A stretch of DNA of 64,000 nt, taken from Spirochaetaceae bacterium 4572_59 (lineage in GTDB: Bacteria > Spirochaetota > Spirochaetia > DSM-2461). Within the stretch, counting starts at the first letter, position 1. Each line of letters opens with the position of its first letter. The DNA is taken from NCBI GenBank assembly GCA_002084805.1, contig NBMC01000003.1, positions 186,001-250,000 of the forward strand, in the 5' to 3' direction. Position numbers and translations under genes: made by a program. Shown piece after piece: positions 1-64,000 of the stretch. A model generated the notes under the pieces. It was not told where the DNA came from. It searched no databases and worked only from the letters and a program-made list of their open reading frames with translations.

Positions 1-1
1 A

Positions 2-217
2 TCAAATATCGTCGCGGCATCTATAGCAGCCAAAGCACGGGGACTGAAAACCCTGGCCATGACTGGAGAAAAGAAAAGCAGTCTGTCACAGATGTGCGAT
101 GTATGCATCAGGGTCAATGTACATGAAACCTATAAAGTTCAGGAACTGCACCTACCGGTATACCATACCCTTTGTTTGGTTCTGGAAAATCACTTTTTCA
201 AGGACGGCCCCCGCTAA
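2..217 (+). CDS. SIS-domain phosphosugar isomerase-like protein (C-terminal part only)
   Basis: The gene enters from outside the window, and only its last 71 codons are visible, ending at TAA 215-217. The fragment reads like the second half of a GmhA/DiaA-type SIS domain. It has a small Ala-rich stretch (IAAKARGLKTLAMTG), a Cys-rich 'MCDVCIRVN' strand, and the helix ending 'HLPVYHTLCLVLENHFF' that matches the family pattern IQE-H-x5-H-x-LC. SIS proteins bind phosphorylated sugars, for example sedoheptulose 7-phosphate. The substrate cannot be told from this fragment. A LacI-type regulator starts about 45 bases downstream on the same strand, so the two may share a sugar-related operon. Confidence 0.75.
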   Translation, partial: SNIVAASIAAKARGLKTLAMTGEKKSSLSQMCDVCIRVNVHETYKVQELHLPVYHTLCLVLENHFFKDGPR

Positions 218-263
218 GTATTCTAGCCATGAAAGATAGAAATAATATCAAATAAGGATGATG

Positions 264-1268
264 ATGAAGAAGAAAAATGTAACCATATCAGACATAGCAG
301 CGGAAGCCGGGGTATCAAAGGCAACCGTTTCAAGAGTCATATCCGATTCCCCCAAGGTCAAAGCGGAGTTAAAGGCCAGAATTCAGCAGATAATGAAAGA
401 TCACTCCTACATTCCCAACCACCTGGCGCAAAGCCTGGCGGGGTCTCCCCGTAAAACAGTAGGAATCGTGATCGATGAGCTGACCAACTTCTTTTTTATC
501 GAAGTGGCCGATGGTTTTGACCAGATAATCAGTCAAGCCGATTATTGCATGCAGATATCCAGTTCCAAATGGAATGCAGAAAAAGAGGTAAAACTAGTCC
601 AGCATCTGATCAGCAACCGGGTGGATGGCATTGTTTTAGCACCGGTCTCGGAGGAATCTGAATCCCTTGAGATGCTGAAGTCTTCCGGGATTCCCTTCAT
701 CCTTATCAATGTCATCCCCACGCAGAAAGAGATAGCCTATGTCTCCTGTGATAATTATCAGGGAGGAAAGCTAGCAGCGGATTTCTTCAACAAGCTAAAC
801 CGTCCGTCCAACATCCTGATTACAGGGTTTTCTCATCAAAGCCTGTCTCTGCGGATCAACGGTTTCAAGGACAACTTCAACAGATGTGACAAACTGATCC
901 ATTATGAAAATATTAGCACCTATGAACAAGGATATGAAATGGCTTCTGTCCTTGTAGTACGTAACGGCCTTTCGGACACAAAAACGGCCCTGTTTGTTAC
1001 CAATGACAATGTAGCTATCGGTATCATTACACGATTGCTGGAACTGGGAATCTCCATACCCGAGCAGGTTTCGGTTATCGGTTATGATGATATCAAGATT
1101 TCCTCTTTCTGCCGGGTCCCTCTAACTACCGTATCCCAGGGGATTAAAGATATAGGGAAAATCGCGGCCATGGAACTGCTGGAAATGATACAGGCTCCGG
1201 AGAGACCCAAGCCTAAACATAAAATTGAACCACAGTTAATTGTCAGGCAGTCTGCCATCCTTGACTGA
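264..1268 (+). CDS. LacI-family transcriptional regulator
   Basis: A full-length (about 334 aa) LacI/GalR repressor. The N-terminal helix-turn-helix reads ISDIAAEAGVSKATVSRVI (about residues 6-24), followed by the hinge helix (NHLAQSLAGSP) and a periplasmic-binding-like effector domain with the typical end 'SVIGYDD'. Three ATG codons lie in a row at 258, 261 and 264. The AAGG at 254-257 leaves a sensible spacing only for the third, so 264 is preferred. The ligand is probably a sugar or sugar phosphate, which is family knowledge. The adjacent SIS-domain gene supports a role in sugar metabolism. It converges with the ABC transporter genes on the other strand. Confidence 0.9.
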   Translation: MKKKNVTISDIAAEAGVSKATVSRVISDSPKVKAELKARIQQIMKDHSYIPNHLAQSLAGSPRKTVGIVIDELTNFFFIEVADGFDQIISQADYCMQISSSKWNAEKEVKLVQHLISNRVDGIVLAPVSEESESLEMLKSSGIPFILINVIPTQKEIAYVSCDNYQGGKLAADFFNKLNRPSNILITGFSHQSLSLRINGFKDNFNRCDKLIHYENISTYEQGYEMASVLVVRNGLSDTKTALFVTNDNVAIGIITRLLELGISIPEQVSVIGYDDIKISSFCRVPLTTVSQGIKDIGKIAAMELLEMIQAPERPKPKHKIEPQLIVRQSAILD

Positions 1269-1292
1269 GAAGGTTTGTGAAAAGATTGTTTT

Positions 1293-2030
1293 CTAGTTGT
1301 ACTTGAGAACCTTATTAAAGAAACGGTTAACCCTTTCATCCCGCTGTTTCTCAAAAAGATCGATGGGCGTTCCCTGAGCAATCAAGCCACCGTCTCCCAC
1401 AAAAAGGATATAATCCGACGCCTGCCTGGCAAATCCCATTTCATGGGTTACCAGAATGAGACGCATTCCCTCATCACGCAATTCTCCGATCAAGTCCAGG
1501 ACTTCCGATGTATATTCGGGGTCCAGAGCGGAAGTCGGTTCATCAAGCAGAAGAAACTCTGGACGTATGGCCACAGCCCGGCAGATAGCAATACGCTGTT
1601 TCTGTCCGCCCGAAAGCATAGCCGGTTTTTTATGAGCCTGATCAGCCAGATGAAAACGTTCCAGCAGAATCAGTGCCTCCTCCAGAGCCTTTGATTCATT
1701 ATAACCATGAACCTTAACCAGGGGGAGAGTAATATTCTGAAGAGCTGTGAGATGAGGGAACAGGTTGTAGGCCTGAAAAACCATACCAATCCTTTTCCGA
1801 TATTCCCGCAGACTCTCTTCACTGAAAAACTCAATAGGGTGATCGTTGATAATAAGGCCACCCCCATCCGGTTTTTCCAAACCCGCAATCAGACGGAGAA
1901 GAGTTGTCTTTCCTCCCCCGGAAGGGCCAATAAGAACAAGAGCATGAACATCTTCCAGAGTGAGGGAGACCCGGTCCAGAACCTTCAGCTCTCCAAAGTG
2001 TTTAGACAAATTATCAAGTTCAAGTTTCAT
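1293..2030 (-). CDS. polar amino acid ABC transporter, ATP-binding protein
   Basis: A 245-aa ABC ATPase of the GlnQ/HisP class. Walker A is GPSGGGKTT (residues 35-43), the signature is LSGGQKQR, Walker B is FLLLDEPTSALDP, and the switch His lies in LVTHEMGFA. All catalytic residues are present. It energises uptake of polar amino acids at the inner face of the membrane. Its start overlaps the end of the upstream permease gene by 11 bases, indicating translational coupling. It is the last gene of a three-gene operon (binding protein, permease, ATPase), and the binding protein is broken, so the ATPase may currently have no partner. Confidence 0.93.
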   Translation of the reverse strand: MKLELDNLSKHFGELKVLDRVSLTLEDVHALVLIGPSGGGKTTLLRLIAGLEKPDGGGLIINDHPIEFFSEESLREYRKRIGMVFQAYNLFPHLTALQNITLPLVKVHGYNESKALEEALILLERFHLADQAHKKPAMLSGGQKQRIAICRAVAIRPEFLLLDEPTSALDPEYTSEVLDLIGELRDEGMRLILVTHEMGFARQASDYILFVGDGGLIAQGTPIDLFEKQRDERVNRFFNKVLKYN

Positions 2031-2793
2031 AGCTGAATTTCCTTTCCAGATAGCGTGTCAGCCGGGAGATAGGGACTGTGAGAATCAGATATCCTATAGC
2101 CAGAGGGATATAGGCTTCCATAGTAGAAAAAGTATTAGCATTCATCTCTCTGGCTGCCATGGTAAACTCTTTTATGGCAATAACAGAAAGAAGAGAGGAG
2201 TCTTTAATCAGGGACGCCAATTGCCCTGCCAGAGACGGCAGGATTCTTGTAATGACCTGAGGAAAAATGACATAAAGATAGGTTTGAAAAGGAGAGAATC
2301 CCAGAGACTTTGCCGTTTCACGCTGGGTTTCTCCAACACTATCCACACCTCCCCTGATGATCTCTGCGATATAGGCACCAGAGAAGAGAGCCATAATCAG
2401 AACACCCACAACAAAACGGTTATGCAATCCTGCCGCATTGGCAATGACATAGAAGAATATCAGGATCTGAACCAACAAAGGGGTCCCGCGAACAAGTTCC
2501 ACATAAAAGCGCGACAGATAGCGGAAAGGAAGTATACGGCTGCTCTGTCCCAGACCGAATAGAACTCCCAGAATAATACTGAATACCAGAGCAAAAAGAG
2601 AAATCAGAAGGGTTTGTCCATAGCCTTTAAGAAAGTTCATTCTATAGTCGTAAATGGTCCCCCAGGCAAAGCGGTAGCCCAGGCGACTGAAACCGAACCA
2701 GAACACCGCCGCCAGAAGCAGGGCAACAAGACTCCAGCTGGCCACATGTGCCGGCCTGTTATTCTGACCTTCAAGGTCTGTAAAAAAATTCAC
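2020..2793 (-). CDS. polar amino acid ABC transporter, permease
   Basis: A 257-aa permease of the HisMQ/GlnP family with several hydrophobic segments. The first lies near residues 20-40, and a cluster starts at about residue 60 with YGQTLLISLFALVFS, the usual beginning of the family's transport domain. The cytoplasmic coupling loop (EAA-like) is visible as ETAKSLGFSPFQTYLYV followed by FPQVI. It pairs with the ATPase, whose start overlaps its stop. No damage is seen in this gene. The specific amino acid is unknown. Confidence 0.9.
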   Translation of the reverse strand: MNFFTDLEGQNNRPAHVASWSLVALLLAAVFWFGFSRLGYRFAWGTIYDYRMNFLKGYGQTLLISLFALVFSIILGVLFGLGQSSRILPFRYLSRFYVELVRGTPLLVQILIFFYVIANAAGLHNRFVVGVLIMALFSGAYIAEIIRGGVDSVGETQRETAKSLGFSPFQTYLYVIFPQVITRILPSLAGQLASLIKDSSLLSVIAIKEFTMAAREMNANTFSTMEAYIPLAIGYLILTVPISRLTRYLERKFSYET

Positions 2794-2801
2794 AGTTTCT
2801 C

Positions 2802-3466
2802 CTAGTTTCCCAGATCAAAGAAGGAGGGCAGCCCAGCCTTTTCAAAAACCTGTTTTATTTCGGTCAGGTACTTTTTCTCAAGATCCTCAAATCCACCTTT
2901 TTTTCTGAAATCCAGAATAAACGCATCCACATCAGTCTTCAGGGGGCTGTCTTTTTTCATAGCCATCCCCCAGTCACCGTTTGTTCCAGGAAGGCTTTCC
3001 AGATTGACAATAGTGCTGTCGGGGAATTTTTTCTGTAGTTCATAGGTGGTCAGCCCATCGTATATAAAGGCATCAGCCTTACCCTGGGAGACTTCCAGGG
3101 CACAGGCGGCAACCTCATCAAAGATGCGTACATTGCCGGAAGGAAGATTATCCTGAGCCCATATTGCTCCAGTAGTTCCTGATTTTACGGCTGTAACAAC
3201 AGCGTCTGAAGAAAGATCTGTATATCCGGAAACCATTGAGTCTTTATTGATCAGCAGGGTCAGGCCGGATGCGGCATAGGGAATAGAAAAATCCACAACC
3301 TTTGCACGCTCTTCGGTAATCCCCATCGAGGAGATGACCACATCCGCCTTTCCCGACTGCAGAGAGGGAATCAATCGGTATATTACTGTTTCCGAGAGAA
3401 AGAGAATTCAGCTGAAAGGAGTTCTTTAAAGCAAAAATTGAGGCTGAATGCCGTTTTTTTCAACAT
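2802..3466 (-). pseudogene. amino acid-binding protein of the ABC transporter, N-terminal lobe deleted
   Basis: The long reading frame (3374 to 2802) begins abruptly at LIPSLQSGKADVV, which in SBP_bac_3 family proteins sits about 60-90 residues into the precursor. The rest is well conserved: SSMGITEERAKVVDFS, the hinge, and a C-terminal end in KKYL. Upstream, in another frame, an ATG at 3466-3464 gives MLKKTAFSL, which looks like the start of the original signal peptide and has a GAGG-like ribosome site before it. That frame ends after 27 codons. Signal peptide and mature C-terminal part are thus separated by an internal deletion with a frameshift, and most of the first ligand-binding lobe is missing. 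Translation from TTG 3374 would give a leaderless half-protein. Confidence 0.8.
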
Positions 3467-3647
3467 TTTTTAAAAATCATCTATTCATAAATAATTCCTC
3501 ACTTTTTTCCCGTATTCATAAGAATAATATGGATTATTACCAGATACACAAGTTTCAATATTGAGGAGAAACGTTCTGTTCCGTTAATCGGAAATACTCC
3601 AGCTTGAACATCCCTTCTCTTTCTATTATCAATGGGAGCTAAATTAT

Positions 3648-5026
3648 ATTTTTAACAGAATAAAGGAGATTAACAGCTTTGCATGGGGTCCCATCATGAT
3701 AGTTTTTCTGGTGGGTACGGGTATTTTTCTCTCAGTGAGCACTAGATTTTTACAATTCCGCAAACTGGGACAGGCATTTCATCTGCTATTCTCAAAAGAA
3801 CACAGCGGAAGCGGAGATATTACTCCCTTTCTGCCACCATCGGAACGGGAAATATTGCCGGAGTAGCCACAGCTATCGTTCTGGGTGGACCGGGTGCAGT
3901 TTTCTGGATGTGGGTAACAGCAGCATTCGGCGGTGCTACAAAATTCGGGGAAGCCGTTCTAGCTATCCGCTACCGGGAACTTAATGAAAAAGGGGAGCAG
4001 TCCGGCGGCCCCATGTACTATATTAAAAACGGAATGAAAGAGAAGTTCGGGGGGAACTGGGCCTGGCTTGGTTGGCTCTTCTCCTTCTTTGGGATATTTG
4101 CCTCCTTTGGAATCGGAAGCATGGTACAATCCAACTCCGTTGCGGATGCTCTTAATATGAGCTTTGGTATTCCTATGATCATCTCCGGTGTTGCGATTAC
4201 CCTGTTAGTCGGACTGGTCATCATCGGCGGAATAAAATCCATTGCCAGTGTGACATCTAAAATTGTTCCCTTTATGGCTCTATTTTTTATCGCAGGGTCT
4301 CTGATCGTTCTTTTTTCACGGATAAACATGATTCCCAAAGCATTTAATATGATATTTTCTCATGCCTTTTCAAGCACTGCTGTCAGCGGCGGTCTTATCG
4401 GAACGGTTATACGTCTGGGTGTCGCCCGTGGAGTATTCTCCAATGAGGCAGGTTTGGGAAGTGCTCCCATCGCCCATGCGGCCTCATCAAATGACAATGC
4501 CTATACACAGGGTCTGATTGCCTCTCTGGGATCTTTCATCGATACACTGATCATCTGTACCATGACAGCTTTGGTTATCCTTGTTTCAGGACTGATCAGC
4601 TTTGCTCCTGACGGCTTAATGATAGTGGCAGATGGACTGAACGGAGCATCTCTCACCACAAGAGCCTTTGATATAAACCTTCCCGGATTCGGAAAGTATC
4701 TGATCTCCATTGGTTTGGTTTTTTTTGCCTTCTCGACCATTCTCGGCTGGTACTATTACGGATCAAAATGTCTGGAATATATTGCAGGGACAGGATCTGT
4801 TTCATTCTATAAATGGATTTTTCTGGCTGTAACCCTGTTGGGATCCATTATGAAAATCGGAATTGTCTGGGATCTGTCGGATACCTTCAATGGTTTGATG
4901 GCCCTTCCCAACCTGATAGCCCTTCTTGCTTTAAGTTCCATCATTATGAAGACTGCTTCAGAAGGCGAAAAAACCTCGACAACTTCGAATTCTATTAAAA
5001 ACAGAACTGCTGCGAAAATGGGATAA
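3648..5026 (+). pseudogene. sodium:alanine (AGCS family) symporter, disrupted by a short deletion and lacking a normal start codon
   Basis: Family motifs run through two frames. Frame one gives INSFAWGPIMIVFLVGTG and then GSGDITPF near 3828. Frame two resumes at SATIGTGNIAGVATAI (from about 3832) and continues intact to the TAA at 5024-5026. In relatives about eight residues (the QALxTAL region) lie between these blocks, so roughly 25 bases are missing at 3830 with a frame change. No ATG, GTG or TTG is found where the N-terminus should begin. An ATT at 3648 lies nine bases after GGGAG and may be a mutated start. AGCS proteins import alanine or glycine with Na+. The residual 372-codon frame from 3908 begins inside the protein. 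Confidence 0.8.
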
Positions 5027-5046
5027 AAGAACTTCTGATTCTGAAT

Positions 5047-5092
5047 AAAAATCCCCCCTGTACTGCAATACAGTTTCGGAGGGATTTTTTTT
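5047..5092. terminator. bidirectional rho-independent terminator
   Basis: A GC-rich stem is formed by AAAATCCCCCC and GGAGGGATTTT with an inner CTGTA/TACAG extension, flanked by A and T runs on the two sides. It sits between the convergent symporter remnant and the thioredoxin-like gene, so it can serve both. Confidence 0.8.
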
Positions 5093-5124
5093 CAGAAGGA
5101 AGGAAAAAAATCAATCAGAACTGA

Positions 5125-5364
5125 TTAGCCTACTTCTTTTAAAATATCTATAATCTGACCTTTCGTCAGAACCTTTCCACTTGTTTTTACATCATTATCA
5201 ATCGCCAGAGCGGGGGTCATCATAACACCCATTTTCATAATATCCTGCATATCTGCAATTTTGACGATTTCGGCCTCAATGCCCATTTCACTCACAGCCT
5301 CTCTGGCATTTTTTTCCAGTGTTTTACATTTAGGACAACCCATACCGAGTATCTGTATATTCAT
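5125..5364 (-). CDS. small thioredoxin-like redox-active disulfide protein
   Basis: A 79-aa protein starting MNIQILGMGCPKCK, with a CPKC redox pair at residues 10-13 and the cis-Pro segment MMTPALAI. This is the compact 'thioredoxin_3' fold seen in MTH895/TM0996-like proteins. The ATG at 5364 is preceded by AAGGAAAA at good spacing; upstream in-frame codons are not needed. Such proteins are commonly encoded with an ArsR regulator and a DUF318/ArsP-type permease. Here the ArsR gene is divergent next door, while a permease of that class is 42 kb away (47602-48372). The likely role is thiol-disulfide exchange linked to metal, metalloid or organoarsenic handling; the partner is unknown. Confidence 0.85.
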   Translation of the reverse strand: MNIQILGMGCPKCKTLEKNAREAVSEMGIEAEIVKIADMQDIMKMGVMMTPALAIDNDVKTSGKVLTKGQIIDILKEVG

Positions 5365-5401
5365 AAGTATTTTTCCTTTTAAACTGGTTTTAGTTGTTTC
5401 T

Positions 5402-5429
5402 ATTTTACGAAACATTGAAACTTTGTCAA
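5402..5429 (-). promoter_or_regulatory. promoter of the thioredoxin-like gene
   Basis: Read on the minus strand, TTGACA (5429-5424) and TAAAAT (5407-5402) are separated by 16 bases, a good sigma-70 match. The -35 hexamer lies inside the left arm of the palindrome at 5417-5449, so the ArsR protein bound there would block it. Confidence 0.65.
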
Positions 5430-5449
5430 GCTAAGATTGACAAAGTTTC
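5417..5449. promoter_or_regulatory. palindromic ArsR operator between divergent genes
   Basis: GAAACTTTGTCAA at 5417-5429 and its exact reverse complement at 5437-5449 form a 13-bp inverted repeat around a 7-base centre. A TTGACA is present on each strand within the arms, so a dimeric regulator could shut off both divergent genes. It is assigned to the adjacent ArsR protein by position. Confidence 0.75.
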
Positions 5450-5474
5450 CAATATTTGAAACATTATAGCAAGA

Positions 5475-5792
5475 ATGATAACAAACGAAGAACAAATCCG
5501 ATGCAACAGAAGGGCACATATGTTTAAAGCTCTTTCTCATCCCATAAGAATTTTTTTCCTGGAAAAACTGAAAGAAAAAAGCTGGTGCGTCTGCCAGCTG
5601 GCAGCCGAGGCAGGGATTCCAAAATCAGCCACCTCCAAACACCTGTCTCAGTTGAAAGAGGCAGGCCTTGTTGAAATTCATAAAACAGGAACCAGGGTGG
5701 AGTATTCGATAACAGCCCCCTGTGTTTTAAAACTGGCAAGCTGTGCGGAGGGAGTTGTTCTTTCGAACCGGAAAAAACAACTGGAATTATAG
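5475..5792 (+). CDS. ArsR/SmtB-family metal-responsive repressor
   Basis: A 105-aa winged-helix protein. It has the family start 'MFKALSHPIRIFFLEKL', a CVC pair at the beginning of helix alpha-3 (SWCVCQLA, about residues 37-40), and the recognition helix KSATSKHLSQLKEAGLV. The CVC pair is the classical arsenite/metal ligand set of the family, and a further Cys pair lies near residues 83-89 (CVLKLASC). It likely represses itself and the divergent thioredoxin-like gene through the 5417-5449 palindrome. The inducer, arsenite or another thiophilic ion, is inferred only from the CVC motif. Confidence 0.88.
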   Translation: MITNEEQIRCNRRAHMFKALSHPIRIFFLEKLKEKSWCVCQLAAEAGIPKSATSKHLSQLKEAGLVEIHKTGTRVEYSITAPCVLKLASCAEGVVLSNRKKQLEL

Positions 5793-5839
5793 CCCCCCCC
5801 TCCTACAGCCCCCTCTTTTTTTATTTTGGAAAGCAATAA

Positions 5840-6934
5840 TTAAAACTTAATTCCGTAATCCTTGCCGTAATTCTCAACAACAAAGTCTACATCTTTGTCT
5901 CCCCGGCCGCTCAGATTGACCAGTATGGACTGCCTGGGTTTCTCCTGAGCCAGTTTACAGGCAAATGCTACGGCGTGAGCACTTTCCAGCGCAGGGATAA
6001 TTCCTTCCAGACGGCTCAGTTCAAAGAAAGAGTCCAGGGTTTCTTTATCATTAGCAGTAACGTAGTTAACACGTCCCAGATCCTTTAACATGGAATGCTC
6101 GGGACCGACTCCGGGATAGTCCAAGCCGCTGGCAATAGAGTAGACCGGTGCGGGTTCTCCCTTTTCATCCTGCAGCAGGTAACATTTAAAACCATGAATC
6201 ATACCGGGAGATCCCTTTGTCATGGTTGCCGCATGGTCACCCAGATTCAAGGATTTTCCTGAGGGTTCAACACCATAGAGTTCACAGTCCTCATCCTGAA
6301 TAAAAGAGGAGAAGATACCCATGGCATTACTACCGCCTCCGACACAGGCGACAACATTATCAGGATTCTCTCCTGTCATTTCAAAGTACTGTTCTTTCGC
6401 TTCAATACCGACAACCCTCTGAAAATCTCTCACCATCATAGGAAAGGGATGAGGACCCACAACAGACCCTATACAGTAGATACTATTAATAGGATCTTCC
6501 AGATAGGCGCCAAAAGCGGAGTCTACGGCTTCTTTCAGAGTTTTCAGACCGAATGTTACAGGAATAACCTTAGCTCCCAGAATTTTCATTCTTACAACAT
6601 TGGGATGTTCTTTGACAATATCAACTTCTCCCATATGGATTTCACATTCCAGGCCGAAGTAAGCGGCAGCAGTTGCCAAGGCCACTCCATGCTGTCCCGC
6701 ACCGGTTTCTGCGATCAGTTTCTTCTTTCCCAGGTATTTTGCCAGAAGGGCTTCTCCCATACAGTGATTCAGCTTATGAGCACCTGTATGATTCAGATCT
6801 TCTCTTTTGAGATAGATTCTTCCACCATATTTCTCAGACAGGGTTTTAGCATAGTAAACCGGTGTAGGTCTTCCCTGAAAATGTTTTCTAATTGATCTCA
6901 GTTCCGTGATAAAATCGTGAGACGTATTCTCCAT
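5840..6934 (-). CDS. trpB: tryptophan synthase beta chain (orphan)
   Basis: A 364-aa PLP enzyme that makes tryptophan from indole and serine. The PLP lysine is K54 in HTGAHKLN. The phosphate-binding loop GGGSNAMG and the substrate loop ETGAGQHG are intact, and the order of motifs matches TrpB of the classical (TrpB1) type. The ATG at 6934 has AAAGG nearby. A GTG 15 codons upstream (6979) is possible but sits only three bases from its GAGG. No trpA or other trp gene is in the window; neighbours are an ArsR gene and an oxidoreductase. It may work as a stand-alone indole-scavenging enzyme, or pair with a TrpA encoded elsewhere. Confidence 0.92.
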
Positions 6935-7173
6935 AATTACCTTTGTTATCCGGATTGCTTTTAAAATATCCCATGTCACTATCCTCTATATGGTGGTTTG
7001 TTTCTCATTATTCTTTTACATTGTAACTGTTTCTATCTATAGAATCAAGTAAAATGTCAAAAATCTTTTCTTCTCTAAAATCTCCAGCTCGAAACTCACT
7101 CTTTTTCTGCCCTCTCCGGCTAGTCCAAAAAGAAATATCATTAAATTTATAATGATTTACTTGACACATTCCT

Positions 7174-7195
7174 TATATAGCATTATCACTATATA
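7174..7195. promoter_or_regulatory. inverted repeat in the promoter of the CoA-disulfide-reductase-like gene
   Basis: TATATAG (7174-7180) and CTATATA (7189-7195) are perfect inverted arms around eight bases. They lie directly downstream of a TTGACA at 7161-7166, where the -10 region is expected, and 28 bases before the start codon. This is a plausible repressor site for redox or sulfur control; no regulator gene is adjacent. Confidence 0.5.
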
Positions 7196-7222
7196 CACAT
7201 ACTCGATTAAAAAGGGGAATTT

Positions 7223-9241
7223 ATGAAAAAATTACTAATCATCGGCGGTGTTGCTGCCGGAGCCACAGCAGCAGCCAGAGCAAGACGTTTAAATAAAGAT
7301 ATTAAAATTACCATGCTGGAAGCAGGACCGGATGTGTCATTTGCCAACTGCGGACTGCCCTACTACATCGGCGGAGATATTAAAAGTCGGAGTAAACTGA
7401 TACTGCAGAGTCCGGAAAGCTTTAAAGATCAGTATGACGTTGATGTTCATACAATGACCGAAGCTATGGAGATTGACCGGGATGCCAAAATAGTAAAGGC
7501 CATTAAGCATCAAACTGGCGAAACCGTCAGCTATGAATACGACAAACTGATCCTTTCACAGGGAGGAAAACCCTTTATCCCAGGAATGGAAGGGACGGAC
7601 AATGACAATGTATTCTCCCTTTGGACTCTGGAAGATATGGACCGGATTGATGATCATATCAAAAATGAGAATCCCCAATCTGCCGTAGTTGTGGGAGGAG
7701 GGTTTATCGGCCTCGAAATGGTGGAAGCCCTGAAAAAACGGGGACTCACTGTTCATAATGTTGAACTGGCTCCCCATATCATGCCCATGATGGAAGCCGA
7801 GATCGCGGGATACCTGCAGGAAGAACTGGATGCCTACAGAGTCTCTCTCCATACGGGGAGATCCGTAACGGCCATAAAAGACAGATCTGTGGTACTGGAT
7901 GACGGCAGCGAACTGGATGCGGATATGGTGCTTCTTTCTGTAGGTGTCCGCCCCACCCTTACCCTGGCAAAACAGGCCGGGTTGGAACTGGGAGAATCGG
8001 GAGGACTTTTGGTAGATGAATACCTTCAGACTTCCGACAAGGATATCCTGGCAGGCGGCGACATGGCAGAGACTATCCACCGTGTCCTGGGGAAAAAAGT
8101 ACGGATTCCCCTGGCCGGACCTGCCAACAGGCAGGGCAGGATAGCCGCCAGCAATGCACTTGCTTCTTCAGAAGAAGAGAAAATGGCCTACAAGGGTGCT
8201 CAGGGAACCTCGATTGTGCGTGTGTTTGAAGCAGTTGCCGGAACCACAGGACTGAATCTGAAACAGGCTCTGAATGCCGGATTGGATGCCCAGGCCATTG
8301 TTATCAGAAAAGAGAATCATGTTTCTTACTACCCCGGTGGCAGGATGCTTAGCATCCACCTTATATATGATGTGAAAAGCGGGAGGATTCTGGGAGCCCA
8401 GACCGCCGGTTACAACGGAGCAGACAAACGACTGGATGTTCTTTCCACAGCCATTGCAGCAGGAATGACCATAGAAGACTTGGCAGAACTGGATCTGGCT
8501 TACGCTCCTCCCTTCGGTTCAGCCAATGACCCTGTCAACATGGCCGGTTTTGTGGCTCAGAACAGACAAAGCGGATACAGCCCCGCCATTACGGCGGCAG
8601 AGGCCGAAGACTTTATTCGGGACAAAGAACTGGCACTGGTTGATATTAGAGACTACTTTTCCTATCAGAAAGGAACTGTTAAGGGCGCGGCAAACCTTGC
8701 TCCTGAAAAACTGCTGGATGCCCTTGCGGCAGTATCAAAAGATACGGCTATTCTGCTTTTTGATGACAGCGGAAAGATTGCCCATCGTACGGTACGTCAA
8801 CTTTTACTGAATGGTTATTCCGAAGCCCGTTATATCAGCGGTGGTTATCCCAGCCTGGAATACTATGCCAGAGGGGCAGGATTTGAGTTTCTTCAGCTTC
8901 CCCTTCAGACTCCGGAGGAAAAAAACCTGACGGAAGAGCTATCCTCCCCGGTAGCAGATAAAAGTATTGAAGAGAATACAAGCTCCATCGATACAAGCGG
9001 TCCGATTGTGATAGACGTTAGATCACCCGAAGAGTTTGCCATGGGGACCCCCCCGGGTGCTGTAAATATTCCTCTGGATGAGCTTCAGAGCAGAATGAAA
9101 GAACTGGGAGCATTAGATAGGGATATAACACTCTTTTGTACATCAGGCGCCCGAAGCGGTTACGGCCAGAGAGTTCTGGTTCAGCAGGGATTCACAAATG
9201 TGAAAAACGGAGGAAGCCTCGGCCAGATGATGGCCGGTTGA
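7223..9241 (+). CDS. CoA-disulfide reductase-like flavoenzyme with two C-terminal rhodanese domains
   Basis: A 672-aa protein. The N-terminal FAD/NAD(P)H module (IIGGVAAGATAAARARR) carries the single-Cys active site SFANCGLPYYIGG with Cys43. This is followed by the NAD motif VVVGGGFIGLEM and the dimerisation domain ending near residue 445. Rhodanese domain 1 spans about 460-550 and domain 2 about 590-672. Domain 2 has the catalytic loop CTSGARS (Cys about 639). Domain 1 has DDSGKIAHR in the same place and no Cys, so it is probably inactive. Relatives reduce CoA disulfide, polysulfide or persulfide. It has a strong GGGG ribosome site and stands alone, with a TTGACA promoter and an inverted repeat upstream. 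Confidence 0.9.
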   Translation: MKKLLIIGGVAAGATAAARARRLNKDIKITMLEAGPDVSFANCGLPYYIGGDIKSRSKLILQSPESFKDQYDVDVHTMTEAMEIDRDAKIVKAIKHQTGETVSYEYDKLILSQGGKPFIPGMEGTDNDNVFSLWTLEDMDRIDDHIKNENPQSAVVVGGGFIGLEMVEALKKRGLTVHNVELAPHIMPMMEAEIAGYLQEELDAYRVSLHTGRSVTAIKDRSVVLDDGSELDADMVLLSVGVRPTLTLAKQAGLELGESGGLLVDEYLQTSDKDILAGGDMAETIHRVLGKKVRIPLAGPANRQGRIAASNALASSEEEKMAYKGAQGTSIVRVFEAVAGTTGLNLKQALNAGLDAQAIVIRKENHVSYYPGGRMLSIHLIYDVKSGRILGAQTAGYNGADKRLDVLSTAIAAGMTIEDLAELDLAYAPPFGSANDPVNMAGFVAQNRQSGYSPAITAAEAEDFIRDKELALVDIRDYFSYQKGTVKGAANLAPEKLLDALAAVSKDTAILLFDDSGKIAHRTVRQLLLNGYSEARYISGGYPSLEYYARGAGFEFLQLPLQTPEEKNLTEELSSPVADKSIEENTSSIDTSGPIVIDVRSPEEFAMGTPPGAVNIPLDELQSRMKELGALDRDITLFCTSGARSGYGQRVLVQQGFTNVKNGGSLGQMMAG

Positions 9242-9375
9242 AAAGCCCAATCAAATAAGATAATTGTGTCATAATATGCAAAAATCGCAGAATCGTTCTA
9301 ATATCTACAGAAATGTATCATTGTTATCCCCTGTAAACGCCCCTACAATTAACTAACTACAGAAAGGAGACATGT

Positions 9376-10677
9376 ATGAAAAGAATGACAGCCCTCTTAT
9401 TGATGTTGACTCTAACTGTTACCTTGACACCGGTTTTTGCCGGTGGTTCTCAGGAAACAGATGAGGGTCCCATTACAATAACATTTTGGACTCATGAAGA
9501 TCCAAACAGAACTGAGATTGAGAATCGATATATTGCTGAGTTCGAAGCAACTCATCCCAATATTACAATCGAAAGGGTAACTCAATCGTCTACTAAAATT
9601 CAGGAGCTTATTTTAACCGCTTTTGCAGCCAATCAGGGTCCGGATATTTTCAATATGTCAATTGAAGATGAGTTTGCCTATATTGCCAATGGCCGTGTTG
9701 CTTCAGTCGATGCGGAAGCAGCAGGCTATTCAGATATTGAAGCGTTGAGTGATGCCTATGCTCCGGGATCTCTGGATCCTGTCACTGTTGATGGAAAGAT
9801 TTACGGACTCCCTCTTGAACTCACAAACTGGTCAATTTATATCAACAAGAAAGTTTTTATTGATGCCGGTCTTGATCCCGAAAAAGACTACCCGAAGACA
9901 TGGGAAGAGATGGCAGATGTTTCCGAGAAACTGATTATTAGAGATGGCGACATCATTACAAGACGTGGATTTGATTTCCGCTATCCCTACTATCTGGTTT
10001 CATTTGTTCCCATGGTTGAACAGCTTGGTGGCAAATTAATCAGCGATGACGGAAAAACTGCCATTATCAATGATGAAGCATGGCTTACATTTCTGAAATA
10101 TATGAAAGAGTGGGGACCGAACGGTAGAAATTTAGGTTCTCCTACATATAAAAATGCAAGAAAACTCTTTAACAAAGATAATAATGATATAGGTATGGCA
10201 CTGACTGGTCTCTATCAGCAGGGTCGTATTCATGCGGATAATGCGGAATTTTATGATAGTGGTGAGTGGATGGTTGTCCCCTTTCCTACTTTTGAAAATG
10301 CCGTTAATGACGTTGCTGCCTGCTACTACGGCCATTATTATATGGTAAACAGTCAAAAGAGTGATGCTCAGCAGAAAGCTGCCTGGGAATTTGTCGGATA
10401 TATGTTAAGCCATGGTGAAGAATACCTGCAGAAGGTGAACATTGTTCAGCCTACAAAAACACTGATGAGTTCTGAAGCATATACCGGAATGCCCTATTCT
10501 AGTGTTTTCGCTAAAGATCTGGAACGGGGACACGTTGTCTATTTCGGAGAAGAGAGTGCAAAACTTCAGGAATTGATAAAGGGTGCTGTTGAATCTGTTA
10601 TGCTTTCAGGGGTATCACCAGAAAAGGCTCTGGCCACTCTCCGTGCAGAAGCTCAGGAGATGCTGGAAGATAAATAG
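9376..10677 (+). CDS. sugar ABC transporter, extracellular binding protein (family 1)
   Basis: A 433-aa MalE-like binding protein with a signal peptide ending in PVFAGGSQE, a form typical of spirochaete binding proteins. The mature part starts with ITITFWTHEDPNRTEIENRY, and the family signature (DGKIYGLPLE, INKKVFIDAGL, PKTWEEM) is complete. It captures a sugar or oligosaccharide outside the membrane and delivers it to the two permeases encoded downstream. The start has AGAAAGGAG before it. It is followed by a 230-base gap before the permease genes, a common arrangement that allows higher expression of the binding protein. Confidence 0.92.
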   Translation: MKRMTALLLMLTLTVTLTPVFAGGSQETDEGPITITFWTHEDPNRTEIENRYIAEFEATHPNITIERVTQSSTKIQELILTAFAANQGPDIFNMSIEDEFAYIANGRVASVDAEAAGYSDIEALSDAYAPGSLDPVTVDGKIYGLPLELTNWSIYINKKVFIDAGLDPEKDYPKTWEEMADVSEKLIIRDGDIITRRGFDFRYPYYLVSFVPMVEQLGGKLISDDGKTAIINDEAWLTFLKYMKEWGPNGRNLGSPTYKNARKLFNKDNNDIGMALTGLYQQGRIHADNAEFYDSGEWMVVPFPTFENAVNDVAACYYGHYYMVNSQKSDAQQKAAWEFVGYMLSHGEEYLQKVNIVQPTKTLMSSEAYTGMPYSSVFAKDLERGHVVYFGEESAKLQELIKGAVESVMLSGVSPEKALATLRAEAQEMLEDK

Positions 10678-10907
10678 ATTAACTTGTAAGTATTCCTTCA
10701 TTTTTTCAAGACCTTGTACTGCTGTGCCTGCTGAATTTTCAGTCAATCAGCCTCAGCAGTATGAGGTTCCTGCACTTACCAACAGCTTGGATCAGAGAAT
10801 ATACGGATCAGTTGCTTTAAAATTGGTCTATCTTCACTCTTGAAAGACCTATCCGATTCAACCAATCCATATTTTTAAATTAAACCATTTTGATAAAAGG
10901 GAGATCT
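10678..10907 (+). promoter_or_regulatory. gap between binding protein and permease genes with possible attenuating hairpins
   Basis: No open gene is seen here. Two weak hairpins can be drawn: CTGCTGA (near 10729) with TCAGCAG (near 10754), and GGTCT with AGACC (about 10828-10850). Neither has a proper T run. They could slow transcription or protect the binding-protein transcript from decay; this is inference from position. Confidence 0.3.
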
Positions 10908-11828
10908 ATGAAATCACAACAAAAAAGAATAAAACATCAAAGTGTTGAAAAAAAACAGGCGCGTTGGGGTATTGCATTTGTTATTCCATCTTTAGTTTTC
11001 TTCTCACTTTTTAATTTTTATCCTATTATAAATGCTTTCTATACCAGTTTCTTCAAGAAGAAAGTACTCTCACTTAAACCTCCCACATTTATAGGAATTG
11101 ATAATTATGTGTATCTGATCCAATCATCAAATTTCTGGAATTCAATACGGGCTACAGTAGTTTTTACTTTAGGAACCTTCATCCCTCTGTTAGTTTCAAG
11201 CTTGCTGTTTGCCGTACTTATTATTTCCATAAAAAAGGGAAATAAGTTTTTTCAAATAGCTTTATACGCCCCTGCCGTACTCTCCTCCGTAGTCTCTGCC
11301 GCCATCTGGCTTCTGATTTTTGATCCGAGAGGGTTGGCAAATCAATGGGCAAATGTTCTGTTGAATACCTGGGGAGCAGACCATAACTGGCTTGCCAACT
11401 GGACAATGGTTCAAATATCGACCATGCTCGTTTACTTCTGGAAATACATTGGCTATTTCGTAATTATTTTTATAGCAGGTCTATCATCCATTCCCAAAAG
11501 TCTTTATGAAGCCGCCCAGATTGACGGGACGAATTCCTGGCAGGAATTCTGGCAAATTACCCTGCCTCTGCTCAAACCTACTGTCGTTCTTGTTTCCACA
11601 ATGTCCATGCTTCAGTGTCTCAAAACATTTGGAACACAATACCTTTTTACACAGTCTGGCGCTCCGCAGGATCCGATCAATGTTATAACCATGAATATCT
11701 ACAACACAGGTATCCGTGACCACCGGATAGGCCGGGCAAGTACCATGAGTATCATTTTATTTATTATCATGCTCTTTTTCACCTGGTTGCAGTTTAAGAC
11801 TTCAAAAAGTGATGACGTAGAATATTAA
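10908..11828 (+). CDS. sugar ABC transporter, permease 1 (MalF-type)
   Basis: A 306-aa permease starting MKSQQKRIKHQS after GGGAG. It has six predicted membrane segments beginning with WGIAFVIPSLVFFSLF, and the coupling motif EAAQIDGTNSWQEFWQITLPLL (about residues 205-226) that contacts the ATPase. No ATPase gene is in this operon; as in many CUT1 systems, a shared MsmK/UgpC-type ATPase encoded elsewhere must serve it. An in-frame codon six positions upstream is less likely as a start because the ribosome site lies between them. Confidence 0.92.
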   Translation: MKSQQKRIKHQSVEKKQARWGIAFVIPSLVFFSLFNFYPIINAFYTSFFKKKVLSLKPPTFIGIDNYVYLIQSSNFWNSIRATVVFTLGTFIPLLVSSLLFAVLIISIKKGNKFFQIALYAPAVLSSVVSAAIWLLIFDPRGLANQWANVLLNTWGADHNWLANWTMVQISTMLVYFWKYIGYFVIIFIAGLSSIPKSLYEAAQIDGTNSWQEFWQITLPLLKPTVVLVSTMSMLQCLKTFGTQYLFTQSGAPQDPINVITMNIYNTGIRDHRIGRASTMSIILFIIMLFFTWLQFKTSKSDDVEY

Positions 11829-11843
11829 TTCCAGGAGGACAGT

Positions 11844-12749
11844 ATGCAAACTATACCAATAGATTCAACTAAAACAGATTTTTTTAAAATTTCCTTTCTC
11901 TACAGAGGATTACAACTACGAAAATGGCGGAATCTAATCGTCTGGGTTCTGTTGATTCCCATGACCGTTTTTACATTGACACCGATTCTCTATATGTTTA
12001 CGGCCTCGCTCATGCCGGCAAAAGACATTATGAAAATGCCGTTCCACTGGATTCCCCGGAGTTTCCATTATGAGAACTTCGTTATAGCCATTACAGGAAA
12101 TGACGGTTCCTATATATTTCTGCGTAATATTTATAACTCATTGATTGTTGCCCTTGTTTGTGCAGCAACCACGGTTGTTCTGTCGGCATTGACGGGATAC
12201 GGTCTGGCAAAATTCAGATTCCGGGGACGACATCTTATTTTTATGGTAATTATGGCAACCATGATGATTCCATTTGAAGCAATAATGATTCCCTTGTATA
12301 TGGTTACCACAAAACTGGGAATTCAGAACTCCTATACAGGCCTGATCCTTCCATTTCTTGTCAATGCATTCGGGGTTTTCATGATGCGGCAATATCTGAT
12401 AACATTCCCAGTGGAATTCCTTGATGCTGCACGAGTAGATGGGATGTCAGAACCGGAGATCTTTTCAAAAATAGTATTTCCCAACTGTAAACCGGCTATT
12501 GCCACTCTGGCTATTCTGGCATTCAGGGCTCAGTGGGATAATCTTCTTTGGCCCCTGCTTATTTCGCAGAGTGAAAAAATGAAAACCATTCCGCTCTATA
12601 TCGTTAAATTCACGTCTGAGATGAACACCGATGAGGGAGCCATGATGGCAGTAGCAGCTATTGCAAGTATTCCTATGTTTCTGCTGTTTTTCTCGCTGTC
12701 GAACTACTTTATCAGCGGCACATCCGTCTATTCATCCCGGAAGGGGTAA
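11844..12749 (+). CDS. sugar ABC transporter, permease 2 (MalG-type)
   Basis: A 301-aa partner permease with an excellent AGGAGG site 15 bases after the first permease stop. It has membrane segments from about residue 35 (LIVWVLLIPMTVFTLTPIL) and the coupling loop LDAARVDGMSEPEIFSKIVFPN. The protein ends with the usual FISGTSVYS-like tail. With the upstream binding protein and permease it forms a CUT1 importer lacking its own ATPase. Confidence 0.92.
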   Translation: MQTIPIDSTKTDFFKISFLYRGLQLRKWRNLIVWVLLIPMTVFTLTPILYMFTASLMPAKDIMKMPFHWIPRSFHYENFVIAITGNDGSYIFLRNIYNSLIVALVCAATTVVLSALTGYGLAKFRFRGRHLIFMVIMATMMIPFEAIMIPLYMVTTKLGIQNSYTGLILPFLVNAFGVFMMRQYLITFPVEFLDAARVDGMSEPEIFSKIVFPNCKPAIATLAILAFRAQWDNLLWPLLISQSEKMKTIPLYIVKFTSEMNTDEGAMMAVAAIASIPMFLLFFSLSNYFISGTSVYSSRKG

Positions 12750-12814
12750 TAGCGGAGAGTATGTCAAAATGATGGAACCGGATTTAAAATGAGTCCGTTT
12801 CCATCGTTTTTCTA

Positions 12815-13543
12815 TCAGCCGCCCCGCCTATACTCACGAGGGGTGACACCGGTGAATCGTTTAAACATCCTGCTGAAATAACTACCACTGGAGAATCCGC
12901 ACTGCAGATATATGTCTGTAATAAGTAATCCGGGGTTCTTAAGGAGCTGCATGGCATTCCGGATCCGACAGTAAAGAAGATACTCCAAAAAGGTATAACC
13001 GGAATGCTGCTTTAACAGATGACTCAGATGGCTCTCGGAAATCCCTATCTGTTTTGCAGTAGAGTGAATACTTATATCTTCGCAAAAGTGTGCTTCAATT
13101 ATCCCCATGGCGTCCCGAATGTAAGGGTCACCCGGAGGAATTGATTCCGGGAATGCCCATTTAAGAGAGACCAGTCGACTGTCTTTGAGTTTTGTACACA
13201 AACGGTGAACTGTATTCAACAACTCATCTTCCTCAATTGGCTTCAGTAGATAATCAAAAACACCAAGCCGTATAGCACGCTGTGCCGGCTCAAAATCATT
13301 GAAACCCGTAATGATGATAGCAGCATCCGGTTTCGTTTTTTCCAGCATATCAAGCCCGCTTTGACCCGGAAGCCGTATATCGGTTACAACGATATCGGGA
13401 TTTAATGCTTCAATAACTTTTTCTCCCTCAATTCCGTCTTCGGCTTCTCCGATTATCCGGCAGTTGACCTTATCCCAGGGGATCGTCAAAACCAGTTCTT
13501 TTCTGATGAGCGCTTCATCTTCCACAAGGACTATATTGAACAT
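12815..13543 (-). CDS. YesN-type response regulator (receiver plus AraC-like DNA-binding domain)
   Basis: A 242-aa regulator. The receiver domain (1-120) contains the acidic pocket VEDEALIRKE, the phospho-acceptor Asp in DIVVTDIRLPG, and Lys in LLKPIEE. Two AraC helix-turn-helix units (about 145-240) end in GFSSGSYFSRMFKRFTGVTP. Such regulators sit beside sugar ABC transporters and activate them. Here the gene converges with the MalEFG-like genes. Its start overlaps the end of the kinase gene by 13 bases. Since that kinase is broken, this regulator may be unphosphorylated or served by another kinase. Confidence 0.92.
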   Translation of the reverse strand: MFNIVLVEDEALIRKELVLTIPWDKVNCRIIGEAEDGIEGEKVIEALNPDIVVTDIRLPGQSGLDMLEKTKPDAAIIITGFNDFEPAQRAIRLGVFDYLLKPIEEDELLNTVHRLCTKLKDSRLVSLKWAFPESIPPGDPYIRDAMGIIEAHFCEDISIHSTAKQIGISESHLSHLLKQHSGYTFLEYLLYCRIRNAMQLLKNPGLLITDIYLQCGFSSGSYFSRMFKRFTGVTPREYRRGG

Positions 13544-15119
13544 TCGCGTTGCTCCTCCTTATCGGGAAGAATAATTCGGACAACTGTCCCGCATCCCGGT
13601 TTACTCGTTACTTTCAGAGAGGCATCTCCCCCGTAAAACAAATACAGTCTCCTCCGTACATTTTCAATTCCAATATGTTGACGCTTTATATTGTCGATCT
13701 CCATTGTTTTCAAGGCGAATCCCACACCGTTATCCTGAATTAGAATAATTATTTTCATATCACGTCTGAATACTGTTATCTTCAACAGCCAGTTTTCCCG
13801 TTTTGGTTCTAATCCATGTGTCACGGCGTTCTCGACAAAGGGTTGAATGATAAGTTTGGGAGCCTGAACAGATCGAATAGTATCATCTATATTTATAACA
13901 GTTTTCAGTTTTAGAGGAAATCGAATTTTCTGAATGGTCAGATAGCTGTTAACAAGATTAAAACTATCACCCAGAGGGATAATATCATCACTGCTGTCTA
14001 TGGCATTCCGCAGTAACCTTCCCAGCTCAGTTGAAACCGTAAGGATCTGTTCCTCCCCATGAAGTTTAGCAATGGCCTTTATGGTGTATAGGGTATTGTA
14101 TAGAAAATGTGGATTGATCTGGGCCTGCAAAGCTCTTCGCTCTGCTTCCCGGAGTTGACGTTCCTCTTCTTTAGTCAATTGAGGATTGGCTTTGATATAC
14201 GCTTTGACATAAGAAATGACAGGATAAAAGCGGCCAGGATGCTGAGGAACAGAATAAGAGTTGTTGTAATGGAGATGTTACTTAAAACGAGACTGTATGA
14301 TGACGTTTCAATAATTCCAACCAGAGCCAGATTTGTTTCTGGGATCTCCCGCATGGCAACGACATAGTCCGGAATAGTATTTTTTCTCATAAGGGAGGGT
14401 TTTGAATGCTCCCGCAGTACCGACAATGCCGGAAAAAGGCTGAAATCGCCAAATACTTCCGTATGGAGAAGGGAACTTGCCTTCAAGGTCTCCGTATCGA
14501 TAAGCACCAGATCGTTAAACAGTTTTTCCTTGCATAAGGCACTTAAGGTGGAGGAAAACAAATCAATAATGGCATATCCGATGATTATATTCTCCTCACT
14601 GACAATCGTACGGACCAGATTCATCATAATCACATCATTCCGCTTATTGACATAGCGCTCGGTCAGTAAAAGTGTAGAGAACCCATTTTTTGCCATAATA
14701 GAGGGAATACTTGAATCATTGTTGTTATATCGGAAATCATACTGTGAGGGAAACTCATGAGTAGAATACTGGATTTTCCCTTTTGCACTTACAATATGGG
14801 CAGATGCATTATAGATCTGCCCCCGCATGATCGAGTAGATTTCCTGATAGATCTGCTTGCTTTCAATAGACACGGATGAAGATAATACCTGCTGGATTAT
14901 AGTACTGTTTGCCAGAAGATAAGTGTTATGTCTGTATTCATCAAGGCTATCGACAAAGTTCTCGATTGTCCGATTGATCGATTCTTCTGCCTGATGGGTC
15001 AGGTTGGTCTTTAACGTACCGGATATGAACGTATAGTAGTAGAAACTCAGAAAAAGAATCGGGATAAGAGATATCAACAGAAAAAATGTTATCAACCGGA
15101 TAAAAAAAGTGTTTTTCAT
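13531..15119 (-). pseudogene. YesM-type sensor histidine kinase, broken by loss of the HAMP/linker region
   Basis: Two frames abut at 14175-14178. The upstream frame (15119 to 14175, 314 codons) holds membrane segment 1 (about 7-27), an extracellular Cache-like sensor, and membrane segment 2 followed by MSKRISKPIL, where a HAMP domain should begin. The downstream frame (14178 to 13531) holds LTKEEERQLREAERRA, the phospho-acceptor INPHFLYNTL, and the ATPase boxes DNGVGF and IGIENVRRRL. About 45-55 residues of HAMP and linker found in relatives are absent and the frame changes at the join. A deletion fused 'SKPIL' to 'QLTKEEE'. Translation of the second part could only start at TTG 14178, giving a soluble kinase core without sensor. 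Confidence 0.82.
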
Positions 15120-15203
15120 TGTTTATTACCAGTTATATCATATATGCGGATACCCAGAATTGACACCACTTTTATTTCTTTCCTGAAAGGGATTCCCCCC
15201 CCT

Positions 15204-15770
15204 TCAAACAGGCATACACAGGATCTCCCGAAGGGAGAGAATATCCCGGAACTGTATGCTCCGAATCCCAAGAGAAGCAGCTGCGGCCACATTTTCAGGA
15301 AAGTCGTCTATAAAGACAGCCTCCCCGGGTCGGACTTTTTCCTTCTCAAGGATAATCTCCCAAAATCGGGGATCCGGCTTTGATACTCCCATCAGATGAG
15401 AAGCATAGACTTTATGAAAAGGGAGATAATCCCCCCGCTCCACAGAAATATCCCAATGAGGTTTTATGGTATTGGATCCGCAAACGACACGGTTATTCTT
15501 TTTAAGTTCTACAATCAAATCCACCATGGCCTTATCCAATTTGGGATTAAAAAAATGTCCCCACTGAGGTGGCTTTATTTCAGTTTCATGGAGTCTATTG
15601 AATTCGGTCCAATACTGCTGTTCTGTTATTTGCCCGGATGAATACCGGGTCATCAGGTCGTCCCGATAAAGAGCCATCATATCAAGGTCGCAGCCTTCAG
15701 CGGCTAAAATGTCCTTTAACGTAAAAATATTGTGGAGGACAACCCCTCCCATATCAAATATATAAAGCAT
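15204..15770 (-). CDS. HAD-superfamily phosphatase (YihX-like)
   Basis: A 188-aa HAD hydrolase starting MLYIFDMGGVV at 15770, with AAAGGA upstream. Motif I is FDMGG, where the second acidic residue is Gly as in the YihX/alpha-glucose-1-phosphatase group. The conserved Lys lies in VSKPDPRFWE and motif III/IV is VFIDDFPEN. The protein presumably dephosphorylates a small sugar phosphate or nucleotide in the cytosol. Codons upstream of 15770 in the same frame show no protein-like composition and were not included. Confidence 0.85.
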   Translation of the reverse strand: MLYIFDMGGVVLHNIFTLKDILAAEGCDLDMMALYRDDLMTRYSSGQITEQQYWTEFNRLHETEIKPPQWGHFFNPKLDKAMVDLIVELKKNNRVVCGSNTIKPHWDISVERGDYLPFHKVYASHLMGVSKPDPRFWEIILEKEKVRPGEAVFIDDFPENVAAAASLGIRSIQFRDILSLREILCMPV

Positions 15771-16034
15771 CCGTCTTTCCTTTTTGTGCAGACCGCAAAA
15801 CCGTCCACCAAGTAGTAAGATATTGTATCCGAATATATTAAACAGAGAAACAGGAATGACAGCAATTCTCGAGCTATCAGGTAGTTGAAGTATTAAGCAG
15901 ATATGATAGTAGACAAGCTTGAAGACGCAGAAAGTTGAAACTATATCTGTTCTAATTATTCTCTTCATGTTATATTGACACTTAATTATTTTTTGTCAAA
16001 AATAAAGTTATATGCTTTCCCGGAGGAATCAGAT

Positions 16035-17279
16035 ATGAAAAATCCCGACGATATTGTCGTAACAGGAATCGGAACCATAACAGCCATAGGATTGAACAAA
16101 GATGAGTTCTGGAAAAACCTGACCGCTGGTGTCTCCGGTGCCGATCAGATTAAAGCCTTTGATACAGAAGGATTCAAATCGACCATAGCCTGTGAAGTCA
16201 AAGGCTTCAAGGCCAGTGATTATATTGAAAAAAAGAGTGCCCGAAAGATGACAAGGTTTTCTCAATTGGCAGTTTGTGCCGCCGTAGAAGCCGTAAAAGA
16301 TGCCGCGCTGGACTTCAGCACCATAGAGCCGGAAAGAGCCGGCTGTGTCATTGGTTCCGCCGCGGGAGACTATGAGGTTCTTGAAAAACAGTTTGCCATC
16401 CTTGCGGAAAGAGGTCCCGGACGTGGAAACCCTCTGGCAGTACCCAAAATTATTCCCAATATGGCCGCCGGAAATGTCGCGATAGAACTGGGAATCCACG
16501 GTCCAAACTTTGCGGCACTTTCCGCCTGTGCCACAGGAGTCCACTCCATCGCAATGGCCATGAATATGCTACAGCTTGGTCAGGCGGATGTCATGGTGGC
16601 GGGCGGTACGGAATCTACGATTACCCCCCTTGTTGTAGATTCCTATGCCTGCATGAAAGTTCTTAGCCAAAGAAATGATGATCCTCTGACAGCCAGCAGA
16701 CCCTTTGATAAAGACCGGGACGGTTTTGTTATCGGTGAAGGTTCGGGTGTTCTGATTTTGGAGAAAAGATCCCATGCGGAAAAACGGGGAGCCAGAATTT
16801 ACGCGGTACTGGGAGGAATAGGTATGACCGCTGATGCATCCAGCATTGCCGCACCCGATGTTGAGGGAACCTGGGCGAGTAAAGCCATGGAAATTGCCAT
16901 CAGAGAAGCCGGCTTGACTCCTGGTCAGATCGGATATATCAACGCCCACGGGACCTCAACTCAGGCCAATGACAAAACCGAAACCCGTGCTATTTATAAT
17001 CTCTTTGGAGAGAGAGCCGCAAAGCTCCCTGTCAGTTCCAATAAATCCATGATTGGTCATACACTGGGAGCGTCTGGAGCCATTGAAACCGCAGCCACCA
17101 TACTGAGTTTGCAAAAGGGAATACTACCGCCGACCATCAACCAGATCACTCCCGATCCCGAATGTCAGCTGGATACCATCCCCAACCATGCCCGGGAAGT
17201 AAAAGTGCAAGCCGCCCTGACCAACAGTTTTGGTTTCGGTGGACAAAATGCGTCTCTGGCGATTATTGCCGAGGAATAA
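16035..17279 (+). CDS. fabF: beta-ketoacyl-ACP synthase II
   Basis: A 414-aa thiolase-fold condensing enzyme of fatty acid synthesis. The catalytic triad is visible: Cys165 in SACATGVHS, His305 in NAHGTST and His342 in SMIGHTLGASGA, with the FGFGGQN loop near the C-terminus. The start at 16035 follows GGAGG. No other fab or acpP gene is nearby, so this is a stand-alone copy. It could serve general chain elongation or a dedicated lipid. Confidence 0.93.
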   Translation: MKNPDDIVVTGIGTITAIGLNKDEFWKNLTAGVSGADQIKAFDTEGFKSTIACEVKGFKASDYIEKKSARKMTRFSQLAVCAAVEAVKDAALDFSTIEPERAGCVIGSAAGDYEVLEKQFAILAERGPGRGNPLAVPKIIPNMAAGNVAIELGIHGPNFAALSACATGVHSIAMAMNMLQLGQADVMVAGGTESTITPLVVDSYACMKVLSQRNDDPLTASRPFDKDRDGFVIGEGSGVLILEKRSHAEKRGARIYAVLGGIGMTADASSIAAPDVEGTWASKAMEIAIREAGLTPGQIGYINAHGTSTQANDKTETRAIYNLFGERAAKLPVSSNKSMIGHTLGASGAIETAATILSLQKGILPPTINQITPDPECQLDTIPNHAREVKVQAALTNSFGFGGQNASLAIIAEE

Positions 17280-17392
17280 GCTGAAATCACAGAATTTCTC
17301 ATTATTTGCTCAATCTCAATCATCAAAAGAATAGATCTAAATTTCCCGGAATGTTAAGATAATCCCGTTCAAGTGAATTAAAGGAGATAATT

Positions 17393-18775
17393 TTGAGTAA
17401 TAAGACACAGAGGGAACAGCTGGGCAGCCGACTTGGTTTCCTTCTTATTTCTGCCGGTTGTGCTATCGGCCTGGGAAATGTCTGGCGTTTCCCTTTTATA
17501 ACAGGACAGTACGGCGGAGCAGCCTTTGTCCTTATCTATCTGATTTTTCTGCTTATTCTGGGAATGCCTATCATGGTCATGGAGTTTGCCATTGGAAGGG
17601 CCGGTAGAAAAAATATTGCCGGAGCCTTAAAAGCTCTGCAAACAAAAGGAAGCCAATGGCATCTGGCAGGATATCTCGGAATTCTGGGAAATGTTATCCT
17701 TATGATGTTCTACACCACCGTAGCCGGGTGGATGCTATATTACTTCTACAATACGGGAATCGGTAGTCTCTCTGGTCTCGATTCTGAGCAGGTAGCGTCT
17801 GTTTTCGCTAGCCTGCTGGCCAACCCCTGGACTCTAATAGGATGGATGGTTGCTGTTATAATTCTAGGATTCGGAATCTGTTCACTGGGGCTTCAGAATG
17901 GTGTCGAAAGAATTACAAAATGGATGATGTCCTCCCTTTTTGTTATTCTTCTGATTCTTGTTATCAAGTCTGTGACCCTGCCCGGAGCATCTGAGGGAGT
18001 CGCCTTCTTCCTGAAACCGGATTTCCAAAAGCTTATAGAAACAGGGATATGGGAAACTGTTTATGCCGCCATGGGGCAGGCATTTTTTACCCTAAGCCTC
18101 GGTATTGGAAGTATGGCCATATTCGGAAGCTATATTGGAAAAGAACGTTCTCTTACGGGAGAATCTCTCAATATTATCGGCCTGGATACTCTGGTAGCCA
18201 TCATGTCGGGATTGATTATCTTTCCAGCTTGCTTTGCCTTCAATGTGGATGCGGGATCCGGTCCCGGTCTAATATTTGTAACCCTTCCCAATATCTTCAA
18301 TTCTATGGTCGGAGGAAGAATCTGGGGTTCCCTGTTTTTTCTCTTTCTGAGTTTTGCCGCCATGTCCACGGTTATTGCAGTTTTTGAAAATATCATTGCT
18401 TTTACCATGGATGAATGGGGATGGAGCCGGAAAAAATCGGCAGTTCTGGATGGAATCATTATCTTTTTTCTCTCCCTGCCCTGTGCTCTCGGTTTCAATG
18501 TACTTAGCAGCATACAACCCTTGGGAGAAGGATCTGGAATATTGGATCTGGAAGATTTCATTGTGGGGAACAATCTGCTGCCTCTGGGTTCTCTGATTTT
18601 TGCCTTGTTCTGCAGTTATAAAATAGGCTGGGGATGGGATTCCTTTGTAGGCGAAGCCAATGAGGGAAAGGGCCTGCGTTTTCCCGAAGGTATAAAATTT
18701 TATGTCCGCTACCTGCTGCCCATAATTATACTTGTTGTTTTTATCGGTGGATATATCACCAAATTCGGCGGTTGA
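17393..18775 (+). CDS. sodium-dependent transporter, neurotransmitter:sodium symporter (NSS/SNF) family
   Basis: A 460-aa membrane protein with the NSS hallmark AIGLGNVWRFPF in the first membrane segment, and about twelve hydrophobic segments. Bacterial homologues (LeuT, TnaT, MhsT) import amino acids with Na+. The start is TTG at 17393, chosen because AAGGAG lies six bases upstream and no ATG is available there. Another Na+-coupled amino acid importer in this window, the AGCS symporter, is broken. Confidence 0.92.
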   Translation: MSNKTQREQLGSRLGFLLISAGCAIGLGNVWRFPFITGQYGGAAFVLIYLIFLLILGMPIMVMEFAIGRAGRKNIAGALKALQTKGSQWHLAGYLGILGNVILMMFYTTVAGWMLYYFYNTGIGSLSGLDSEQVASVFASLLANPWTLIGWMVAVIILGFGICSLGLQNGVERITKWMMSSLFVILLILVIKSVTLPGASEGVAFFLKPDFQKLIETGIWETVYAAMGQAFFTLSLGIGSMAIFGSYIGKERSLTGESLNIIGLDTLVAIMSGLIIFPACFAFNVDAGSGPGLIFVTLPNIFNSMVGGRIWGSLFFLFLSFAAMSTVIAVFENIIAFTMDEWGWSRKKSAVLDGIIIFFLSLPCALGFNVLSSIQPLGEGSGILDLEDFIVGNNLLPLGSLIFALFCSYKIGWGWDSFVGEANEGKGLRFPEGIKFYVRYLLPIIILVVFIGGYITKFGG

Positions 18776-18862
18776 TCCCTATTTACTTGTGGAGGGAAGG
18801 AAAACTCCTTCTCTCTAAACCATTATCACAGTATAATTTGTGCCGACCGGAATGGGGAACTC

Positions 18863-19750
18863 TCATTTCGAGAAATTATCATAATGATATATTGTCCATT
18901 TGGATGGGGGGACTCCTGTCTTTTTCTTAAATAATCGTGAAAAATAATACTGATCTTCAAACGCGAGTTTATAGGCAATTTCCTTGATACTCAGCTCTCC
19001 TATTTCCAGAAATTCTTTAGCCTTATTTACTTTCAGATGGAGGAAATATTGGTAAGGGGTCATCCCCGTATAGGATTTAAAAACCTCACAGAGATATGAA
19101 CTGCTCAATCTTAACTGTTCAGCAATTTCTTCTAATTCAAGAGAACGATAAATGTTCTGTTCAAAAAGGAATTTAATTTTTTCAACAAGATCATCGATAT
19201 GATTACTTTGTTCTATGTTACGATCATAGCTTATGATGTCTGCCAATAGCATCATAATATTAGTAGCAGTCCGCATCTGATAACAGGGTTTTTGTTTATT
19301 GATTCTATCAAATATGCTCTGAAAATGGCTCAATATAATATTATGTAAACCAATATAGTAAATTGGTTTTAAACTTTTTATAATTCCTTCATCTGATAGA
19401 GAATCAATATATTCTCCTTTAAATCCGACCCAGTACTCATCCCAACCTGTTTCAATATCCGGCTGGTAAGCATGTTTAATTCCTGGGAAAAGAATAATGA
19501 TTGTTCCCGGAATGACCGTATATTCCTGTCCTTGAGAATAGAATTTTCCACGACCCTTTGTAATATAAATCAGACTATATTCTCTGAGAGTTCTTCCTGT
19601 TGCTACCGATCTATAGACTTGAGGATGGTTATTCATGTTGGGAGGATAAACTATTCCGGACTGTATCTTAGTTGAACCGGCATTTGTACATACCAGCTTC
19701 CACTTTAAGTCTTCCTCACTGTACGTTAGATACTTTGAAAAATTGTCCAT
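18863..19750 (-). CDS. AraC-family transcriptional regulator
   Basis: About 296 aa. The N-terminal cupin-like sugar-binding domain (GRGKFYSQGQEYTVIPGT, PGIKHAYQPD) is followed by a two-unit AraC DNA-binding domain (about 200-290) with LSSSYLCEVFKSYTGMTP and YYFSRLFKKKTGVPP. It is divergent from the sugar operon beginning at 19946, and three phased direct repeats in the shared gap suit an AraC activator. The start is uncertain: in-frame TTG 19765 and GTG 19762 lie just upstream of the ATG at 19750. Confidence 0.9.
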   Translation of the reverse strand: MDNFSKYLTYSEEDLKWKLVCTNAGSTKIQSGIVYPPNMNNHPQVYRSVATGRTLREYSLIYITKGRGKFYSQGQEYTVIPGTIIILFPGIKHAYQPDIETGWDEYWVGFKGEYIDSLSDEGIIKSLKPIYYIGLHNIILSHFQSIFDRINKQKPCYQMRTATNIMMLLADIISYDRNIEQSNHIDDLVEKIKFLFEQNIYRSLELEEIAEQLRLSSSYLCEVFKSYTGMTPYQYFLHLKVNKAKEFLEIGELSIKEIAYKLAFEDQYYFSRLFKKKTGVPPSKWTIYHYDNFSK

Positions 19751-19835
19751 TCCCTGCCCCACCAATTTAGAGCCATTAAATCATGAATCTGGCCAGAACA
19801 CAAAGAAATAATTAGAAATTGTACATTCTTGTGTT

Positions 19836-19887
19836 TTTTGTCTATTATCTCGCTATTTTGTCTATCTCTTCACCCCGTTATGTCCAT
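19836..19887 (+). promoter_or_regulatory. phased direct repeats, probable AraC-type activator sites
   Basis: TTTTGTCTAT occurs at 19836-19845 and again at 19856-19865. A related TTATGTCCAT is at 19878-19887. Spacings of 20 and 22 bp place the copies on one face of the helix, as in I1/I2 half-sites of AraC. The repeats lie 60-110 bases before the rhaM-like start. Confidence 0.6.
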
Positions 19888-19945
19888 TTCCAATCTGAGA
19901 AAACGGGCTGATTATTGTTCTAACGATAATATAAGGGGTACAAAA

Positions 19946-20260
19946 ATGAAGCAGGTTGCTTTCAAGATGAAGTTGAAGCCAGGTTGTGAGGATGAATATA
20001 AAAAAAGACATGATGAAATTTGGTCCGAACTGAAAACGACTCTTTCTGATGTTGGCGTGTTTGATTATTCCATCTATCTGGATAGTGAAACACACACATT
20101 ATTTGCAGTACAGAAATTAAAAGAGGGAGAGACAAGCAGTTCTCTTCCTGATAATCCAATTGTACGAAAGTGGTGGGATTACATGGCTGACATTATGGAT
20201 ACACATGCTGATAAAGCCCCTGTCTGTATCGAACTGAAAGAAGTTTTCCATATGAGCTGA
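19946..20260 (+). CDS. rhaM: L-rhamnose mutarotase-like protein
   Basis: A 104-aa ferredoxin-like-fold protein starting MKQVAFKMKLKPGCEDEYKK. It retains the RhaM features: the catalytic His in KKRHDEIW (about residue 21), FDYSIYLD, and the paired Trp in KWWDYMADIM. RhaM interconverts anomers of L-rhamnose and related 6-deoxy sugars. The ATG follows AAGGGG. It is the first gene of a six-gene operon under the divergent AraC regulator. The symbol is given by family; the actual sugar may not be rhamnose. Confidence 0.85.
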   Translation: MKQVAFKMKLKPGCEDEYKKRHDEIWSELKTTLSDVGVFDYSIYLDSETHTLFAVQKLKEGETSSSLPDNPIVRKWWDYMADIMDTHADKAPVCIELKEVFHMS

Positions 20261-20305
20261 TTCACTCAATTCTGAAGAGAGAAAAGATAAATAAGGAGAT
20301 AAAAT

Positions 20306-21412
20306 ATGAATGCTAGAGAAAGAGTTATGAAGGCATGGGGCCTGATGCCCGGAAAGCCTGACCGTGTACCCCTGCAGTTTGATCTATGTGAATCCCTCTT
20401 GAATCACTTTTCCAAAGAGCTGAACATACCCCTGTCTATAACAAAAAATATTTATGAAGACGTTACCTGGCGTATAAGCGGTAATGAGATCCGTCTGGCT
20501 CTCGGTTCAGATGTAGTAGTCACAGGTGCTTCTGAAGCGTCCGATTTCAAGCCGGAAATAGATGAAAAAGGAACCTGGTTAAATGAATACGAAATGCGTA
20601 TGCGCCAGGGAGACATCTATGTTGAGATTATGGAGTATCCCCTGAAGGATGTGACAACTGTCGAAGAACTGAAAAATACAATTGTTTTTCCTGATTTAAA
20701 CTTACCCGGTAGATTTGAAGATGCGGCTGCCTTGGTAAAGAAATATAAAGACGAATATTTCGTGATTGGTGATATTGAAGTCACTATATTTACTCTAGCT
20801 CAACAGATGGTGGGTATGGAAAAACTCATGATCGATATGGCTATGGGAGAGGAGTATATTCCCGTCCTTATCAATATGATTACTGATTTTCATATTGAAC
20901 ATGGTCTGAAGCTTATGGATCAGGGTGTTGATGCTCTCTGGGCGGGTGATGACTTCGGAGCTCAAACAGGTCTTCTGTTTTCCAAAGAAATGTTCCGTGA
21001 TATCTGGAAACCTGCCTATGTCCGAATGTGTAATGCCTTTAGAGAAAAAGATCCTGATATCAAGTTGATACTGCATTGTGACGGAGCTGTCAGTGAACTT
21101 ATGGATGATTTTATAGACATTGGCTTCCAGGTTTTTAATCCCGTTCAGCCTGGCGTACCCGGTCATGGTCCTGAAGAAATGAAGAGAGGATGGGGAGACA
21201 AGATCGGTTTCTGGGGCGCCATAGACCAACAGGAGCTGATTCCCCTTGGCAGCGATGAAGATCTTGAAAAAGATTTGATTGAGAAAATTTCAATCCTCGG
21301 AAAAGACGGGGGATATGTTGTTGCACCCGCTCATATTCTACAACCTGATGTTACACCGGAGAGAGTGAAAACATTCATCGATCTTTGCCATAAACATGGA
21401 TCGATTTATTAA
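20306..21412 (+). CDS. uroporphyrinogen decarboxylase-fold protein of a sugar operon
   Basis: A 368-aa protein of the URO-D/MtaA superfamily, starting MNARERVMKAWGLMPGKPDRVP after AAGGAG. The segment ILHCDGAVSELMDDF and then FNPVQPG correspond to the His/Cys-containing strand that binds zinc in the methyltransferase members; the barrel end APAHILQPDVTPERV is typical. Relatives decarboxylate uroporphyrinogen or transfer methyl groups. Members inside sugar operons, as here, have no assigned reaction that I know of. It is flanked by a mutarotase and an isomerase-like gene, so its substrate is probably a sugar-derived intermediate. Confidence 0.82.
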   Translation: MNARERVMKAWGLMPGKPDRVPLQFDLCESLLNHFSKELNIPLSITKNIYEDVTWRISGNEIRLALGSDVVVTGASEASDFKPEIDEKGTWLNEYEMRMRQGDIYVEIMEYPLKDVTTVEELKNTIVFPDLNLPGRFEDAAALVKKYKDEYFVIGDIEVTIFTLAQQMVGMEKLMIDMAMGEEYIPVLINMITDFHIEHGLKLMDQGVDALWAGDDFGAQTGLLFSKEMFRDIWKPAYVRMCNAFREKDPDIKLILHCDGAVSELMDDFIDIGFQVFNPVQPGVPGHGPEEMKRGWGDKIGFWGAIDQQELIPLGSDEDLEKDLIEKISILGKDGGYVVAPAHILQPDVTPERVKTFIDLCHKHGSIY

Positions 21413-21424
21413 AGGGTGAATGAA

Positions 21425-22849
21425 ATGTCTAAAAAAATTAATGTAGGGCTCTATGGGATAGGGCTGGATACTTATTGGGACCAATTTGAAGGATTATATG
21501 ACAGATTGGTCGGTTACCAGGATTCTATTGCTGCTGAAATGGGTCGGGATGAGATCAATATTGTCAATGCGGGCCTGGTAGATAATCCTGAATCGGCCAG
21601 AGAAAAGGGCCTCTTTCTGAAAGAACATAATGTAGAGCTTATTTTTCTCTATATCTCGACCTACGCCCTTTCTTCAACAGTACTTCCTGTTGTGCAATCA
21701 GCTGGCGTTCCGGTCATCATTCTGAACTTGCAGCCTGTATCCAGAATTGATTATGAGAGCTTCAATAAGCTGGGTGACCGGGGAAAGATGACAGGTGAGT
21801 GGCTTGCTCACTGCCAAGCCTGCTCTGTCCCTGAAGTAGCAAATGTGTTTAACAGATCTGGAATTGATTATCATTTTGTCACTGGGTATCTGAAAGAAAA
21901 ACAAGTTTGGATCGATATAAACCAGTGGCTGGATGCAGCTGTTGTCAGAGCGAGTTTAAGAGACAGCAGAATCGGAATACTGGGGCATTATTACAATGGC
22001 ATGCTGGATGTTTACACCGACATCACTCTTCTTTCAACTGTTTTCGGGTCTCATTTTGAATTGCTTGAAATGTGTGAGCTCAAAAGAATCCGGGACCAGA
22101 TTTCTGAGAATGAAATAAAAATAAAAATTGAACAGTTTCACAAAGAATTTCATGTTTCTGACGATTGTGAGGACTATGAAATCGAGCGGGCTGCTCTGAC
22201 GTCCTGTGCTCTGGATACTCTTGTAGAAGAAAATAATCTGGGAGCCATGGCCTATTATTATGAGGGAAGTGCCGGCAATGAGTATGAAAATATTGCGACA
22301 TCCCTGATTGCCGGAAATACACTTCTTACCGGCCATAACACAGCCATTGCAGGTGAGTGTGATATTAAGAATGCTGTGGCTATGAAAATCATGGATACTC
22401 TGGGTGCCGGAGGTTCTTTTTCTGAGCTGTATGCCATGGATTTTGAAGATGACATTGTTATGTGGGGACATGATGGCCCTGCTCATGCAGCTATTGCAGA
22501 GGGTCCTGTCAACCTCGTTCCTCTACCAATTTATCACGGGAAACCCGGAAAAGGTTTATCAATCCAGATGACAGTAAAAAATGGACCGGTAACTCTTTTG
22601 TCTGTTGTTCAGGGAGTAGACGGAAAGACATTCCTTCTCTGTGCGGAAGGTGAATCAGTATCAGGTCCTGTTCTTCAAATCGGAAATACAAATTCCAGAT
22701 ATAAATTCCCATTATCTGCCAAAGAATTTACTGAGAACTGGTCTAAAGCAGGACCCGCTCACCATTGTTCTATAGGGATAGGCCATATTTCAGACAAACT
22801 GGAAAAGCTTTCGGCATTGCTGGGTATTGAGTGTCTGAAAATCTGTTAG
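21425..22849 (+). CDS. L-arabinose/L-fucose isomerase-family protein
   Basis: About 474 aa. The overall pattern is that of the AraA/FucI-like fold: GLYGIGLDTYWDQF at the N-terminus, a central LYISTYALSSTVLPV, and candidate metal ligands spread as in AraA (GECDIKNAV near 320, MDFEDDIVMWGHDG near 340-350, HHCSIGIGH near 450). The family interconverts aldoses and ketoses with Mn2+. Similarity to true AraA is low, so the sugar is unknown. The ATG at 21425 has AAAGGG upstream; GTG 21416 is the alternative. The gene begins 12 bases after the URO-D-like gene. Confidence 0.78.
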   Translation: MSKKINVGLYGIGLDTYWDQFEGLYDRLVGYQDSIAAEMGRDEINIVNAGLVDNPESAREKGLFLKEHNVELIFLYISTYALSSTVLPVVQSAGVPVIILNLQPVSRIDYESFNKLGDRGKMTGEWLAHCQACSVPEVANVFNRSGIDYHFVTGYLKEKQVWIDINQWLDAAVVRASLRDSRIGILGHYYNGMLDVYTDITLLSTVFGSHFELLEMCELKRIRDQISENEIKIKIEQFHKEFHVSDDCEDYEIERAALTSCALDTLVEENNLGAMAYYYEGSAGNEYENIATSLIAGNTLLTGHNTAIAGECDIKNAVAMKIMDTLGAGGSFSELYAMDFEDDIVMWGHDGPAHAAIAEGPVNLVPLPIYHGKPGKGLSIQMTVKNGPVTLLSVVQGVDGKTFLLCAEGESVSGPVLQIGNTNSRYKFPLSAKEFTENWSKAGPAHHCSIGIGHISDKLEKLSALLGIECLKIC

Positions 22850-22931
22850 GGAATATCCGGTATTAAATGAATTTGTTTTTTATTTCCTCATCATGAGGAA
22901 TAAGAATAATTATGAACTTAAGGAGAATATA

Positions 22932-23930
22932 ATGAAAAAAATCTTAACATTGATCCTGTTGGTACTGCTTATGACAAGTGCAGCATTTGCCAATGGTCAG
23001 GGAGATAAAAAAAAGGGTGATGATGAAATCATAATCGGGTTTAACAACGGTTCAACTGCAGTTGATTTCTTACGTCAGGTTGGCGAAAGCATGGAAAGAG
23101 CAGCAGCAGAAAACGGAATCAAAATTGTGGTAGCCGAATCTAATTTTGAGGCGGAAAAAATTCTGCCTAATGTAGACGCTATGCTGCTTCAGGGGGCCGA
23201 TATCATTGTCGACTTCAATGTCAATGCAGAAATCGGTGGCAGTCTTGTGGACTATTGTGGTGAGAAGGGCGTTCCTGTCATAGGAATCGATGTGGGATAT
23301 ACCAGCCCCTCAGGTGAACAGGCCTGGTTTTTTGGCGCCAACAACCAGATGGCAGGAGAAGTTGCAGGAGAGGGTCTGGCTAAAGCGGTCAGGGAACAAT
23401 GGAACGGAGAGCTGGACTATATGCTTCTTTTCTTCAATTCTGAGAATGGTGAGCTTGTAAAACTGAGACTCTCTGGAATGTATGACGGCCTTACAGCCGC
23501 TGGAATTGATCTTCCTCTGGATAGAGTTGAATATATTGATGTCGGCGGTGGCGGATCTGACTCTACTATTTCTGCAAACCAGAAGATGACCGACTGGCTT
23601 ACAGCCCATCCCGACCTGGATAATATTGCGGTAGGTGCTGTCAATACAGAGACTGGACAGGGTATTTTTTCTGCTGTACAGGCTGCAAACAGAGATTCTG
23701 ATGTATTTCTTGCCACAAACAATAATGGGCAGCAGACTCTGGCAGCTTTTCAAATGGGTGAAAACTGCTGGCTCGGCGGTACAGCTTATTACCCTACCCA
23801 GTATGGAGACTATATCATCCCTCTTTGTATTGATATCCTGGCCGGAAAAAATCCCGACAAGATTCAGACCATGGAACATGAATTTCTTACCAGAGATGAA
23901 ATTGACCAGATTATAAAAGAAAACAGCTGA
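22932..23930 (+). CDS. sugar ABC transporter, RbsB-type binding protein
   Basis: A 332-aa periplasmic binding protein. The signal peptide is MKKILTLILLVLLMTSAAFA and the mature part starts NGQGDKK. The type-I fold follows, with GADIIVDFNVNAEIGG and a C-terminal NPDKIQTMEHEF. It uses AAGGAG before ATG 22932. It delivers the sugar processed by the upstream enzymes to the RbsA/RbsC-like pair downstream. Confidence 0.9.
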   Translation: MKKILTLILLVLLMTSAAFANGQGDKKKGDDEIIIGFNNGSTAVDFLRQVGESMERAAAENGIKIVVAESNFEAEKILPNVDAMLLQGADIIVDFNVNAEIGGSLVDYCGEKGVPVIGIDVGYTSPSGEQAWFFGANNQMAGEVAGEGLAKAVREQWNGELDYMLLFFNSENGELVKLRLSGMYDGLTAAGIDLPLDRVEYIDVGGGGSDSTISANQKMTDWLTAHPDLDNIAVGAVNTETGQGIFSAVQAANRDSDVFLATNNNGQQTLAAFQMGENCWLGGTAYYPTQYGDYIIPLCIDILAGKNPDKIQTMEHEFLTRDEIDQIIKENS

Positions 23931-24022
23931 TTTTATATTTCTCACTGCGGGTCATGTATCTGCAGTGAGAAGAGAATCAGACTGGATGCTCAATGAAAAA
24001 AACGATTAAGAGCGGGAGTCAT

Positions 24023-25549
24023 ATGAGTAATGAATATATTCTTCAAATGAAGAATGTTGTAAAGCAGTATCCGGGTGTGCTTGCTCTTGATAAAGTAGAC
24101 CTTGACTTAAGAAAAGCAGAAGTTTTTGCTTTAATCGGTGAAAATGGGGCTGGTAAATCGACCCTTATGAATATCTTGTCTGGAGCCATCAACAGAGATT
24201 CCGGGGATATACTAATAGATGGAAATGAGATTCCTCTTTTCACAAAACCCAGCGAGCAGATGGAGGCAGGAATTGCCATTATCTATCAGGAACTCAACTA
24301 CCTGGAAGAGATGACCATTGCAGAAAACCTTTTTATGGGATGTGTTCCGGTAAAAGGATTTCTGAAACAGGTAGACTATAAAAAAATGAAAAGGGACAGC
24401 CAGGAACTTTTAGCGAGCTTCGACCTCAGCTATCACCCTTTTACACTGGTAAAAACCCTGACGATAGCAGAAAAACAAATTATTGAAATTATCAGAGCCG
24501 TTTCAAAAGATATTAAAGTTTTGATCATGGATGAACCTACATCTTCATTGAATGATGTGGAAACCAGACAGTTATTCGGTTTTATAGAGAGTCTGAAAAA
24601 GAAAGGCGTCTCTGTTATCTATATTTCCCATAAACTGGATGAGGTATTCACCATTGCTGACAGGGTCCAGGTCATGCGTGATGGAAAGAAAGTAGATGTT
24701 CTGGATGTGAAAAGTACCAGCCATTCTGAACTGGTCAAATTGATGGTGGGAAGAACCATCACCGATATGTATCCGAAGGAAGGAATTAAGATAGGAGAGG
24801 AAGTTCTCCGTGTTGAAAATATGTCCTGTCATATCACTAAAGATGTCTCTTTTTCCGTGAAAAAAGGGGAGATTCTGGGACTCTTCGGCCTTGTGGGATC
24901 AGGAAGGGTAGAGGCTGTGGAAGGATTGCTTGGAATTAATTCCATCCATGCGGGAAAGATCTTTATAGAGGGAGAAGAGATTAAGATTGCTAATCCTATT
25001 GAAGCCAAGAAAAAAGGCATTGCCTATATTCCCAGTGACAGAAAAGAGGAAGGTCTTGTCCTTATGCACTCAGTCAAGGACAACCTGACTGTAACCCGGG
25101 TCGATGAAATCGGGAAAGGTTTTAAGATTGACTCGAAAAAAGAAAAGGAATACTGCGAGACCTGGATCAATAAACTGAGGATCAAAACACCATCTCCATT
25201 TGTATCGATCGAATCCCTCAGCGGAGGAAATCAGCAGAAGGTGGTCATAGCAAAGTGGCTTTTGACGAATCCGAAGGTTCTGATCATGAATGATCCCACC
25301 AGGGGTATCGATGTGGGAGCCAAGGTTGAGATCTACAAGGTGATGGAAGAACTCTGTAAGGAGGGCATCTCTATCATCGTTGTCTCTTCTGAACTCCCTG
25401 AGACTGTGGGAATCACAGACCGCATGGTTATCTTTTCAGATGGACAGGTGGTTGGTGAGTTTGACCGCAGCGAATATGACCAGAACAAAATACTACACCT
25501 GGCGGTAGGAGGAGAATCAAATGACAAAAAACATAGCTGTGAAAACTGA
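24023..25549 (+). CDS. sugar ABC transporter, RbsA-type double ATPase
   Basis: About 508 aa with two ABC modules. Module 1 has Walker A GENGAGKST, Walker B LIMDEPTSSL and switch YISHKLDE. Module 2 starts near residue 255 with the degenerate Walker A FGLVGSGRVE, signature LSGGNQQKV and Walker B LIMNDPTRGID, where the catalytic Glu is Asp. This asymmetric pattern is normal for CUT2 ATPases. ATG 24023 follows GGGAG; ATG 23993 ten codons earlier is the alternative. The 3' end overlaps the permease start by 29 bases. Confidence 0.92.
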   Translation: MSNEYILQMKNVVKQYPGVLALDKVDLDLRKAEVFALIGENGAGKSTLMNILSGAINRDSGDILIDGNEIPLFTKPSEQMEAGIAIIYQELNYLEEMTIAENLFMGCVPVKGFLKQVDYKKMKRDSQELLASFDLSYHPFTLVKTLTIAEKQIIEIIRAVSKDIKVLIMDEPTSSLNDVETRQLFGFIESLKKKGVSVIYISHKLDEVFTIADRVQVMRDGKKVDVLDVKSTSHSELVKLMVGRTITDMYPKEGIKIGEEVLRVENMSCHITKDVSFSVKKGEILGLFGLVGSGRVEAVEGLLGINSIHAGKIFIEGEEIKIANPIEAKKKGIAYIPSDRKEEGLVLMHSVKDNLTVTRVDEIGKGFKIDSKKEKEYCETWINKLRIKTPSPFVSIESLSGGNQQKVVIAKWLLTNPKVLIMNDPTRGIDVGAKVEIYKVMEELCKEGISIIVVSSELPETVGITDRMVIFSDGQVVGEFDRSEYDQNKILHLAVGGESNDKKHSCEN

Positions 25550-26522
25550 TAATAATATGACTGTAAAAATAAAGACTCTTTTTGGAAAGATGGCTGGACT
25601 TGGTAATAACTTCAGCCTCTCCATCGCTCTGATCATACTGTGTGTGATATGGGCAATTGCCTCACCCTATTTCTTTACTCTTCAGAATGTCATGAATGTT
25701 CTGATGTTTGCTTCCATTCTGGCAATCCGTGCCTCTGGATTGACCATTGCCATGATTATGGGAGGCCTTGATATATCTCAGAATGCTGTGGGAGCCGTTT
25801 CGGCTCTGCTTTGTGCCATGGCCAGTCTTGCTGGAGCACCCTGGTGGCTTGTAATACTGCTGATGCTGGGATTGAGCCTTTTGATGGGTGTTGTTAATGC
25901 CACTCTTATATCAGGCTTTAAAATCCCCGCCATCATCACCACGTTGGGGACCATGCAGATTTTCAGGGGTGTCGCATGGCTTATTCAGGATTCAACTGTC
26001 ATGGTGAAAGATCCTGTCCTTCTCAAACTGGGTCGTGGCCGTCTGTTCGGAGTCGTTCCCTATATTGCCTTAATTGCTATAGCTATACTGGCCATCACTT
26101 TCTACATTCTTCAATACACATCTTTTGGACGAAAGGTGTATATGGTGGGGGGAAATGAAAAGGCCAGTTACCTTTCAGGGATCAACAGCAACAAGGTGAA
26201 ATCCCTTGCCTTTGTCTTCAGTGCGCTCACCGGAGGAATCGCCGGTTTTCTCCTGGCATGTCAGGTAGGAGCCGCGCTGCCCCAATCGGGAGCCGGTACG
26301 GAGATGATATCCATCTCTGCTGTCATCCTGGGTGGTGTCAGTCTCGCCGGTGGAAAGGGAAAAATCTCGGGAACCATTCTCGGAGTTCTAATCCTACAGG
26401 TTATCAATAACGGCTTGACCCTGCTCAGCGTGAATGCCTACTACCAGATGGTAATAAGCGGTTCTGTACTAATCCTCGCTGTGATGATTGATATCATCAG
26501 AAGCGGTGCATTAAAGAAATAA
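25521..26522 (+). CDS. sugar ABC transporter, RbsC-type permease
   Basis: A 333-aa CUT2 permease with about eight to ten membrane segments. Family hallmarks are TIAMIMGGLDISQNAVGA, GGNEKASYLSGINSNKVK and SAVILGGVSLAGGKGKISGT. It starts inside the ATPase gene (ATG 25521 after GGAGGAG), so synthesis is probably coupled. It is the last gene of the AraC-controlled operon. Confidence 0.92.
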   Translation: MTKNIAVKTDNNMTVKIKTLFGKMAGLGNNFSLSIALIILCVIWAIASPYFFTLQNVMNVLMFASILAIRASGLTIAMIMGGLDISQNAVGAVSALLCAMASLAGAPWWLVILLMLGLSLLMGVVNATLISGFKIPAIITTLGTMQIFRGVAWLIQDSTVMVKDPVLLKLGRGRLFGVVPYIALIAIAILAITFYILQYTSFGRKVYMVGGNEKASYLSGINSNKVKSLAFVFSALTGGIAGFLLACQVGAALPQSGAGTEMISISAVILGGVSLAGGKGKISGTILGVLILQVINNGLTLLSVNAYYQMVISGSVLILAVMIDIIRSGALKK

Positions 26523-26587
26523 ATTTATTGCAAAAAGACAGTTATTTCGCAATATATGGACATTGTATAAATCCTAGAGTACCCAAT

Positions 26588-26622
26588 TAAGTCACTTTTT
26601 TTTGAGTGGCTTTTAAAAAAGA
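26588..26622 (+). terminator. probable terminator of the 19.9-26.5 kb sugar operon
   Basis: AAGTCACT and AGTGGCTT (one G-T pair) form a short stem around a T-rich loop, followed by TTTT. It is modest in strength but well placed, 65 bases after the permease stop. Confidence 0.5.
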
Positions 26623-26632
26623 TTCTTTTCAT

Positions 26633-26664
26633 AGTATCCCCCCCGAGGGGGAATACTATTTTAA
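26633..26664. terminator. strong symmetric hairpin between convergent genes
   Basis: ATAGTATCCCCC and GGGGGAATACTAT pair around a short CGA-type loop with one G-T pair, giving a 12-13 bp stem directly downstream of the small minus-strand gene. T runs are short (TTTT on the plus strand), so termination is likely but not certain. Confidence 0.6.
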
Positions 26665-26665
26665 A

Positions 26666-26911
26666 TCAGGCTTTGAATCTGAGAGTGCTGACAACAGCTA
26701 CATTCCCGGCATTTGCTTTGGCAATATCATTAACCTTAGCCAGATCGCTTTCTCGTTCTACACGACCACTTATCTGGACTTCCAGGGTTGATGAAAAAAG
26801 GCCTCCCTTTTTCACAACACTGATAAGTACAAAGTTCATCACAATTGATGAATCTTCACTTTTGATTGCCTCTGTAATTTTCTCTTTCAAAGTATCTGCT
26901 TTTGACGCCAT
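26666..26911 (-). CDS. small BON-like conserved protein
   Basis: An 81-aa protein with AAAAGGAAC before its ATG. No signal peptide. The second half, LEVQISGRVERESDLAKVNDIAKANAGN with a final VVSTLRF, resembles the alpha/beta repeat of BON domains (strand-Gly-x-Val, helix, strand). The N-terminal half, TLKEKITEAIKSED, is helical. The function is unknown. It is a monocistronic gene between the sugar operon and a PfkB kinase. Confidence 0.6.
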   Translation of the reverse strand: MASKADTLKEKITEAIKSEDSSIVMNFVLISVVKKGGLFSSTLEVQISGRVERESDLAKVNDIAKANAGNVAVVSTLRFKA

Positions 26912-27146
26912 TATTGTTCCTTTTGCTCCTTATAATTTATTCCGGAGCATAAGGCATTATAGGCTCTTTGAAAAAATATGATAGCTGAGAACCATAATTA
27001 TCTGTTTTTATGCAGGATATCAGGGCTCTCCCGGGTTTCAGAAACAAGGGAACGGTAGAGATAACTGTAGCAGGCTCATATCACTAAATATTTTCTGACA
27101 GGATTCCGCTTCTCTGGCTATAATAAAGAATCAAAGGAGTGATCAT

Positions 27147-28049
27147 ATGGCCCCCTATATCCTGACTATCGGCCTTAACCCTGTCTGGCAAACTACCCTG
27201 GCCTTCCCGGAACTACAGATGGGAGAGGTCAACCGGAGCCGCAAGTATTCCTCCTGCTGTTCCGGCAAGGGATTAAATGTCACAAGAGTCCTGCATCAGG
27301 CGGATATTGCGGTAAAGCATCTGACATACATAGACAGTATGAATGGAGCCTTTTACAAATCTGTAAGAGAGCAGAACCTTCCGGTCCAGTATATTCCGAC
27401 AAACAGTGTAATCCGCGGCTGCTATACCCTGCTTGACCATAAGGGAGGATCTGCCACCGAAATCGTAGAACAAGGCAGAACCGTTCCAGCGGAAGCAGAA
27501 GAAGAGATGATGGAAGCTTTCGGAGAACTGCTCACTGATGCCTCTCTCGTAATTATCTCCGGATCCCATGCTGATGGATTTTCCAGGAATATATACCCTG
27601 AAATGAGCCGGAGAACAAAAAATGCAGGAAAGACTCTAATCCTCGATATCAGAGGATTAGAGTTGCAGGACTGTCTGAAATATAGACCTGATTTGATAAA
27701 ACCCAATCGGGAGGAATTCTGCCAGACCTTTCTACCCGGAAAAAATTATCACGAAGTACCGGAATCCCGGCTGGAAGAGACCATGCTCAGCCTCTATAAA
27801 CAGTGGGGAATCTCTACCATCCTGACCAATGGAAAGGGTTCCACTCTTATCTGTTACAAGGGGGAGATTTTCCGCAGCCAGCCGGAAAAACTGAAGAATT
27901 GGGTCAATCCCATCGGCTGCGGCGATGCCTATACGGCCGGACTGGCTGCGGAGTTCTTCCGTGGGAACGGGATTCTTCCGGCGATAAAGCGAGCGGAAGA
28001 GTTCGCCCGACGGAATGCCATGAGTTTTGTGCCGGGGGATATAAAATAA
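27147..28049 (+). CDS. PfkB-family sugar or sugar-phosphate kinase (1-phosphofructokinase subgroup)
   Basis: A 300-aa ribokinase-fold enzyme. The N-terminal signature TIGLNPVWQTTL with CSGKGLNVTRVLHQADI resembles the FruK/LacC subgroup that acts on sugar phosphates. The catalytic base lies in NPIGCGDAYTAG (Asp about residue 257), where the usual GAGD is GCGD. AAAGGAG precedes the ATG. It ends at a strong terminator and has no operon partner, but could supply the kinase missing from the adjacent sugar operon; this is inference. Confidence 0.85.
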   Translation: MAPYILTIGLNPVWQTTLAFPELQMGEVNRSRKYSSCCSGKGLNVTRVLHQADIAVKHLTYIDSMNGAFYKSVREQNLPVQYIPTNSVIRGCYTLLDHKGGSATEIVEQGRTVPAEAEEEMMEAFGELLTDASLVIISGSHADGFSRNIYPEMSRRTKNAGKTLILDIRGLELQDCLKYRPDLIKPNREEFCQTFLPGKNYHEVPESRLEETMLSLYKQWGISTILTNGKGSTLICYKGEIFRSQPEKLKNWVNPIGCGDAYTAGLAAEFFRGNGILPAIKRAEEFARRNAMSFVPGDIK

Positions 28050-28054
28050 TACAA

Positions 28055-28090
28055 TAAAACCCCCCAGTGATTTATCACCGGGGGGTTTTT
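28055..28090. terminator. strong bidirectional terminator
   Basis: AAAACCCCCCAGTGA and TCACCGGGGGGTTTT form an almost perfect stem of about 15 bp with a small loop. It separates the PfkB gene from the convergent TRAP operon and has T runs usable in both directions. Confidence 0.9.
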
Positions 28091-28107
28091 ATTCAGAAAT
28101 AGAACTC

Positions 28108-29463
28108 TTAATGTGTGGGTCCAATCATTTTTTCAGGCAGCCAGGTAATAATCTCGGGAAAGATCATACAGAGAACAAGGGTAAACATAATGATAGCGAT
28201 AAAAGGAAGAACCCCCTTGATAATATCGGCCATGGTCAGTCCCAGTTCCGGATCGGCAGTCCCTTTCAGAACAAAAATAGACATAGCCATAGGAGGTGTC
28301 TGGAACGCCATCTGCAGGTTGATACAGATCATCAAACCAGCCCAGAGCGGATTGAATCCCAGCTGTACCAGGATGGGTGAAAAGATGGGAACAATGATAA
28401 ACACAATCCCTATCCATTCAATAAACATTCCCAGCAGGAATACAATCAACATAATAACAGTAAAAGAGGCCCATCGACCACCTGGCACCGACAAGATCAG
28501 ATGTGTTACCACATCACCCGAACCAGCGCTCATAAAGATGCCCACAAAAGCATAACAGAGTGCCGCGATCATAACAACAAAAGCACTGACCTTAAGGGTC
28601 TCCAGAGAGGCATGCTTGATCAATTGCCAGCTGAACTTTCTGTAGATAATAGCCAGTAAGATAGCCGCCAGAGATCCCACCGCCGCCGCTTCTGTGGGAG
28701 GTGCAATTCCTGAAAAGATGGTTCCCAGGACTGCCACAATAAGCAGGATAGGGGGAAGCATGGATTTCAGAAGATGTATCAGCTTTGCTGCGGAGAAAGG
28801 TGTTCTCTGATCCTTAGGAATAGCAGGTCCCATCTCCGGGTATACCTTACAGATAACAATGATATACACAATATAGAGAAAAGACAGTATCAGTCCGGGG
28901 AATACAGCGCCCATAAACATCTGTCCGATAGAAAGTCCGGCCTGAGGTGCATAGACAACCAGCATAATACTGGGGGGAATCAGAATTCCCAGGGTACCGG
29001 AAGCAACAATTGATCCGGCAGCAAGAGATTTGCTGTACCCTCTGCTTATCATGGGTTTCAGTGCAATCAGTGTCAGAATGGTCACCGATGCGGCTATAAC
29101 ACCCAGACAGGCAGCCAGAATCGTACCAAAAATGACAGTAACAACCGCCAGACCACCCTTCAAATCTCCCAGAGACTCATAGAGACTATCATACAGGTCT
29201 TTGGTAATCCCCGAATGTTGCAATATGACCCCCATAAAGGTAAAAAGAGGAACTGCCAGATAGGGATAGTTCAAAGATAAGCCATAGAAACGGCTATACA
29301 TAATATGAAAGGCCGTATCGGGTCCGAAGACAACCATCCCGACGAGAAGGCCGACACTACCTATAACAAATGCGATGGGGAATCCTGTTAGAACAAGAGC
29401 AAAGACTCCACCCAACATTAAAATTGTTACGAATTCTGCGCTTAATTCAATCAATGGTTTCAC
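28108..29463 (-). CDS. dctM: TRAP transporter, large membrane subunit
   Basis: A 451-aa integral membrane protein of the DctM family with about twelve hydrophobic segments. Typical pieces are GFPIAFVIGSVGLLVG, YPYLAVPLFTFMG and LIPPSIMLVVYA. It carries substrate across the membrane using the Na+ gradient. Its start lies inside the small-subunit gene (17-base overlap). It ends the five-gene operon GntR, MBL hydrolase, DctP, DctQ, DctM. Confidence 0.93.
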   Translation of the reverse strand: MKPLIELSAEFVTILMLGGVFALVLTGFPIAFVIGSVGLLVGMVVFGPDTAFHIMYSRFYGLSLNYPYLAVPLFTFMGVILQHSGITKDLYDSLYESLGDLKGGLAVVTVIFGTILAACLGVIAASVTILTLIALKPMISRGYSKSLAAGSIVASGTLGILIPPSIMLVVYAPQAGLSIGQMFMGAVFPGLILSFLYIVYIIVICKVYPEMGPAIPKDQRTPFSAAKLIHLLKSMLPPILLIVAVLGTIFSGIAPPTEAAAVGSLAAILLAIIYRKFSWQLIKHASLETLKVSAFVVMIAALCYAFVGIFMSAGSGDVVTHLILSVPGGRWASFTVIMLIVFLLGMFIEWIGIVFIIVPIFSPILVQLGFNPLWAGLMICINLQMAFQTPPMAMSIFVLKGTADPELGLTMADIIKGVLPFIAIIMFTLVLCMIFPEIITWLPEKMIGPTH

Positions 29464-29965
29464 CCTTTATCACAAAATAGAAGTCTCTGACTAATCTAGC
29501 GCCCCCCTGGAGAATCAGCAAGAATAAACTGATTGCAAAAACAGTCCGGTAAGGGGCTGCCGGTGGGTACCAGAAACTGGTAAACATTACTTCATGGATT
29601 TGCCATGCCTTTACAGCCCATCTTATGGCAAGTTTCAGCATGAAAATCATTAACGGAAAAAACAGAAACAGTGAACAGACAATATCTGAGATTGCCTGAG
29701 CCCGTTTTGACAGATTCCCGTATATAAGATCCACACGGGTATGGGCATCGTGCAGATAATCATAAGAGGCACCCAACATGTAGATAACACCTCCTGAAAT
29801 ACAGAGAGTATCATAGGCCCAGATAGTGGGAGCATTGAAAAAATGTCTGGAAATGGCATCATATGAACCCACTAACACAAGGAGAAAAGCAAACCATTTC
29901 CCCACAGCCCCGGCTTTCTCACTAAGCCAATCAATTATCTTTAGCACTTTCAGTAAAATGGCCAT
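29447..29965 (-). CDS. dctQ: TRAP transporter, small membrane subunit
   Basis: A 172-aa protein with four membrane segments, as usual for DctQ, and the family sequence 'YDAISRHFFNAPTIWAYDT' near residues 39-57. It links the binding protein and the large subunit. It starts 20 bases after the DctP stop. Confidence 0.9.
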   Translation of the reverse strand: MAILLKVLKIIDWLSEKAGAVGKWFAFLLVLVGSYDAISRHFFNAPTIWAYDTLCISGGVIYMLGASYDYLHDAHTRVDLIYGNLSKRAQAISDIVCSLFLFFPLMIFMLKLAIRWAVKAWQIHEVMFTSFWYPPAAPYRTVFAISLFLLILQGGARLVRDFYFVIKGETID

Positions 29966-29986
29966 GCTTTTACTCCTTATTCCTTA

Positions 29987-31064
29987 TTAATGCAAAGCGT
30001 TGTAAGCTTCGCCGTAGTTTTTCATAGACTGATATATTTCTGCGAAGATAGGATCTTCAGAGGCTGACTTCTCTTCATAAAAAGCAGCAGCTTCAGCGTT
30101 AAGAGCATCCTCTATATCTTTCGGAACCTTATAGACTTTGGTTCCAACTTCCTTAAACTTATCAATGGCCTTTACAGATTCAAAAACCAGGTACTCATGC
30201 TGAGCCTGAGACCATTTAGAAATTTCAGTCCGAACGATTTCCTGCAAATCAGCAGGCAATTCATTGAAAGCACTTTTGCTGACAAAAAAGACCTGAGGAT
30301 CACTAGGTGCTCGTGTGGGAGAAAGGTAAAGGTAGGGAGCTACCTCGTTGAAATGCATATTCCAGTTTGTTGCAACAGTGGAATACTCGAAAGCATCGAT
30401 AGTTCCTCTCTGCATAGCTTCATAACACTCGCTTCCGGGGATAATAACAGTAGCAGCACCCATTCTCTTAAGGATTTCTCCTCCATCACCCATACAGCGG
30501 GCTTTCAGTCCCTGCAGATCTGCAAGGGATTCCAGTTTAACTTTAGAATGGAAAAATACTTCTTCAGGAAGAGGTGCCAGGGCGCCCGGAAAGGTCATGA
30601 CATCATAATCTCCCATCATCTTGTTCATCAGGTCAGCACCACCGCCCAGATTGAACCAGGTTCTCATAGCTTCACCGGGCAGTCCGCCGGGTCTGGAACT
30701 GATAAGTCCGGCTGCTGGCCACTTATCCAGATTGTACATGGGACAGGTATAACCCATCTGAAGTACACCTTCGTTAATAGCATCCAATTCCTTATAAGCA
30801 GGAACAATTGAACCACCGACAAAGGGTTTTACAACCAGCCGTCCGCCGCTGGCTTCAGTAATGGCATTACAGCAGTTATCATGATACATCTGAGAAAAAT
30901 CTGTAGCCGGACCATGTCCGGAAGATTTCCAGATAATCGGTTTTACAACCTTTGCTGCTGTGTCACCCCCCGCGACAGAAGCCTCACTTTTCTGACAGCC
31001 CATAAACATTGCAGCCGCAACCATTAAACCCAAAGCAACTAATAGCTTTCTTCTTGAAAACATC
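29987..31064 (-). CDS. dctP: TRAP transporter, substrate-binding lipoprotein
   Basis: A 358-aa DctP-family protein. The signal peptide starts MFSRRKLLVALGLM, with a lipobox-like FMGC (Cys about 24), so it is probably membrane-anchored rather than freely periplasmic. The conserved region LQGLKARCMGDGGEILKRMG contains the Arg that usually binds a carboxylate. The start at 31064 follows AGGAGG. The substrate is unknown; because psuK-psuG are divergent from this operon, a nucleoside or a sugar acid derived from it is one possibility. Confidence 0.9.
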
Positions 31065-31131
31065 TTAAACCCTCCTAGATTACTCAATGCTTCTCCAGGG
31101 CTGTCTATGAAATTTAGGCAGCCCGAAATCC

Positions 31132-31962
31132 CTAATCAATAATAATAGAACTTCCAGTACGATTATGATAATAATTTTTATTAAATTCATTTAATTGTGA
31201 CATGGCCTGGGGCCCTGTGCAATGAGAGACTCCCACTATTTTCAGTTCATCTTTCCCAAGATAGTTCAGAGAAACAGCCTGTGTTTCCTTATTAGCTTCT
31301 ACCAGATGAGTTCCCCCCAAAACGGCATAAACAGGCTTATTTAATAAGCTTTTAACCGTATCTATCATGTTTCTCATACCAGGATGGGAGCAGCCGAGAA
31401 TAACCACAACCCCACGAGGCGTATCAAGAGCAATCAGAACTTCATCTTCAAACAAATCCGGCTTGAACCCTCCCGCCTGGCGTATCTTAAAACGGGGATT
31501 GATGACTTCATCCTTATGAGTTCTGTTAAAACGGGTGACAACATAGACTCCAGGCATAATCTCATTCAGACTTTCTGAAACAAAGCGATAGGGAATCCCC
31601 TTCTCCTTCAGAAATTTCTCATCAAAATTATTTCCCAGGAATTCATAAGAGTTATTCCGGTAGGCATACTTTTCCTGAAAAAATCCCGTTCCAAGGACAA
31701 GCGAAAAGTTTTTGGCGTGCTCCGTAAGAGACTTCAGTCCTCCCGAATGATCATAATGACCATGACTCAGTACGACATATTCCAGATCACTGAGATCGAT
31801 TCTCATCTCTTGGGCATTACGGATAAAGTTGGCAGACTGACCTGTATCAAACAATAGTTTATGACCGTCTTTTTCAATATAAAACGAGATTCCATGCTCG
31901 TTAATAAGAGCCAGGTGCTCCCCCTTGGTATTTTCGATTAACGTTGTAATTTGTACAGACAT
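31132..31962 (-). CDS. MBL-fold metallohydrolase
   Basis: A 276-aa metallo-beta-lactamase-fold enzyme with the zinc motif VLSHGHYDHSGGLKSL (HxHxDH) and a later His in LGCSHPGMRN and GGTHLVEA. It is closest in pattern to the archaeal-type dihydropterin/RFA-P-synthase-like group; these proteins act on varied phosphate or ester substrates. It lies in the operon between a GntR regulator (36 bases upstream) and the TRAP genes. A role in hydrolysing the transported compound is inference. Confidence 0.85.
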   Translation of the reverse strand: MSVQITTLIENTKGEHLALINEHGISFYIEKDGHKLLFDTGQSANFIRNAQEMRIDLSDLEYVVLSHGHYDHSGGLKSLTEHAKNFSLVLGTGFFQEKYAYRNNSYEFLGNNFDEKFLKEKGIPYRFVSESLNEIMPGVYVVTRFNRTHKDEVINPRFKIRQAGGFKPDLFEDEVLIALDTPRGVVVILGCSHPGMRNMIDTVKSLLNKPVYAVLGGTHLVEANKETQAVSLNYLGKDELKIVGVSHCTGPQAMSQLNEFNKNYYHNRTGSSIIID

Positions 31963-31997
31963 AAGTTCTCCAGTGCAATTTTTTTGTGTGCCTGGGC

Positions 31998-32690
31998 TTA
32001 ACCCAGGGACGCCCGGATATCAGCCAAGGCATTATCCAGATGATCTCTCATAGCCTTTTCTGCCGCCTTGGGATCCTTGTTTTTTATTGCTTGAAATATG
32101 ACTTTGTGCTCTTTAATTGTTTTTTCAGAACGGCCGGGAGTATGCAGACTCGTAACCCATCCTTCTGAAAGGGAACTGGTCATGGTTTTCATAAGATAGT
32201 AGAGGGTCCTGTTTTTTGTAGACTTGGCCATGGCCAGATGAAACTCTTCATCATGCTTTATCAAGGCCGGTGTTTTCCCTTCATTATAAACAGCCTCAAA
32301 ATCTCTACAGGCCTTTTCCATATGCATGATATCCTCATGATCCGCCTTGACCGCGGCAACTCCTGCTGCTTTAGGATCTATCATCAGACGAACTTCAAAA
32401 TGCTCGAAGATAGAAGTCTCATTATTGATGAGCCACTCCTTAAAAGCTTCCAGTTCCTTCTTCATAGGATCAGCAATAAAGATTCCCTTGCCATGTTTAA
32501 CAGTGACAACCCCGGTGACTTCCAGAATTCTGACGGCCTCCCTGATGGAAGAACGACTGACATCAAGCTTTTTTGTCAGTTCATTCTCAGAGTAGAATTT
32601 ATCACCTAAAGAAAATCCCTCACTGTCTATCAGCTCTTTAAGAGCTTCAATAACCTGATCGGATAAACGAACTGTTTTAAGGGGCTTCAT
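31998..32690 (-). CDS. GntR-family regulator with FCD domain (FadR subfamily)
   Basis: A 230-aa repressor. The N-terminal winged helix includes YSENELTKKLDVSRSSIREAVRILE. The C-terminal all-helical FCD domain has the metal/ligand residues in IKHDEEFHLAMAKSTKN and EHKVIFQAI. It is the first gene of the TRAP operon. An imperfect palindrome ACTTATCGGACAAGT lies 38 bases upstream. Half-sites of the same sequence also precede the divergent psuK, suggesting joint control. Confidence 0.9.
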   Translation of the reverse strand: MKPLKTVRLSDQVIEALKELIDSEGFSLGDKFYSENELTKKLDVSRSSIREAVRILEVTGVVTVKHGKGIFIADPMKKELEAFKEWLINNETSIFEHFEVRLMIDPKAAGVAAVKADHEDIMHMEKACRDFEAVYNEGKTPALIKHDEEFHLAMAKSTKNRTLYYLMKTMTSSLSEGWVTSLHTPGRSEKTIKEHKVIFQAIKNKDPKAAEKAMRDHLDNALADIRASLG

Positions 32691-32727
32691 AAATTATCAC
32701 CTTCAATCATAATCTCATAAGATGTCT

Positions 32728-32742
32728 ACTTATCGGACAAGT
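32728..32742. promoter_or_regulatory. candidate GntR operator
   Basis: ACTTATC-G-GACAAGT is a 15-bp palindrome with a single mismatch, located 38 bases before the GntR gene start. The length and centre are typical of FadR-type operators. The right half (ACTTGTC on the minus strand) recurs in front of psuK at 32919 and 32938. Confidence 0.6.
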
Positions 32743-32873
32743 CAATTATTAACTCTTTTTTTACATCTGTCAAATTAATTTTTCTTCCTAAAATGTATTT
32801 AATGTATTAAGCAAAGACTATTGACCGAAACAGCCTTGCCCTTTTGTAACACTTTTTCTGTAATACCATCTAA

Positions 32874-32943
32874 CTGATCTTGCATAAGAGAACAGATCAG
32901 CTTAGGATAGATACAAACACTTGTTCATACAACAAACACTTGT
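32874..32943 (+). promoter_or_regulatory. leader of psuK with inverted and direct repeats
   Basis: CTGATCT (32874-32880) and AGATCAG (32894-32900) form a 7-bp inverted repeat. Then ACAAACACTTGT occurs twice, at 32913-32924 and 32932-32943, 19 bp apart. The second copy runs into the ribosome site of psuK, so a protein bound there could block both transcription and translation initiation. The ACTTGT core is shared with the GntR palindrome at 32728-32742. Confidence 0.55.
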
Positions 32944-32954
32944 CCGGGAGAAGC

Positions 32955-34058
32955 ATGACACAAAGAGAGAATGAAATTCTGGAGATTCTCAGAAATAACC
33001 CCCTGATTTCTCAAAAGAACCTGGCTGAAAGGCTTAAAATCACAAGGTCCTCCGTTGCCGGCCATATTATGAATCTGACCAATAAAGGACATATTATGGG
33101 AAAAGGGTACATCATGAAAGAAAAAGATTATGCCCTGCTTATAGGCGGAGCAAATATGGATATTCAGGGATTTCCGCAGAATCAACTGATTTCCGGAGAT
33201 TCCAATCCGGGAACTGTGAAAGTATCCTGCGGAGGAGTCGCCCGCAATATTGCCGAAAATATGGCCCGTTTGGGTTTGGATGTAAAGTTACTGACTGTTG
33301 TAGGAGGAGACTCCCACGGAACCCAGCTGATAGAAGAAAGTGAAGCGGCCGGAATCAATATGAATGAGATACTCCGTCTGCCCGGGCAATCAACATCCAC
33401 CTACCTGTCCATCCTCAATGAGAAGGGAGATATGGCTGTGGCTGTCTCCCATATGGATATTATGGACTTCTTTTCTCTGGAATATATAAGGTCAAAAGAA
33501 AGGCTTATCAAAAATGCCTCCCTGATTATTCTGGATGCCAACCTTCCCGCTGGAATCATTCAGTATATTGCGGAAACTTACAGAGATATCAGAATCTTTA
33601 TGGACCCAGTATCAGCAGTAAAAGCTCTTAGAATAAAAGAGAGTCTCCCCTTTATTCATATGATCAAACCAAACCGTATGGAAGCGGGGTATCTGACAGG
33701 TCTTCCCGTAACAAATCAGGAAGAGCTGGAAGCGGCTGCCAATGCCCTTCTTGAAAAAGGCTTGAAACAGGTTGTAATCAGTTTGGGCGAAGAGGGTGTG
33801 TTCTTCCGCAGCAGAAATGAAAAACTTCTGATCCCGAACCTGCTGGTCAATCCGGAAGAGATAGTCAATGCAACGGGAGCGGGTGATGCCTTTATGGCGG
33901 GTTTTGCCTATGCACAAATAAAAGAGATGCCACCCCATGAGAGCCTCCGTTTTGCTTTGGCTGCTTCCGCACTTGCCATCAGCCATGAAAATACAATCAA
34001 TCCGAATCTTTCGGTAGAAAATATAAATCAATTAATAAGGAATAATCAGCATGAATAA
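32955..34058 (+). CDS. psuK: pseudouridine kinase-like PfkB kinase with N-terminal helix-turn-helix
   Basis: A 367-aa protein starting [15 protein letters not shown] after GGGAG. Residues 1-57 form a winged-helix domain ([21 protein letters not shown]) as in YeiC/PsuK relatives. The rest is a ribokinase fold with [28 protein letters not shown] and the catalytic motif NATGAGDAF (Asp about 311). It phosphorylates pseudouridine to the 5'-monophosphate for PsuG. The last codons overlap psuG by eight bases. Attribution to pseudouridine rests on psuG. Confidence 0.9.
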
Positions 34059-34971
34059 TCCCTATCTGGATATAGCTCCAGAAGTTAAAGAAGCATTACT
34101 AGAAGGCAAAGCCGTTGTGGCTCTGGAATCTACCATTATTTCTCACGGTATGCCCTACCCTCAAAATGTGGAAACGGCCAGAGAAGTTGAAAAGATTGTC
34201 CGTCAGAACGGTGCCGTTCCCGCAACGATTGCGATACTCGGTGGCAGATTGAAAGCAGGACTTCTTTCGGAAGAACTGGATTACCTCGGGAAAGCGGGAC
34301 AGGCCGTAAGCAAAGTCAGCCGGAGAGATATTCCTTTTATGGTAGCATCCCGAAAAGACGGCGCCACAACCGTAGCTTCCACCATGATTATTGCAGCTAT
34401 GGCTGGAATCAGGGTTTTCGCCACCGGCGGAATCGGAGGAGTTCACAGAGGGGCTCAGGAAACATTTGATATATCTGCAGATCTGCAGGAACTGGCTTCC
34501 ACCAATGTGGCGGTCATCTGTGCGGGTGCAAAATCCATCCTGGACATAGGACTGACCCTGGAATACCTGGAAACAAATGGTGTTCCTGTAGTCGGTTACG
34601 GTACGGACGAGATGCCCTCCTTCTATACTCAAAAAAGTGGTTTCGGAGTGGACTACCGAATCAATACTCCTGAAGAGCTGGCCAAAGCCCTGAAATCCAA
34701 ATGGGACTTAAACCTGAAGGGCGGCGTTGTCATTGCCAATCCCATCCACCAGGAAGATGCCATGGATGACCAGGTCATAACAAAGGCCATCAACCAGGCT
34801 CTGGCTGAAATGAAAGAGAGGGGAGTTAAGGGTAAGGAGTCCACCCCCTTCCTGCTGGCAAAGGTAGCAGAAATCACCGGAGGAGACAGCCTTGCCTCCA
34901 ATATCAAACTTGTTTACAGCAATGCCGAGCTTGCCGCTAAAACAGCGGTAGAACTGGCCCATTTGGCATAA
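34051..34971 (+). CDS. psuG: pseudouridine-5'-phosphate glycosidase
   Basis: A 306-aa PsuG/IndA-family enzyme that cleaves pseudouridine 5'-phosphate to uracil and ribose 5-phosphate. Highly conserved blocks are [44 protein letters not shown] and [13 protein letters not shown]. These include the Lys and Glu residues of the active site in this family. It is translationally coupled to psuK. Confidence 0.95.
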
Positions 34972-34995
34972 TCCTGCGGGAACCGCCTCCTGTAT

Positions 34996-35736
34996 TTACA
35001 AGAACATCATCTCATGGGTCTCCGCCGAACCAAAGTCAGGGATCTCATCAGGAGTCAGACCTTTTCCTTTCAAGACAGTTCTGACAATTTTCTGATTAAA
35101 GGGGTGGGTATCGGGATGATTCAGATACTCCTCCACAGGCATCCAGACCGCTGCAGAAATCTCTTGTGGATCGGGAGTCAGTTCAAAAGTTAGAGGCTTT
35201 AAACGGCAGACAAAGTAGATATCCGACTTACCATAACGGTAGCCGTGCCAGTGACGGAAGCAGCTCAGGTATTGGAACTCAGCCCGGACTCCTGTCTCTT
35301 CGAGTACTTCCCGGACAACAGCATCTGCGATATGTTCTCCCTGATCCAGTGCTCCCCCTGGCAGTTTATAATGTTTTTTTGTATGAAAACGCTCCTGAAT
35401 GACAAGGATACGATTCTGCTCATCCAGCATAACAGCACCCGCACCGATATAGTGGGTGGCATAAGCCGGAATAAAGGCATCGGGCTCAAGCTTCAGAACA
35501 AGCTGAAGCCGGTCCTCATCAGCATGGTGATACTGACAGCCCTCTGCAACGGCAATGGGAACAAAAGAGGCTTTTCCAATGGAAAGACTCAGCCAGAGAG
35601 TTTTTCTATCTTCAGACTTCAATTTCTGAACGGTTTCTCTCAAGCGGTCCCGAAACTCGTTTTGCTGCTCAGGAAGAGAGAATTCGTCAATAATGGCACC
35701 GTTGAATTGATTGATTTCATATTGTAATACAGACAT
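34996..35736 (-). CDS. Nudix hydrolase with an N-terminal extension
   Basis: A 246-aa protein. The Nudix box GGALDQGEHIADAVVREVLEETGV spans about residues 125-148, with all signature residues (G-x5-E-x7-REVxEExG). The 90-residue N-terminal domain (RETVQKLKSEDRKTLWLS, FIPAYATHYIGAGAV) resembles the pre-Nudix domain of NUDT6-like proteins. It hydrolyses a nucleoside diphosphate-linked compound, identity unknown. It converges with psuG. Confidence 0.9.
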   Translation of the reverse strand: MSVLQYEINQFNGAIIDEFSLPEQQNEFRDRLRETVQKLKSEDRKTLWLSLSIGKASFVPIAVAEGCQYHHADEDRLQLVLKLEPDAFIPAYATHYIGAGAVMLDEQNRILVIQERFHTKKHYKLPGGALDQGEHIADAVVREVLEETGVRAEFQYLSCFRHWHGYRYGKSDIYFVCRLKPLTFELTPDPQEISAAVWMPVEEYLNHPDTHPFNQKIVRTVLKGKGLTPDEIPDFGSAETHEMMFL

Positions 35737-35763
35737 ATTTTAACCCTATAGGGAAATCAGCCT

Positions 35764-37161
35764 CTATGCAACAAAATGAGCCGAATCTACTTCCGTATCC
35801 AACCATTTCATCCGCAGATAAGCGAGAATCATCAAAGAGGCATGGCTGACCTGATAACATCCATAGCACAGCCATGCCAGACGGATCTGTCCGGGATAGA
35901 AGTGACTGATCAAAAGAGTTGCTGACAGAATAAAGAGAACATTTGTTGTGAATTCGCTGAACAGAACCCATTTACCATATCCGTTAGGAACAAATACCAA
36001 TTCAAAGGCATAGCCCAGAGCCTCAAAGAAATAGAAGGGCATAAAGAAAAGAAGAGCCTGGGCAATGACGGCACTTGTTTCAGCAGAGTTGGTAAAAATC
36101 CCGGCAATAGTTCCTCGTCCAAAAAAAGTGATAATAGAAACAAGAATGGCCACAGAGCCGGAAATAAATCCTGCCGCTGTAATCAGCCTCTGAGCTTCAG
36201 CTTTATCGCCCCTGCCAAGAGCATTCCCTGACAGGATAGCGGCAGAGCTGCCAAAACCGCTGATAATTGTTTTATTCAAACGGAAGTAAGCAAAAATACT
36301 ATGGGTCGCAGCCAGATAAACCGTTGAGTAATCTTCAATTATTGCTTGATAGCTCATTAAGATAGCTAAGGCAATCAGATTCTGAATTCCCGGAGGGATA
36401 GCCACTTTCAGAATATCCTTCTGAATGTTTTTATGTATCCTGTCAAAATGAAAGAGACGGTAAGTCTTGATGTAGTGACTTCTGATTATCACAAGAAACA
36501 GAAAGATAGTCGATATAATATAGGAAAGAGCCGTTCCAAGAGCAGCCCCCTCGATCCCCATGGCTGGCAGACCGAACTTACCGAAAATAAAGACCCAGTT
36601 CAGAGACACATTCACGATATTGCTGAGAACCCCTGAATACATGACATAACGGGTTTTATTAATGGCACTGAAAAAGCTTTGAACCACAAAGTATAGTCCT
36701 GTGGGAATCAGAGAAAAACGGATAATCCTGATGTACTGCAGGGCCAGCTCAAGAATCTCCTCTGAATGGATAAGCAGAGAAAGAACGGGACTGGCCAAAA
36801 AACTGACGGCTGTGGTCAATAAAGCCACAAAAAAAGTCAGAAGGATTCCATTATCCAGTACCTCACCCGTAAAATAGCAATGATCTTTATTGCGGGAATC
36901 CTGTCGGCCGAAGCGACGGGCTGTTATAGCCTGAACCCCGGAGGAAAGGGGCCACAGAAATGTGTTCAGCATCCAGGCAAATAAACCGGCAATACCTATG
37001 GCCGCCAGCTCGGAACTATCTTTACCGAAATGTCCCAGCATGGCTGAGTCGGCAATCTGTAAAAAATAATGGGACAGCTCTCCGAAGAGAAGAGGAAAAC
37101 CGAGAATGACGATATTCTTCATAGTTGAACTGAAGGATTTTTTATTGACATATAAATTCAT
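35764..37161 (-). CDS. MATE-family multidrug/organic cation efflux protein
   Basis: About 465 aa with twelve membrane segments in two homologous bundles. The N-lobe carries ILGFPLLFGELSHYFLQIADSAMLGHFG, and the central repeat starts with ATHSIFAYFRLNKTIISGFG. It exports drugs or metabolites using Na+ or H+. The start is uncertain: ATG 37161 (MNLYVNKKSF) is used, MKNIVIL at about 37122 is a reasonable alternative, and neither has a strong ribosome site. Confidence 0.88.
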   Translation of the reverse strand: MNLYVNKKSFSSTMKNIVILGFPLLFGELSHYFLQIADSAMLGHFGKDSSELAAIGIAGLFAWMLNTFLWPLSSGVQAITARRFGRQDSRNKDHCYFTGEVLDNGILLTFFVALLTTAVSFLASPVLSLLIHSEEILELALQYIRIIRFSLIPTGLYFVVQSFFSAINKTRYVMYSGVLSNIVNVSLNWVFIFGKFGLPAMGIEGAALGTALSYIISTIFLFLVIIRSHYIKTYRLFHFDRIHKNIQKDILKVAIPPGIQNLIALAILMSYQAIIEDYSTVYLAATHSIFAYFRLNKTIISGFGSSAAILSGNALGRGDKAEAQRLITAAGFISGSVAILVSIITFFGRGTIAGIFTNSAETSAVIAQALLFFMPFYFFEALGYAFELVFVPNGYGKWVLFSEFTTNVLFILSATLLISHFYPGQIRLAWLCYGCYQVSHASLMILAYLRMKWLDTEVDSAHFVA

Positions 37162-37275
37162 GAAGACACAGTATAGGATGTTTTTAATCCTTGTAGAATA
37201 GTCTGAATTAGAAGTAAATAAGACGAAAATAATATTATGCAAAAAGAGGAAATTCGCCCCCTTTTATTCTCCCTA

Positions 37276-37303
37276 TTGCTTTCTCTGGCAGACAGAATAT
37301 AAT
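37276..37303 (+). promoter_or_regulatory. sigma-70 promoter of the GH65 pseudogene
   Basis: TTGCTT (37276-37281) and a perfect TATAAT (37298-37303) are 16 bases apart, followed by GGAG and an ATG at 37321. The promoter still looks fully functional although the gene behind it is wrecked. Confidence 0.7.
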
Positions 37304-37320
37304 CTCCATATGGAGTTGAA

Positions 37321-39280
37321 ATGAATACTTGGCAATTACAGGAAAAAGAATGGGATATGACTCAATATGAAAAGTATGAAACTCTTTTTGCCTTAAGTAA
37401 TGGTTATCTGGGAGCCCGCGGCAGCTTCGAAGAAGATGGTATAAACTGCGGACCCGACGGATTCTATATGAACGGTTTTTATGAAAGCTATCCGCTCAGC
37501 TATGGTGAGACGTTTCCTGCCTATCCGGCGACCAGCCAGGCCATGGTAAATCTTCCCAATCCTAAAAGACTGAAGCTCAGCATTGACGGAGAGCTCTTCT
37601 CTCTCGCAAAGAATCCACCCCTGGAATATGAGAGGACTCTCGATATGAAGTCTGCGATTCTCAGCAGAAATCTTATATACCCTTTGGGAAACGGGAAAAA
37701 ATCCGTATACAATCGGAGCGTTTTATCTCTGCCGTCCATAAAAATCTCTTCTGCCTGAGCTACAGAATTACAGCTCTGGAAAACAACTGCATAATCCGCC
37801 TGTCATGCGACGGAAGGGAAACTATCCCTTCAGGGAGGAATTCATAACTCCGGGCTCGCATTCGGCAGTTCTATCGTTCATAAACTGGAAGGAGTGGACA
37901 TATCAAAAAGAGAAGTTCTTTATAATGACAGTTTCTCTGGAGAAATATGGCATTTCAAACTGGATGCTGGTAAAACAGCCGTTCTGAAGAAATTTGTTTG
38001 CTATGAAAAAGGCAACGCTAAAACGGAACAAGCCCTCTATGATTTTAACAGTCTGAAAAAAGAACATAGCGCCTGGTGGCACAGGGCCTGGAAATCAATG
38101 GACGTCTCCATCAACGGAGACAAGGCCATGCAGCAGGGAATCCGTTTTAATATGTTCCACCTCCTGCAGTCTGCCGGTAAGGATGGGAAGACAAATATAG
38201 CCGCAAAGGGGATGACCGGAGAAGGCTATGAAGGTCACTACTTCTGGGATACGGAAATATATATGAACCCTTTTTCACATTTACTAATCCTGTCATTGCC
38301 GGAAGTCTTCTGGAATACCGTTACTCCATACTGGATGCCGCCCGGGATAGAGCCCGCGAAATGGGACATAAACAGGGGGCTCTTTTCCCCTGGCGCACCA
38401 TAAGCGGCCCCGAATGCTTCCTGCCGGGACAGCCCAGTACCATATCAGCAGCGATGTGGCCCATGCGGTAAAAGTATATTGGGAAGGAACGGAGGATGAG
38501 AACTTCCTCCTGACAAAAGGTGTGGATCTTCTGATGGAAACCAACCGCCTGTGGTCGGATATGGCCGTCTATCATTCTGAGTCAGACAGCTATGCCATAC
38601 AAAATGTAACCGGCCCGGATGAATACACAGCACTGGTGGATAATAACTTCTATACAAACAGCATGATTAAGGATCAACTGAAATTTTTCACGTCACTCTT
38701 GGAGGAATACAAAAAACGTCCCAATAATGACCCCTTCTGATGCACTATCATCCGCTGACACTCTACCGCTATCAGGTCTGCAAACAAGCAGATGTGGTAC
38801 TGGCGGAATTCCTGCTGAGTGAAGAGTTCTCCCGGGAACAGAAGATCCGGGATTATGAATACTATGAAAAGATAACAACCCATGACTCCTCCCTCTCCCC
38901 CTGTATCTACGGCTGTATGGCCAGCGATATAGGCAGAATTGAAGAAAGCTACAACTACTATGTAAAAACGGCACGCACCGATCTGGATGATTTTCACGGG
39001 AATGTAAAAGACGGTGTCCATGCTGCCAATATGGCTGGTTCCTACCTACGGGTTTGCCCGTATGCGCCATAAGGATGGTAGGCTGGCATTCTCTCCTCTG
39101 CTACCCCATGCCTGGGAGTCGTACTCCTTCAAAATACATAAGGGAGATGCGCTTCTTGCGGTTCAAGTCGGCCCTGAAAAAACCGGATATAAACTTTTAA
39201 AGGGAGACTCCCTCCTGATCAGTCATTATGGAAAGAATTGTCTTGTAACAAAGGAATATCGGGAATTAGCGAATACCTGA
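37321..39280 (+). pseudogene. GH65 disaccharide phosphorylase (maltose/kojibiose/trehalose phosphorylase type), multiply frameshifted
   Basis: Family 65 sequence can be followed in order through alternating frames: TLFALSNGYLGARGSFEED (start), FISAVHKNLFCLSYRITAL (from about 37717), HKLEGVDISKREVLYND (37880s), [21 protein letters not shown], then [19 protein letters not shown] after a lost T near 38272. It continues with [17 protein letters not shown] (38415), the catalytic-acid motif VTGPDEYTALVDNN, TLYRYQVCKQADVVLAEFL (38750s), and finally FSPLLPHAWESYSF. At least six frame changes occur (about 37715, 37830, 38272, 38412, 38735, 39048) and some blocks are missing. The enzyme would phosphorolyse a glucosyl disaccharide; it cannot be made from this copy. 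Confidence 0.85.
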
Positions 39281-39364
39281 CGCCATCAGACATTTCAATT
39301 CTATTAAAATTCGGACCTCAGCTTCCAAAACTGTTGTTATACTTAATAGAAAGGAAGGCCCCCT

Positions 39365-39629
39365 ATGATCGATACTATAAAAGGACTACTGTTGTGGAAA
39401 AAGGGCTTGCCTCCCCCCCTCACGGGTCATCAAGCTTCTGGATGAGATCGGCTCCACCCGTCTCTCTCTGGTCACAAATAAGCCGAACCTGAAAAAACGA
39501 CTGAAATCCTATAGCAGCAGTATAGAAGGAAATCTCAGTGACGAAATTAATGTTCTTAAGGAACTATGGACAAAAAAAAGTGGTCTCGGCGGTTATATCC
39601 GAATCCACAGCCTAGGAATCTTTATATAA
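39365..39629 (+). pseudogene. small unknown ORF interrupted at a C7 tract
   Basis: After AAGGAAGG an ATG at 39365 opens MIDTIKGLLLWKKGLPPP. The frame then breaks at seven C residues (39413-39419). With six C the reading continues as SRVIKLLDEIGSTRLSLVT and runs to TAA 39627-39629, giving an 87-residue basic protein that I do not recognise. It could be a real small gene with a one-base insertion, a tract prone to slippage, or part of the decaying GH65 region. This entry also covers most of the 394-base stretch between the GH65 remnant and the response regulator. Confidence 0.45.
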
Positions 39630-39630
39630 T

Positions 39631-39650
39631 CTGTGTTAACGTACACACAG
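39631..39650. promoter_or_regulatory. CRP/LacI-like palindrome before the sigma-54 regulator gene
   Basis: CTGTGT and ACACAG arms flank eight bases. Within it TGTGT-N6-ACACA matches the layout of CRP-type sites. It lies 25 bases before the ATG at 39675, so it would control transcription of the regulator-kinase pair. No typical -10/-35 pair is obvious beside it except an AT-rich TATATAAT just upstream at 39622-39630. Confidence 0.5.
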
Positions 39651-39674
39651 CGCATATAAATAGAGAGATTAAAC

Positions 39675-41003
39675 ATGGGAAATAAAAATTATTCAATTCT
39701 GATAATTGATGATGATGAAGAAATGTGCCTGTCCCTCAGCGAGATATTATCAAAAGAGGGATACCACTGCCAATTTACGATTACCCCCTCGGAAGTAGAA
39801 TCCCTGATAAAGAAAGCTGATCTGGATCTGATTATTTCAGATATCAGAATGCCTGAAATCGGAGGGATTGATCTGTTAAAAAGAATCAAAAAAATCAATT
39901 CAGTTATAGATGTCATTATGATTACGGGATATCCCACTATAGAAAATGCCATAATGGCGATGAAATACGGAGCTTTGAATTTCTATGTAAAACCTCTTCC
40001 CCTTCTTCAACTAAAGAATGAAGTAAGTCAACTCTATAAGATTCGATCAAAGAAGAACAGTATGGTAGAAAAGACAGGAGAAGAGATTATCACTCATAAT
40101 GAGATGATGAAGAAAACTTTAAATACTGCCATTAAAGCATCTCCTACACAGGCTCCTATCCTGATTACCGGTGAAAGTGGAACGGGTAAAGAGATGATTG
40201 CAGATTTAATACACCGGAAGAGTGCTCGCAGCAATATGCCTTTTGTAAAAATTAACTGTGCAGCCATACCGGAAACTCTTCTTGAAAGTGAACTGTTCGG
40301 TCATGAAAAAGGGGCTTTTACCAATGCGATAGAGCAAAAGAAAGGAAAGTTCGAACTTTCCGATGGCGGCTCCATTTTTCTCGATGAAATTGGAGATATG
40401 AGCCTGAATACACAGGCTAAAATCTTAAGAGTCCTCCAGGAAAAGGAATTTGAAAGGGTCGGGGGAACAAAAACCATTCATGTAGACATTCGTGTTATTG
40501 CCGCCACAAATAAGAACTTGAGAGACCTAATTTCTAAGGGGAGTTTCAGAGAGGATCTCTATTACCGCTTGTCAGTTATTGCAATAGAGCTTCCACCGCT
40601 GAGGTATAGAGAGGGCGATGTTTCTATTCTATTGAAACATTTTCTGGATCTCTTTAATACTCAATATAACAAAAATATCTCCGGATTTTCTCGGGAAGCA
40701 GAGAACGTGCTTAAACAACACAACTGGCCTGGAAATATCAGAGAACTGCGAAACTGTGTAGAGAGAGCAGTTATCTTTTGTGATGGAGAAAGTATCAGTG
40801 AAGAAGAACTCCCCTCTCAGTACCTTGAATACAAAAATTTCACTATAGAGGATGATATTGGATCAATCCTGGATAATCATAATCGGGAAGCTATATTTAA
40901 AGCTCTTCAGGACAGTCATGGTGTGAAGCAGAAAGCTGCGGATGCCCTCAATATAAATAGAAGGACTCTCTACAACAGGATGAAAAAGCTGGGATTAAAA
41001 TGA
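39675..41003 (+). CDS. NtrC-type sigma-54-dependent response regulator
   Basis: A 442-aa activator. The receiver domain (1-120) has acidic DDD at 12-14, phospho-acceptor Asp56 in IISDIRMP and Lys106. The AAA+ domain (about 138-365) has Walker A GESGTGKE (167-174), Walker B SIFLDEIGD (233-241) and the sigma-54 contact loop as GAFTNA (213-218), where GAFTGA is usual. The Fis-type helix-turn-helix is at the C-terminus (KQKAADALNINRRTLYNRMKK). It is coupled by an ATGA overlap to the ABC-kinase fusion, its evident partner, and a -24/-12 promoter lies in front of the next operon, its evident target. Confidence 0.95.
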   Translation: MGNKNYSILIIDDDEEMCLSLSEILSKEGYHCQFTITPSEVESLIKKADLDLIISDIRMPEIGGIDLLKRIKKINSVIDVIMITGYPTIENAIMAMKYGALNFYVKPLPLLQLKNEVSQLYKIRSKKNSMVEKTGEEIITHNEMMKKTLNTAIKASPTQAPILITGESGTGKEMIADLIHRKSARSNMPFVKINCAAIPETLLESELFGHEKGAFTNAIEQKKGKFELSDGGSIFLDEIGDMSLNTQAKILRVLQEKEFERVGGTKTIHVDIRVIAATNKNLRDLISKGSFREDLYYRLSVIAIELPPLRYREGDVSILLKHFLDLFNTQYNKNISGFSREAENVLKQHNWPGNIRELRNCVERAVIFCDGESISEEELPSQYLEYKNFTIEDDIGSILDNHNREAIFKALQDSHGVKQKAADALNINRRTLYNRMKKLGLK

Positions 41004-42811
41004 GCCATATAGAACCATTGATCTCATTAAAGAACATCCATGTGACTTATGAATCGTTCAAGGCACTCAACGGAATTGACTTTGATCTCAACAGAGGTGA
41101 AATACACGGTCTAGTGGGGGAGCATCGGGCCGGTAAATCGACTTTGGTAAAGCTTCTCAGCGGTGCGGTAAGCAAAGAGAGCGGCCAGTTTTTCTATAAA
41201 GGAAAAGAGGTTGAATCCTTTTCACCAAGATCAGCCATGCAGAATGGTATCGGGATTGTTTATCAGGATTTGAATGTCATCCCTTCAATTAATGCCGTTG
41301 AAAATATCTTCACAGGACAGAGGATTGTTTCAACTCTCGGTTTTATAAAGTCAAAGGAGATGAAGAGAAGAGCTGCATCTCTCCTTGATTCGCTCAATAT
41401 GAAAATAAATATGGAAATACCTCTGTCCTCTTTGACAAGGCAGGAACAGCAGATGGTTGAAATAGCAAAAGCCCTATCCCTGAACCCGGAAATCCTGATT
41501 TTTGATGAGATTTCAACCCGACTCACTCCGACAGAAATGGAAAAAATCTACAAACTCCTTTTTGATTTTAAAAATAAAGGGAAAAGCATTATCTATATAT
41601 CCCACAACATGGATGAGATTTTCCGTTTTGCCGAACGCGTTACCATTCTTCAGGATGGTCGGAGAATAGGGACCGAGGAGGTTAAAGATCTTGATAAAAT
41701 TAAACTGATGAAACTCACCTACTCCTTTGTTCTGAGCCGGGAAGAGTTGGAAAAAGACAATATGGAACTGTATCTTCTCAAAAAATACAATGAAAATATC
41801 ATTAAAAACATCCCGATAGGAGTCATGATTCTCGATAAGGATAAACAGATAACTCAGGTCAACTTATCTGCTCTGAAACTTTTCAATCCCGGGGAAGAAG
41901 AGCTTAACGGAAAGGTTCTCGGAACAGTACTAGGCAATATACTGAAAGATCATGGAGATGAAATAACGGAAGCAATCGAACTGATGTCCGAAGGGGTCTG
42001 GGAAGATCTGCAGTGGAGTGAAAACAGAATTGTTACAATCAAGGTTTTTCCCCTGCATGACAATTCCCAGGATTGTATCGGATCGATATTGCTTCTGGAA
42101 GATGTCTCACAGGAGCGTTATTTCAACGATTACCTGCTGAGATCTGAAAAAATCGCGTCTGTCGCAGAATTGGCCGCCGGGGTGGCTCATGAAATTAACA
42201 CGCCCTTAAGTGTCATCCACAACTACATAGACCTTCTAAAACCGATCTATAACGATTCTTATTCTTCTGATAAACTAGAGAGAATTAAAAATCAGCTTTC
42301 GATGATATCCGACATTATCGGGGGACTTCTCTCTTTTTCCAAGATACAGTCACTACCCTCAAAACGACTCGACATAACAGAACTGGTAGATGATGTGGTT
42401 CTGCTTCTTCATCATAAAATCACAAGCAGGAACATTCATCTTAAATGGGAAAAAGACAAACAGAATATCTATGTTTCGGGAGATGAAAATCGTCTGAAAC
42501 AGGTTCTGATAAATCTGCTGATCAATGGGATAGAAGCCGTTCTGGAGGGGGGACATATCGAAATTTTTATTGAACAGAATGAAAATGAGTGGGTTGAAAT
42601 TTCAATCAGAGATGATGGTTCTGGGATTGCCCCTCATATTCTGAGTAAAATTTTTAATCCTTTTTTCAGCACAAAAGCCGGCAAGAAGAATACAGGGCTT
42701 GGTCTCTCAATCTGTCAGCACATCATCGAATCTCATAATGGCGTAATCACCTGTCAGAGTGGTGATGAAAATACCACTATGGGAATCAGGCTTCCCATTT
42801 CAGGGAATTGA
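41000..42811 (+). CDS. ABC ATPase-PAS-histidine kinase fusion protein
   Basis: A 603-aa protein of unusual architecture. Residues 7-240 match the N-terminal ATPase module of RbsA-type sugar importers: Walker A GEHRAGKST (40-48), Q-loop Gln89, the family's degenerate signature region SSLTRQEQQMVEIAKALS (143-160), Walker B LIFDE (166-170) and switch His202. Residues 262-372 form a PAS-like domain (NIPIGVMILDKDKQITQVN). Then comes an NtrB-type kinase: His397 in AAGVAHEINTPL, N-box NLLINGIEA (505-513), DDGSGI (538-543), FNPFFSTK and GLGLS. No membrane segment or signal peptide is present, so it is cytosolic. It is co-translated with a sigma-54 response regulator and precedes a complete RbsABC-type transporter. 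A role in sensing transporter state by docking on the permease is inferred. Confidence 0.93.
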   Translation: MSHIEPLISLKNIHVTYESFKALNGIDFDLNRGEIHGLVGEHRAGKSTLVKLLSGAVSKESGQFFYKGKEVESFSPRSAMQNGIGIVYQDLNVIPSINAVENIFTGQRIVSTLGFIKSKEMKRRAASLLDSLNMKINMEIPLSSLTRQEQQMVEIAKALSLNPEILIFDEISTRLTPTEMEKIYKLLFDFKNKGKSIIYISHNMDEIFRFAERVTILQDGRRIGTEEVKDLDKIKLMKLTYSFVLSREELEKDNMELYLLKKYNENIIKNIPIGVMILDKDKQITQVNLSALKLFNPGEEELNGKVLGTVLGNILKDHGDEITEAIELMSEGVWEDLQWSENRIVTIKVFPLHDNSQDCIGSILLLEDVSQERYFNDYLLRSEKIASVAELAAGVAHEINTPLSVIHNYIDLLKPIYNDSYSSDKLERIKNQLSMISDIIGGLLSFSKIQSLPSKRLDITELVDDVVLLLHHKITSRNIHLKWEKDKQNIYVSGDENRLKQVLINLLINGIEAVLEGGHIEIFIEQNENEWVEISIRDDGSGIAPHILSKIFNPFFSTKAGKKNTGLGLSICQHIIESHNGVITCQSGDENTTMGIRLPISGN

Positions 42812-42835
42812 CTTTCCCGTTTTCCTTTTTTTTCT
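42801..42835 (+). terminator. probable terminator after the kinase gene
   Basis: GGGAA and TTCCC pair around six bases, overlapping the stop codon, followed by a T-rich run. The stem is short, so read-through is possible. It separates the regulator-kinase pair from the sigma-54-driven transporter operon. Confidence 0.45.
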
Positions 42836-42857
42836 ATAATTTCACATCAAAAATAGG

Positions 42858-42884
42858 ATAGAAACATCTCTAAGTACGTTCTAT
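42858..42884. promoter_or_regulatory. candidate activator site upstream of the sigma-54 promoter
   Basis: ATAGAA (42858-42863) and TTCTAT (42879-42884) are inverted copies 15 bases apart, centred about 35 bases before the -24 element. Sigma-54 activators usually bind 80-150 bases upstream, so this site is close, and its assignment is tentative. Confidence 0.3.
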
Positions 42885-42898
42885 TAAGTTTTATGATT

Positions 42899-42914
42899 TG
42901 GCATAGGGTTTGCT
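42899..42914 (+). promoter_or_regulatory. sigma-54 (-24/-12) promoter
   Basis: TGGCATAGGGTTTGCT matches the consensus TGGCACRNNNNTTGCW at every position but one, with the essential GG and GC exactly ten bases apart. It sits 35 bases before the TTG start of the RbsA-type gene and downstream of the gene for an NtrC-type activator, which gives it a clear regulator. Confidence 0.85.
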
Positions 42915-42949
42915 TATGTAGAACTATACAACTTTTCAGGAGGTATTAT

Positions 42950-44476
42950 TTGAACTCAGATTTATCCACCCCTGTCATTGCTATGAGGGGAATCGGGAAA
43001 AAATTTGGAAGAGTACGCGTTTTAGAAAATATTGATTTTGAAATATTTCCCGGAGAAGTACATATCCTTGCCGGTGAAAATGGTGCCGGTAAAAGTACCT
43101 TAATGAAGATTCTATCCGGAGTATACACCAGTTACGAAGGGACAATCTCTATGAATGGTAAAATCATTGCTCCAGCAACGCCTCTTGAAGCCAATCATAT
43201 GGGAATCTCCGTAATCCATCAGGAGCTGTCTCTTATCCCCTCTATGAATGTCAGAGATAATCTGTTTCTGGGACGGCCTGTGACCAGTTTGGGGTTTGTC
43301 CACGATAGAGAACAAAAGAAAAAAGCACTGTCTGTTTTAAATGATCTTGGTCTCGATGTATCTGCCGATGCCTTAATCGAGGACCTGTCCATTTCTATGC
43401 AGCAACTGATTGAAATAGCAAAAGCAATCAGTATCAATGCGAAAGTGATTATCATGGATGAACCCAGCAGTTCTCTCAATTCTAAAGATGTGGAAATACT
43501 ATTCTCTCTCATTGAGAAATTAAAAAAACAAGGTTGTGGAATTGTCTATATCAGCCACAGAATGGAGGAGATAAAGAGGCTGGCCAACAGGATCACGGTT
43601 CTTAGAGACGGTAAATTTGTTGGTACTTCTCTGGCGGAAAAACTCCCTACTCCCAAATTGATCAATTGGATGGTTGGTCGTGAAATGACCAACATGTTTC
43701 CAAGATATGAAATGAATCGGGGAAAAGAAAAACTGCGCATTGAAAATTTAACAGTTTCTGATAATGAGAAAACTCATGTTAAAGGTATAAATTTGACAGT
43801 CAATTCGGGTGAAATTCTGGGGATTGCTGGTTTACAAGGTTGCGGAGCCAGTGAGCTTTTAATGGGAATCTTCGGTGCTTACAACAGAAAAACAGCCGAT
43901 CACATTTACCTCAATGGCAAAGAAATCAGCATAAAAAAACCCTCTGACGCCATCAAAAAGAACATTGCTCTTTTGACAAATGACCGGAAAGCAACAGGAC
44001 TTGTATTATCCATGTCGATTATCGCGAATATCTGCATGTCAGGGCTTGTGGAATTATCCCAATGGGGCTGGAGAAGTATTTTCGGAGAAATATCTGCCAC
44101 TGAGAAACAAGCTGAAGCTTTGCAGATTCACGCTTCATCCTACGAAATGGAGGTAGGCATGCTTTCAGGGGGAAATCAGCAGAAAGTGGCTATTGCCAAA
44201 TGGATGCAGATATCACCCGAAGTCCTCCTGCTTGATGAACCTACCAGAGGGATTGATATCGGAGCAAAACACGAAATCTACCAGCTTATGAATGAGTGGA
44301 CCAAACAAGGGATTTCGATAGTGTTGATCACATCAGAAATGCCGGAACTACTGGCCATGAGCGATCGTGTGATCGTTATGCACAGAGGTTCGCTAACCGC
44401 TGAATTTACAAGAGAAGAAGCCGATGCGGAGAATATTCTCGCAGCGGCAATGGGAAAGGAGACAATAAGAAGATGA
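42950..44476 (+). CDS. sugar ABC transporter, RbsA-type double ATPase (sigma-54 operon)
   Basis: A 508-aa CUT2 ATPase with two modules. Module 1 has GENGAGKST, LSISMQQLIEIAKAIS, IIMDEPSSSL and YISHRMEE. Module 2 has the degenerate Walker A GLQGCGASE, signature LSGGNQQKV and LLLDEPTRGID. The start is TTG 42950, chosen because AGGAGG lies six bases before it. Its first module aligns throughout with the ABC domain of the upstream kinase fusion, including a shared SLGF segment, which supports a common docking partner. The stop overlaps the permease start (ATGA). Confidence 0.93.
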   Translation: MNSDLSTPVIAMRGIGKKFGRVRVLENIDFEIFPGEVHILAGENGAGKSTLMKILSGVYTSYEGTISMNGKIIAPATPLEANHMGISVIHQELSLIPSMNVRDNLFLGRPVTSLGFVHDREQKKKALSVLNDLGLDVSADALIEDLSISMQQLIEIAKAISINAKVIIMDEPSSSLNSKDVEILFSLIEKLKKQGCGIVYISHRMEEIKRLANRITVLRDGKFVGTSLAEKLPTPKLINWMVGREMTNMFPRYEMNRGKEKLRIENLTVSDNEKTHVKGINLTVNSGEILGIAGLQGCGASELLMGIFGAYNRKTADHIYLNGKEISIKKPSDAIKKNIALLTNDRKATGLVLSMSIIANICMSGLVELSQWGWRSIFGEISATEKQAEALQIHASSYEMEVGMLSGGNQQKVAIAKWMQISPEVLLLDEPTRGIDIGAKHEIYQLMNEWTKQGISIVLITSEMPELLAMSDRVIVMHRGSLTAEFTREEADAENILAAAMGKETIRR

Positions 44477-45495
44477 CGGATAGTACACAGACATCAGCTC
44501 TGATGAAAGAAGGTAGGTTTGTCCGGTTTTTATCCAGTTCCGCAGGTAGAGCGACTATAGCCTTTGTACTGGTTATGCTGCTGGGACTTATTTTTAATGC
44601 AGACGGGGCATTCTTTAAATTAGGGATGCACAGAGATGCTCTACGTCAGGCATCGGTATTCGGGATTCTGGCCGTAGGCATGACTGTCGTTATTATAACA
44701 GGTGGAATAGATCTTTCTGTAGGAAGCATACTTGCTGTATCGGCCGTATTATTTTCCATACTCACCCTACATCTCGATTGGCCTGCCTGGATATCCATCT
44801 TAAGCTGCATTATCGTAGGGGCCGGGCTGGGTGCTATTTCGGGAACTCTAATTGCTGTGACCAAACTCCAGCCTTTTATTGCGACACTTGCCATGATGAC
44901 CTTTGGAAGGGGAGTGGCCAAGTACATCACCGGAGGGCAAAAAATATCAACATATCTGACCAATTCTGACGGCGAAGTAATCATAAAAGAGCTTCCAAGA
45001 ATATTTAAGGTAATTGATTCGAGAATTATGGGAGGGAATATCGCCATTGTTTCAATCATATTTCTGTTTTGTCTCCTTATCACTTGGCTGTTCCTTGCAA
45101 AGCATAAATGGGGAAGAGAGTTGTTTTCCATTGGTGGTAACGAAGAATCTGCCAGACTTTCAGGTGTCCCTGTCAAGTGGACCAAATTCCTAGCCTATAC
45201 TGTATCAGGAATTATGTGTGCCATAGCCGGGATAGCCCAGGCTGCCCAGGAAACTCAGGGAGACCCTGAAGCGGGCGGTGGATATGAGCTTACAGCCATT
45301 GCAATGGTTGTCATCGGCGGAACAAATATGGCCGGAGGCCGCGGAGGGATGGGATTAACTCTTATCGGAATTCTCACTATCGGTTATCTGGAAAAGATTC
45401 TCAGTATCAATGCTGTTCCCGAATCAGGACGTTTGCTGATTACCGGAGTCATTATTGTTCTTGCGGTATTAACACAGCGGAAAAACAGAAATTAA
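44473..45495 (+). CDS. sugar ABC transporter, RbsC-type permease (sigma-54 operon)
   Basis: A 340-aa CUT2 permease. Hallmarks are GMTVVIITGGIDLSVGSILA, GGNEESARLSGVPVKWTK and IAMVVIGGTNMAGGRGGMG. It has about eight to ten membrane segments. It is the presumed membrane partner of the RbsA-type ATPase and, by inference, of the ABC domain in the kinase fusion. Confidence 0.93.
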   Translation: MTDSTQTSALMKEGRFVRFLSSSAGRATIAFVLVMLLGLIFNADGAFFKLGMHRDALRQASVFGILAVGMTVVIITGGIDLSVGSILAVSAVLFSILTLHLDWPAWISILSCIIVGAGLGAISGTLIAVTKLQPFIATLAMMTFGRGVAKYITGGQKISTYLTNSDGEVIIKELPRIFKVIDSRIMGGNIAIVSIIFLFCLLITWLFLAKHKWGRELFSIGGNEESARLSGVPVKWTKFLAYTVSGIMCAIAGIAQAAQETQGDPEAGGGYELTAIAMVVIGGTNMAGGRGGMGLTLIGILTIGYLEKILSINAVPESGRLLITGVIIVLAVLTQRKNRN

Positions 45496-45550
45496 AGAAT
45501 AATTTGTTCTCAATAGGGATTTATCCCAAAAAAATATCTAGGAGTAAGAA

Positions 45551-46507
45551 ATGAGAAAATCAAGAATCGTTACCGTGTTTATGCTAATCAGCATAATGTT
45601 CACTTCGCTACTGTTCGCCAATGGTCAGTCAGAAGAAAGTACAACCGCTGATAAGCTGTTCACCATCGGTATGAGCCAGTGCAACCTTGGAGAACCGTGG
45701 CGTGTCCAGATGAATGCCGATGTGAAATCAGAAGCAGACAAGTATGACAATATAAAAGTAATCTACAAAGATGCTCAGAATGATACTCTCAAACAGAGAT
45801 CTCATGTTGAGGAGTTTGTAAGTGCTGAAGTAGATCTACTGATTATCAGCCCGAAAGAAGCTCAACCTTTAACAGGTCCTGTATCAGCTGCTATGGCAGC
45901 GGGAATTCCTGTAATCGTTCTCGACAGAGCAGTAATCGGTGATGACTATACACAGTTCATCGGTGCCGACAACGTAATTATCGGTAAAGCTGCTGGAGAG
46001 TGGGTTGTAGAGACATTCGGTGGAAAAGGTGCAAAAGTTGTAGAACTGATGGGTCTTCAGACTTCTCCTCCCGGACAGGATCGACACAATGGTTTCAGAG
46101 AGGCTATTAAAGGTTCTGATGTTGAAGTAATTTTTGAAGCCGATGTTAAATGGCTTGAGCCAAATGCAAGGAAAGAAATGGAATCAGCTCTCTCCAGATT
46201 TGATGATATCGATCTGGTTTACGGACATAACGACCCAGCAGCTCACGGTGCCTACCTTGCTGCAAAAGCCGCAGGAAGAGAAGGAGATATCCAATTTATC
46301 GGAATCGATGCTCTTCCTCATGAAGGTGTTGCATATGTTAAAGATGGAATCCTCAATGCAACATTTCAGTACCCTACGGGTGGTAATATAGCTATTCAGC
46401 AGGCTCTTAAAATCCTTGCTGGAGAAACTGTCGAAAAGAATATCACTCTTGGTTCAAGACTGTTCACAACAGATAATGTTGATACAGGTGGAGTTGAACT
46501 GAAATAA
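45551..46507 (+). CDS. sugar ABC transporter, RbsB-type binding protein (sigma-54 operon)
   Basis: A 318-aa periplasmic binding protein. The signal peptide ends SLLFANGQSEES. Ligand-site segments include SQCNLGEPWRVQMNADV, IISPKEAQPLTGPV, VIVLDRAV and YGHNDPAAHGAY. These resemble the galactofuranose/ribose/inositol group, but the sugar cannot be named. GGAG precedes the ATG. A weak hairpin follows at 46508-46541. Confidence 0.92.
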   Translation: MRKSRIVTVFMLISIMFTSLLFANGQSEESTTADKLFTIGMSQCNLGEPWRVQMNADVKSEADKYDNIKVIYKDAQNDTLKQRSHVEEFVSAEVDLLIISPKEAQPLTGPVSAAMAAGIPVIVLDRAVIGDDYTQFIGADNVIIGKAAGEWVVETFGGKGAKVVELMGLQTSPPGQDRHNGFREAIKGSDVEVIFEADVKWLEPNARKEMESALSRFDDIDLVYGHNDPAAHGAYLAAKAAGREGDIQFIGIDALPHEGVAYVKDGILNATFQYPTGGNIAIQQALKILAGETVEKNITLGSRLFTTDNVDTGGVELK

Positions 46508-46685
46508 TGAAAACGTCTCCTTCTGGAATGGAGGGGGCTTTTATTCGCGTCCAAATGCTTTAAGATGTAAAAAACCATTTTTCGATCTTCCGAAAAGCTT
46601 ATCTATTTTATTTATTGCTAATATATTAATTATAGCGTAAGATTACAATGTATTAATATTAATATATTAACAATAAGGTTAGACT

Positions 46686-46985
46686 ATGAACTTCTCTCTT
46701 TTAACAGAAACAGATGCATCAAAAAACTTAGCCGAACGTCATAAACAGTTACGTCTACTGAGAAAATGGAAGCGAACAACCCTGGCAGATAGGTCAGGTG
46801 TGCCTGTCTCGTCCATAATACGTTTTGAACAGACAGCTCAAATATCATTGAAGAATCTTTTAATGCTGTTTTCTGCTATGGGCCGATTACAGGAAATAGA
46901 AACGCTATTACTACCCCCTGAAGCTACTTCTATTGATGATCTTGAAAAGCAAGGATCAAAAATTATTAAAAGAGGTTCACGTTGA
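46686..46985 (+). CDS. hipB: HipB-like antitoxin/XRE regulator
   Basis: A 99-aa helix-turn-helix protein with LAERHKQLRLLRKWKRTTLADRSGV in the DNA-binding region. The position, with its stop overlapping the HipA start by four bases, is that of HipB. The region before it (46618-46678) is rich in AATATATTAA and TATTAATATTAAT repeats suited to autoregulation. The gene is intact while the toxin partner is broken. Confidence 0.8.
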   Translation: MNFSLLTETDASKNLAERHKQLRLLRKWKRTTLADRSGVPVSSIIRFEQTAQISLKNLLMLFSAMGRLQEIETLLLPPEATSIDDLEKQGSKIIKRGSR

Positions 46986-47571
46986 AGCGCCTGAAAGTAT
47001 ATTTATCTCCTGCTGAAGAGAATGAAATACTTGTTGGTGAACTTCCAGAAGGGTTTGAACATTGGATCATCAAGTTTTCCGGTCCAGATGATTTACATGA
47101 CTCGGGATCTGTTGAATATGCTTATTCTCTTATGGCTCGGGATTGTGGAATTGTTATGCCAGAAACAAGGGTTTTGATCGAGAATATAATAAGCGGATCC
47201 ATACACATACATTGGGGAATCTTATCCATTCAAATTTTAGAATTCCTTCTTTAGATTATGAGGACTTTTTTAAGGTCACTAAAGATTTGACCAAAAAATA
47301 CCAGAATGTTCTGAGTGGATTTCGACAGATGGTATTTAATATTCTTAGCTGTAACAGAGATGACCATGTTAAGAATTTTTCATACCTAATGAACTCTTCC
47401 GGAGAATGGGCATTATCTCCTGCTTACGACATTACATTTTCAAAAGGTCCGGGAGGTGAACACTCCATGACTGTTGATGGAGAAGGCCGCTGTCAGCGAA
47501 GAGTCAATGAAAATCATTCAACAAGAATTAATAGAAAAGAACATCACATAAAAATTTGGCCCGGGCTATAG
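46982..47571 (+). pseudogene. hipA: HipA-family Ser/Thr kinase toxin, internally deleted and frameshifted
   Basis: The reading begins normally (MKRLKVYLSPAEENEILVGELPEG), then jumps to FEHWIIKFSGPDDLHDSG, losing most of the HipA N-terminal subdomain and the Gly-rich loop (roughly 100 residues or more). Near 47180-47200 the frame changes to the one reading DREYNKRIHTHTLGNLIH, LDYEDFFKVTKDLT, the catalytic stretch SCNRDDHVKNFSYLM and SPAYDITFS. The end after MTVDGEGR is also abnormal. Full HipA is over 400 residues, while this remnant has under 200 codons. It cannot make an active toxin. Confidence 0.85.
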
Positions 47572-47601
47572 TTTTTCCGCCCTGATCTTACTGAAAATAG
47601 C

Positions 47602-48372
47602 CTAATAGATCAGATTAAATATCCATCCCGCGCTTGTAAAAAAGAAAAGCAGCATCATAAAAAAAATAAGCAGAAGACGGGGTTTCATGACCTGTTTCAA
47701 CATCATAAACTCAGGGAAACTGGCTGCCACCACACTCATCATAAAAGCCATGGTTGTTCCCACAGGCAGTCCCTTTGCCAGAAGAGATTCAGCAACGGGT
47801 ATAATCCCACTGGCATTGGCATAGAGGGGGATACCCAGAACAACCGCCGCTGGAACACTCCACCACTGACCGTCACCCAGACTGGAGCTGATCAGCTCTT
47901 CCGGAACAAAGCCATGAAGAGCCGCGCCCAGGCCTACTCCCATAATGACCCATTTCCAGACACGCGAAAAAATCTCCTTCAGCTCAGCCTTGGCAAAATT
48001 ATGCCTTGCCCGCAGATTAAACTTCTTTTTTGTATAAGAGTCTTCAGACGCAGCCATTCCGGCAGCCTGCTGGCCGAGGGGAGAAAACAGGGGGATGCTG
48101 GAACAGGAACAGAAAGGTGTTATCGCTCCGAAAATAGAGGCCAGAAGATAGCCGAGTCCTCTGTTTTTCCCCATAAGATAGTGACGGATTCTCTCTGTAT
48201 CCACGGCGGCTCTGAACAGGGCGATCAGATAGATCATAATCAGAAGCAGAAAATATATCTTTGTCACATCCTCAATGAAAAAGTGCAGGGATTCCGCCAG
48301 TTTACTTCCCGGATCCAGCCCGGCCAGGGTGTAGATTATCCAATCAGCCAGCAGTGTAAATATTTTTAACAT
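47602..48372 (-). CDS. DUF318/ArsP-type permease
   Basis: A 256-aa membrane protein of the YraQ/ArsP permease family, with membrane segments including YFLLLIMIYLIALF and FMMLLFFFTSAGWIF. It has the family motif ITPFCSCSSIPLF (Cys pair about residues 88-90), which binds thiophilic substrates in ArsP, and the second-half counterpart GIPLYANASGIIPV. Relatives export trivalent organoarsenicals or other metal species. It is divergent from an ArsR gene with a perfect palindrome between them. Confidence 0.85.
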   Translation of the reverse strand: MLKIFTLLADWIIYTLAGLDPGSKLAESLHFFIEDVTKIYFLLLIMIYLIALFRAAVDTERIRHYLMGKNRGLGYLLASIFGAITPFCSCSSIPLFSPLGQQAAGMAASEDSYTKKKFNLRARHNFAKAELKEIFSRVWKWVIMGVGLGAALHGFVPEELISSSLGDGQWWSVPAAVVLGIPLYANASGIIPVAESLLAKGLPVGTTMAFMMSVVAASFPEFMMLKQVMKPRLLLIFFMMLLFFFTSAGWIFNLIY

Positions 48373-48394
48373 ATAAGAACCTTCTATTATTTCG

Positions 48395-48410
48395 ATATTT
48401 AGCTAAATAT
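48395..48410. promoter_or_regulatory. perfect 16-bp palindrome, ArsR operator
   Basis: ATATTTAGCTAAATAT is its own reverse complement. It lies 22 bases before the permease start and 47 before the ArsR start, the expected position for repression of both. The TTAGCTAA core resembles known ArsR/SmtB-type operators. Confidence 0.75.
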
Positions 48411-48457
48411 ACTTATTAATTATTGATCATTCAAGCCCTCTCTGATATTTTTAGAGA

Positions 48458-48793
48458 ATGCAGATTTTGATAAACAAGTTAAAAGCCCTCAGTGATCCTA
48501 ACCGCTTCCGGATTTTAATGATGCTGGAAATCCGTCCGCTCTGTGTATGCGAGCTGCTGGAAGTACTGGAAATTGCGGGGGGCACTCTTTCCAATCATCT
48601 GAAGATTCTGAAAAACTCCGGGTTGATTGATCAAAACAAAGACGGCAGATGGGTGGAATACCGTCTTCTCGATAGTGATGCCGCTCAGTTTATCAACAGG
48701 ATTGGAAAAAATATTACGGACCGTTCTCTTCTGGAAAAAGACAGGGAGATCATAGATAGGATCAACCGCAGTGTCTGTTCATCAAAATTATAA
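48458..48793 (+). CDS. ArsR/SmtB-family repressor (second copy)
   Basis: A 111-aa regulator starting MQILINKLKALSDPNRFRIL. It has the metal-site motif PLCVCEL (Cys about residues 28 and 30) at helix alpha-3, followed by the recognition helix GGTLSNHLKILKNSGLI. An extra Cys is near the C-terminus (SVCSSKL). It should control the divergent permease via the 48395-48410 palindrome. It is distinct from the ArsR at 5475, whose operator sequence is unrelated. Confidence 0.88.
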   Translation: MQILINKLKALSDPNRFRILMMLEIRPLCVCELLEVLEIAGGTLSNHLKILKNSGLIDQNKDGRWVEYRLLDSDAAQFINRIGKNITDRSLLEKDREIIDRINRSVCSSKL

Positions 48794-48874
48794 AGAAAAG
48801 CACTTGGGTTTTTCTGAGGGAATACCCCCCTTTTAACTCTGGTGAAGCTAGTGATTTTGTGTTATAAAAAATAA

Positions 48875-49834
48875 ATGATAGTACAAAATACAAACGAAAA
48901 CATATTAAACGCCGCAAAGATAATCAATAGAGGCGGTCTGGTTGCCTTTCCGACGGAAACAGTTTACGGATTAGGCGGCGATGCCCTGGATCCCCATGCG
49001 GTTGCCAAGATATTTGAAGCCAAAAAAAGACCGAGCTTTGACCCACTCATTACCCATATTGCCGACCTGGAATCTCTTGATCGAGTGGCAAAAATAAAAA
49101 ATCCCAGGGTCTATGATATTATCAGCCATTTCTGGCCCGGTTCACTGACAATTATTGTTCCCAAAAGAGATATCATACCCGATCTGATTAGTTCCGGACT
49201 ACCAACCATGGCAGTTAGAATGCCCGATCATGCCACAGCTCTTCAGCTGATAAGAGAGTCCTCCGGAGCGCTTGCCGCACCCAGCGCCAATCCCTTTGGT
49301 TTTCTTAGCCCCACAACGGCACAGCATGTAGAGGAGAACCTGGGGAACAGAATAGATCTAATCCTGGATGGAGGTCCCTGCCGTATTGGAGTGGAATCAA
49401 CCGTTCTTGACCTGACAAAGGACATCCCTTTGATTCTTCGACCGGGCGGACTGTCCATAGAAAGTCTTCGCGAAGTCATAGAAGATGTGGAAGTTTACAA
49501 CAGAACAACAGTCTCCCCCAGCTCCCCGGGACAGCTGAAAATGCACTACTCCCCCCGCAAGGCTCTATATATCGTAGATTCTGCGGATGATGTAAGTACT
49601 AGAAGCGGAGCAGGAATTCTTTTATTCAAAAAAGGCCCCCATACAGATGGATTTGCCGCAGAAGAGGTTCTCTCTGAATCTGGTGATCCTGTGGAAGCCG
49701 CAGCCACACTTTTTACAGCTCTTCACAGGCTTGATGCAGCCGAGGGAACAAACAGAATTTATGTGGAAAAGGTACCACTCACAGGACTGGGCGCCGCAGT
49801 GATGGACAGGATCTATAAAGCTTCCAAGAAATGA
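48875..49834 (+). CDS. threonylcarbamoyl-AMP synthase (TsaC/Sua5 type)
   Basis: A 319-aa protein. The YrdC domain (about 1-200) has AAKIINRGGLVAFPTETVYGLG, FEAKKRPSFDPL and APSANPFGFLSPT. A C-terminal Sua5 domain follows after the PGQLKMHYSPRKAL linker. It makes threonylcarbamoyl-AMP from Thr, bicarbonate and ATP for the t6A modification of tRNAs reading ANN codons. The long form with a Sua5 domain is complete. There is no clear ribosome site, so initiation may be weak. Confidence 0.93.
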   Translation: MIVQNTNENILNAAKIINRGGLVAFPTETVYGLGGDALDPHAVAKIFEAKKRPSFDPLITHIADLESLDRVAKIKNPRVYDIISHFWPGSLTIIVPKRDIIPDLISSGLPTMAVRMPDHATALQLIRESSGALAAPSANPFGFLSPTTAQHVEENLGNRIDLILDGGPCRIGVESTVLDLTKDIPLILRPGGLSIESLREVIEDVEVYNRTTVSPSSPGQLKMHYSPRKALYIVDSADDVSTRSGAGILLFKKGPHTDGFAAEEVLSESGDPVEAAATLFTALHRLDAAEGTNRIYVEKVPLTGLGAAVMDRIYKASKK

Positions 49835-49850
49835 AAGGAGAGTTTACCAA

Positions 49851-51074
49851 ATGATAAACGTTAAAAAAGTACAGGAATCCGGCAATAGAGATGCCATACT
49901 GCTGGAACAGGACAGTTTCAGAGTTATGATCGATGCAGACAAGGGGATGATCCCGGAACTAAGTCTGAAAAAAGGGGACGGATGGATCAACGCCCACTGG
50001 CAGCCATGGTTCAGAGCCAACAGCGGTGAAGAATGGGACAAAGCAAAACATGCCCCCTTCTGGAAGGTTCCCCTCCTCTACGATATTAGCGGAAATTTCC
50101 CCTGTGCCCCCAACTTCGGGCCCGGGCATACAACTGGCGGATATGATCTGCCTCCCCATGGTTATACCAGCTTTAAAACCTGGGAACAGAAGTCTCCTAT
50201 CCTATTGGAAAAAGAAAAGGGAGCGGCCTTCTCCAGTACCCTGAATGAGGGGAAACACCCCTTCCGCTATAAGAAACAGGACCTGATTCTGGAAGGGCAA
50301 AATGTCCATTACAGCAGACTGGATATCACAAATACCGGAGAATCAGCAGAACCTTACAATTGCGGATGGCACAACACAGTAGGCAGCCCCTTCCTGGAAA
50401 GCGGATGTCTCATTGATAACAACGCCGGTCTTTACGGGGTTCCAGGGGAAGGGACAGAATTCGATACGACCGGAGAGCTTGCATTCGGGGCTCAATCCGA
50501 TTCTCTGGAAGAAATGCCTCTCCGTCAGGGAGGAACTAAAGATATGCGCAGGGTCTGCGGAATTAGCGGCTATACCGATTTTATTACGGGAGCCGTACCG
50601 CAGAACTGTTCTCTCGGCTGGAACAGCATCGTCAATCCTCGGCAGAAACTGGTCTATCTTTCTTTTTTCACTGGTCCAGCGGCCATAGAAAAGAAGGATA
50701 TTCCCCTCTATTTCTACGATCTCTGGCTCAACTACGGAGGAAGAAACTTTCAGCCCTGGGCGGTACAGGACGGACAAAATGACCGGACCTTCTGCTTGGG
50801 AGCCGAAAATGCCACTGGGTATTTTGCCAACGGTCTGGCAGAAGCCCTGGAAAACCCGACACTACTGGGAAATCCGAGCTATCTGACTCTCCCTGCAGGA
50901 GAGACGCGCAGTCTTAACTACGGAACCCTCTTTCAAAGCTACCCGGATGAAATTCTGAATGAAGGTGTTAAATCGGTAGAACCCTGTGATGAAGGGCTTA
51001 TATTAAACTCCTATACGGGTAAATTCGTAAAAGTCGCAGCTGAATGGGATTTTAAAACACTCAGCGCTCTTTAA
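49851..51074 (+). CDS. aldose-1-epimerase-fold (galactose mutarotase-like) protein of unknown function
   Basis: A 407-aa protein behind an AAAGGAG site, 16 bases after the TsaC gene. Without a signal peptide it is cytosolic. Patterns such as DSFRVMIDADKGMIPEL, LPPHGYTSFKTWE, CGWHNTVGSPFLESGCLIDNN and a Trp/Tyr-rich FYDLWLNYGGRNFQPW suggest the beta-sandwich of the mutarotase superfamily, with likely catalytic His and Glu or Asp in the HGY and WHN segments. I do not recognise a named family, and the sugar is unknown. Confidence 0.6.
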   Translation: MINVKKVQESGNRDAILLEQDSFRVMIDADKGMIPELSLKKGDGWINAHWQPWFRANSGEEWDKAKHAPFWKVPLLYDISGNFPCAPNFGPGHTTGGYDLPPHGYTSFKTWEQKSPILLEKEKGAAFSSTLNEGKHPFRYKKQDLILEGQNVHYSRLDITNTGESAEPYNCGWHNTVGSPFLESGCLIDNNAGLYGVPGEGTEFDTTGELAFGAQSDSLEEMPLRQGGTKDMRRVCGISGYTDFITGAVPQNCSLGWNSIVNPRQKLVYLSFFTGPAAIEKKDIPLYFYDLWLNYGGRNFQPWAVQDGQNDRTFCLGAENATGYFANGLAEALENPTLLGNPSYLTLPAGETRSLNYGTLFQSYPDEILNEGVKSVEPCDEGLILNSYTGKFVKVAAEWDFKTLSAL

Positions 51075-51081
51075 ATCTGAC

Positions 51082-52428
51082 CTAAAGGAATTTTCCTCGG
51101 CCCGGCTTGGCTTTGAATTCCCCCTTATCCACCAGAATATCCCCCCGGCTGATGGTGAGTTCGGGCCAACCGATAATATCAATCCCTTCATAGGGAGTCC
51201 AGTCAACCTTTTCATGGAGAGTTTCACAACTCAGGGGATTGATCTTTTCCGGATCAAAAATTACCAGATCCGCATCCTTACCAACCAGAATATCCCCTTT
51301 ACTCTCCATTCCGAAAAGACGGGCGGGGCTGGTACAGCAGAGATCCACCCACTGATTCTCAGTTATATAGCCCTCTCTCACCCCTTTGGAATATAAGGCA
51401 GGAAAACGCATTTCAATGGATGGTACTCCTCCGGGAATTGTATTAAAGGCAGCCATTCCGAATTCTTTTTCACTCATTGTAAAGGGACAGTGATCGGTAG
51501 AGATAGTATCGAAGCATCCTCCACTTAAATAGTCCCATAGACCGTCCTGGGATTCCTGACTTCTGATAGGAGGAGAACAGATGGGGAGAGCCCCGTCCAA
51601 TCCCTTTTTCTCAAAGACATCCCAGTTCAGAAATAGATACTGAGGACAGGTTTCTGCTGAGACAGAGATCCCCCTCTCTTTGGCATCCTCTACCCTCTGA
51701 ATAGCCTCCGGACAGGAAATGTGGAGGATATGAATAGGAGACTGCAGATAGGAGGCAATGGATATAACCCTTTCCACCGCTTCCCCTTCCAGCTCGGCAG
51801 GGCGACTACGGGGATGCCAGCGGGGAGAGCTGTTCCCTTTGGCAATGTTCTGATCAATCAAGGTCGTAATAATATCCCAGTTTTCCGCATGAACTACCGG
51901 CAGAGCACCGGCCTTGTTTACCGCATCTATTGCCTTAAGGAGTTGACCGTCATTCAGCTTAAGGCCATAGGCCATATAGAGTTTAAAACTCCGGCAACCG
52001 GCGTTTACCGCGGCAGGGACCTGATTCAGTTTTCCCATATCATCAGGACCGATAGTCATATGAAAAGAGTAATCAATCACGGATATGGCTTCAGCCTTGC
52101 CATTTCTCTCCTTCAGAGCATCTGAAAAACTCTGATCCTTTTTCGATTCCACAAAATCGATAAAAGTGGTTGTTCCTCCGAAAGCGGCCGCCCGGGTTCC
52201 CGTATAAAAATCATCCGTGGAAACATACTCTCCGATGGGCATTTCCAGATGAACATGTGTGTCCACAGCCCCGGGGGTAACAAGTTTTCCCGTAGCATCT
52301 ATGATTTTACTCCCATCTAGATCCAATCCGATTGCCCCTATTTTTTCTCCGGAGATGCCAATATCAGCATAATAGGACTCTGTAGATGTAATGATTCTTC
52401 CATTCTTTATCACCATATCGAATTTCAT
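51082..52428 (-). CDS. dihydropyrimidinase/hydantoinase-like amidohydrolase
   Basis: A 448-aa cyclic amidohydrolase. Metal ligands are visible: His-x-His in VDTHVHLEMP, the Lys to be carboxylated in CRSFKLYMAYG (about residue 146), His in VVHAENWD, His in HILHISCPEA and Asp in STDHCPF. It probably opens dihydropyrimidine, hydantoin or allantoin rings. With psuKG in the window releasing uracil, a link to pyrimidine breakdown is possible, but no other pyrimidine genes accompany it. Confidence 0.88.
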   Translation of the reverse strand: MKFDMVIKNGRIITSTESYYADIGISGEKIGAIGLDLDGSKIIDATGKLVTPGAVDTHVHLEMPIGEYVSTDDFYTGTRAAAFGGTTTFIDFVESKKDQSFSDALKERNGKAEAISVIDYSFHMTIGPDDMGKLNQVPAAVNAGCRSFKLYMAYGLKLNDGQLLKAIDAVNKAGALPVVHAENWDIITTLIDQNIAKGNSSPRWHPRSRPAELEGEAVERVISIASYLQSPIHILHISCPEAIQRVEDAKERGISVSAETCPQYLFLNWDVFEKKGLDGALPICSPPIRSQESQDGLWDYLSGGCFDTISTDHCPFTMSEKEFGMAAFNTIPGGVPSIEMRFPALYSKGVREGYITENQWVDLCCTSPARLFGMESKGDILVGKDADLVIFDPEKINPLSCETLHEKVDWTPYEGIDIIGWPELTISRGDILVDKGEFKAKPGRGKFL

Positions 52429-52638
52429 GAGGAATACCCGCCTTTTTTATTTTGGATTTAACGACTTTAACCGCTCTCCATTATATAACGGAATCTCCTG
52501 CCGATAAAAAGAAAAAATGAATTTTACCGGTCTTAAGTTCCCTTGTCCCTAAAATGCACAGGCCCTCTCTTTTATAAGGGGTTCTCTTTACGATTTGAAT
52601 AGCCTTGTGGTACACTATAAACAGGGAGGACAACCTTC

Positions 52639-54024
52639 GTGAACAAAAGAATACTATTTATATTATTGATACTTTCTGTATTCATCATTGCATCCTGTAA
52701 ATCCACTCCGGAAGAAGTGGTGGAAGAAGAGCTTGTTGAGGAAGCAGTACCGGAAGCAGTACCGGAAGTTTCAAAGGAAGAACTTCTTTTGGCCAGACAA
52801 GCACTGCAGCGTGCGGAAGAAGCAGAAGCATCCCGCTTTGCACCGGATCTGATGAGAGGGGCCTACGCGGAGCTGAAGGAAGCAGCCAATCTGGCGGAAA
52901 GCGATCCTGATAAATCCCGGGAACTTCTTGCCTCTGTAAAAGAGAAGGCAGATCGTGGATATGAGCTGGGAATAGAGGGCCTGATTGCAGAAGGTCTTAG
53001 CAGCATGGACAAGCTGGATCAGAGTCTGCTGGATATAGAAGCTGACAAATTCAGTCCCGAAACCTATGCGGCAGTCCGCAATCAATTTGATGATACAAGA
53101 AAACTGATTGATGAGGGAAAACTTATAGAAGCTAAAGAGTCCTACTATCTCTCTTCCATGAAAGCTAAAAACCTTCATCGTCAGCTTTCAGAAAATATCC
53201 GCTGGGTAGGAATCTTGGAGCGAGATACCGAAATCTACCTGTCCGATGCGGAATCCGAAGAAGCCTATCTCTGGGCCGATATCGAATTTGTTGAAGCCAG
53301 TGATCTTCTTTCACTTGGAATGACATCTTTCCGCCAGTACGATCTGAAAGGCAGCGAAGCTCAACTGAAAGAAGCAAAATTCAAAGCCCGCAATGTTCTT
53401 TATCTGGCCAGAACCAGAAAGAAACAGGCTGAGACCGATCAGATGCTTCAGTCGATTCAAAAGGAACTGGAAGAGGTTTCCACTCTGATGGTTCAGGATG
53501 AAGAGGGAGTGATTCTGGAAGGTGATCCCTGGTCTGGATCTGAATTCCTTAATGAAAATCCCCTGCTAAATGTAGAAGCGGAAAATTACGAAGAAGAAGA
53601 GTCCAGTCTTCTGGATTACAATCTCACCAAACCCCTCAATGAGGATGTAGAGATTGTGGAAGAGGAAGAAGAGGAACTTGCTGTTCAGGACAGGGGTGTT
53701 TCTTCTCTGCTGGAAAAAGCCAAGGCTCTGTGGCAGGAAGGTGTCAAAGCCAGAAATGACGGAGATTACAAGCGGTCCAAGGAACTTTTTGTTCAGGCCG
53801 AAGCGTACATCAAAGCTTACAGAAACAATGCGGTTGGTAAAACCTATACGGTTCAGTACAAACCTGAAGACAGAGACTGTCTCTGGAAAATTTCAGCTTT
53901 TGAAGATATGTATGGCGATCCCTTTCTTTGGCCCCGGATCTGGAAGCGGAATCAGAAGAGTATTCCCAATCCCGATCTGATCTACCCCGGACAGGTTCTG
54001 ATCATTCCACCGCTAGAAAACTGA
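52639..54024 (+). CDS. acidic helical lipoprotein with C-terminal LysM domain
   Basis: A 461-aa exported protein. The signal peptide has lipobox IIASC (Cys about 20). An acidic Glu/Val/Pro spacer follows, encoded partly by two tandem 12-base units near 52741. Long Ala/Glu/Lys-rich helices (about 50-280) follow, then a second acidic stretch (330-350) and a LysM module (YTVQYKPEDRDCLWKIS ... NPDLIYPGQVLIIP) at the end. LysM binds peptidoglycan, so the protein may bridge the outer membrane and cell wall. The start is GTG 52639 with GGGAGG upstream. The architecture is common in spirochaetes. Confidence 0.85.
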   Translation: MNKRILFILLILSVFIIASCKSTPEEVVEEELVEEAVPEAVPEVSKEELLLARQALQRAEEAEASRFAPDLMRGAYAELKEAANLAESDPDKSRELLASVKEKADRGYELGIEGLIAEGLSSMDKLDQSLLDIEADKFSPETYAAVRNQFDDTRKLIDEGKLIEAKESYYLSSMKAKNLHRQLSENIRWVGILERDTEIYLSDAESEEAYLWADIEFVEASDLLSLGMTSFRQYDLKGSEAQLKEAKFKARNVLYLARTRKKQAETDQMLQSIQKELEEVSTLMVQDEEGVILEGDPWSGSEFLNENPLLNVEAENYEEEESSLLDYNLTKPLNEDVEIVEEEEEELAVQDRGVSSLLEKAKALWQEGVKARNDGDYKRSKELFVQAEAYIKAYRNNAVGKTYTVQYKPEDRDCLWKISAFEDMYGDPFLWPRIWKRNQKSIPNPDLIYPGQVLIIPPLEN

Positions 54025-54044
54025 TAATAGAATTCAATACTATT

Positions 54045-54075
54045 CAACCCACCCGTTCAGGGTGGGTTTCTTAAT
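54045..54075 (+). terminator. rho-independent terminator after the LysM lipoprotein gene
   Basis: AACCCACCC and GGGTGGGTT form a 9-bp stem with loop GTTCA, followed by TTCTT. It lies 22 bases after the stop codon. Confidence 0.85.
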
Positions 54076-54147
54076 GGGAAATACCTGTTTGTATAAATCA
54101 ATTCCCGGTGTTCTGTTTTTGATTTATACTCCTGTAAGGAACCAGCT

Positions 54148-55581
54148 ATGAAAATATCTTTAATCCAGCCTCCCGTCCGGGATTTTTACCAAACCCCTCA
54201 TCGCCACTCGGCACTTGGGTGTTTTTCTGTTCAAAAAATTCTGGAAACCGCAGGACATGAAGTAAAGTTTTACAACTTCCCGGTCTGGCAGAAACAGGTT
54301 TCCACCCCACCTCTTCCGACAGAACTGTACTATCTCAAACCCTTTTTGATCCCCGGAGAGAACGGGCCGGTCAGCTGGTTCCACCAGAGAAAACACTTCG
54401 GCCCCTCCTTTGAGGACTGTGCCCGTGTCGCGCTGAAAAACAATCCCGATATGATAATGATCAGCTGTTTTGCCTGGAGCTATGCCGAAGAAGCCGCGTC
54501 CATGGCCCGGGCCATCCGGCGACAGGCTCCCGGGATTCCCATTGAGGTGGGCGGAGCGGGGCCATCAGTCAATCCCGGTTGGTTCAAAGGCAGCGGACTG
54601 TTTGACCGGGTCCGGACAGGACAGGCGGAGATCAATCTGAAAGATTTTCCAGGGGTGAGGGAAGACAGCCAGCCGGTCACCCCGATTGTAAGCCCGGTGG
54701 AAGAGAGTTTCCACGGGAAGCCGCAGTTTACAACCATGCTGACCAGAGGCTGTACCGCCCGCTGCAGCTTCTGTGCCAACTATCTGACCCTTGGCAGGGA
54801 GTTCCGAAAGACAGCGGCAGATACAATTATTAAGATGCTGAGTGACTATGGCGTAGAGGAATTCCACCTGGATATGGAGGACGACAACCTGCTGGTGGAT
54901 CCTGATTATTTCACAGATTTCCTGGAACGGTTTCACAGGCGTTTTCCTGCTGCCACCCTATCCGCGGAGAATGGTCTGGATTATCAGAAGCTCAGCCTGT
55001 CCCTGGCGGGAAAGCTGATTGACTGGGGCTTTGTGAAATTCAACCTGTCCATGGCTTCCGCTGACAGCGAGATTCTAGCCAAACAAAAACGAAGCAGCCG
55101 TCTGGACCATCTTTCACAGTTGCTTATCTTTTTTAATGACCGAAAGATACCAGTGATTACCTACTTTATCTGCGGGCTCCAGGGTGATACAGTTGATTCA
55201 GTCTGCCGGAATATGGGCTTCCTTGCCGGCCAGCATACAGAGATCGGGATTTCCCCCTTCTATGCCGTTCCCGGCCTCCCGGGATTTGAACATCCTGGAA
55301 CCGGTAATCAGCCTGAAAGTCCTGTCCTTTATTGCGGATCTTCGGTCTATCCCTGGAACGGGAACCTGACCACAGCCCAGCTGATCACGGCTTTCCGTCT
55401 CTGCCGTCTGATCAATCTTCTGAAATCTCCTGCCACAGAGCAGTGGAAAGAATTGACAGACAGAATAATAACAGAAGACAAACTCTATACAACAACAGGA
55501 AAAGGACAGAAGAAAACTCTTCTGGAAGTTCCTCATATGGACAATGAGATGACCCGTAAGGTACTACAGTATTTTAAATAA
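54148..55581 (+). CDS. B12-binding-domain radical SAM protein
   Basis: A 477-aa protein. Residues 1-170 have a cobalamin-binding-like Rossmann fold (MKISLIQPPVRDF, NPDMIMISCFAWSYAEEA, EVGGAGPSVNP). The radical SAM core follows, with the [4Fe-4S] motif Cys202-x3-Cys206-x2-Cys209 in RGCTARCSFCAN and the partner motif LDMEDDNLLVD. Such enzymes methylate or rearrange unreactive carbons in lipids, cofactors or natural products. The specific reaction is unknown. It is monocistronic, between two terminators. Confidence 0.88.
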   Translation: MKISLIQPPVRDFYQTPHRHSALGCFSVQKILETAGHEVKFYNFPVWQKQVSTPPLPTELYYLKPFLIPGENGPVSWFHQRKHFGPSFEDCARVALKNNPDMIMISCFAWSYAEEAASMARAIRRQAPGIPIEVGGAGPSVNPGWFKGSGLFDRVRTGQAEINLKDFPGVREDSQPVTPIVSPVEESFHGKPQFTTMLTRGCTARCSFCANYLTLGREFRKTAADTIIKMLSDYGVEEFHLDMEDDNLLVDPDYFTDFLERFHRRFPAATLSAENGLDYQKLSLSLAGKLIDWGFVKFNLSMASADSEILAKQKRSSRLDHLSQLLIFFNDRKIPVITYFICGLQGDTVDSVCRNMGFLAGQHTEIGISPFYAVPGLPGFEHPGTGNQPESPVLYCGSSVYPWNGNLTTAQLITAFRLCRLINLLKSPATEQWKELTDRIITEDKLYTTTGKGQKKTLLEVPHMDNEMTRKVLQYFK

Positions 55582-55609
55582 AAGGGCCTAGCTGAAACTG
55601 GCCCTTTTA
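55579..55609. terminator. bidirectional terminator between convergent genes
   Basis: TAAAAGGGCC and GGCCCTTTTA are exact complements around an 11-base loop, with T runs on both sides. It separates the radical SAM gene from the lipoprotein operon on the other strand. Confidence 0.85.
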
Positions 55610-55630
55610 TTTATTTCATGATTAGGATAT

Positions 55631-56665
55631 TCACTTTCTAGCAAAACTGTCGAAATAGCGTTCCAGGTCTGCAATGAACTTTTTCTGAAGCATCTCTTCC
55701 ATGCTGCGGTAGCCTCTTGCAACAGCAGCATCTCTGGAGACACCGCTTTCTCTCTTTTTTTCATCCATGGTAACCACCACTTCACCGGCTTCGTTACGCA
55801 TCTCCAGATAGAGGGCCCAGCGGATATTCTCATACCCGTTATCCAGATTGGCATCCTCAAGAACAACTGTTCCTGTAACGGAAAGATTACCATCCGCACC
55901 TGCCACCACAAAACCACGTTCCGTCAGAACCTGTGCAACAGAGAATGTAATTTTCTGGTCAACATCCCCCTCAACAGATATGGTATAGAGCATTTTCCCC
56001 GCCGTATCAGAGTATAAGCTATAGAGCTGTTCATCGTCGTAGGAAGGCAAGATGGATCTTCTGGAGGGTGAGTGAATAATATCGAGCTGGTCCAGCATCA
56101 TTTTACTATTCTTATCCATAACCACGGCAGCATCTAGAAAACCGAAGCGTTTTAAAAGATCCTTTTGAGTGGCTGATTCACGGATAAAGTAATCCGTAAG
56201 ACTGCCATCCTCTTCAATCCGCTGCCGGTAGATCATAGCCGTTTCCATCCGGTCAATATAGGCAATCACATAGCTTCGCCCCATATCATCGGTCCAGGAT
56301 TCTCCAAAATGTACATTTACAAGAGTCTCGTCAGATAGCTGAGTGATAGTCTCGTCCGCGCTAGTCTCCATACTGGACTCCAGGATATTCTCGCCATCGG
56401 AAAGATCCTGATAACGGGTTCTGACCGTGCTGTCAACTTTAACTGTAGTTCTGAAAATCTGACTCAGAGCGATCACGCCATCCTGTCTGGCTTTTTTCAG
56501 AGAGCTACCCTCTCCAATTTCTACCAGATATTTCTCTTCGGGATAAGCACTGTGTTTATCAGCTAGCCAAGCAGGTTTTTTCCCGCCTGAAGAACTAGCG
56601 CCACTGCTTGCGCAGGACAGAAACATCAGCAGTATTCCCAATATAACAAGGGCTTGTTTTTTCAT
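55631..56665 (-). CDS. LPP20-like lipoprotein
   Basis: A 344-aa lipoprotein. Signal peptide MKKQALVILGILLMFLSC places the lipid on Cys18. The mature part has PAWLADKHSAYPEEKYLVEIGEG and KKARQDGVIALSQIF, the signature region of the LPP20 family (a short domain in which conserved Ala-rich helices follow 'pxWl'). The start at 56665 follows TAGGAGTG. It is third in an operon with a COG3014-like lipoprotein and an LpoB-like lipoprotein. It is probably an outer-membrane protein affecting envelope assembly. Confidence 0.8.
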   Translation of the reverse strand: MKKQALVILGILLMFLSCASSGASSSGGKKPAWLADKHSAYPEEKYLVEIGEGSSLKKARQDGVIALSQIFRTTVKVDSTVRTRYQDLSDGENILESSMETSADETITQLSDETLVNVHFGESWTDDMGRSYVIAYIDRMETAMIYRQRIEEDGSLTDYFIRESATQKDLLKRFGFLDAAVVMDKNSKMMLDQLDIIHSPSRRSILPSYDDEQLYSLYSDTAGKMLYTISVEGDVDQKITFSVAQVLTERGFVVAGADGNLSVTGTVVLEDANLDNGYENIRWALYLEMRNEAGEVVVTMDEKKRESGVSRDAAVARGYRSMEEMLQKKFIADLERYFDSFARK

Positions 56666-56731
56666 ATTCACTCCTATAAAAAGCATAATGGCTACTCTGT
56701 TCATTACACAAAGATACAGCCCTGTATTGTT

Positions 56732-58150
56732 CTATTCAAAAACAAAAGATTCGACAAAATTCAATTTTCCCTCTTCCAGATAAACCAGTCCAACATTATC
56801 TCTGAAAACCAGACTGGCCCCGCTGTAGTATTCCAGCTGAACTGAATGATTTCCGGGAGTAAGAGCAACATCCACGGCATGGGCCTGAGCAGGGAAATAA
56901 TGGGAGATTCTCAAGTCCGCATTCTCTGTAGCATCCACAGCCACATCCGCCGCAATCCCGAGAAGAGCACCGGCAAGCATTCCACCAACACTGCCACTCA
57001 TTTGATTATTGATTTCCTCTTTACCCTTTTCTTTGAGAGCACCCTTAATAACGGCACGAATAATGGTTTTTCCGACTGTAAAGGGTTGTTTAATTAAAAA
57101 GATTTCCTGGGCTATAGATTCAATATCTTCAAAGAGAGGGATCTCTTTGACTGGAACGCCATCAACAAGCAGATCTATCCTGTCAACACTACTGCCCTGA
57201 AGGTCCATACGGGGAAACTGGAATTTCATATGCATCCCCGATTTAATACCGGGGATCACAAGAAAATTAAATCCCACCATCTTATTCACATACTCATCAT
57301 TCTGACTGACAGAACTGATATAAACCATGCCATTCCCGGTATCAAGGTAAACGGTTTCTGCCAGTTTTCGGGGTGAAAATCCTGTAAAAGCCATGACACT
57401 CAAATAGGCCATTCCATCCTTTTCAATCTTATCGGGAAGTTCAGGCATATCAAAGTTATAAAGCTGACTCTGCTCCTTATAGGCTTCTCTGATCTCTTCC
57501 AGCTCAATACGGGCATCGTCAACAGAACCCTCCGCACGATACAGGAGCATTCCCAGATAACGGGCTAAAGCGGAGTTATAAAACTGAGTTTCTCTGGCTT
57601 CCAGCTCCCCTTCCGCATCACCAGACTGGTTGTACTGAGACACAAGTTCTCTGTACTTATCTTCCAGAATATTCAATTTTATATGAACCCGCCGGATTTC
57701 AATCTGGGCACTCTCCGTATTTCCGAGAGCAATATAATTCAAAGCTTTAAAAATATTCAGATACAAATCTTCATAATCTTCACCGGAATAGTCCAGCGCA
57801 TTATCATTGAGAGCAGCAGAAGTGATTGATTGAGAAATACTCTTTGTGAAGAGTTCCTCAATTCCCCGCTCCGCTTCGGTGAGAGCCAGGTTACTTTTTT
57901 CATACTCTCCACTGAAATGGTAGAGCATTCCCAGATCCAGATAGTAGAGGACACGATCCTTTTGCTGGTAGGCAGAAGACTTATTCTCTTCAATGATCAG
58001 GGAGGCAGCGGTAAAATTCCGTTGCGCCACCAGATTGTCTGCATCAACATACTGAGATTGCTCGGTCATCGTACTGGCACAGGATGTCAGGAACAGAACC
58101 CCTGCCAGTACAATACAGATTTTCCAGTTCTTTTTTTCTGTTCGTTCCAT
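56732..58150 (-). CDS. COG3014-like lipoprotein with helical repeats
   Basis: A 472-aa protein starting MERTEKKNWKICIVLAGVL, with lipobox LTSCAS. The first 200 residues look like TPR-type helical repeats (YYLDLGMLYHFSGEYEKSNLALTEAERG). The later part has beta-rich segments and a Gly-rich SGSVGGMLAGALLG helix. The ATG follows the stop of the LpoB-like gene by one base, indicating coupled translation. Homologues are repeatedly seen beside LpoB-like genes. The molecular function is unknown. Confidence 0.75.
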   Translation of the reverse strand: MERTEKKNWKICIVLAGVLFLTSCASTMTEQSQYVDADNLVAQRNFTAASLIIEENKSSAYQQKDRVLYYLDLGMLYHFSGEYEKSNLALTEAERGIEELFTKSISQSITSAALNDNALDYSGEDYEDLYLNIFKALNYIALGNTESAQIEIRRVHIKLNILEDKYRELVSQYNQSGDAEGELEARETQFYNSALARYLGMLLYRAEGSVDDARIELEEIREAYKEQSQLYNFDMPELPDKIEKDGMAYLSVMAFTGFSPRKLAETVYLDTGNGMVYISSVSQNDEYVNKMVGFNFLVIPGIKSGMHMKFQFPRMDLQGSSVDRIDLLVDGVPVKEIPLFEDIESIAQEIFLIKQPFTVGKTIIRAVIKGALKEKGKEEINNQMSGSVGGMLAGALLGIAADVAVDATENADLRISHYFPAQAHAVDVALTPGNHSVQLEYYSGASLVFRDNVGLVYLEEGKLNFVESFVFE

Positions 58151-58151
58151 T

Positions 58152-58751
58152 TTACCAGTTGGCTTTGGACTGTTTGATGAACTTTTTAATTTCATTTGAT
58201 CCTATCCAGACTTTTTCGTTGGATTCCAGATCTATCAGCTCCATATCGACCTTATAGGTAACCACTCTTTTTCCCTCTATTGCATCTGTAATAGAAGTAA
58301 TAACACCTTTCAGCATAAAATCCGCACCGGTTTCAGCAGCCAGAGCAGCAGCTGTTTCTTCAGTAGACTGGGACTGCTGATCTACCCGTTCCTCACGAAC
58401 CTCTTCTCTCTCTTCCTTGCTGGCAACAAAACGGACTTTACCGCTGTTAATCAGTTCCTTTTCGATCTCTTTTACGAAAGTTACAGTTTCAATATGCTCA
58501 GAACTTTTATTCCGGATTGTACCGACAATTACAACGGGTTTGTCACCCTCTCTGGCTGTGAAATTTTCAAGCCAGACACGTGACAGCACATCGGAAATTA
58601 ACTCTTCTGCCGTTAGTCTGGCATCAGTATCATTCCACCGGCCACTCAAATCGATAACTTCATCTGTAGACGTTCTGCTAACTTTTGTAGAAGCACAACC
58701 ACTAAAAATCAAAACCATTGCAAGAATGAGAAAAATCCATTTATTCTTCAT
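58152..58751 (-). CDS. LpoB-like penicillin-binding-protein activator lipoprotein
   Basis: A 199-aa lipoprotein with lipobox IFSGCAS. The PF13036-type pattern is VIDLSGRWNDTDARLTAEELI, then PVVIVGTIRNKSSEHIETVTF, and a C-terminal ADFMLKGVITSITDAIEG with YKVDMELIDLESNEKVW. In enterobacteria LpoB activates the peptidoglycan synthase PBP1B from the outer membrane. A similar role is likely but unproven here. It is the first gene of a three-lipoprotein operon. Confidence 0.85.
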   Translation of the reverse strand: MKNKWIFLILAMVLIFSGCASTKVSRTSTDEVIDLSGRWNDTDARLTAEELISDVLSRVWLENFTAREGDKPVVIVGTIRNKSSEHIETVTFVKEIEKELINSGKVRFVASKEEREEVREERVDQQSQSTEETAAALAAETGADFMLKGVITSITDAIEGKRVVTYKVDMELIDLESNEKVWIGSNEIKKFIKQSKANW

Positions 58752-58922
58752 TGTAAGAAACTCCTTGATAATTCATTAACGAGACCAGTCGAAACGATAG
58801 TTTTTCCAGTCTAGAAGTACTTTATATTGTAATTCATTATCCAACAATATCCAAAACGATTTTATACTTTTAAATAGACTTTTTAATACTGAGGGCAAAG
58901 GGTTCTGAAAGGCCACGACCTC

Positions 58923-58951
58923 TTGCATAAATGATTGTCATATCTGATAAT
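58923..58951 (+). promoter_or_regulatory. sigma-70 promoter of the hom-glgP pair
   Basis: TTGCAT (58923-58928) and GATAAT (58946-58951) have an ideal 17-base spacer, 48 bases before the homoserine dehydrogenase start. Confidence 0.6.
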
Positions 58952-58998
58952 CCTGATATAGAATTTAATGACAGAAATTATTCAGGAGAATTATTAAT

Positions 58999-60318
58999 AT
59001 GAACCAGAAAGAAAGATTCGGAATTGCCCTTGTGGGATGCGGGATTGTAGGCGGAGGGACAGCTCGTCTCCTTACTGAAGATCAGAACTTTCTGCAGGAG
59101 AGAACAGGACTCCCTCTGGTTTTGAAATATATAGTAGAGAGGGATTACAGCAATGCTAGAGCCCTTGGTATCAAAGAGGATCTTTTTGAAGAAGATTACA
59201 ATAAGGTTCTGGCCGATCCCGAAATCAAACTTGTAGTAGAACTGATTGGTGGACTGACCATTGCCAAAAAGATGATGACAAAGGCTCTGGAAGCAGGAAA
59301 GCATGTGGTGACTGCCAACAAGGCTTTGCTTGCCCATTACGGACCAGAACTCTTTGCGCTGGCCAGAAAACATAATGTATGCATAGGTTTTGAAGCCAGC
59401 TGCGGGGGAGGAATCCCCATTATAAAAGCCCTAACCGACGGACTTCTTGCCAATCGGATCGAAGCACTCTTTGGAATCGTAAACGGTACCTGTAACCATA
59501 TTCTCACTGAGATGACAGAAAAGGGGCAGTCCTATAAGAATGCTCTGAAATCCGCTCAGGCAGCCGGACTGGCAGAAGCAGATCCCACTCTGGATGTTAC
59601 AGGAATGGATTCCGCCCATAAAATAACCATTATGGGTTCTCTCGCCTACAGCGAAAAGATCTCTTTAGAGACTGTTCCCGTTCAGGGAATCGATACGGTG
59701 GATCTGTATGATATTAAAACTGGTCAGGAACTTGGATATATCATGAAGCTTCTGGCTATTGCCCAGAAAACAGACAAGGGACTGGCCCTGAGCGTAGCCC
59801 CCGCTTTTCTGCATAAAAATCATCCTCTGGCAAGAATTTCCGGAGCCTTTAATGCGGTCAGTGTTTACGGTCATGCCGTAGGACATACCATGTATATGGG
59901 CCGCGGAGCAGGAAGTTCTCCCACAGCATCAGCCGTAGTGGCGGATATCATTGCCATTGCCCTGGGAGTCACCCCTCAGGCCTTTAAAACTCTGACCTTC
60001 TGGCCAGATCTGACAGCCGATGCGGTACAGCTTCCACAGGGAGAACTGGAGAGCCGCTTCTACCTCCGCTTTATGGTACAGGACAGACAGGGAACCATAG
60101 CCCGGATAAGCACCATACTCAGTAAACATTCCATCAGCATTACATCTATGCTGCAACAGGAGGGAGAAACCGACTCCATCCCTCTGGTTATGACAACCCA
60201 TTTAGCAAAATCCGGAAATGTTCAGGAAGCATTGAAAGAGATAGCCTCTCTTGAAGAAGTGGAGAATAAACCTGTCTCACTCAGAATTGTTGAAGAATAT
60301 CCTGAATCGGTAAGCTGA
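58999..60318 (+). CDS. hom: homoserine dehydrogenase
   Basis: A 439-aa enzyme of the three-domain monofunctional type. The NAD(P) domain has VGCGIVGGGTARLL. The catalytic domain has KHVVTANKALLAHYG, GGGIPIIKALTDGL, IVNGTCNHILTEM and the key Lys/Asp region ADPTLDVTGMDSAHK. The C-terminal ACT domain (about 350-430, YLRFMVQDRQGTIARIST) allows threonine feedback. It reduces aspartate semialdehyde to homoserine for Thr and Met synthesis. Its stop overlaps the next start (TGATG). Confidence 0.95.
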   Translation: MNQKERFGIALVGCGIVGGGTARLLTEDQNFLQERTGLPLVLKYIVERDYSNARALGIKEDLFEEDYNKVLADPEIKLVVELIGGLTIAKKMMTKALEAGKHVVTANKALLAHYGPELFALARKHNVCIGFEASCGGGIPIIKALTDGLLANRIEALFGIVNGTCNHILTEMTEKGQSYKNALKSAQAAGLAEADPTLDVTGMDSAHKITIMGSLAYSEKISLETVPVQGIDTVDLYDIKTGQELGYIMKLLAIAQKTDKGLALSVAPAFLHKNHPLARISGAFNAVSVYGHAVGHTMYMGRGAGSSPTASAVVADIIAIALGVTPQAFKTLTFWPDLTADAVQLPQGELESRFYLRFMVQDRQGTIARISTILSKHSISITSMLQQEGETDSIPLVMTTHLAKSGNVQEALKEIASLEEVENKPVSLRIVEEYPESVS

Positions 60319-62678
60319 TGAAAGAAGATTTTCAAAGGATCCTTGATGATCTAATTGGACTGACCCGCAGCTCTGTTACAGCAGATATTTTTATGAAAGC
60401 TCTGGGAGAACTGGTTAATCAACGTATACGGAAAGAGTGGAATCACTGCGAAACCAGAATCAGGGAAAACAGGGAACGGAGAGTTTACTACTTTTCCGCA
60501 GAGTTTCTGACCGGCAGATCCATGAGAATGAATCTGATGAATGCCGGTCTCTGGGAGAGGGCGTCCGAACTGGCAGGGGAATACGGCTATAATCTGACAG
60601 AAATTCTGGAAGAAGAGGCTGAACCCGGATTGGGAAATGGCGGCTTGGGTCGTCTGGCAGCCTGTTTTATGGACTCCCTGGCCTCTCTGAAACTCCCGGC
60701 TATGGGTTATGGAATCAGATACCGATACGGTCTATTTAATCAAACTATAAAAGACAGCCGTCAGCAGGAGAGTCCAGATCTATGGCTGCAGAATGGAGAT
60801 CTATGGGGAGTTGAACGCCCTCAGGACTTCAGAAAGATATATATAGGCGGGCAGGTTCATATGAACCAGGATCAGGAGGGAGATCTCCACTTTAAAATAG
60901 ATCCTGCAGAAGTTATTCATGCCATTCCGGTGGACTATCCCATAAGCGGAGCCGACGGAAAAAATGTGGCGACCATGCGCCTATGGGAGGCCCGCTCTCC
61001 CGAAGGCTTCAATCTGGGACTTTTTAACAGGGAAGAGCATCAAAGATCCTGGAAAGAGGAAGATGCAGCCAAAAGCCTCTCGGCAGTACTCTATCCCAAT
61101 GATCAGACAGCTGCGGGGAAGCAACTCCGCCTGAAACAGCAGTATTTTTTCGTATCCGCCTCCCTGCAGGATATTACAGAACGTTTCAGACGGGACTTCG
61201 GGGATAATTGGGACAGGTTTTCCGATCAACATGTCATTCAGCTCAACGATACACATCCTGTACTGGCAATTCCCGAACTGATGAGACTCCTTATGGACAA
61301 AGAGAAGCTATCATGGGAGAAAGCCTGGAAAATAACTAGACGGACATTCGCCTACACGAATCATACGGTTCTCTCTGAAGCTTTGGAAAAATGGCCTGTC
61401 ACTTATATTCAGGATCTCTTTCCACGACTTGCCTTAATCATAGAAGAAATTCATAAGCGCCTGCAGAACAAAGAGGAACTGCATCAAATTATACATAATG
61501 GTGTGATTCAGATGGCAGCTCTAGCCATCCACGGCTCTTTCTCCGTAAACGGTGTCGCTGCCCTTCATACGGAAATACTTAAAAAATCCGTATTGAAAGA
61601 ATGGTACGAACTGTATCCGGAAAAGTTCAACAATAAAACAAACGGCATTACCCACCGCAGATGGCTCATACACTCCAATCCTGCCCTTACGGATCTGATT
61701 GATCAGGGAATCGGCCGGGAATGGCACAACAATCCTGAAATGCTGCAGAACCTGACGCAGTTTACCGAGGACAGCAGCTTCCTGGAAAGACTGAGAGAGA
61801 TAAAAAAACAGAATAAGAAAGATTTCAGCAAATACCTGCTGACTGAAACGGGAATATCCGTAAATTCTTCCACCCTTTTTGATTTTCAGGTAAAAAGACT
61901 TCATGAATATAAAAGACAGCTCCTGAATATTCTGAATATTATCCATCGCTACCTCAGGCTGAAGGATAATCCAACAATGGATCTGCAACCCCGTACTTTT
62001 TTCTTCGGTGGAAAAGCAGCCCCCGGGTATTATATTGCCAAAGAGATTATTCATCTGGCCTGCAGGGTCGGTGAAACCCTGGAAAAAGATCCCCGTTGCC
62101 GGGATACCCTACGACTGGTTTTCCTCCCCAACTACCGGGTTTCTATGGCAGAAAGAATATTCCCTGCATCAGAAGTTTCCCAGCAGATATCCACAGCCGG
62201 AAAAGAAGCCTCGGGTACGGGAAATATGAAATTTATGATGAACGGAGCCCTCACTCTGGGAACCATGGACGGTGCCAATATAGAGATTTTCGAAAAGGCC
62301 GGACTGGAAAACGGTTATCCCTTCGGGCTGAATGCAGATGAAGTGGTACTGAAGAAAACTAGCTATAATCCGCTACACTATATACAGGGAGATGAATCTG
62401 TTAAAAGGATATTCCAGGCAATAGAATCTGGCCTGTTCGGTGCAGCAAAGGAGTTTTCAGCTTTATTGCAGCATCTAAGGCAATCCGATCAGTATCTGGT
62501 CCTGCCGGAACTGGCAGCCCATAGAGAAGCATTGAATGCCTCGGACCGAGACTATGATCAACGCGAAATATGGCAAACCCGCAGCCTTAAAAATATTGCA
62601 GCCTCGGGCTATTTCTCATCAGACCGGACAATAAGAGAGTATAATCGGGATATCTGGCATCTGAAAGCGGAGAGTTAA
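60318..62678 (+). CDS. glgP: glycogen/alpha-glucan phosphorylase
   Basis: A 786-aa GT35 phosphorylase. Blocks include YYFSAEFLTGRSMRMNLMN, EEEAEPGLGNGGLGRLAACF, HVIQLNDTHP and the PLP site ASGTGNMKFMMNGALTLG with Lys about 638. It releases glucose 1-phosphate from glycogen. The length is normal for the short bacterial form. The start overlaps the hom stop by one base, an unusual pairing of storage-sugar and amino-acid genes that implies shared expression. Confidence 0.95.
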   Translation: MKEDFQRILDDLIGLTRSSVTADIFMKALGELVNQRIRKEWNHCETRIRENRERRVYYFSAEFLTGRSMRMNLMNAGLWERASELAGEYGYNLTEILEEEAEPGLGNGGLGRLAACFMDSLASLKLPAMGYGIRYRYGLFNQTIKDSRQQESPDLWLQNGDLWGVERPQDFRKIYIGGQVHMNQDQEGDLHFKIDPAEVIHAIPVDYPISGADGKNVATMRLWEARSPEGFNLGLFNREEHQRSWKEEDAAKSLSAVLYPNDQTAAGKQLRLKQQYFFVSASLQDITERFRRDFGDNWDRFSDQHVIQLNDTHPVLAIPELMRLLMDKEKLSWEKAWKITRRTFAYTNHTVLSEALEKWPVTYIQDLFPRLALIIEEIHKRLQNKEELHQIIHNGVIQMAALAIHGSFSVNGVAALHTEILKKSVLKEWYELYPEKFNNKTNGITHRRWLIHSNPALTDLIDQGIGREWHNNPEMLQNLTQFTEDSSFLERLREIKKQNKKDFSKYLLTETGISVNSSTLFDFQVKRLHEYKRQLLNILNIIHRYLRLKDNPTMDLQPRTFFFGGKAAPGYYIAKEIIHLACRVGETLEKDPRCRDTLRLVFLPNYRVSMAERIFPASEVSQQISTAGKEASGTGNMKFMMNGALTLGTMDGANIEIFEKAGLENGYPFGLNADEVVLKKTSYNPLHYIQGDESVKRIFQAIESGLFGAAKEFSALLQHLRQSDQYLVLPELAAHREALNASDRDYDQREIWQTRSLKNIAASGYFSSDRTIREYNRDIWHLKAES

Positions 62679-62822
62679 GATCCGATAGCCGAGAACCAGG
62701 GATCGGCAAAAGCAAATAAAGCAGTACAGAAATATTCTGTCAATTCTTTCTCAAAATTAATCACTCATACGCCGATAGTAAAATTAAAGATGAGGAAAAT
62801 TTCAAATGGAGGTGTTCATCTC

Positions 62823-63155
62823 ATGTACGAAGAATCTTTCACAGACCAGACTTCGGATATAGATTCGGAAGAAACGGTTACCAGACAGGCCGATAAAATC
62901 TATTGCGCCAATTGCTGTCACTGCAAGCTTGTAAGAAGCAGTACGGGAAAAGACAATCAATATCAACTACGAGTCCGCTGCGATGCAGGAATGTGGAAGA
63001 AAAAACTGGGCGAGGAAAAATATTACAAATATTTTACTGTCGCCCGCCGCAGCACCGAAGAGTGTGAATTTTATGAACCCATGGGCGATACCAAAACTTT
63101 TCTAAAAGAATTGAAGAAAACACTGCCTATTAAAGATGAGATATACGCTTTCTGA
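62823..63155 (+). CDS. small Cys-rich protein, possible zinc-binding
   Basis: A 110-aa soluble protein behind GGAGGTG. Five Cys in the pattern CANCCHCK (about 30-37) plus later Cys at RVRCDAG and EECEFYEP suggest a zinc-ribbon-like or Fe-S knuckle. The rest is basic and Lys-rich (KKKLGEEKYYKYF). The family is not recognised. There is no operon partner of known function; a lipoprotein gene follows. Confidence 0.7.
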   Translation: MYEESFTDQTSDIDSEETVTRQADKIYCANCCHCKLVRSSTGKDNQYQLRVRCDAGMWKKKLGEEKYYKYFTVARRSTEECEFYEPMGDTKTFLKELKKTLPIKDEIYAF

Positions 63156-63223
63156 TTCCTCATTTTTGCTTGAAACTGTATCCTCAGTAGAGTATGATGG
63201 TTCTCATATTAAAGAAGGACCAT

Positions 63224-63691
63224 ATGCACAAAATTTTATTATATAGTTTTACATTATTATTATTCGCATCACTGGCTCTAAGTTCATGCCAATCCACTCC
63301 TCAGATTGTTGACCAGGAGTGGACGGTAGACCAGTTTTTCAAATCCGCACAGGAAGCGATAGATGCGGGAGAACTGGAAACAGCACTGTATTACTACGAA
63401 GTATTTCTGGTACGTTATCCGGAAAATCATTCAAAAGGAATCGCAGCTGAATATGAACGGGCGATGCTCCACAAGAAGCTGAAACAGGAAGAACTGGCCA
63501 TCTTGGAGTTTAAAGCTATTCTGGAAAAGTATGAAACAAGCACATTTGTAATTCTTTATCCCTCCCGATACAAAATATTATCGGAAAAGGTCCTGGCAGG
63601 CTTGATAGGGGAAGCCCTTCCGGAAGCTGACATGGATAAGTATCCAGTCAGAGAAAAACCGGCGAGAGCTCAGGGATCAAGCCCGAGATAA
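63224..63691 (+). CDS. small lipoprotein with TPR-like helices
   Basis: A 155-aa exported protein with signal peptide MHKILLYSFTLLLFASLALS and lipobox ALSSC. Mature helices FFKSAQEAIDAGELETALYYYEVFLVRYPE and later MLHKKLKQEELAILEFKAILEKY form one or two TPR-like units, as in BamD/YbgF-type envelope factors. It is too short for a full BamD. AAGAAGGA precedes ATG 63224. The function is unknown. Confidence 0.75.
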   Translation: MHKILLYSFTLLLFASLALSSCQSTPQIVDQEWTVDQFFKSAQEAIDAGELETALYYYEVFLVRYPENHSKGIAAEYERAMLHKKLKQEELAILEFKAILEKYETSTFVILYPSRYKILSEKVLAGLIGEALPEADMDKYPVREKPARAQGSSPR

Positions 63692-63745
63692 AAAATCGGG
63701 AAAAAAAATCCGCTATGGAATACCATTCTTGGCGGATTTTTTTTG
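63682..63745. terminator. double terminator between convergent genes
   Basis: A small hairpin CCCGA/TCGGG (63682-63700) is followed by a strong one: AAAAAATCCGC and GCGGATTTTTT with an inner ATGG/CCAT. T runs suit both directions, ending the lipoprotein gene and the minus-strand VWA gene. Confidence 0.85.
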
Positions 63746-63757
63746 TCATTTTTTATT

Positions 63758-64000
63758 CTAGTATTCTGATGGAAGCAGAATTGGATAGATGGAGATACCC
63801 ATCTTTGCGGCTTCATCGTAAACCATCGCTTTTGTAATCTTCCCTTTAGGCTCTTCATGGGGAGGAGCATCTCCTACTTGAATGATAATCCGATGATCCC
63901 CGGCCCATTCGAAATTTGTAATGCCGCTGAAGATTCCTTCATAAACAGCTTCGGGAATATCTCTTCCCCCGGATACGGTAATACGGTTCAGATACCATTG
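63758..64000 (-). CDS. VWA-domain protein (C-terminal part only)
   Basis: The last 80 codons are visible, from the window edge to TAG at 63760-63758. The reading GGRDIPEAVYEGIFSGI, then IIIQVGDAPPHEEPKGKIT and a final MGISIYPILLPSEY, is typical of the end of a von Willebrand factor A domain, where GDAPPH follows the last metal-site strand. The protein ends directly after the domain. The upstream part is outside the window, so export and partners cannot be judged. Confidence 0.7.
   Translation of the reverse strand, partial: QWYLNRITVSGGRDIPEAVYEGIFSGITNFEWAGDHRIIIQVGDAPPHEEPKGKITKAMVYDEAAKMGISIYPILLPSEY

Follow-up and report, generated by a model that had tools for sequence, protein, structure and literature searches.

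A sugar-linked and corrinoid-linked URO-D-fold protein encoded beside an L-rhamnose mutarotase in a Spirochaetaceae bacterium: a predicted sugar O-demethylase

Described systems closest to the locus

Many polysaccharides from algae, cyanobacteria and bacteria carry methylated sugars, and the P450 methyl-sugar demethylases need oxygen. In the available text of PMC8360166, the enzymatic removal of a sugar methyl group is the work of such a P450 monooxygenase: the 6-O-methyl-D-galactose demethylases of Formosa and Zobellia release formaldehyde, and the sugar can then be degraded. The same unmasking of a methyl sugar is proposed here for a protein of an unrelated family. If this proposal is true, a corrinoid route would account for the use of methylated sugars by anaerobes, both their carbon and the methyl group, and many database entries labelled 'uroporphyrinogen decarboxylase' would gain a function.

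Among corrinoid-dependent systems, the three-component demethylases and dehalogenases (OdmB, VdmB, MtvB, MtoB and CdmB), which we compared mainly by description, belong like our protein to the URO-D superfamily and work with corrinoid protein and activase partners, the methyl group passing to a stand-alone corrinoid protein, as we propose here. Their proven substrates, as given in the accessible portions of PMC13222342 and PMC8630106, are methoxylated aromatics (OdmB, VdmB, MtvB and MtoB) and haloalkanes (CdmB), not sugars; the former source also marks MT1 clades of unknown substrate. A corrinoid protein is encoded in the Cdm and Mto gene clusters but is missing from the cluster studied here. 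CdmB (9rui) was a weak match to our wide-family profile (20.9 bits, E 0.002); phmmer from the paralogue L010 returned nothing useful for it, and it was absent among the matches listed in the fold searches with our model.

The methylcobamide:CoM methyltransferases MtaA and MtbA share with the protein the URO-D fold, the position of the metal site and, by our proposal, a corrinoid partner; however, they are thiol-acceptor enzymes, the MtaA/CmuA rows of our alignment carry His-Cys-Cys instead of His-Asp-His, and the tree described below places them opposite the protein. CmuA, according to the part of PMC13222342 available, is a methyltransferase and a corrinoid protein in one, and its URO-D domain methylates the corrinoid; its site is H-x-C..C and its corrinoid function is fused, whereas the protein studied here is stand-alone. 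Mlp clusters have been tied to methyl-sulfur/selenium (PMC10418091, available text). The L-rhamnose catabolic clusters (RhaM, RhaA, RhaB and RhaD) are comparable in that the orthologues have RhaM, and at some loci other genes for rhamnose, around them. As far as its available main text goes, a 2013 survey of rhamnose regulons does not mention uroporphyrinogen, demethylation, methylated compounds or corrinoid (PMC3870299), and no paper on corrinoid-dependent sugar demethylation was found in the open-licence literature among the matches listed. UroD-superfamily MT1s for aromatics and haloalkanes are known, and what appears to be new here is the proposed sugar substrate together with a remote, shared corrinoid protein.

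The gene and its rhamnose-type context

The window, that is, the whole stretch of 64,000 nucleotides that was analysed (contig NBMC01000003.1 of Spirochaetaceae bacterium 4572_59), contains at 20306..21412 (+ strand) a full-length ORF with an ATG start that encodes 368 aa, in which URO-D (PF01208) was the sole family found by the Pfam scan (96.4 bits, cut-off 23.9). The sequence-only reading had placed a URO-D-fold gene between a mutarotase and an isomerase-like gene, and its coordinates proved exact: upstream lies the L-rhamnose mutarotase RhaM (19946..20260, + strand; TIGR02625, 108 bits, above the cut-off of 99.6), for which an ATG start was picked manually inside ORF 19829-20260, and downstream lies an AraA/FucI-superfamily sugar isomerase (21416..22849, + strand; PF11762 above cut-off), which reached 57-64 bits against NCBIfam equivalogs with cut-offs >600 and is not RhaA. 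A ribose-type ABC transporter follows the isomerase, comprising a sugar-binding protein (22893..23930, + strand; PF13407), an ATPase of the XylG/AraG/RbsA type (23993..25549, + strand; Pfam/NCBIfam profiles) and a permease of the AraH/RbsC type (25521..26522, + strand; PF02653). An AraC-family regulator is encoded divergently (18863..19765, - strand; PF00165/PF12833/PF02311). Further downstream, a PfkB-family sugar kinase (27147..28049, + strand; PF00294) possibly forms a separate unit from this cluster; a terminator-like site at 26637 and a promoter-like site at 27095 precede it in a pattern scan in which promoter-like sites were no commoner than in shuffles. Neither RhaB nor RhaD was found among the nine window neighbours scanned.

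That the protein is a real sugar-linked and corrinoid-linked member of the URO-D fold is well supported. Because of the gene partnerships in its relatives, its conserved site and the partner genes in the same genome, together with PF01208, the tree and an AlphaFold2 model, we propose that it is probably a sugar methyl ether:corrinoid-protein methyltransferase (MT1), namely that of a corrinoid-dependent O-demethylase for an O-methyl sugar, most likely O-methyl-L-rhamnose. The demethylase activity is a strong prediction from sequence comparison.

Among the matches listed, the closest relatives (up to 63% identity) come from Bacteroidota and not from the window's order, and the orthologues in that order and in Spirochaetes MAGs reach 42-46% identity. 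The carriers include a cultured bacterium, Mariniphaga anaerophila DSM 26910 (L113). Within the order, the orthologue is present in five of 26 genomes, including the source genome. We compared 86 loci, including those of the best 80 of 130 relatives. The neighbour probes were members of clusters built here; GH78 and other rhamnosidases are therefore uncounted, and the kinase and aldolase markers are family-level. Since seven of the 86 loci (L067, L078, L097, L105, L121, L124 and L151) comprise less than 5 kb of DNA, the neighbour counts are lower bounds. On this basis, RhaM was the commonest neighbour among the families probed, lying within 3 kb of the orthologue in 30 loci and within 300 bp in 24; when the 35 RhaM copies were placed at random within their own loci, the count averaged 1.9 loci and never exceeded 8 in 2000 trials. 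A GH106 alpha-L-rhamnosidase was found within 3 kb in 13 loci, and the counts at the same distance were lower for an AraA-like isomerase (7/86), GH29 fucosidase-type genes (5/86), a class II aldolase (4/86), and RhaT, RhaA and an FGGY kinase (3/86 each). Any rhamnose-type marker lay within 8 kb in 43 loci. In a Clostridiales MAG (L126), the gene order is class II aldolase, a gene on the opposite strand, rhamnulokinase-type kinase, rhamnose isomerase, RhaM, orthologue and ABC transporter ATPase; here RhaA scored above its cut-off, the kinase matched rhamnulokinase best (463, cut-off 528) and the aldolase fell far below the RhaD models.

Among these 86 loci, the best matches of the window's RhaM (up to 69% identity) and of its isomerase (up to 69%; 54-69% for the best seven matches) were in Bacteroidota and Verrucomicrobia loci, and RhaM of L068, which belongs to the window's order, followed closely behind the best with 62.5% identity. 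The best match of the AraC-family regulator (39.9%) was the regulator beside the orthologue in L045, and relatives of it also occur near the orthologue in L085, L102, L130, L132 and L134, while the transporter proteins had distant matches only. These results suggest that RhaM, the URO-D protein and the isomerase may have moved together as a three-gene module.

We also considered that the protein could be a corrinoid-dependent MT1 with another substrate, either a different methylated sugar (e.g. O-methyl-fucose) or a methylated side group released together with rhamnose, RhaM and the isomerase then serving the co-released sugar. The AraA-like isomerase of the window, which is not RhaA, and the GH29 genes counted above are consistent with this explanation, as is the presence in the same genome of a separate RhaA cluster with a URO-D paralogue of its own. 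However, the rank of RhaM as the commonest of the neighbours probed and the rhamnose isomerase of the L126 cluster point to rhamnose, and we consider a different substrate rather unlikely.

Corrinoid partners and the putative metal site

The sequence-only reading had noted that no corrinoid gene is near, and this holds: no B12-binding_2 protein is encoded near the URO-D gene, and the two found in the genome, one MetH-type and one stand-alone (P0002, 210 aa), are on two other contigs. No other URO-D match of the genome lies on the window's contig. Even with no corrinoid gene close by, the URO-D protein may still depend on corrinoid. P0002 scored 188 bits against TIGR02370 (methyltransferase cognate corrinoid proteins; cut-off 215), and its gene stands in a row with three others, coming after those of a RACo activator and a PocR/AraC regulator and before that of an aldose 1-epimerase (L156:3988-9318). 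No methyltransferase gene was found beside this cluster in the 16 kb read, and the RACo protein, used as a probe, had no match in the 86 loci.

In two relatives, a corrinoid protein is encoded directly after the orthologue. The Prevotella sp. 10(H) locus (L134) has four genes in a row: that of the orthologue (8001-9104); 11 bp on, that of a corrinoid protein (9116-9757; PF02310+PF02607); after a further 18 bp, that of a Met_synt_B12 activation domain (9776-10465); and, 2 bp later, that of an MtaA-like URO-D protein (10468-11454). RhaM (6373-6687) lies on the opposite strand, 1.3 kb from the orthologue. In the Anaerolineales locus L141, the corrinoid protein gene begins 27 bp after the orthologue. 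In the DNA fetched, a corrinoid protein gene was present in six of the 86 loci (within 300 bp in two) and absent from 80. The MtaA-like protein L001 of the source genome groups with the MT2 proteins of such operons (SH-aLRT 99), and this MtaA-like group carries the His-Cys-Cys set expected of the second methyltransferase; we therefore infer that the first step falls to the orthologue.

We further compared the occurrence of URO-D and stand-alone corrinoid proteins at the genome level, counting as the latter any open frame of 265 aa or less that matched PF02607 (E <=1e-13 in Bacteroidota) and tallying the tables by eye; these counts ignore kinship and genome size. Within the window's order, 16 of 18 genomes with URO-D proteins and none of the eight without had a stand-alone corrinoid protein (Fisher's test, P = 2.9e-5), taking any match, including a truncated 153-aa frame in G313 and a 30-bit match in G305; with a threshold of at least 45 bits, the count was 15 of 18. 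The URO-D genomes G312 and G319 lacked one. When only orthologue carriers of the order were considered, the difference was not significant (5/5 vs 11/21, P = 0.12). In Bacteroidota, a stand-alone corrinoid protein occurred in 20 of the 23 carriers examined and in 12 of 117 other genomes (P = 3.6e-13), the carriers tending toward larger genomes than the comparison set. Among 39 carrier genomes, which represent 40 of the 80 best-relative loci, three (G323, G353 and G354), all of them MAGs and possibly incomplete, gave no B12-binding_2 match. Seven genomes of the window's order have one stand-alone corrinoid protein per 11-38 URO-D matches, the ratio reaching 38:1 in G299.

A recurrent corrinoid cluster was observed in four of the five Bacteroidota carrier regions (L199, L200, L201 and L203). 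This hub cluster encodes a 222-aa corrinoid protein, a 539-aa URO-D protein and homocysteine S-methyltransferase-type and CobW-type proteins; the URO-D protein has an F-x-C..C site in the three tested and a C-terminal thioredoxin domain in L201, where the domains were confirmed with Pfam. In the fifth region (L202), a corrinoid protein is accompanied by a RACo-type gene in place of the hub set. On another contig of the source genome, a gene for a 449-aa fusion of URO-D and thioredoxin adjoins a CobW-family GTPase gene (L160:3505-5862), an arrangement resembling the Bacteroidota hub.

The site of the protein was analysed by counting alignment columns over 148 rows, the orthologue rows being the window protein and 88 members of one loose single-linkage cluster (at least 32% identity); they include second copies from some loci, a few of which may be paralogues, and L120 and L137, missed by the ORF caller, are absent from these counts but present in the neighbour counts. 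The HCDG motif (residues 257-260; 21074..21085, + strand) aligns with the HICG stretch of MtaA (4ay7), H257 and D259 being equivalent to the first two metal ligands there, and H343 (21332..21334, + strand) is equivalent to the third, which is Cys in MtaA. We take the aligned MtaA residues to be its zinc ligands. Position 257 is His in 89/89 orthologue, 34/39 wider and 11/12 MtaA/CmuA rows. At position 259, 85 of the 89 orthologue rows have Asp and four have Cys, 38/39 wider rows have Asp or Cys (19 each) and 11/12 MtaA/CmuA rows have Cys, and position 343 is His in 89/89 orthologue, 37/39 wider and 3/3 HemE rows but Cys in 11/12 MtaA/CmuA rows. The sequence-only reading had assigned HCDG to the metal-binding region, and the alignment agrees, except that its Cys is not equivalent to a ligand: Cys occupies position 258 in 63 of the orthologue rows, the remaining 26 having Ser or Thr, for which reason C258 was dropped as a candidate. 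By these counts the conserved motif is H-x-D-G rather than HCDG, and all three positions of the MtaA site are occupied, with His-Asp-His replacing His-Cys-Cys; this HxD..H set is found in the window protein and in 85/89 orthologue rows, compared with His-x-Cys..Cys in MtaA/CmuA. Outside this site, D216 (20951..20953, + strand) belongs to a GDDxGxQ motif characteristic of proteins on the MT1-like side of the tree, its column being Asp in 89/89 orthologue and 38/39 wider rows and in 0/12 MtaA/CmuA rows. Compared with a thiol, an oxygen leaving group would be better served by the harder His-Asp-His set. The available text of PMC13222342 describes zinc-containing as well as zinc-free MT1s, CdmB and the Moorella O-demethylase being among the latter, so that a metal need not be essential to MT1s.

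The difference between this site and that of MtaA could also indicate a metal-dependent sugar enzyme that uses no corrinoid, such as an epimerase, a lyase or a decarboxylase with the URO-D barrel as its scaffold, in which His-Asp-His has replaced the thiol-binding His-Cys-Cys, and the lack of a corrinoid gene in the window and in the fetched DNA of 80 loci would agree with it. Against this explanation stand the operons of Prevotella and Anaerolineales, in which corrinoid genes accompany the orthologue, and the genome-level link to stand-alone corrinoid proteins, and we regard it as unlikely. Nothing positive was found for a sugar decarboxylase. Of the roles in sugar metabolism suggested by the sequence-only reading, the demethylation of an O-methyl sugar is supported by the L134 operon, by the rhamnose-type genes in half of the loci (43/86) and by the position of P0002 beside RACo, whereas decarboxylation has no positive support.

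Fold, phylogeny and the proposed reaction

We computed an AlphaFold2 model of the protein from 62 sequences (mean pLDDT 96.5) and compared it with known structures using VIA-align. UroD structures (Z 30.3-28.3) and MtaA (4ay7, Z 29.1) were followed by B12-independent methionine synthases as the next fold group (Z <=17.8); judging from the model, the choice between UroD and MtaA is beyond what the fold alone can decide. Phylogenetic analysis of 83 proteins placed the window protein among 64 rows on an MT1-like side, opposite 19 rows containing HemE, MtaA, CmuA and related proteins (SH-aLRT 100), which separates it from all three reference families that the sequence-only reading had named for phylogeny. 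Its own clade (starred) contains 12 rows, with proteins of Bacteroidota, Verrucomicrobia, Latescibacterota, Calditrichota and Clostridiales. The tree, which was built with a quick method and includes 26 orthologue rows counting the window's, has 11 long branches, and the placement of CmuA in it is unsure; it omits own_L014, the second CM4 URO-D protein, L012 (internal stop), L023 and L042 (a duplicate). Searches with the single window protein gave no match in the PDB (phmmer) or in an initial scan of the genome contigs. A scan of viral sequences gave 41 pattern matches and zero relatives, and plasmid searches, which supplied reference sequences for CmuA and HemE, gave nothing closer to the window protein than distant relatives.

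The possibility that the protein is an MtaA-type MT2, with a methylated corrinoid protein as donor and a thiol or folate as acceptor, is raised by the fact that its best NCBIfam match is TIGR01463 (mtaA_cmuA). However, its score of 62.1 bits is far under the cut-off of 235.4, it lies on the opposite side of the tree from MtaA, and the L134 operon already encodes a distinct MtaA-like protein of the His-Cys-Cys group; an MT2 role is thus very improbable, and membership of MtaA/CmuA was rejected. A true uroporphyrinogen decarboxylase can practically be dismissed, since beyond the common fold the protein scored 20.6 bits against TIGR01464 (cut-off 302.95), the three HemE rows form a clade of their own across the branch with SH-aLRT 100, and the HemE stretches MRQAGR and FSDIL, presumably porphyrin-binding, are absent, being replaced in the window protein by LCESLLNHF and VTGASEA. 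The protein is therefore placed outside the HemE clade on grounds of both the tree and the replaced stretches, contrary to what the sequence-only reading had named as refuting its view.

Under the favoured reading of the protein as the MT1 of an O-demethylase, the reaction might proceed as follows. The ABC transporter would import a methylated monosaccharide, and RhaM would supply the reactive anomer. The methyl ether would then bind in the TIM barrel near a putative metal held by the conserved residues H257, D259 and H343, and this metal may activate the ether oxygen as leaving group. Transfer of the methyl group to Co(I) of a stand-alone corrinoid protein would give the free sugar and methyl-Co(III). 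In the source genome, the partner would be P0002, the only stand-alone corrinoid protein found, which the RACo protein of the neighbouring gene would keep reduced; the genes are present, and the pairing is a proposed one. An MtaA-like MT2, e.g. own_L001, could pass the methyl group to folate or homocysteine, while the freed sugar would enter an isomerase and kinase route.

These results also allow a broader and tentative proposal, which could well hold but which we rate somewhat short of probable: the URO-D sets of anaerobes, in the window's order and in relatives from Bacteroidota, Chloroflexota, Planctomycetota and Verrucomicrobiota, may form a hub-and-spoke system for methylated sugars, in which one stand-alone corrinoid protein would serve many sugar-specific URO-D O-demethylases, each encoded in the operon of its sugar. 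Such a system would be the oxygen-free counterpart of the P450 route, with a His-Asp/Cys-His site tuned to an oxygen leaving group.

The source genome (3.3 Mb) contains 14 URO-D matches, one of which has an internal stop, and several adjoin genes of ribose-type ABC transporters. On another contig (L161:3410-9282), genes for RhaA, an aldolase-like protein and an FGGY kinase lie near a URO-D paralogue of the HxD..H type. Elsewhere in the window, a GH65 gene at 37321-38740 is divided into three separate ORFs, one a piece of the N-terminal domain and two pieces of the central domain, and represents either a broken gene or a sequencing error.
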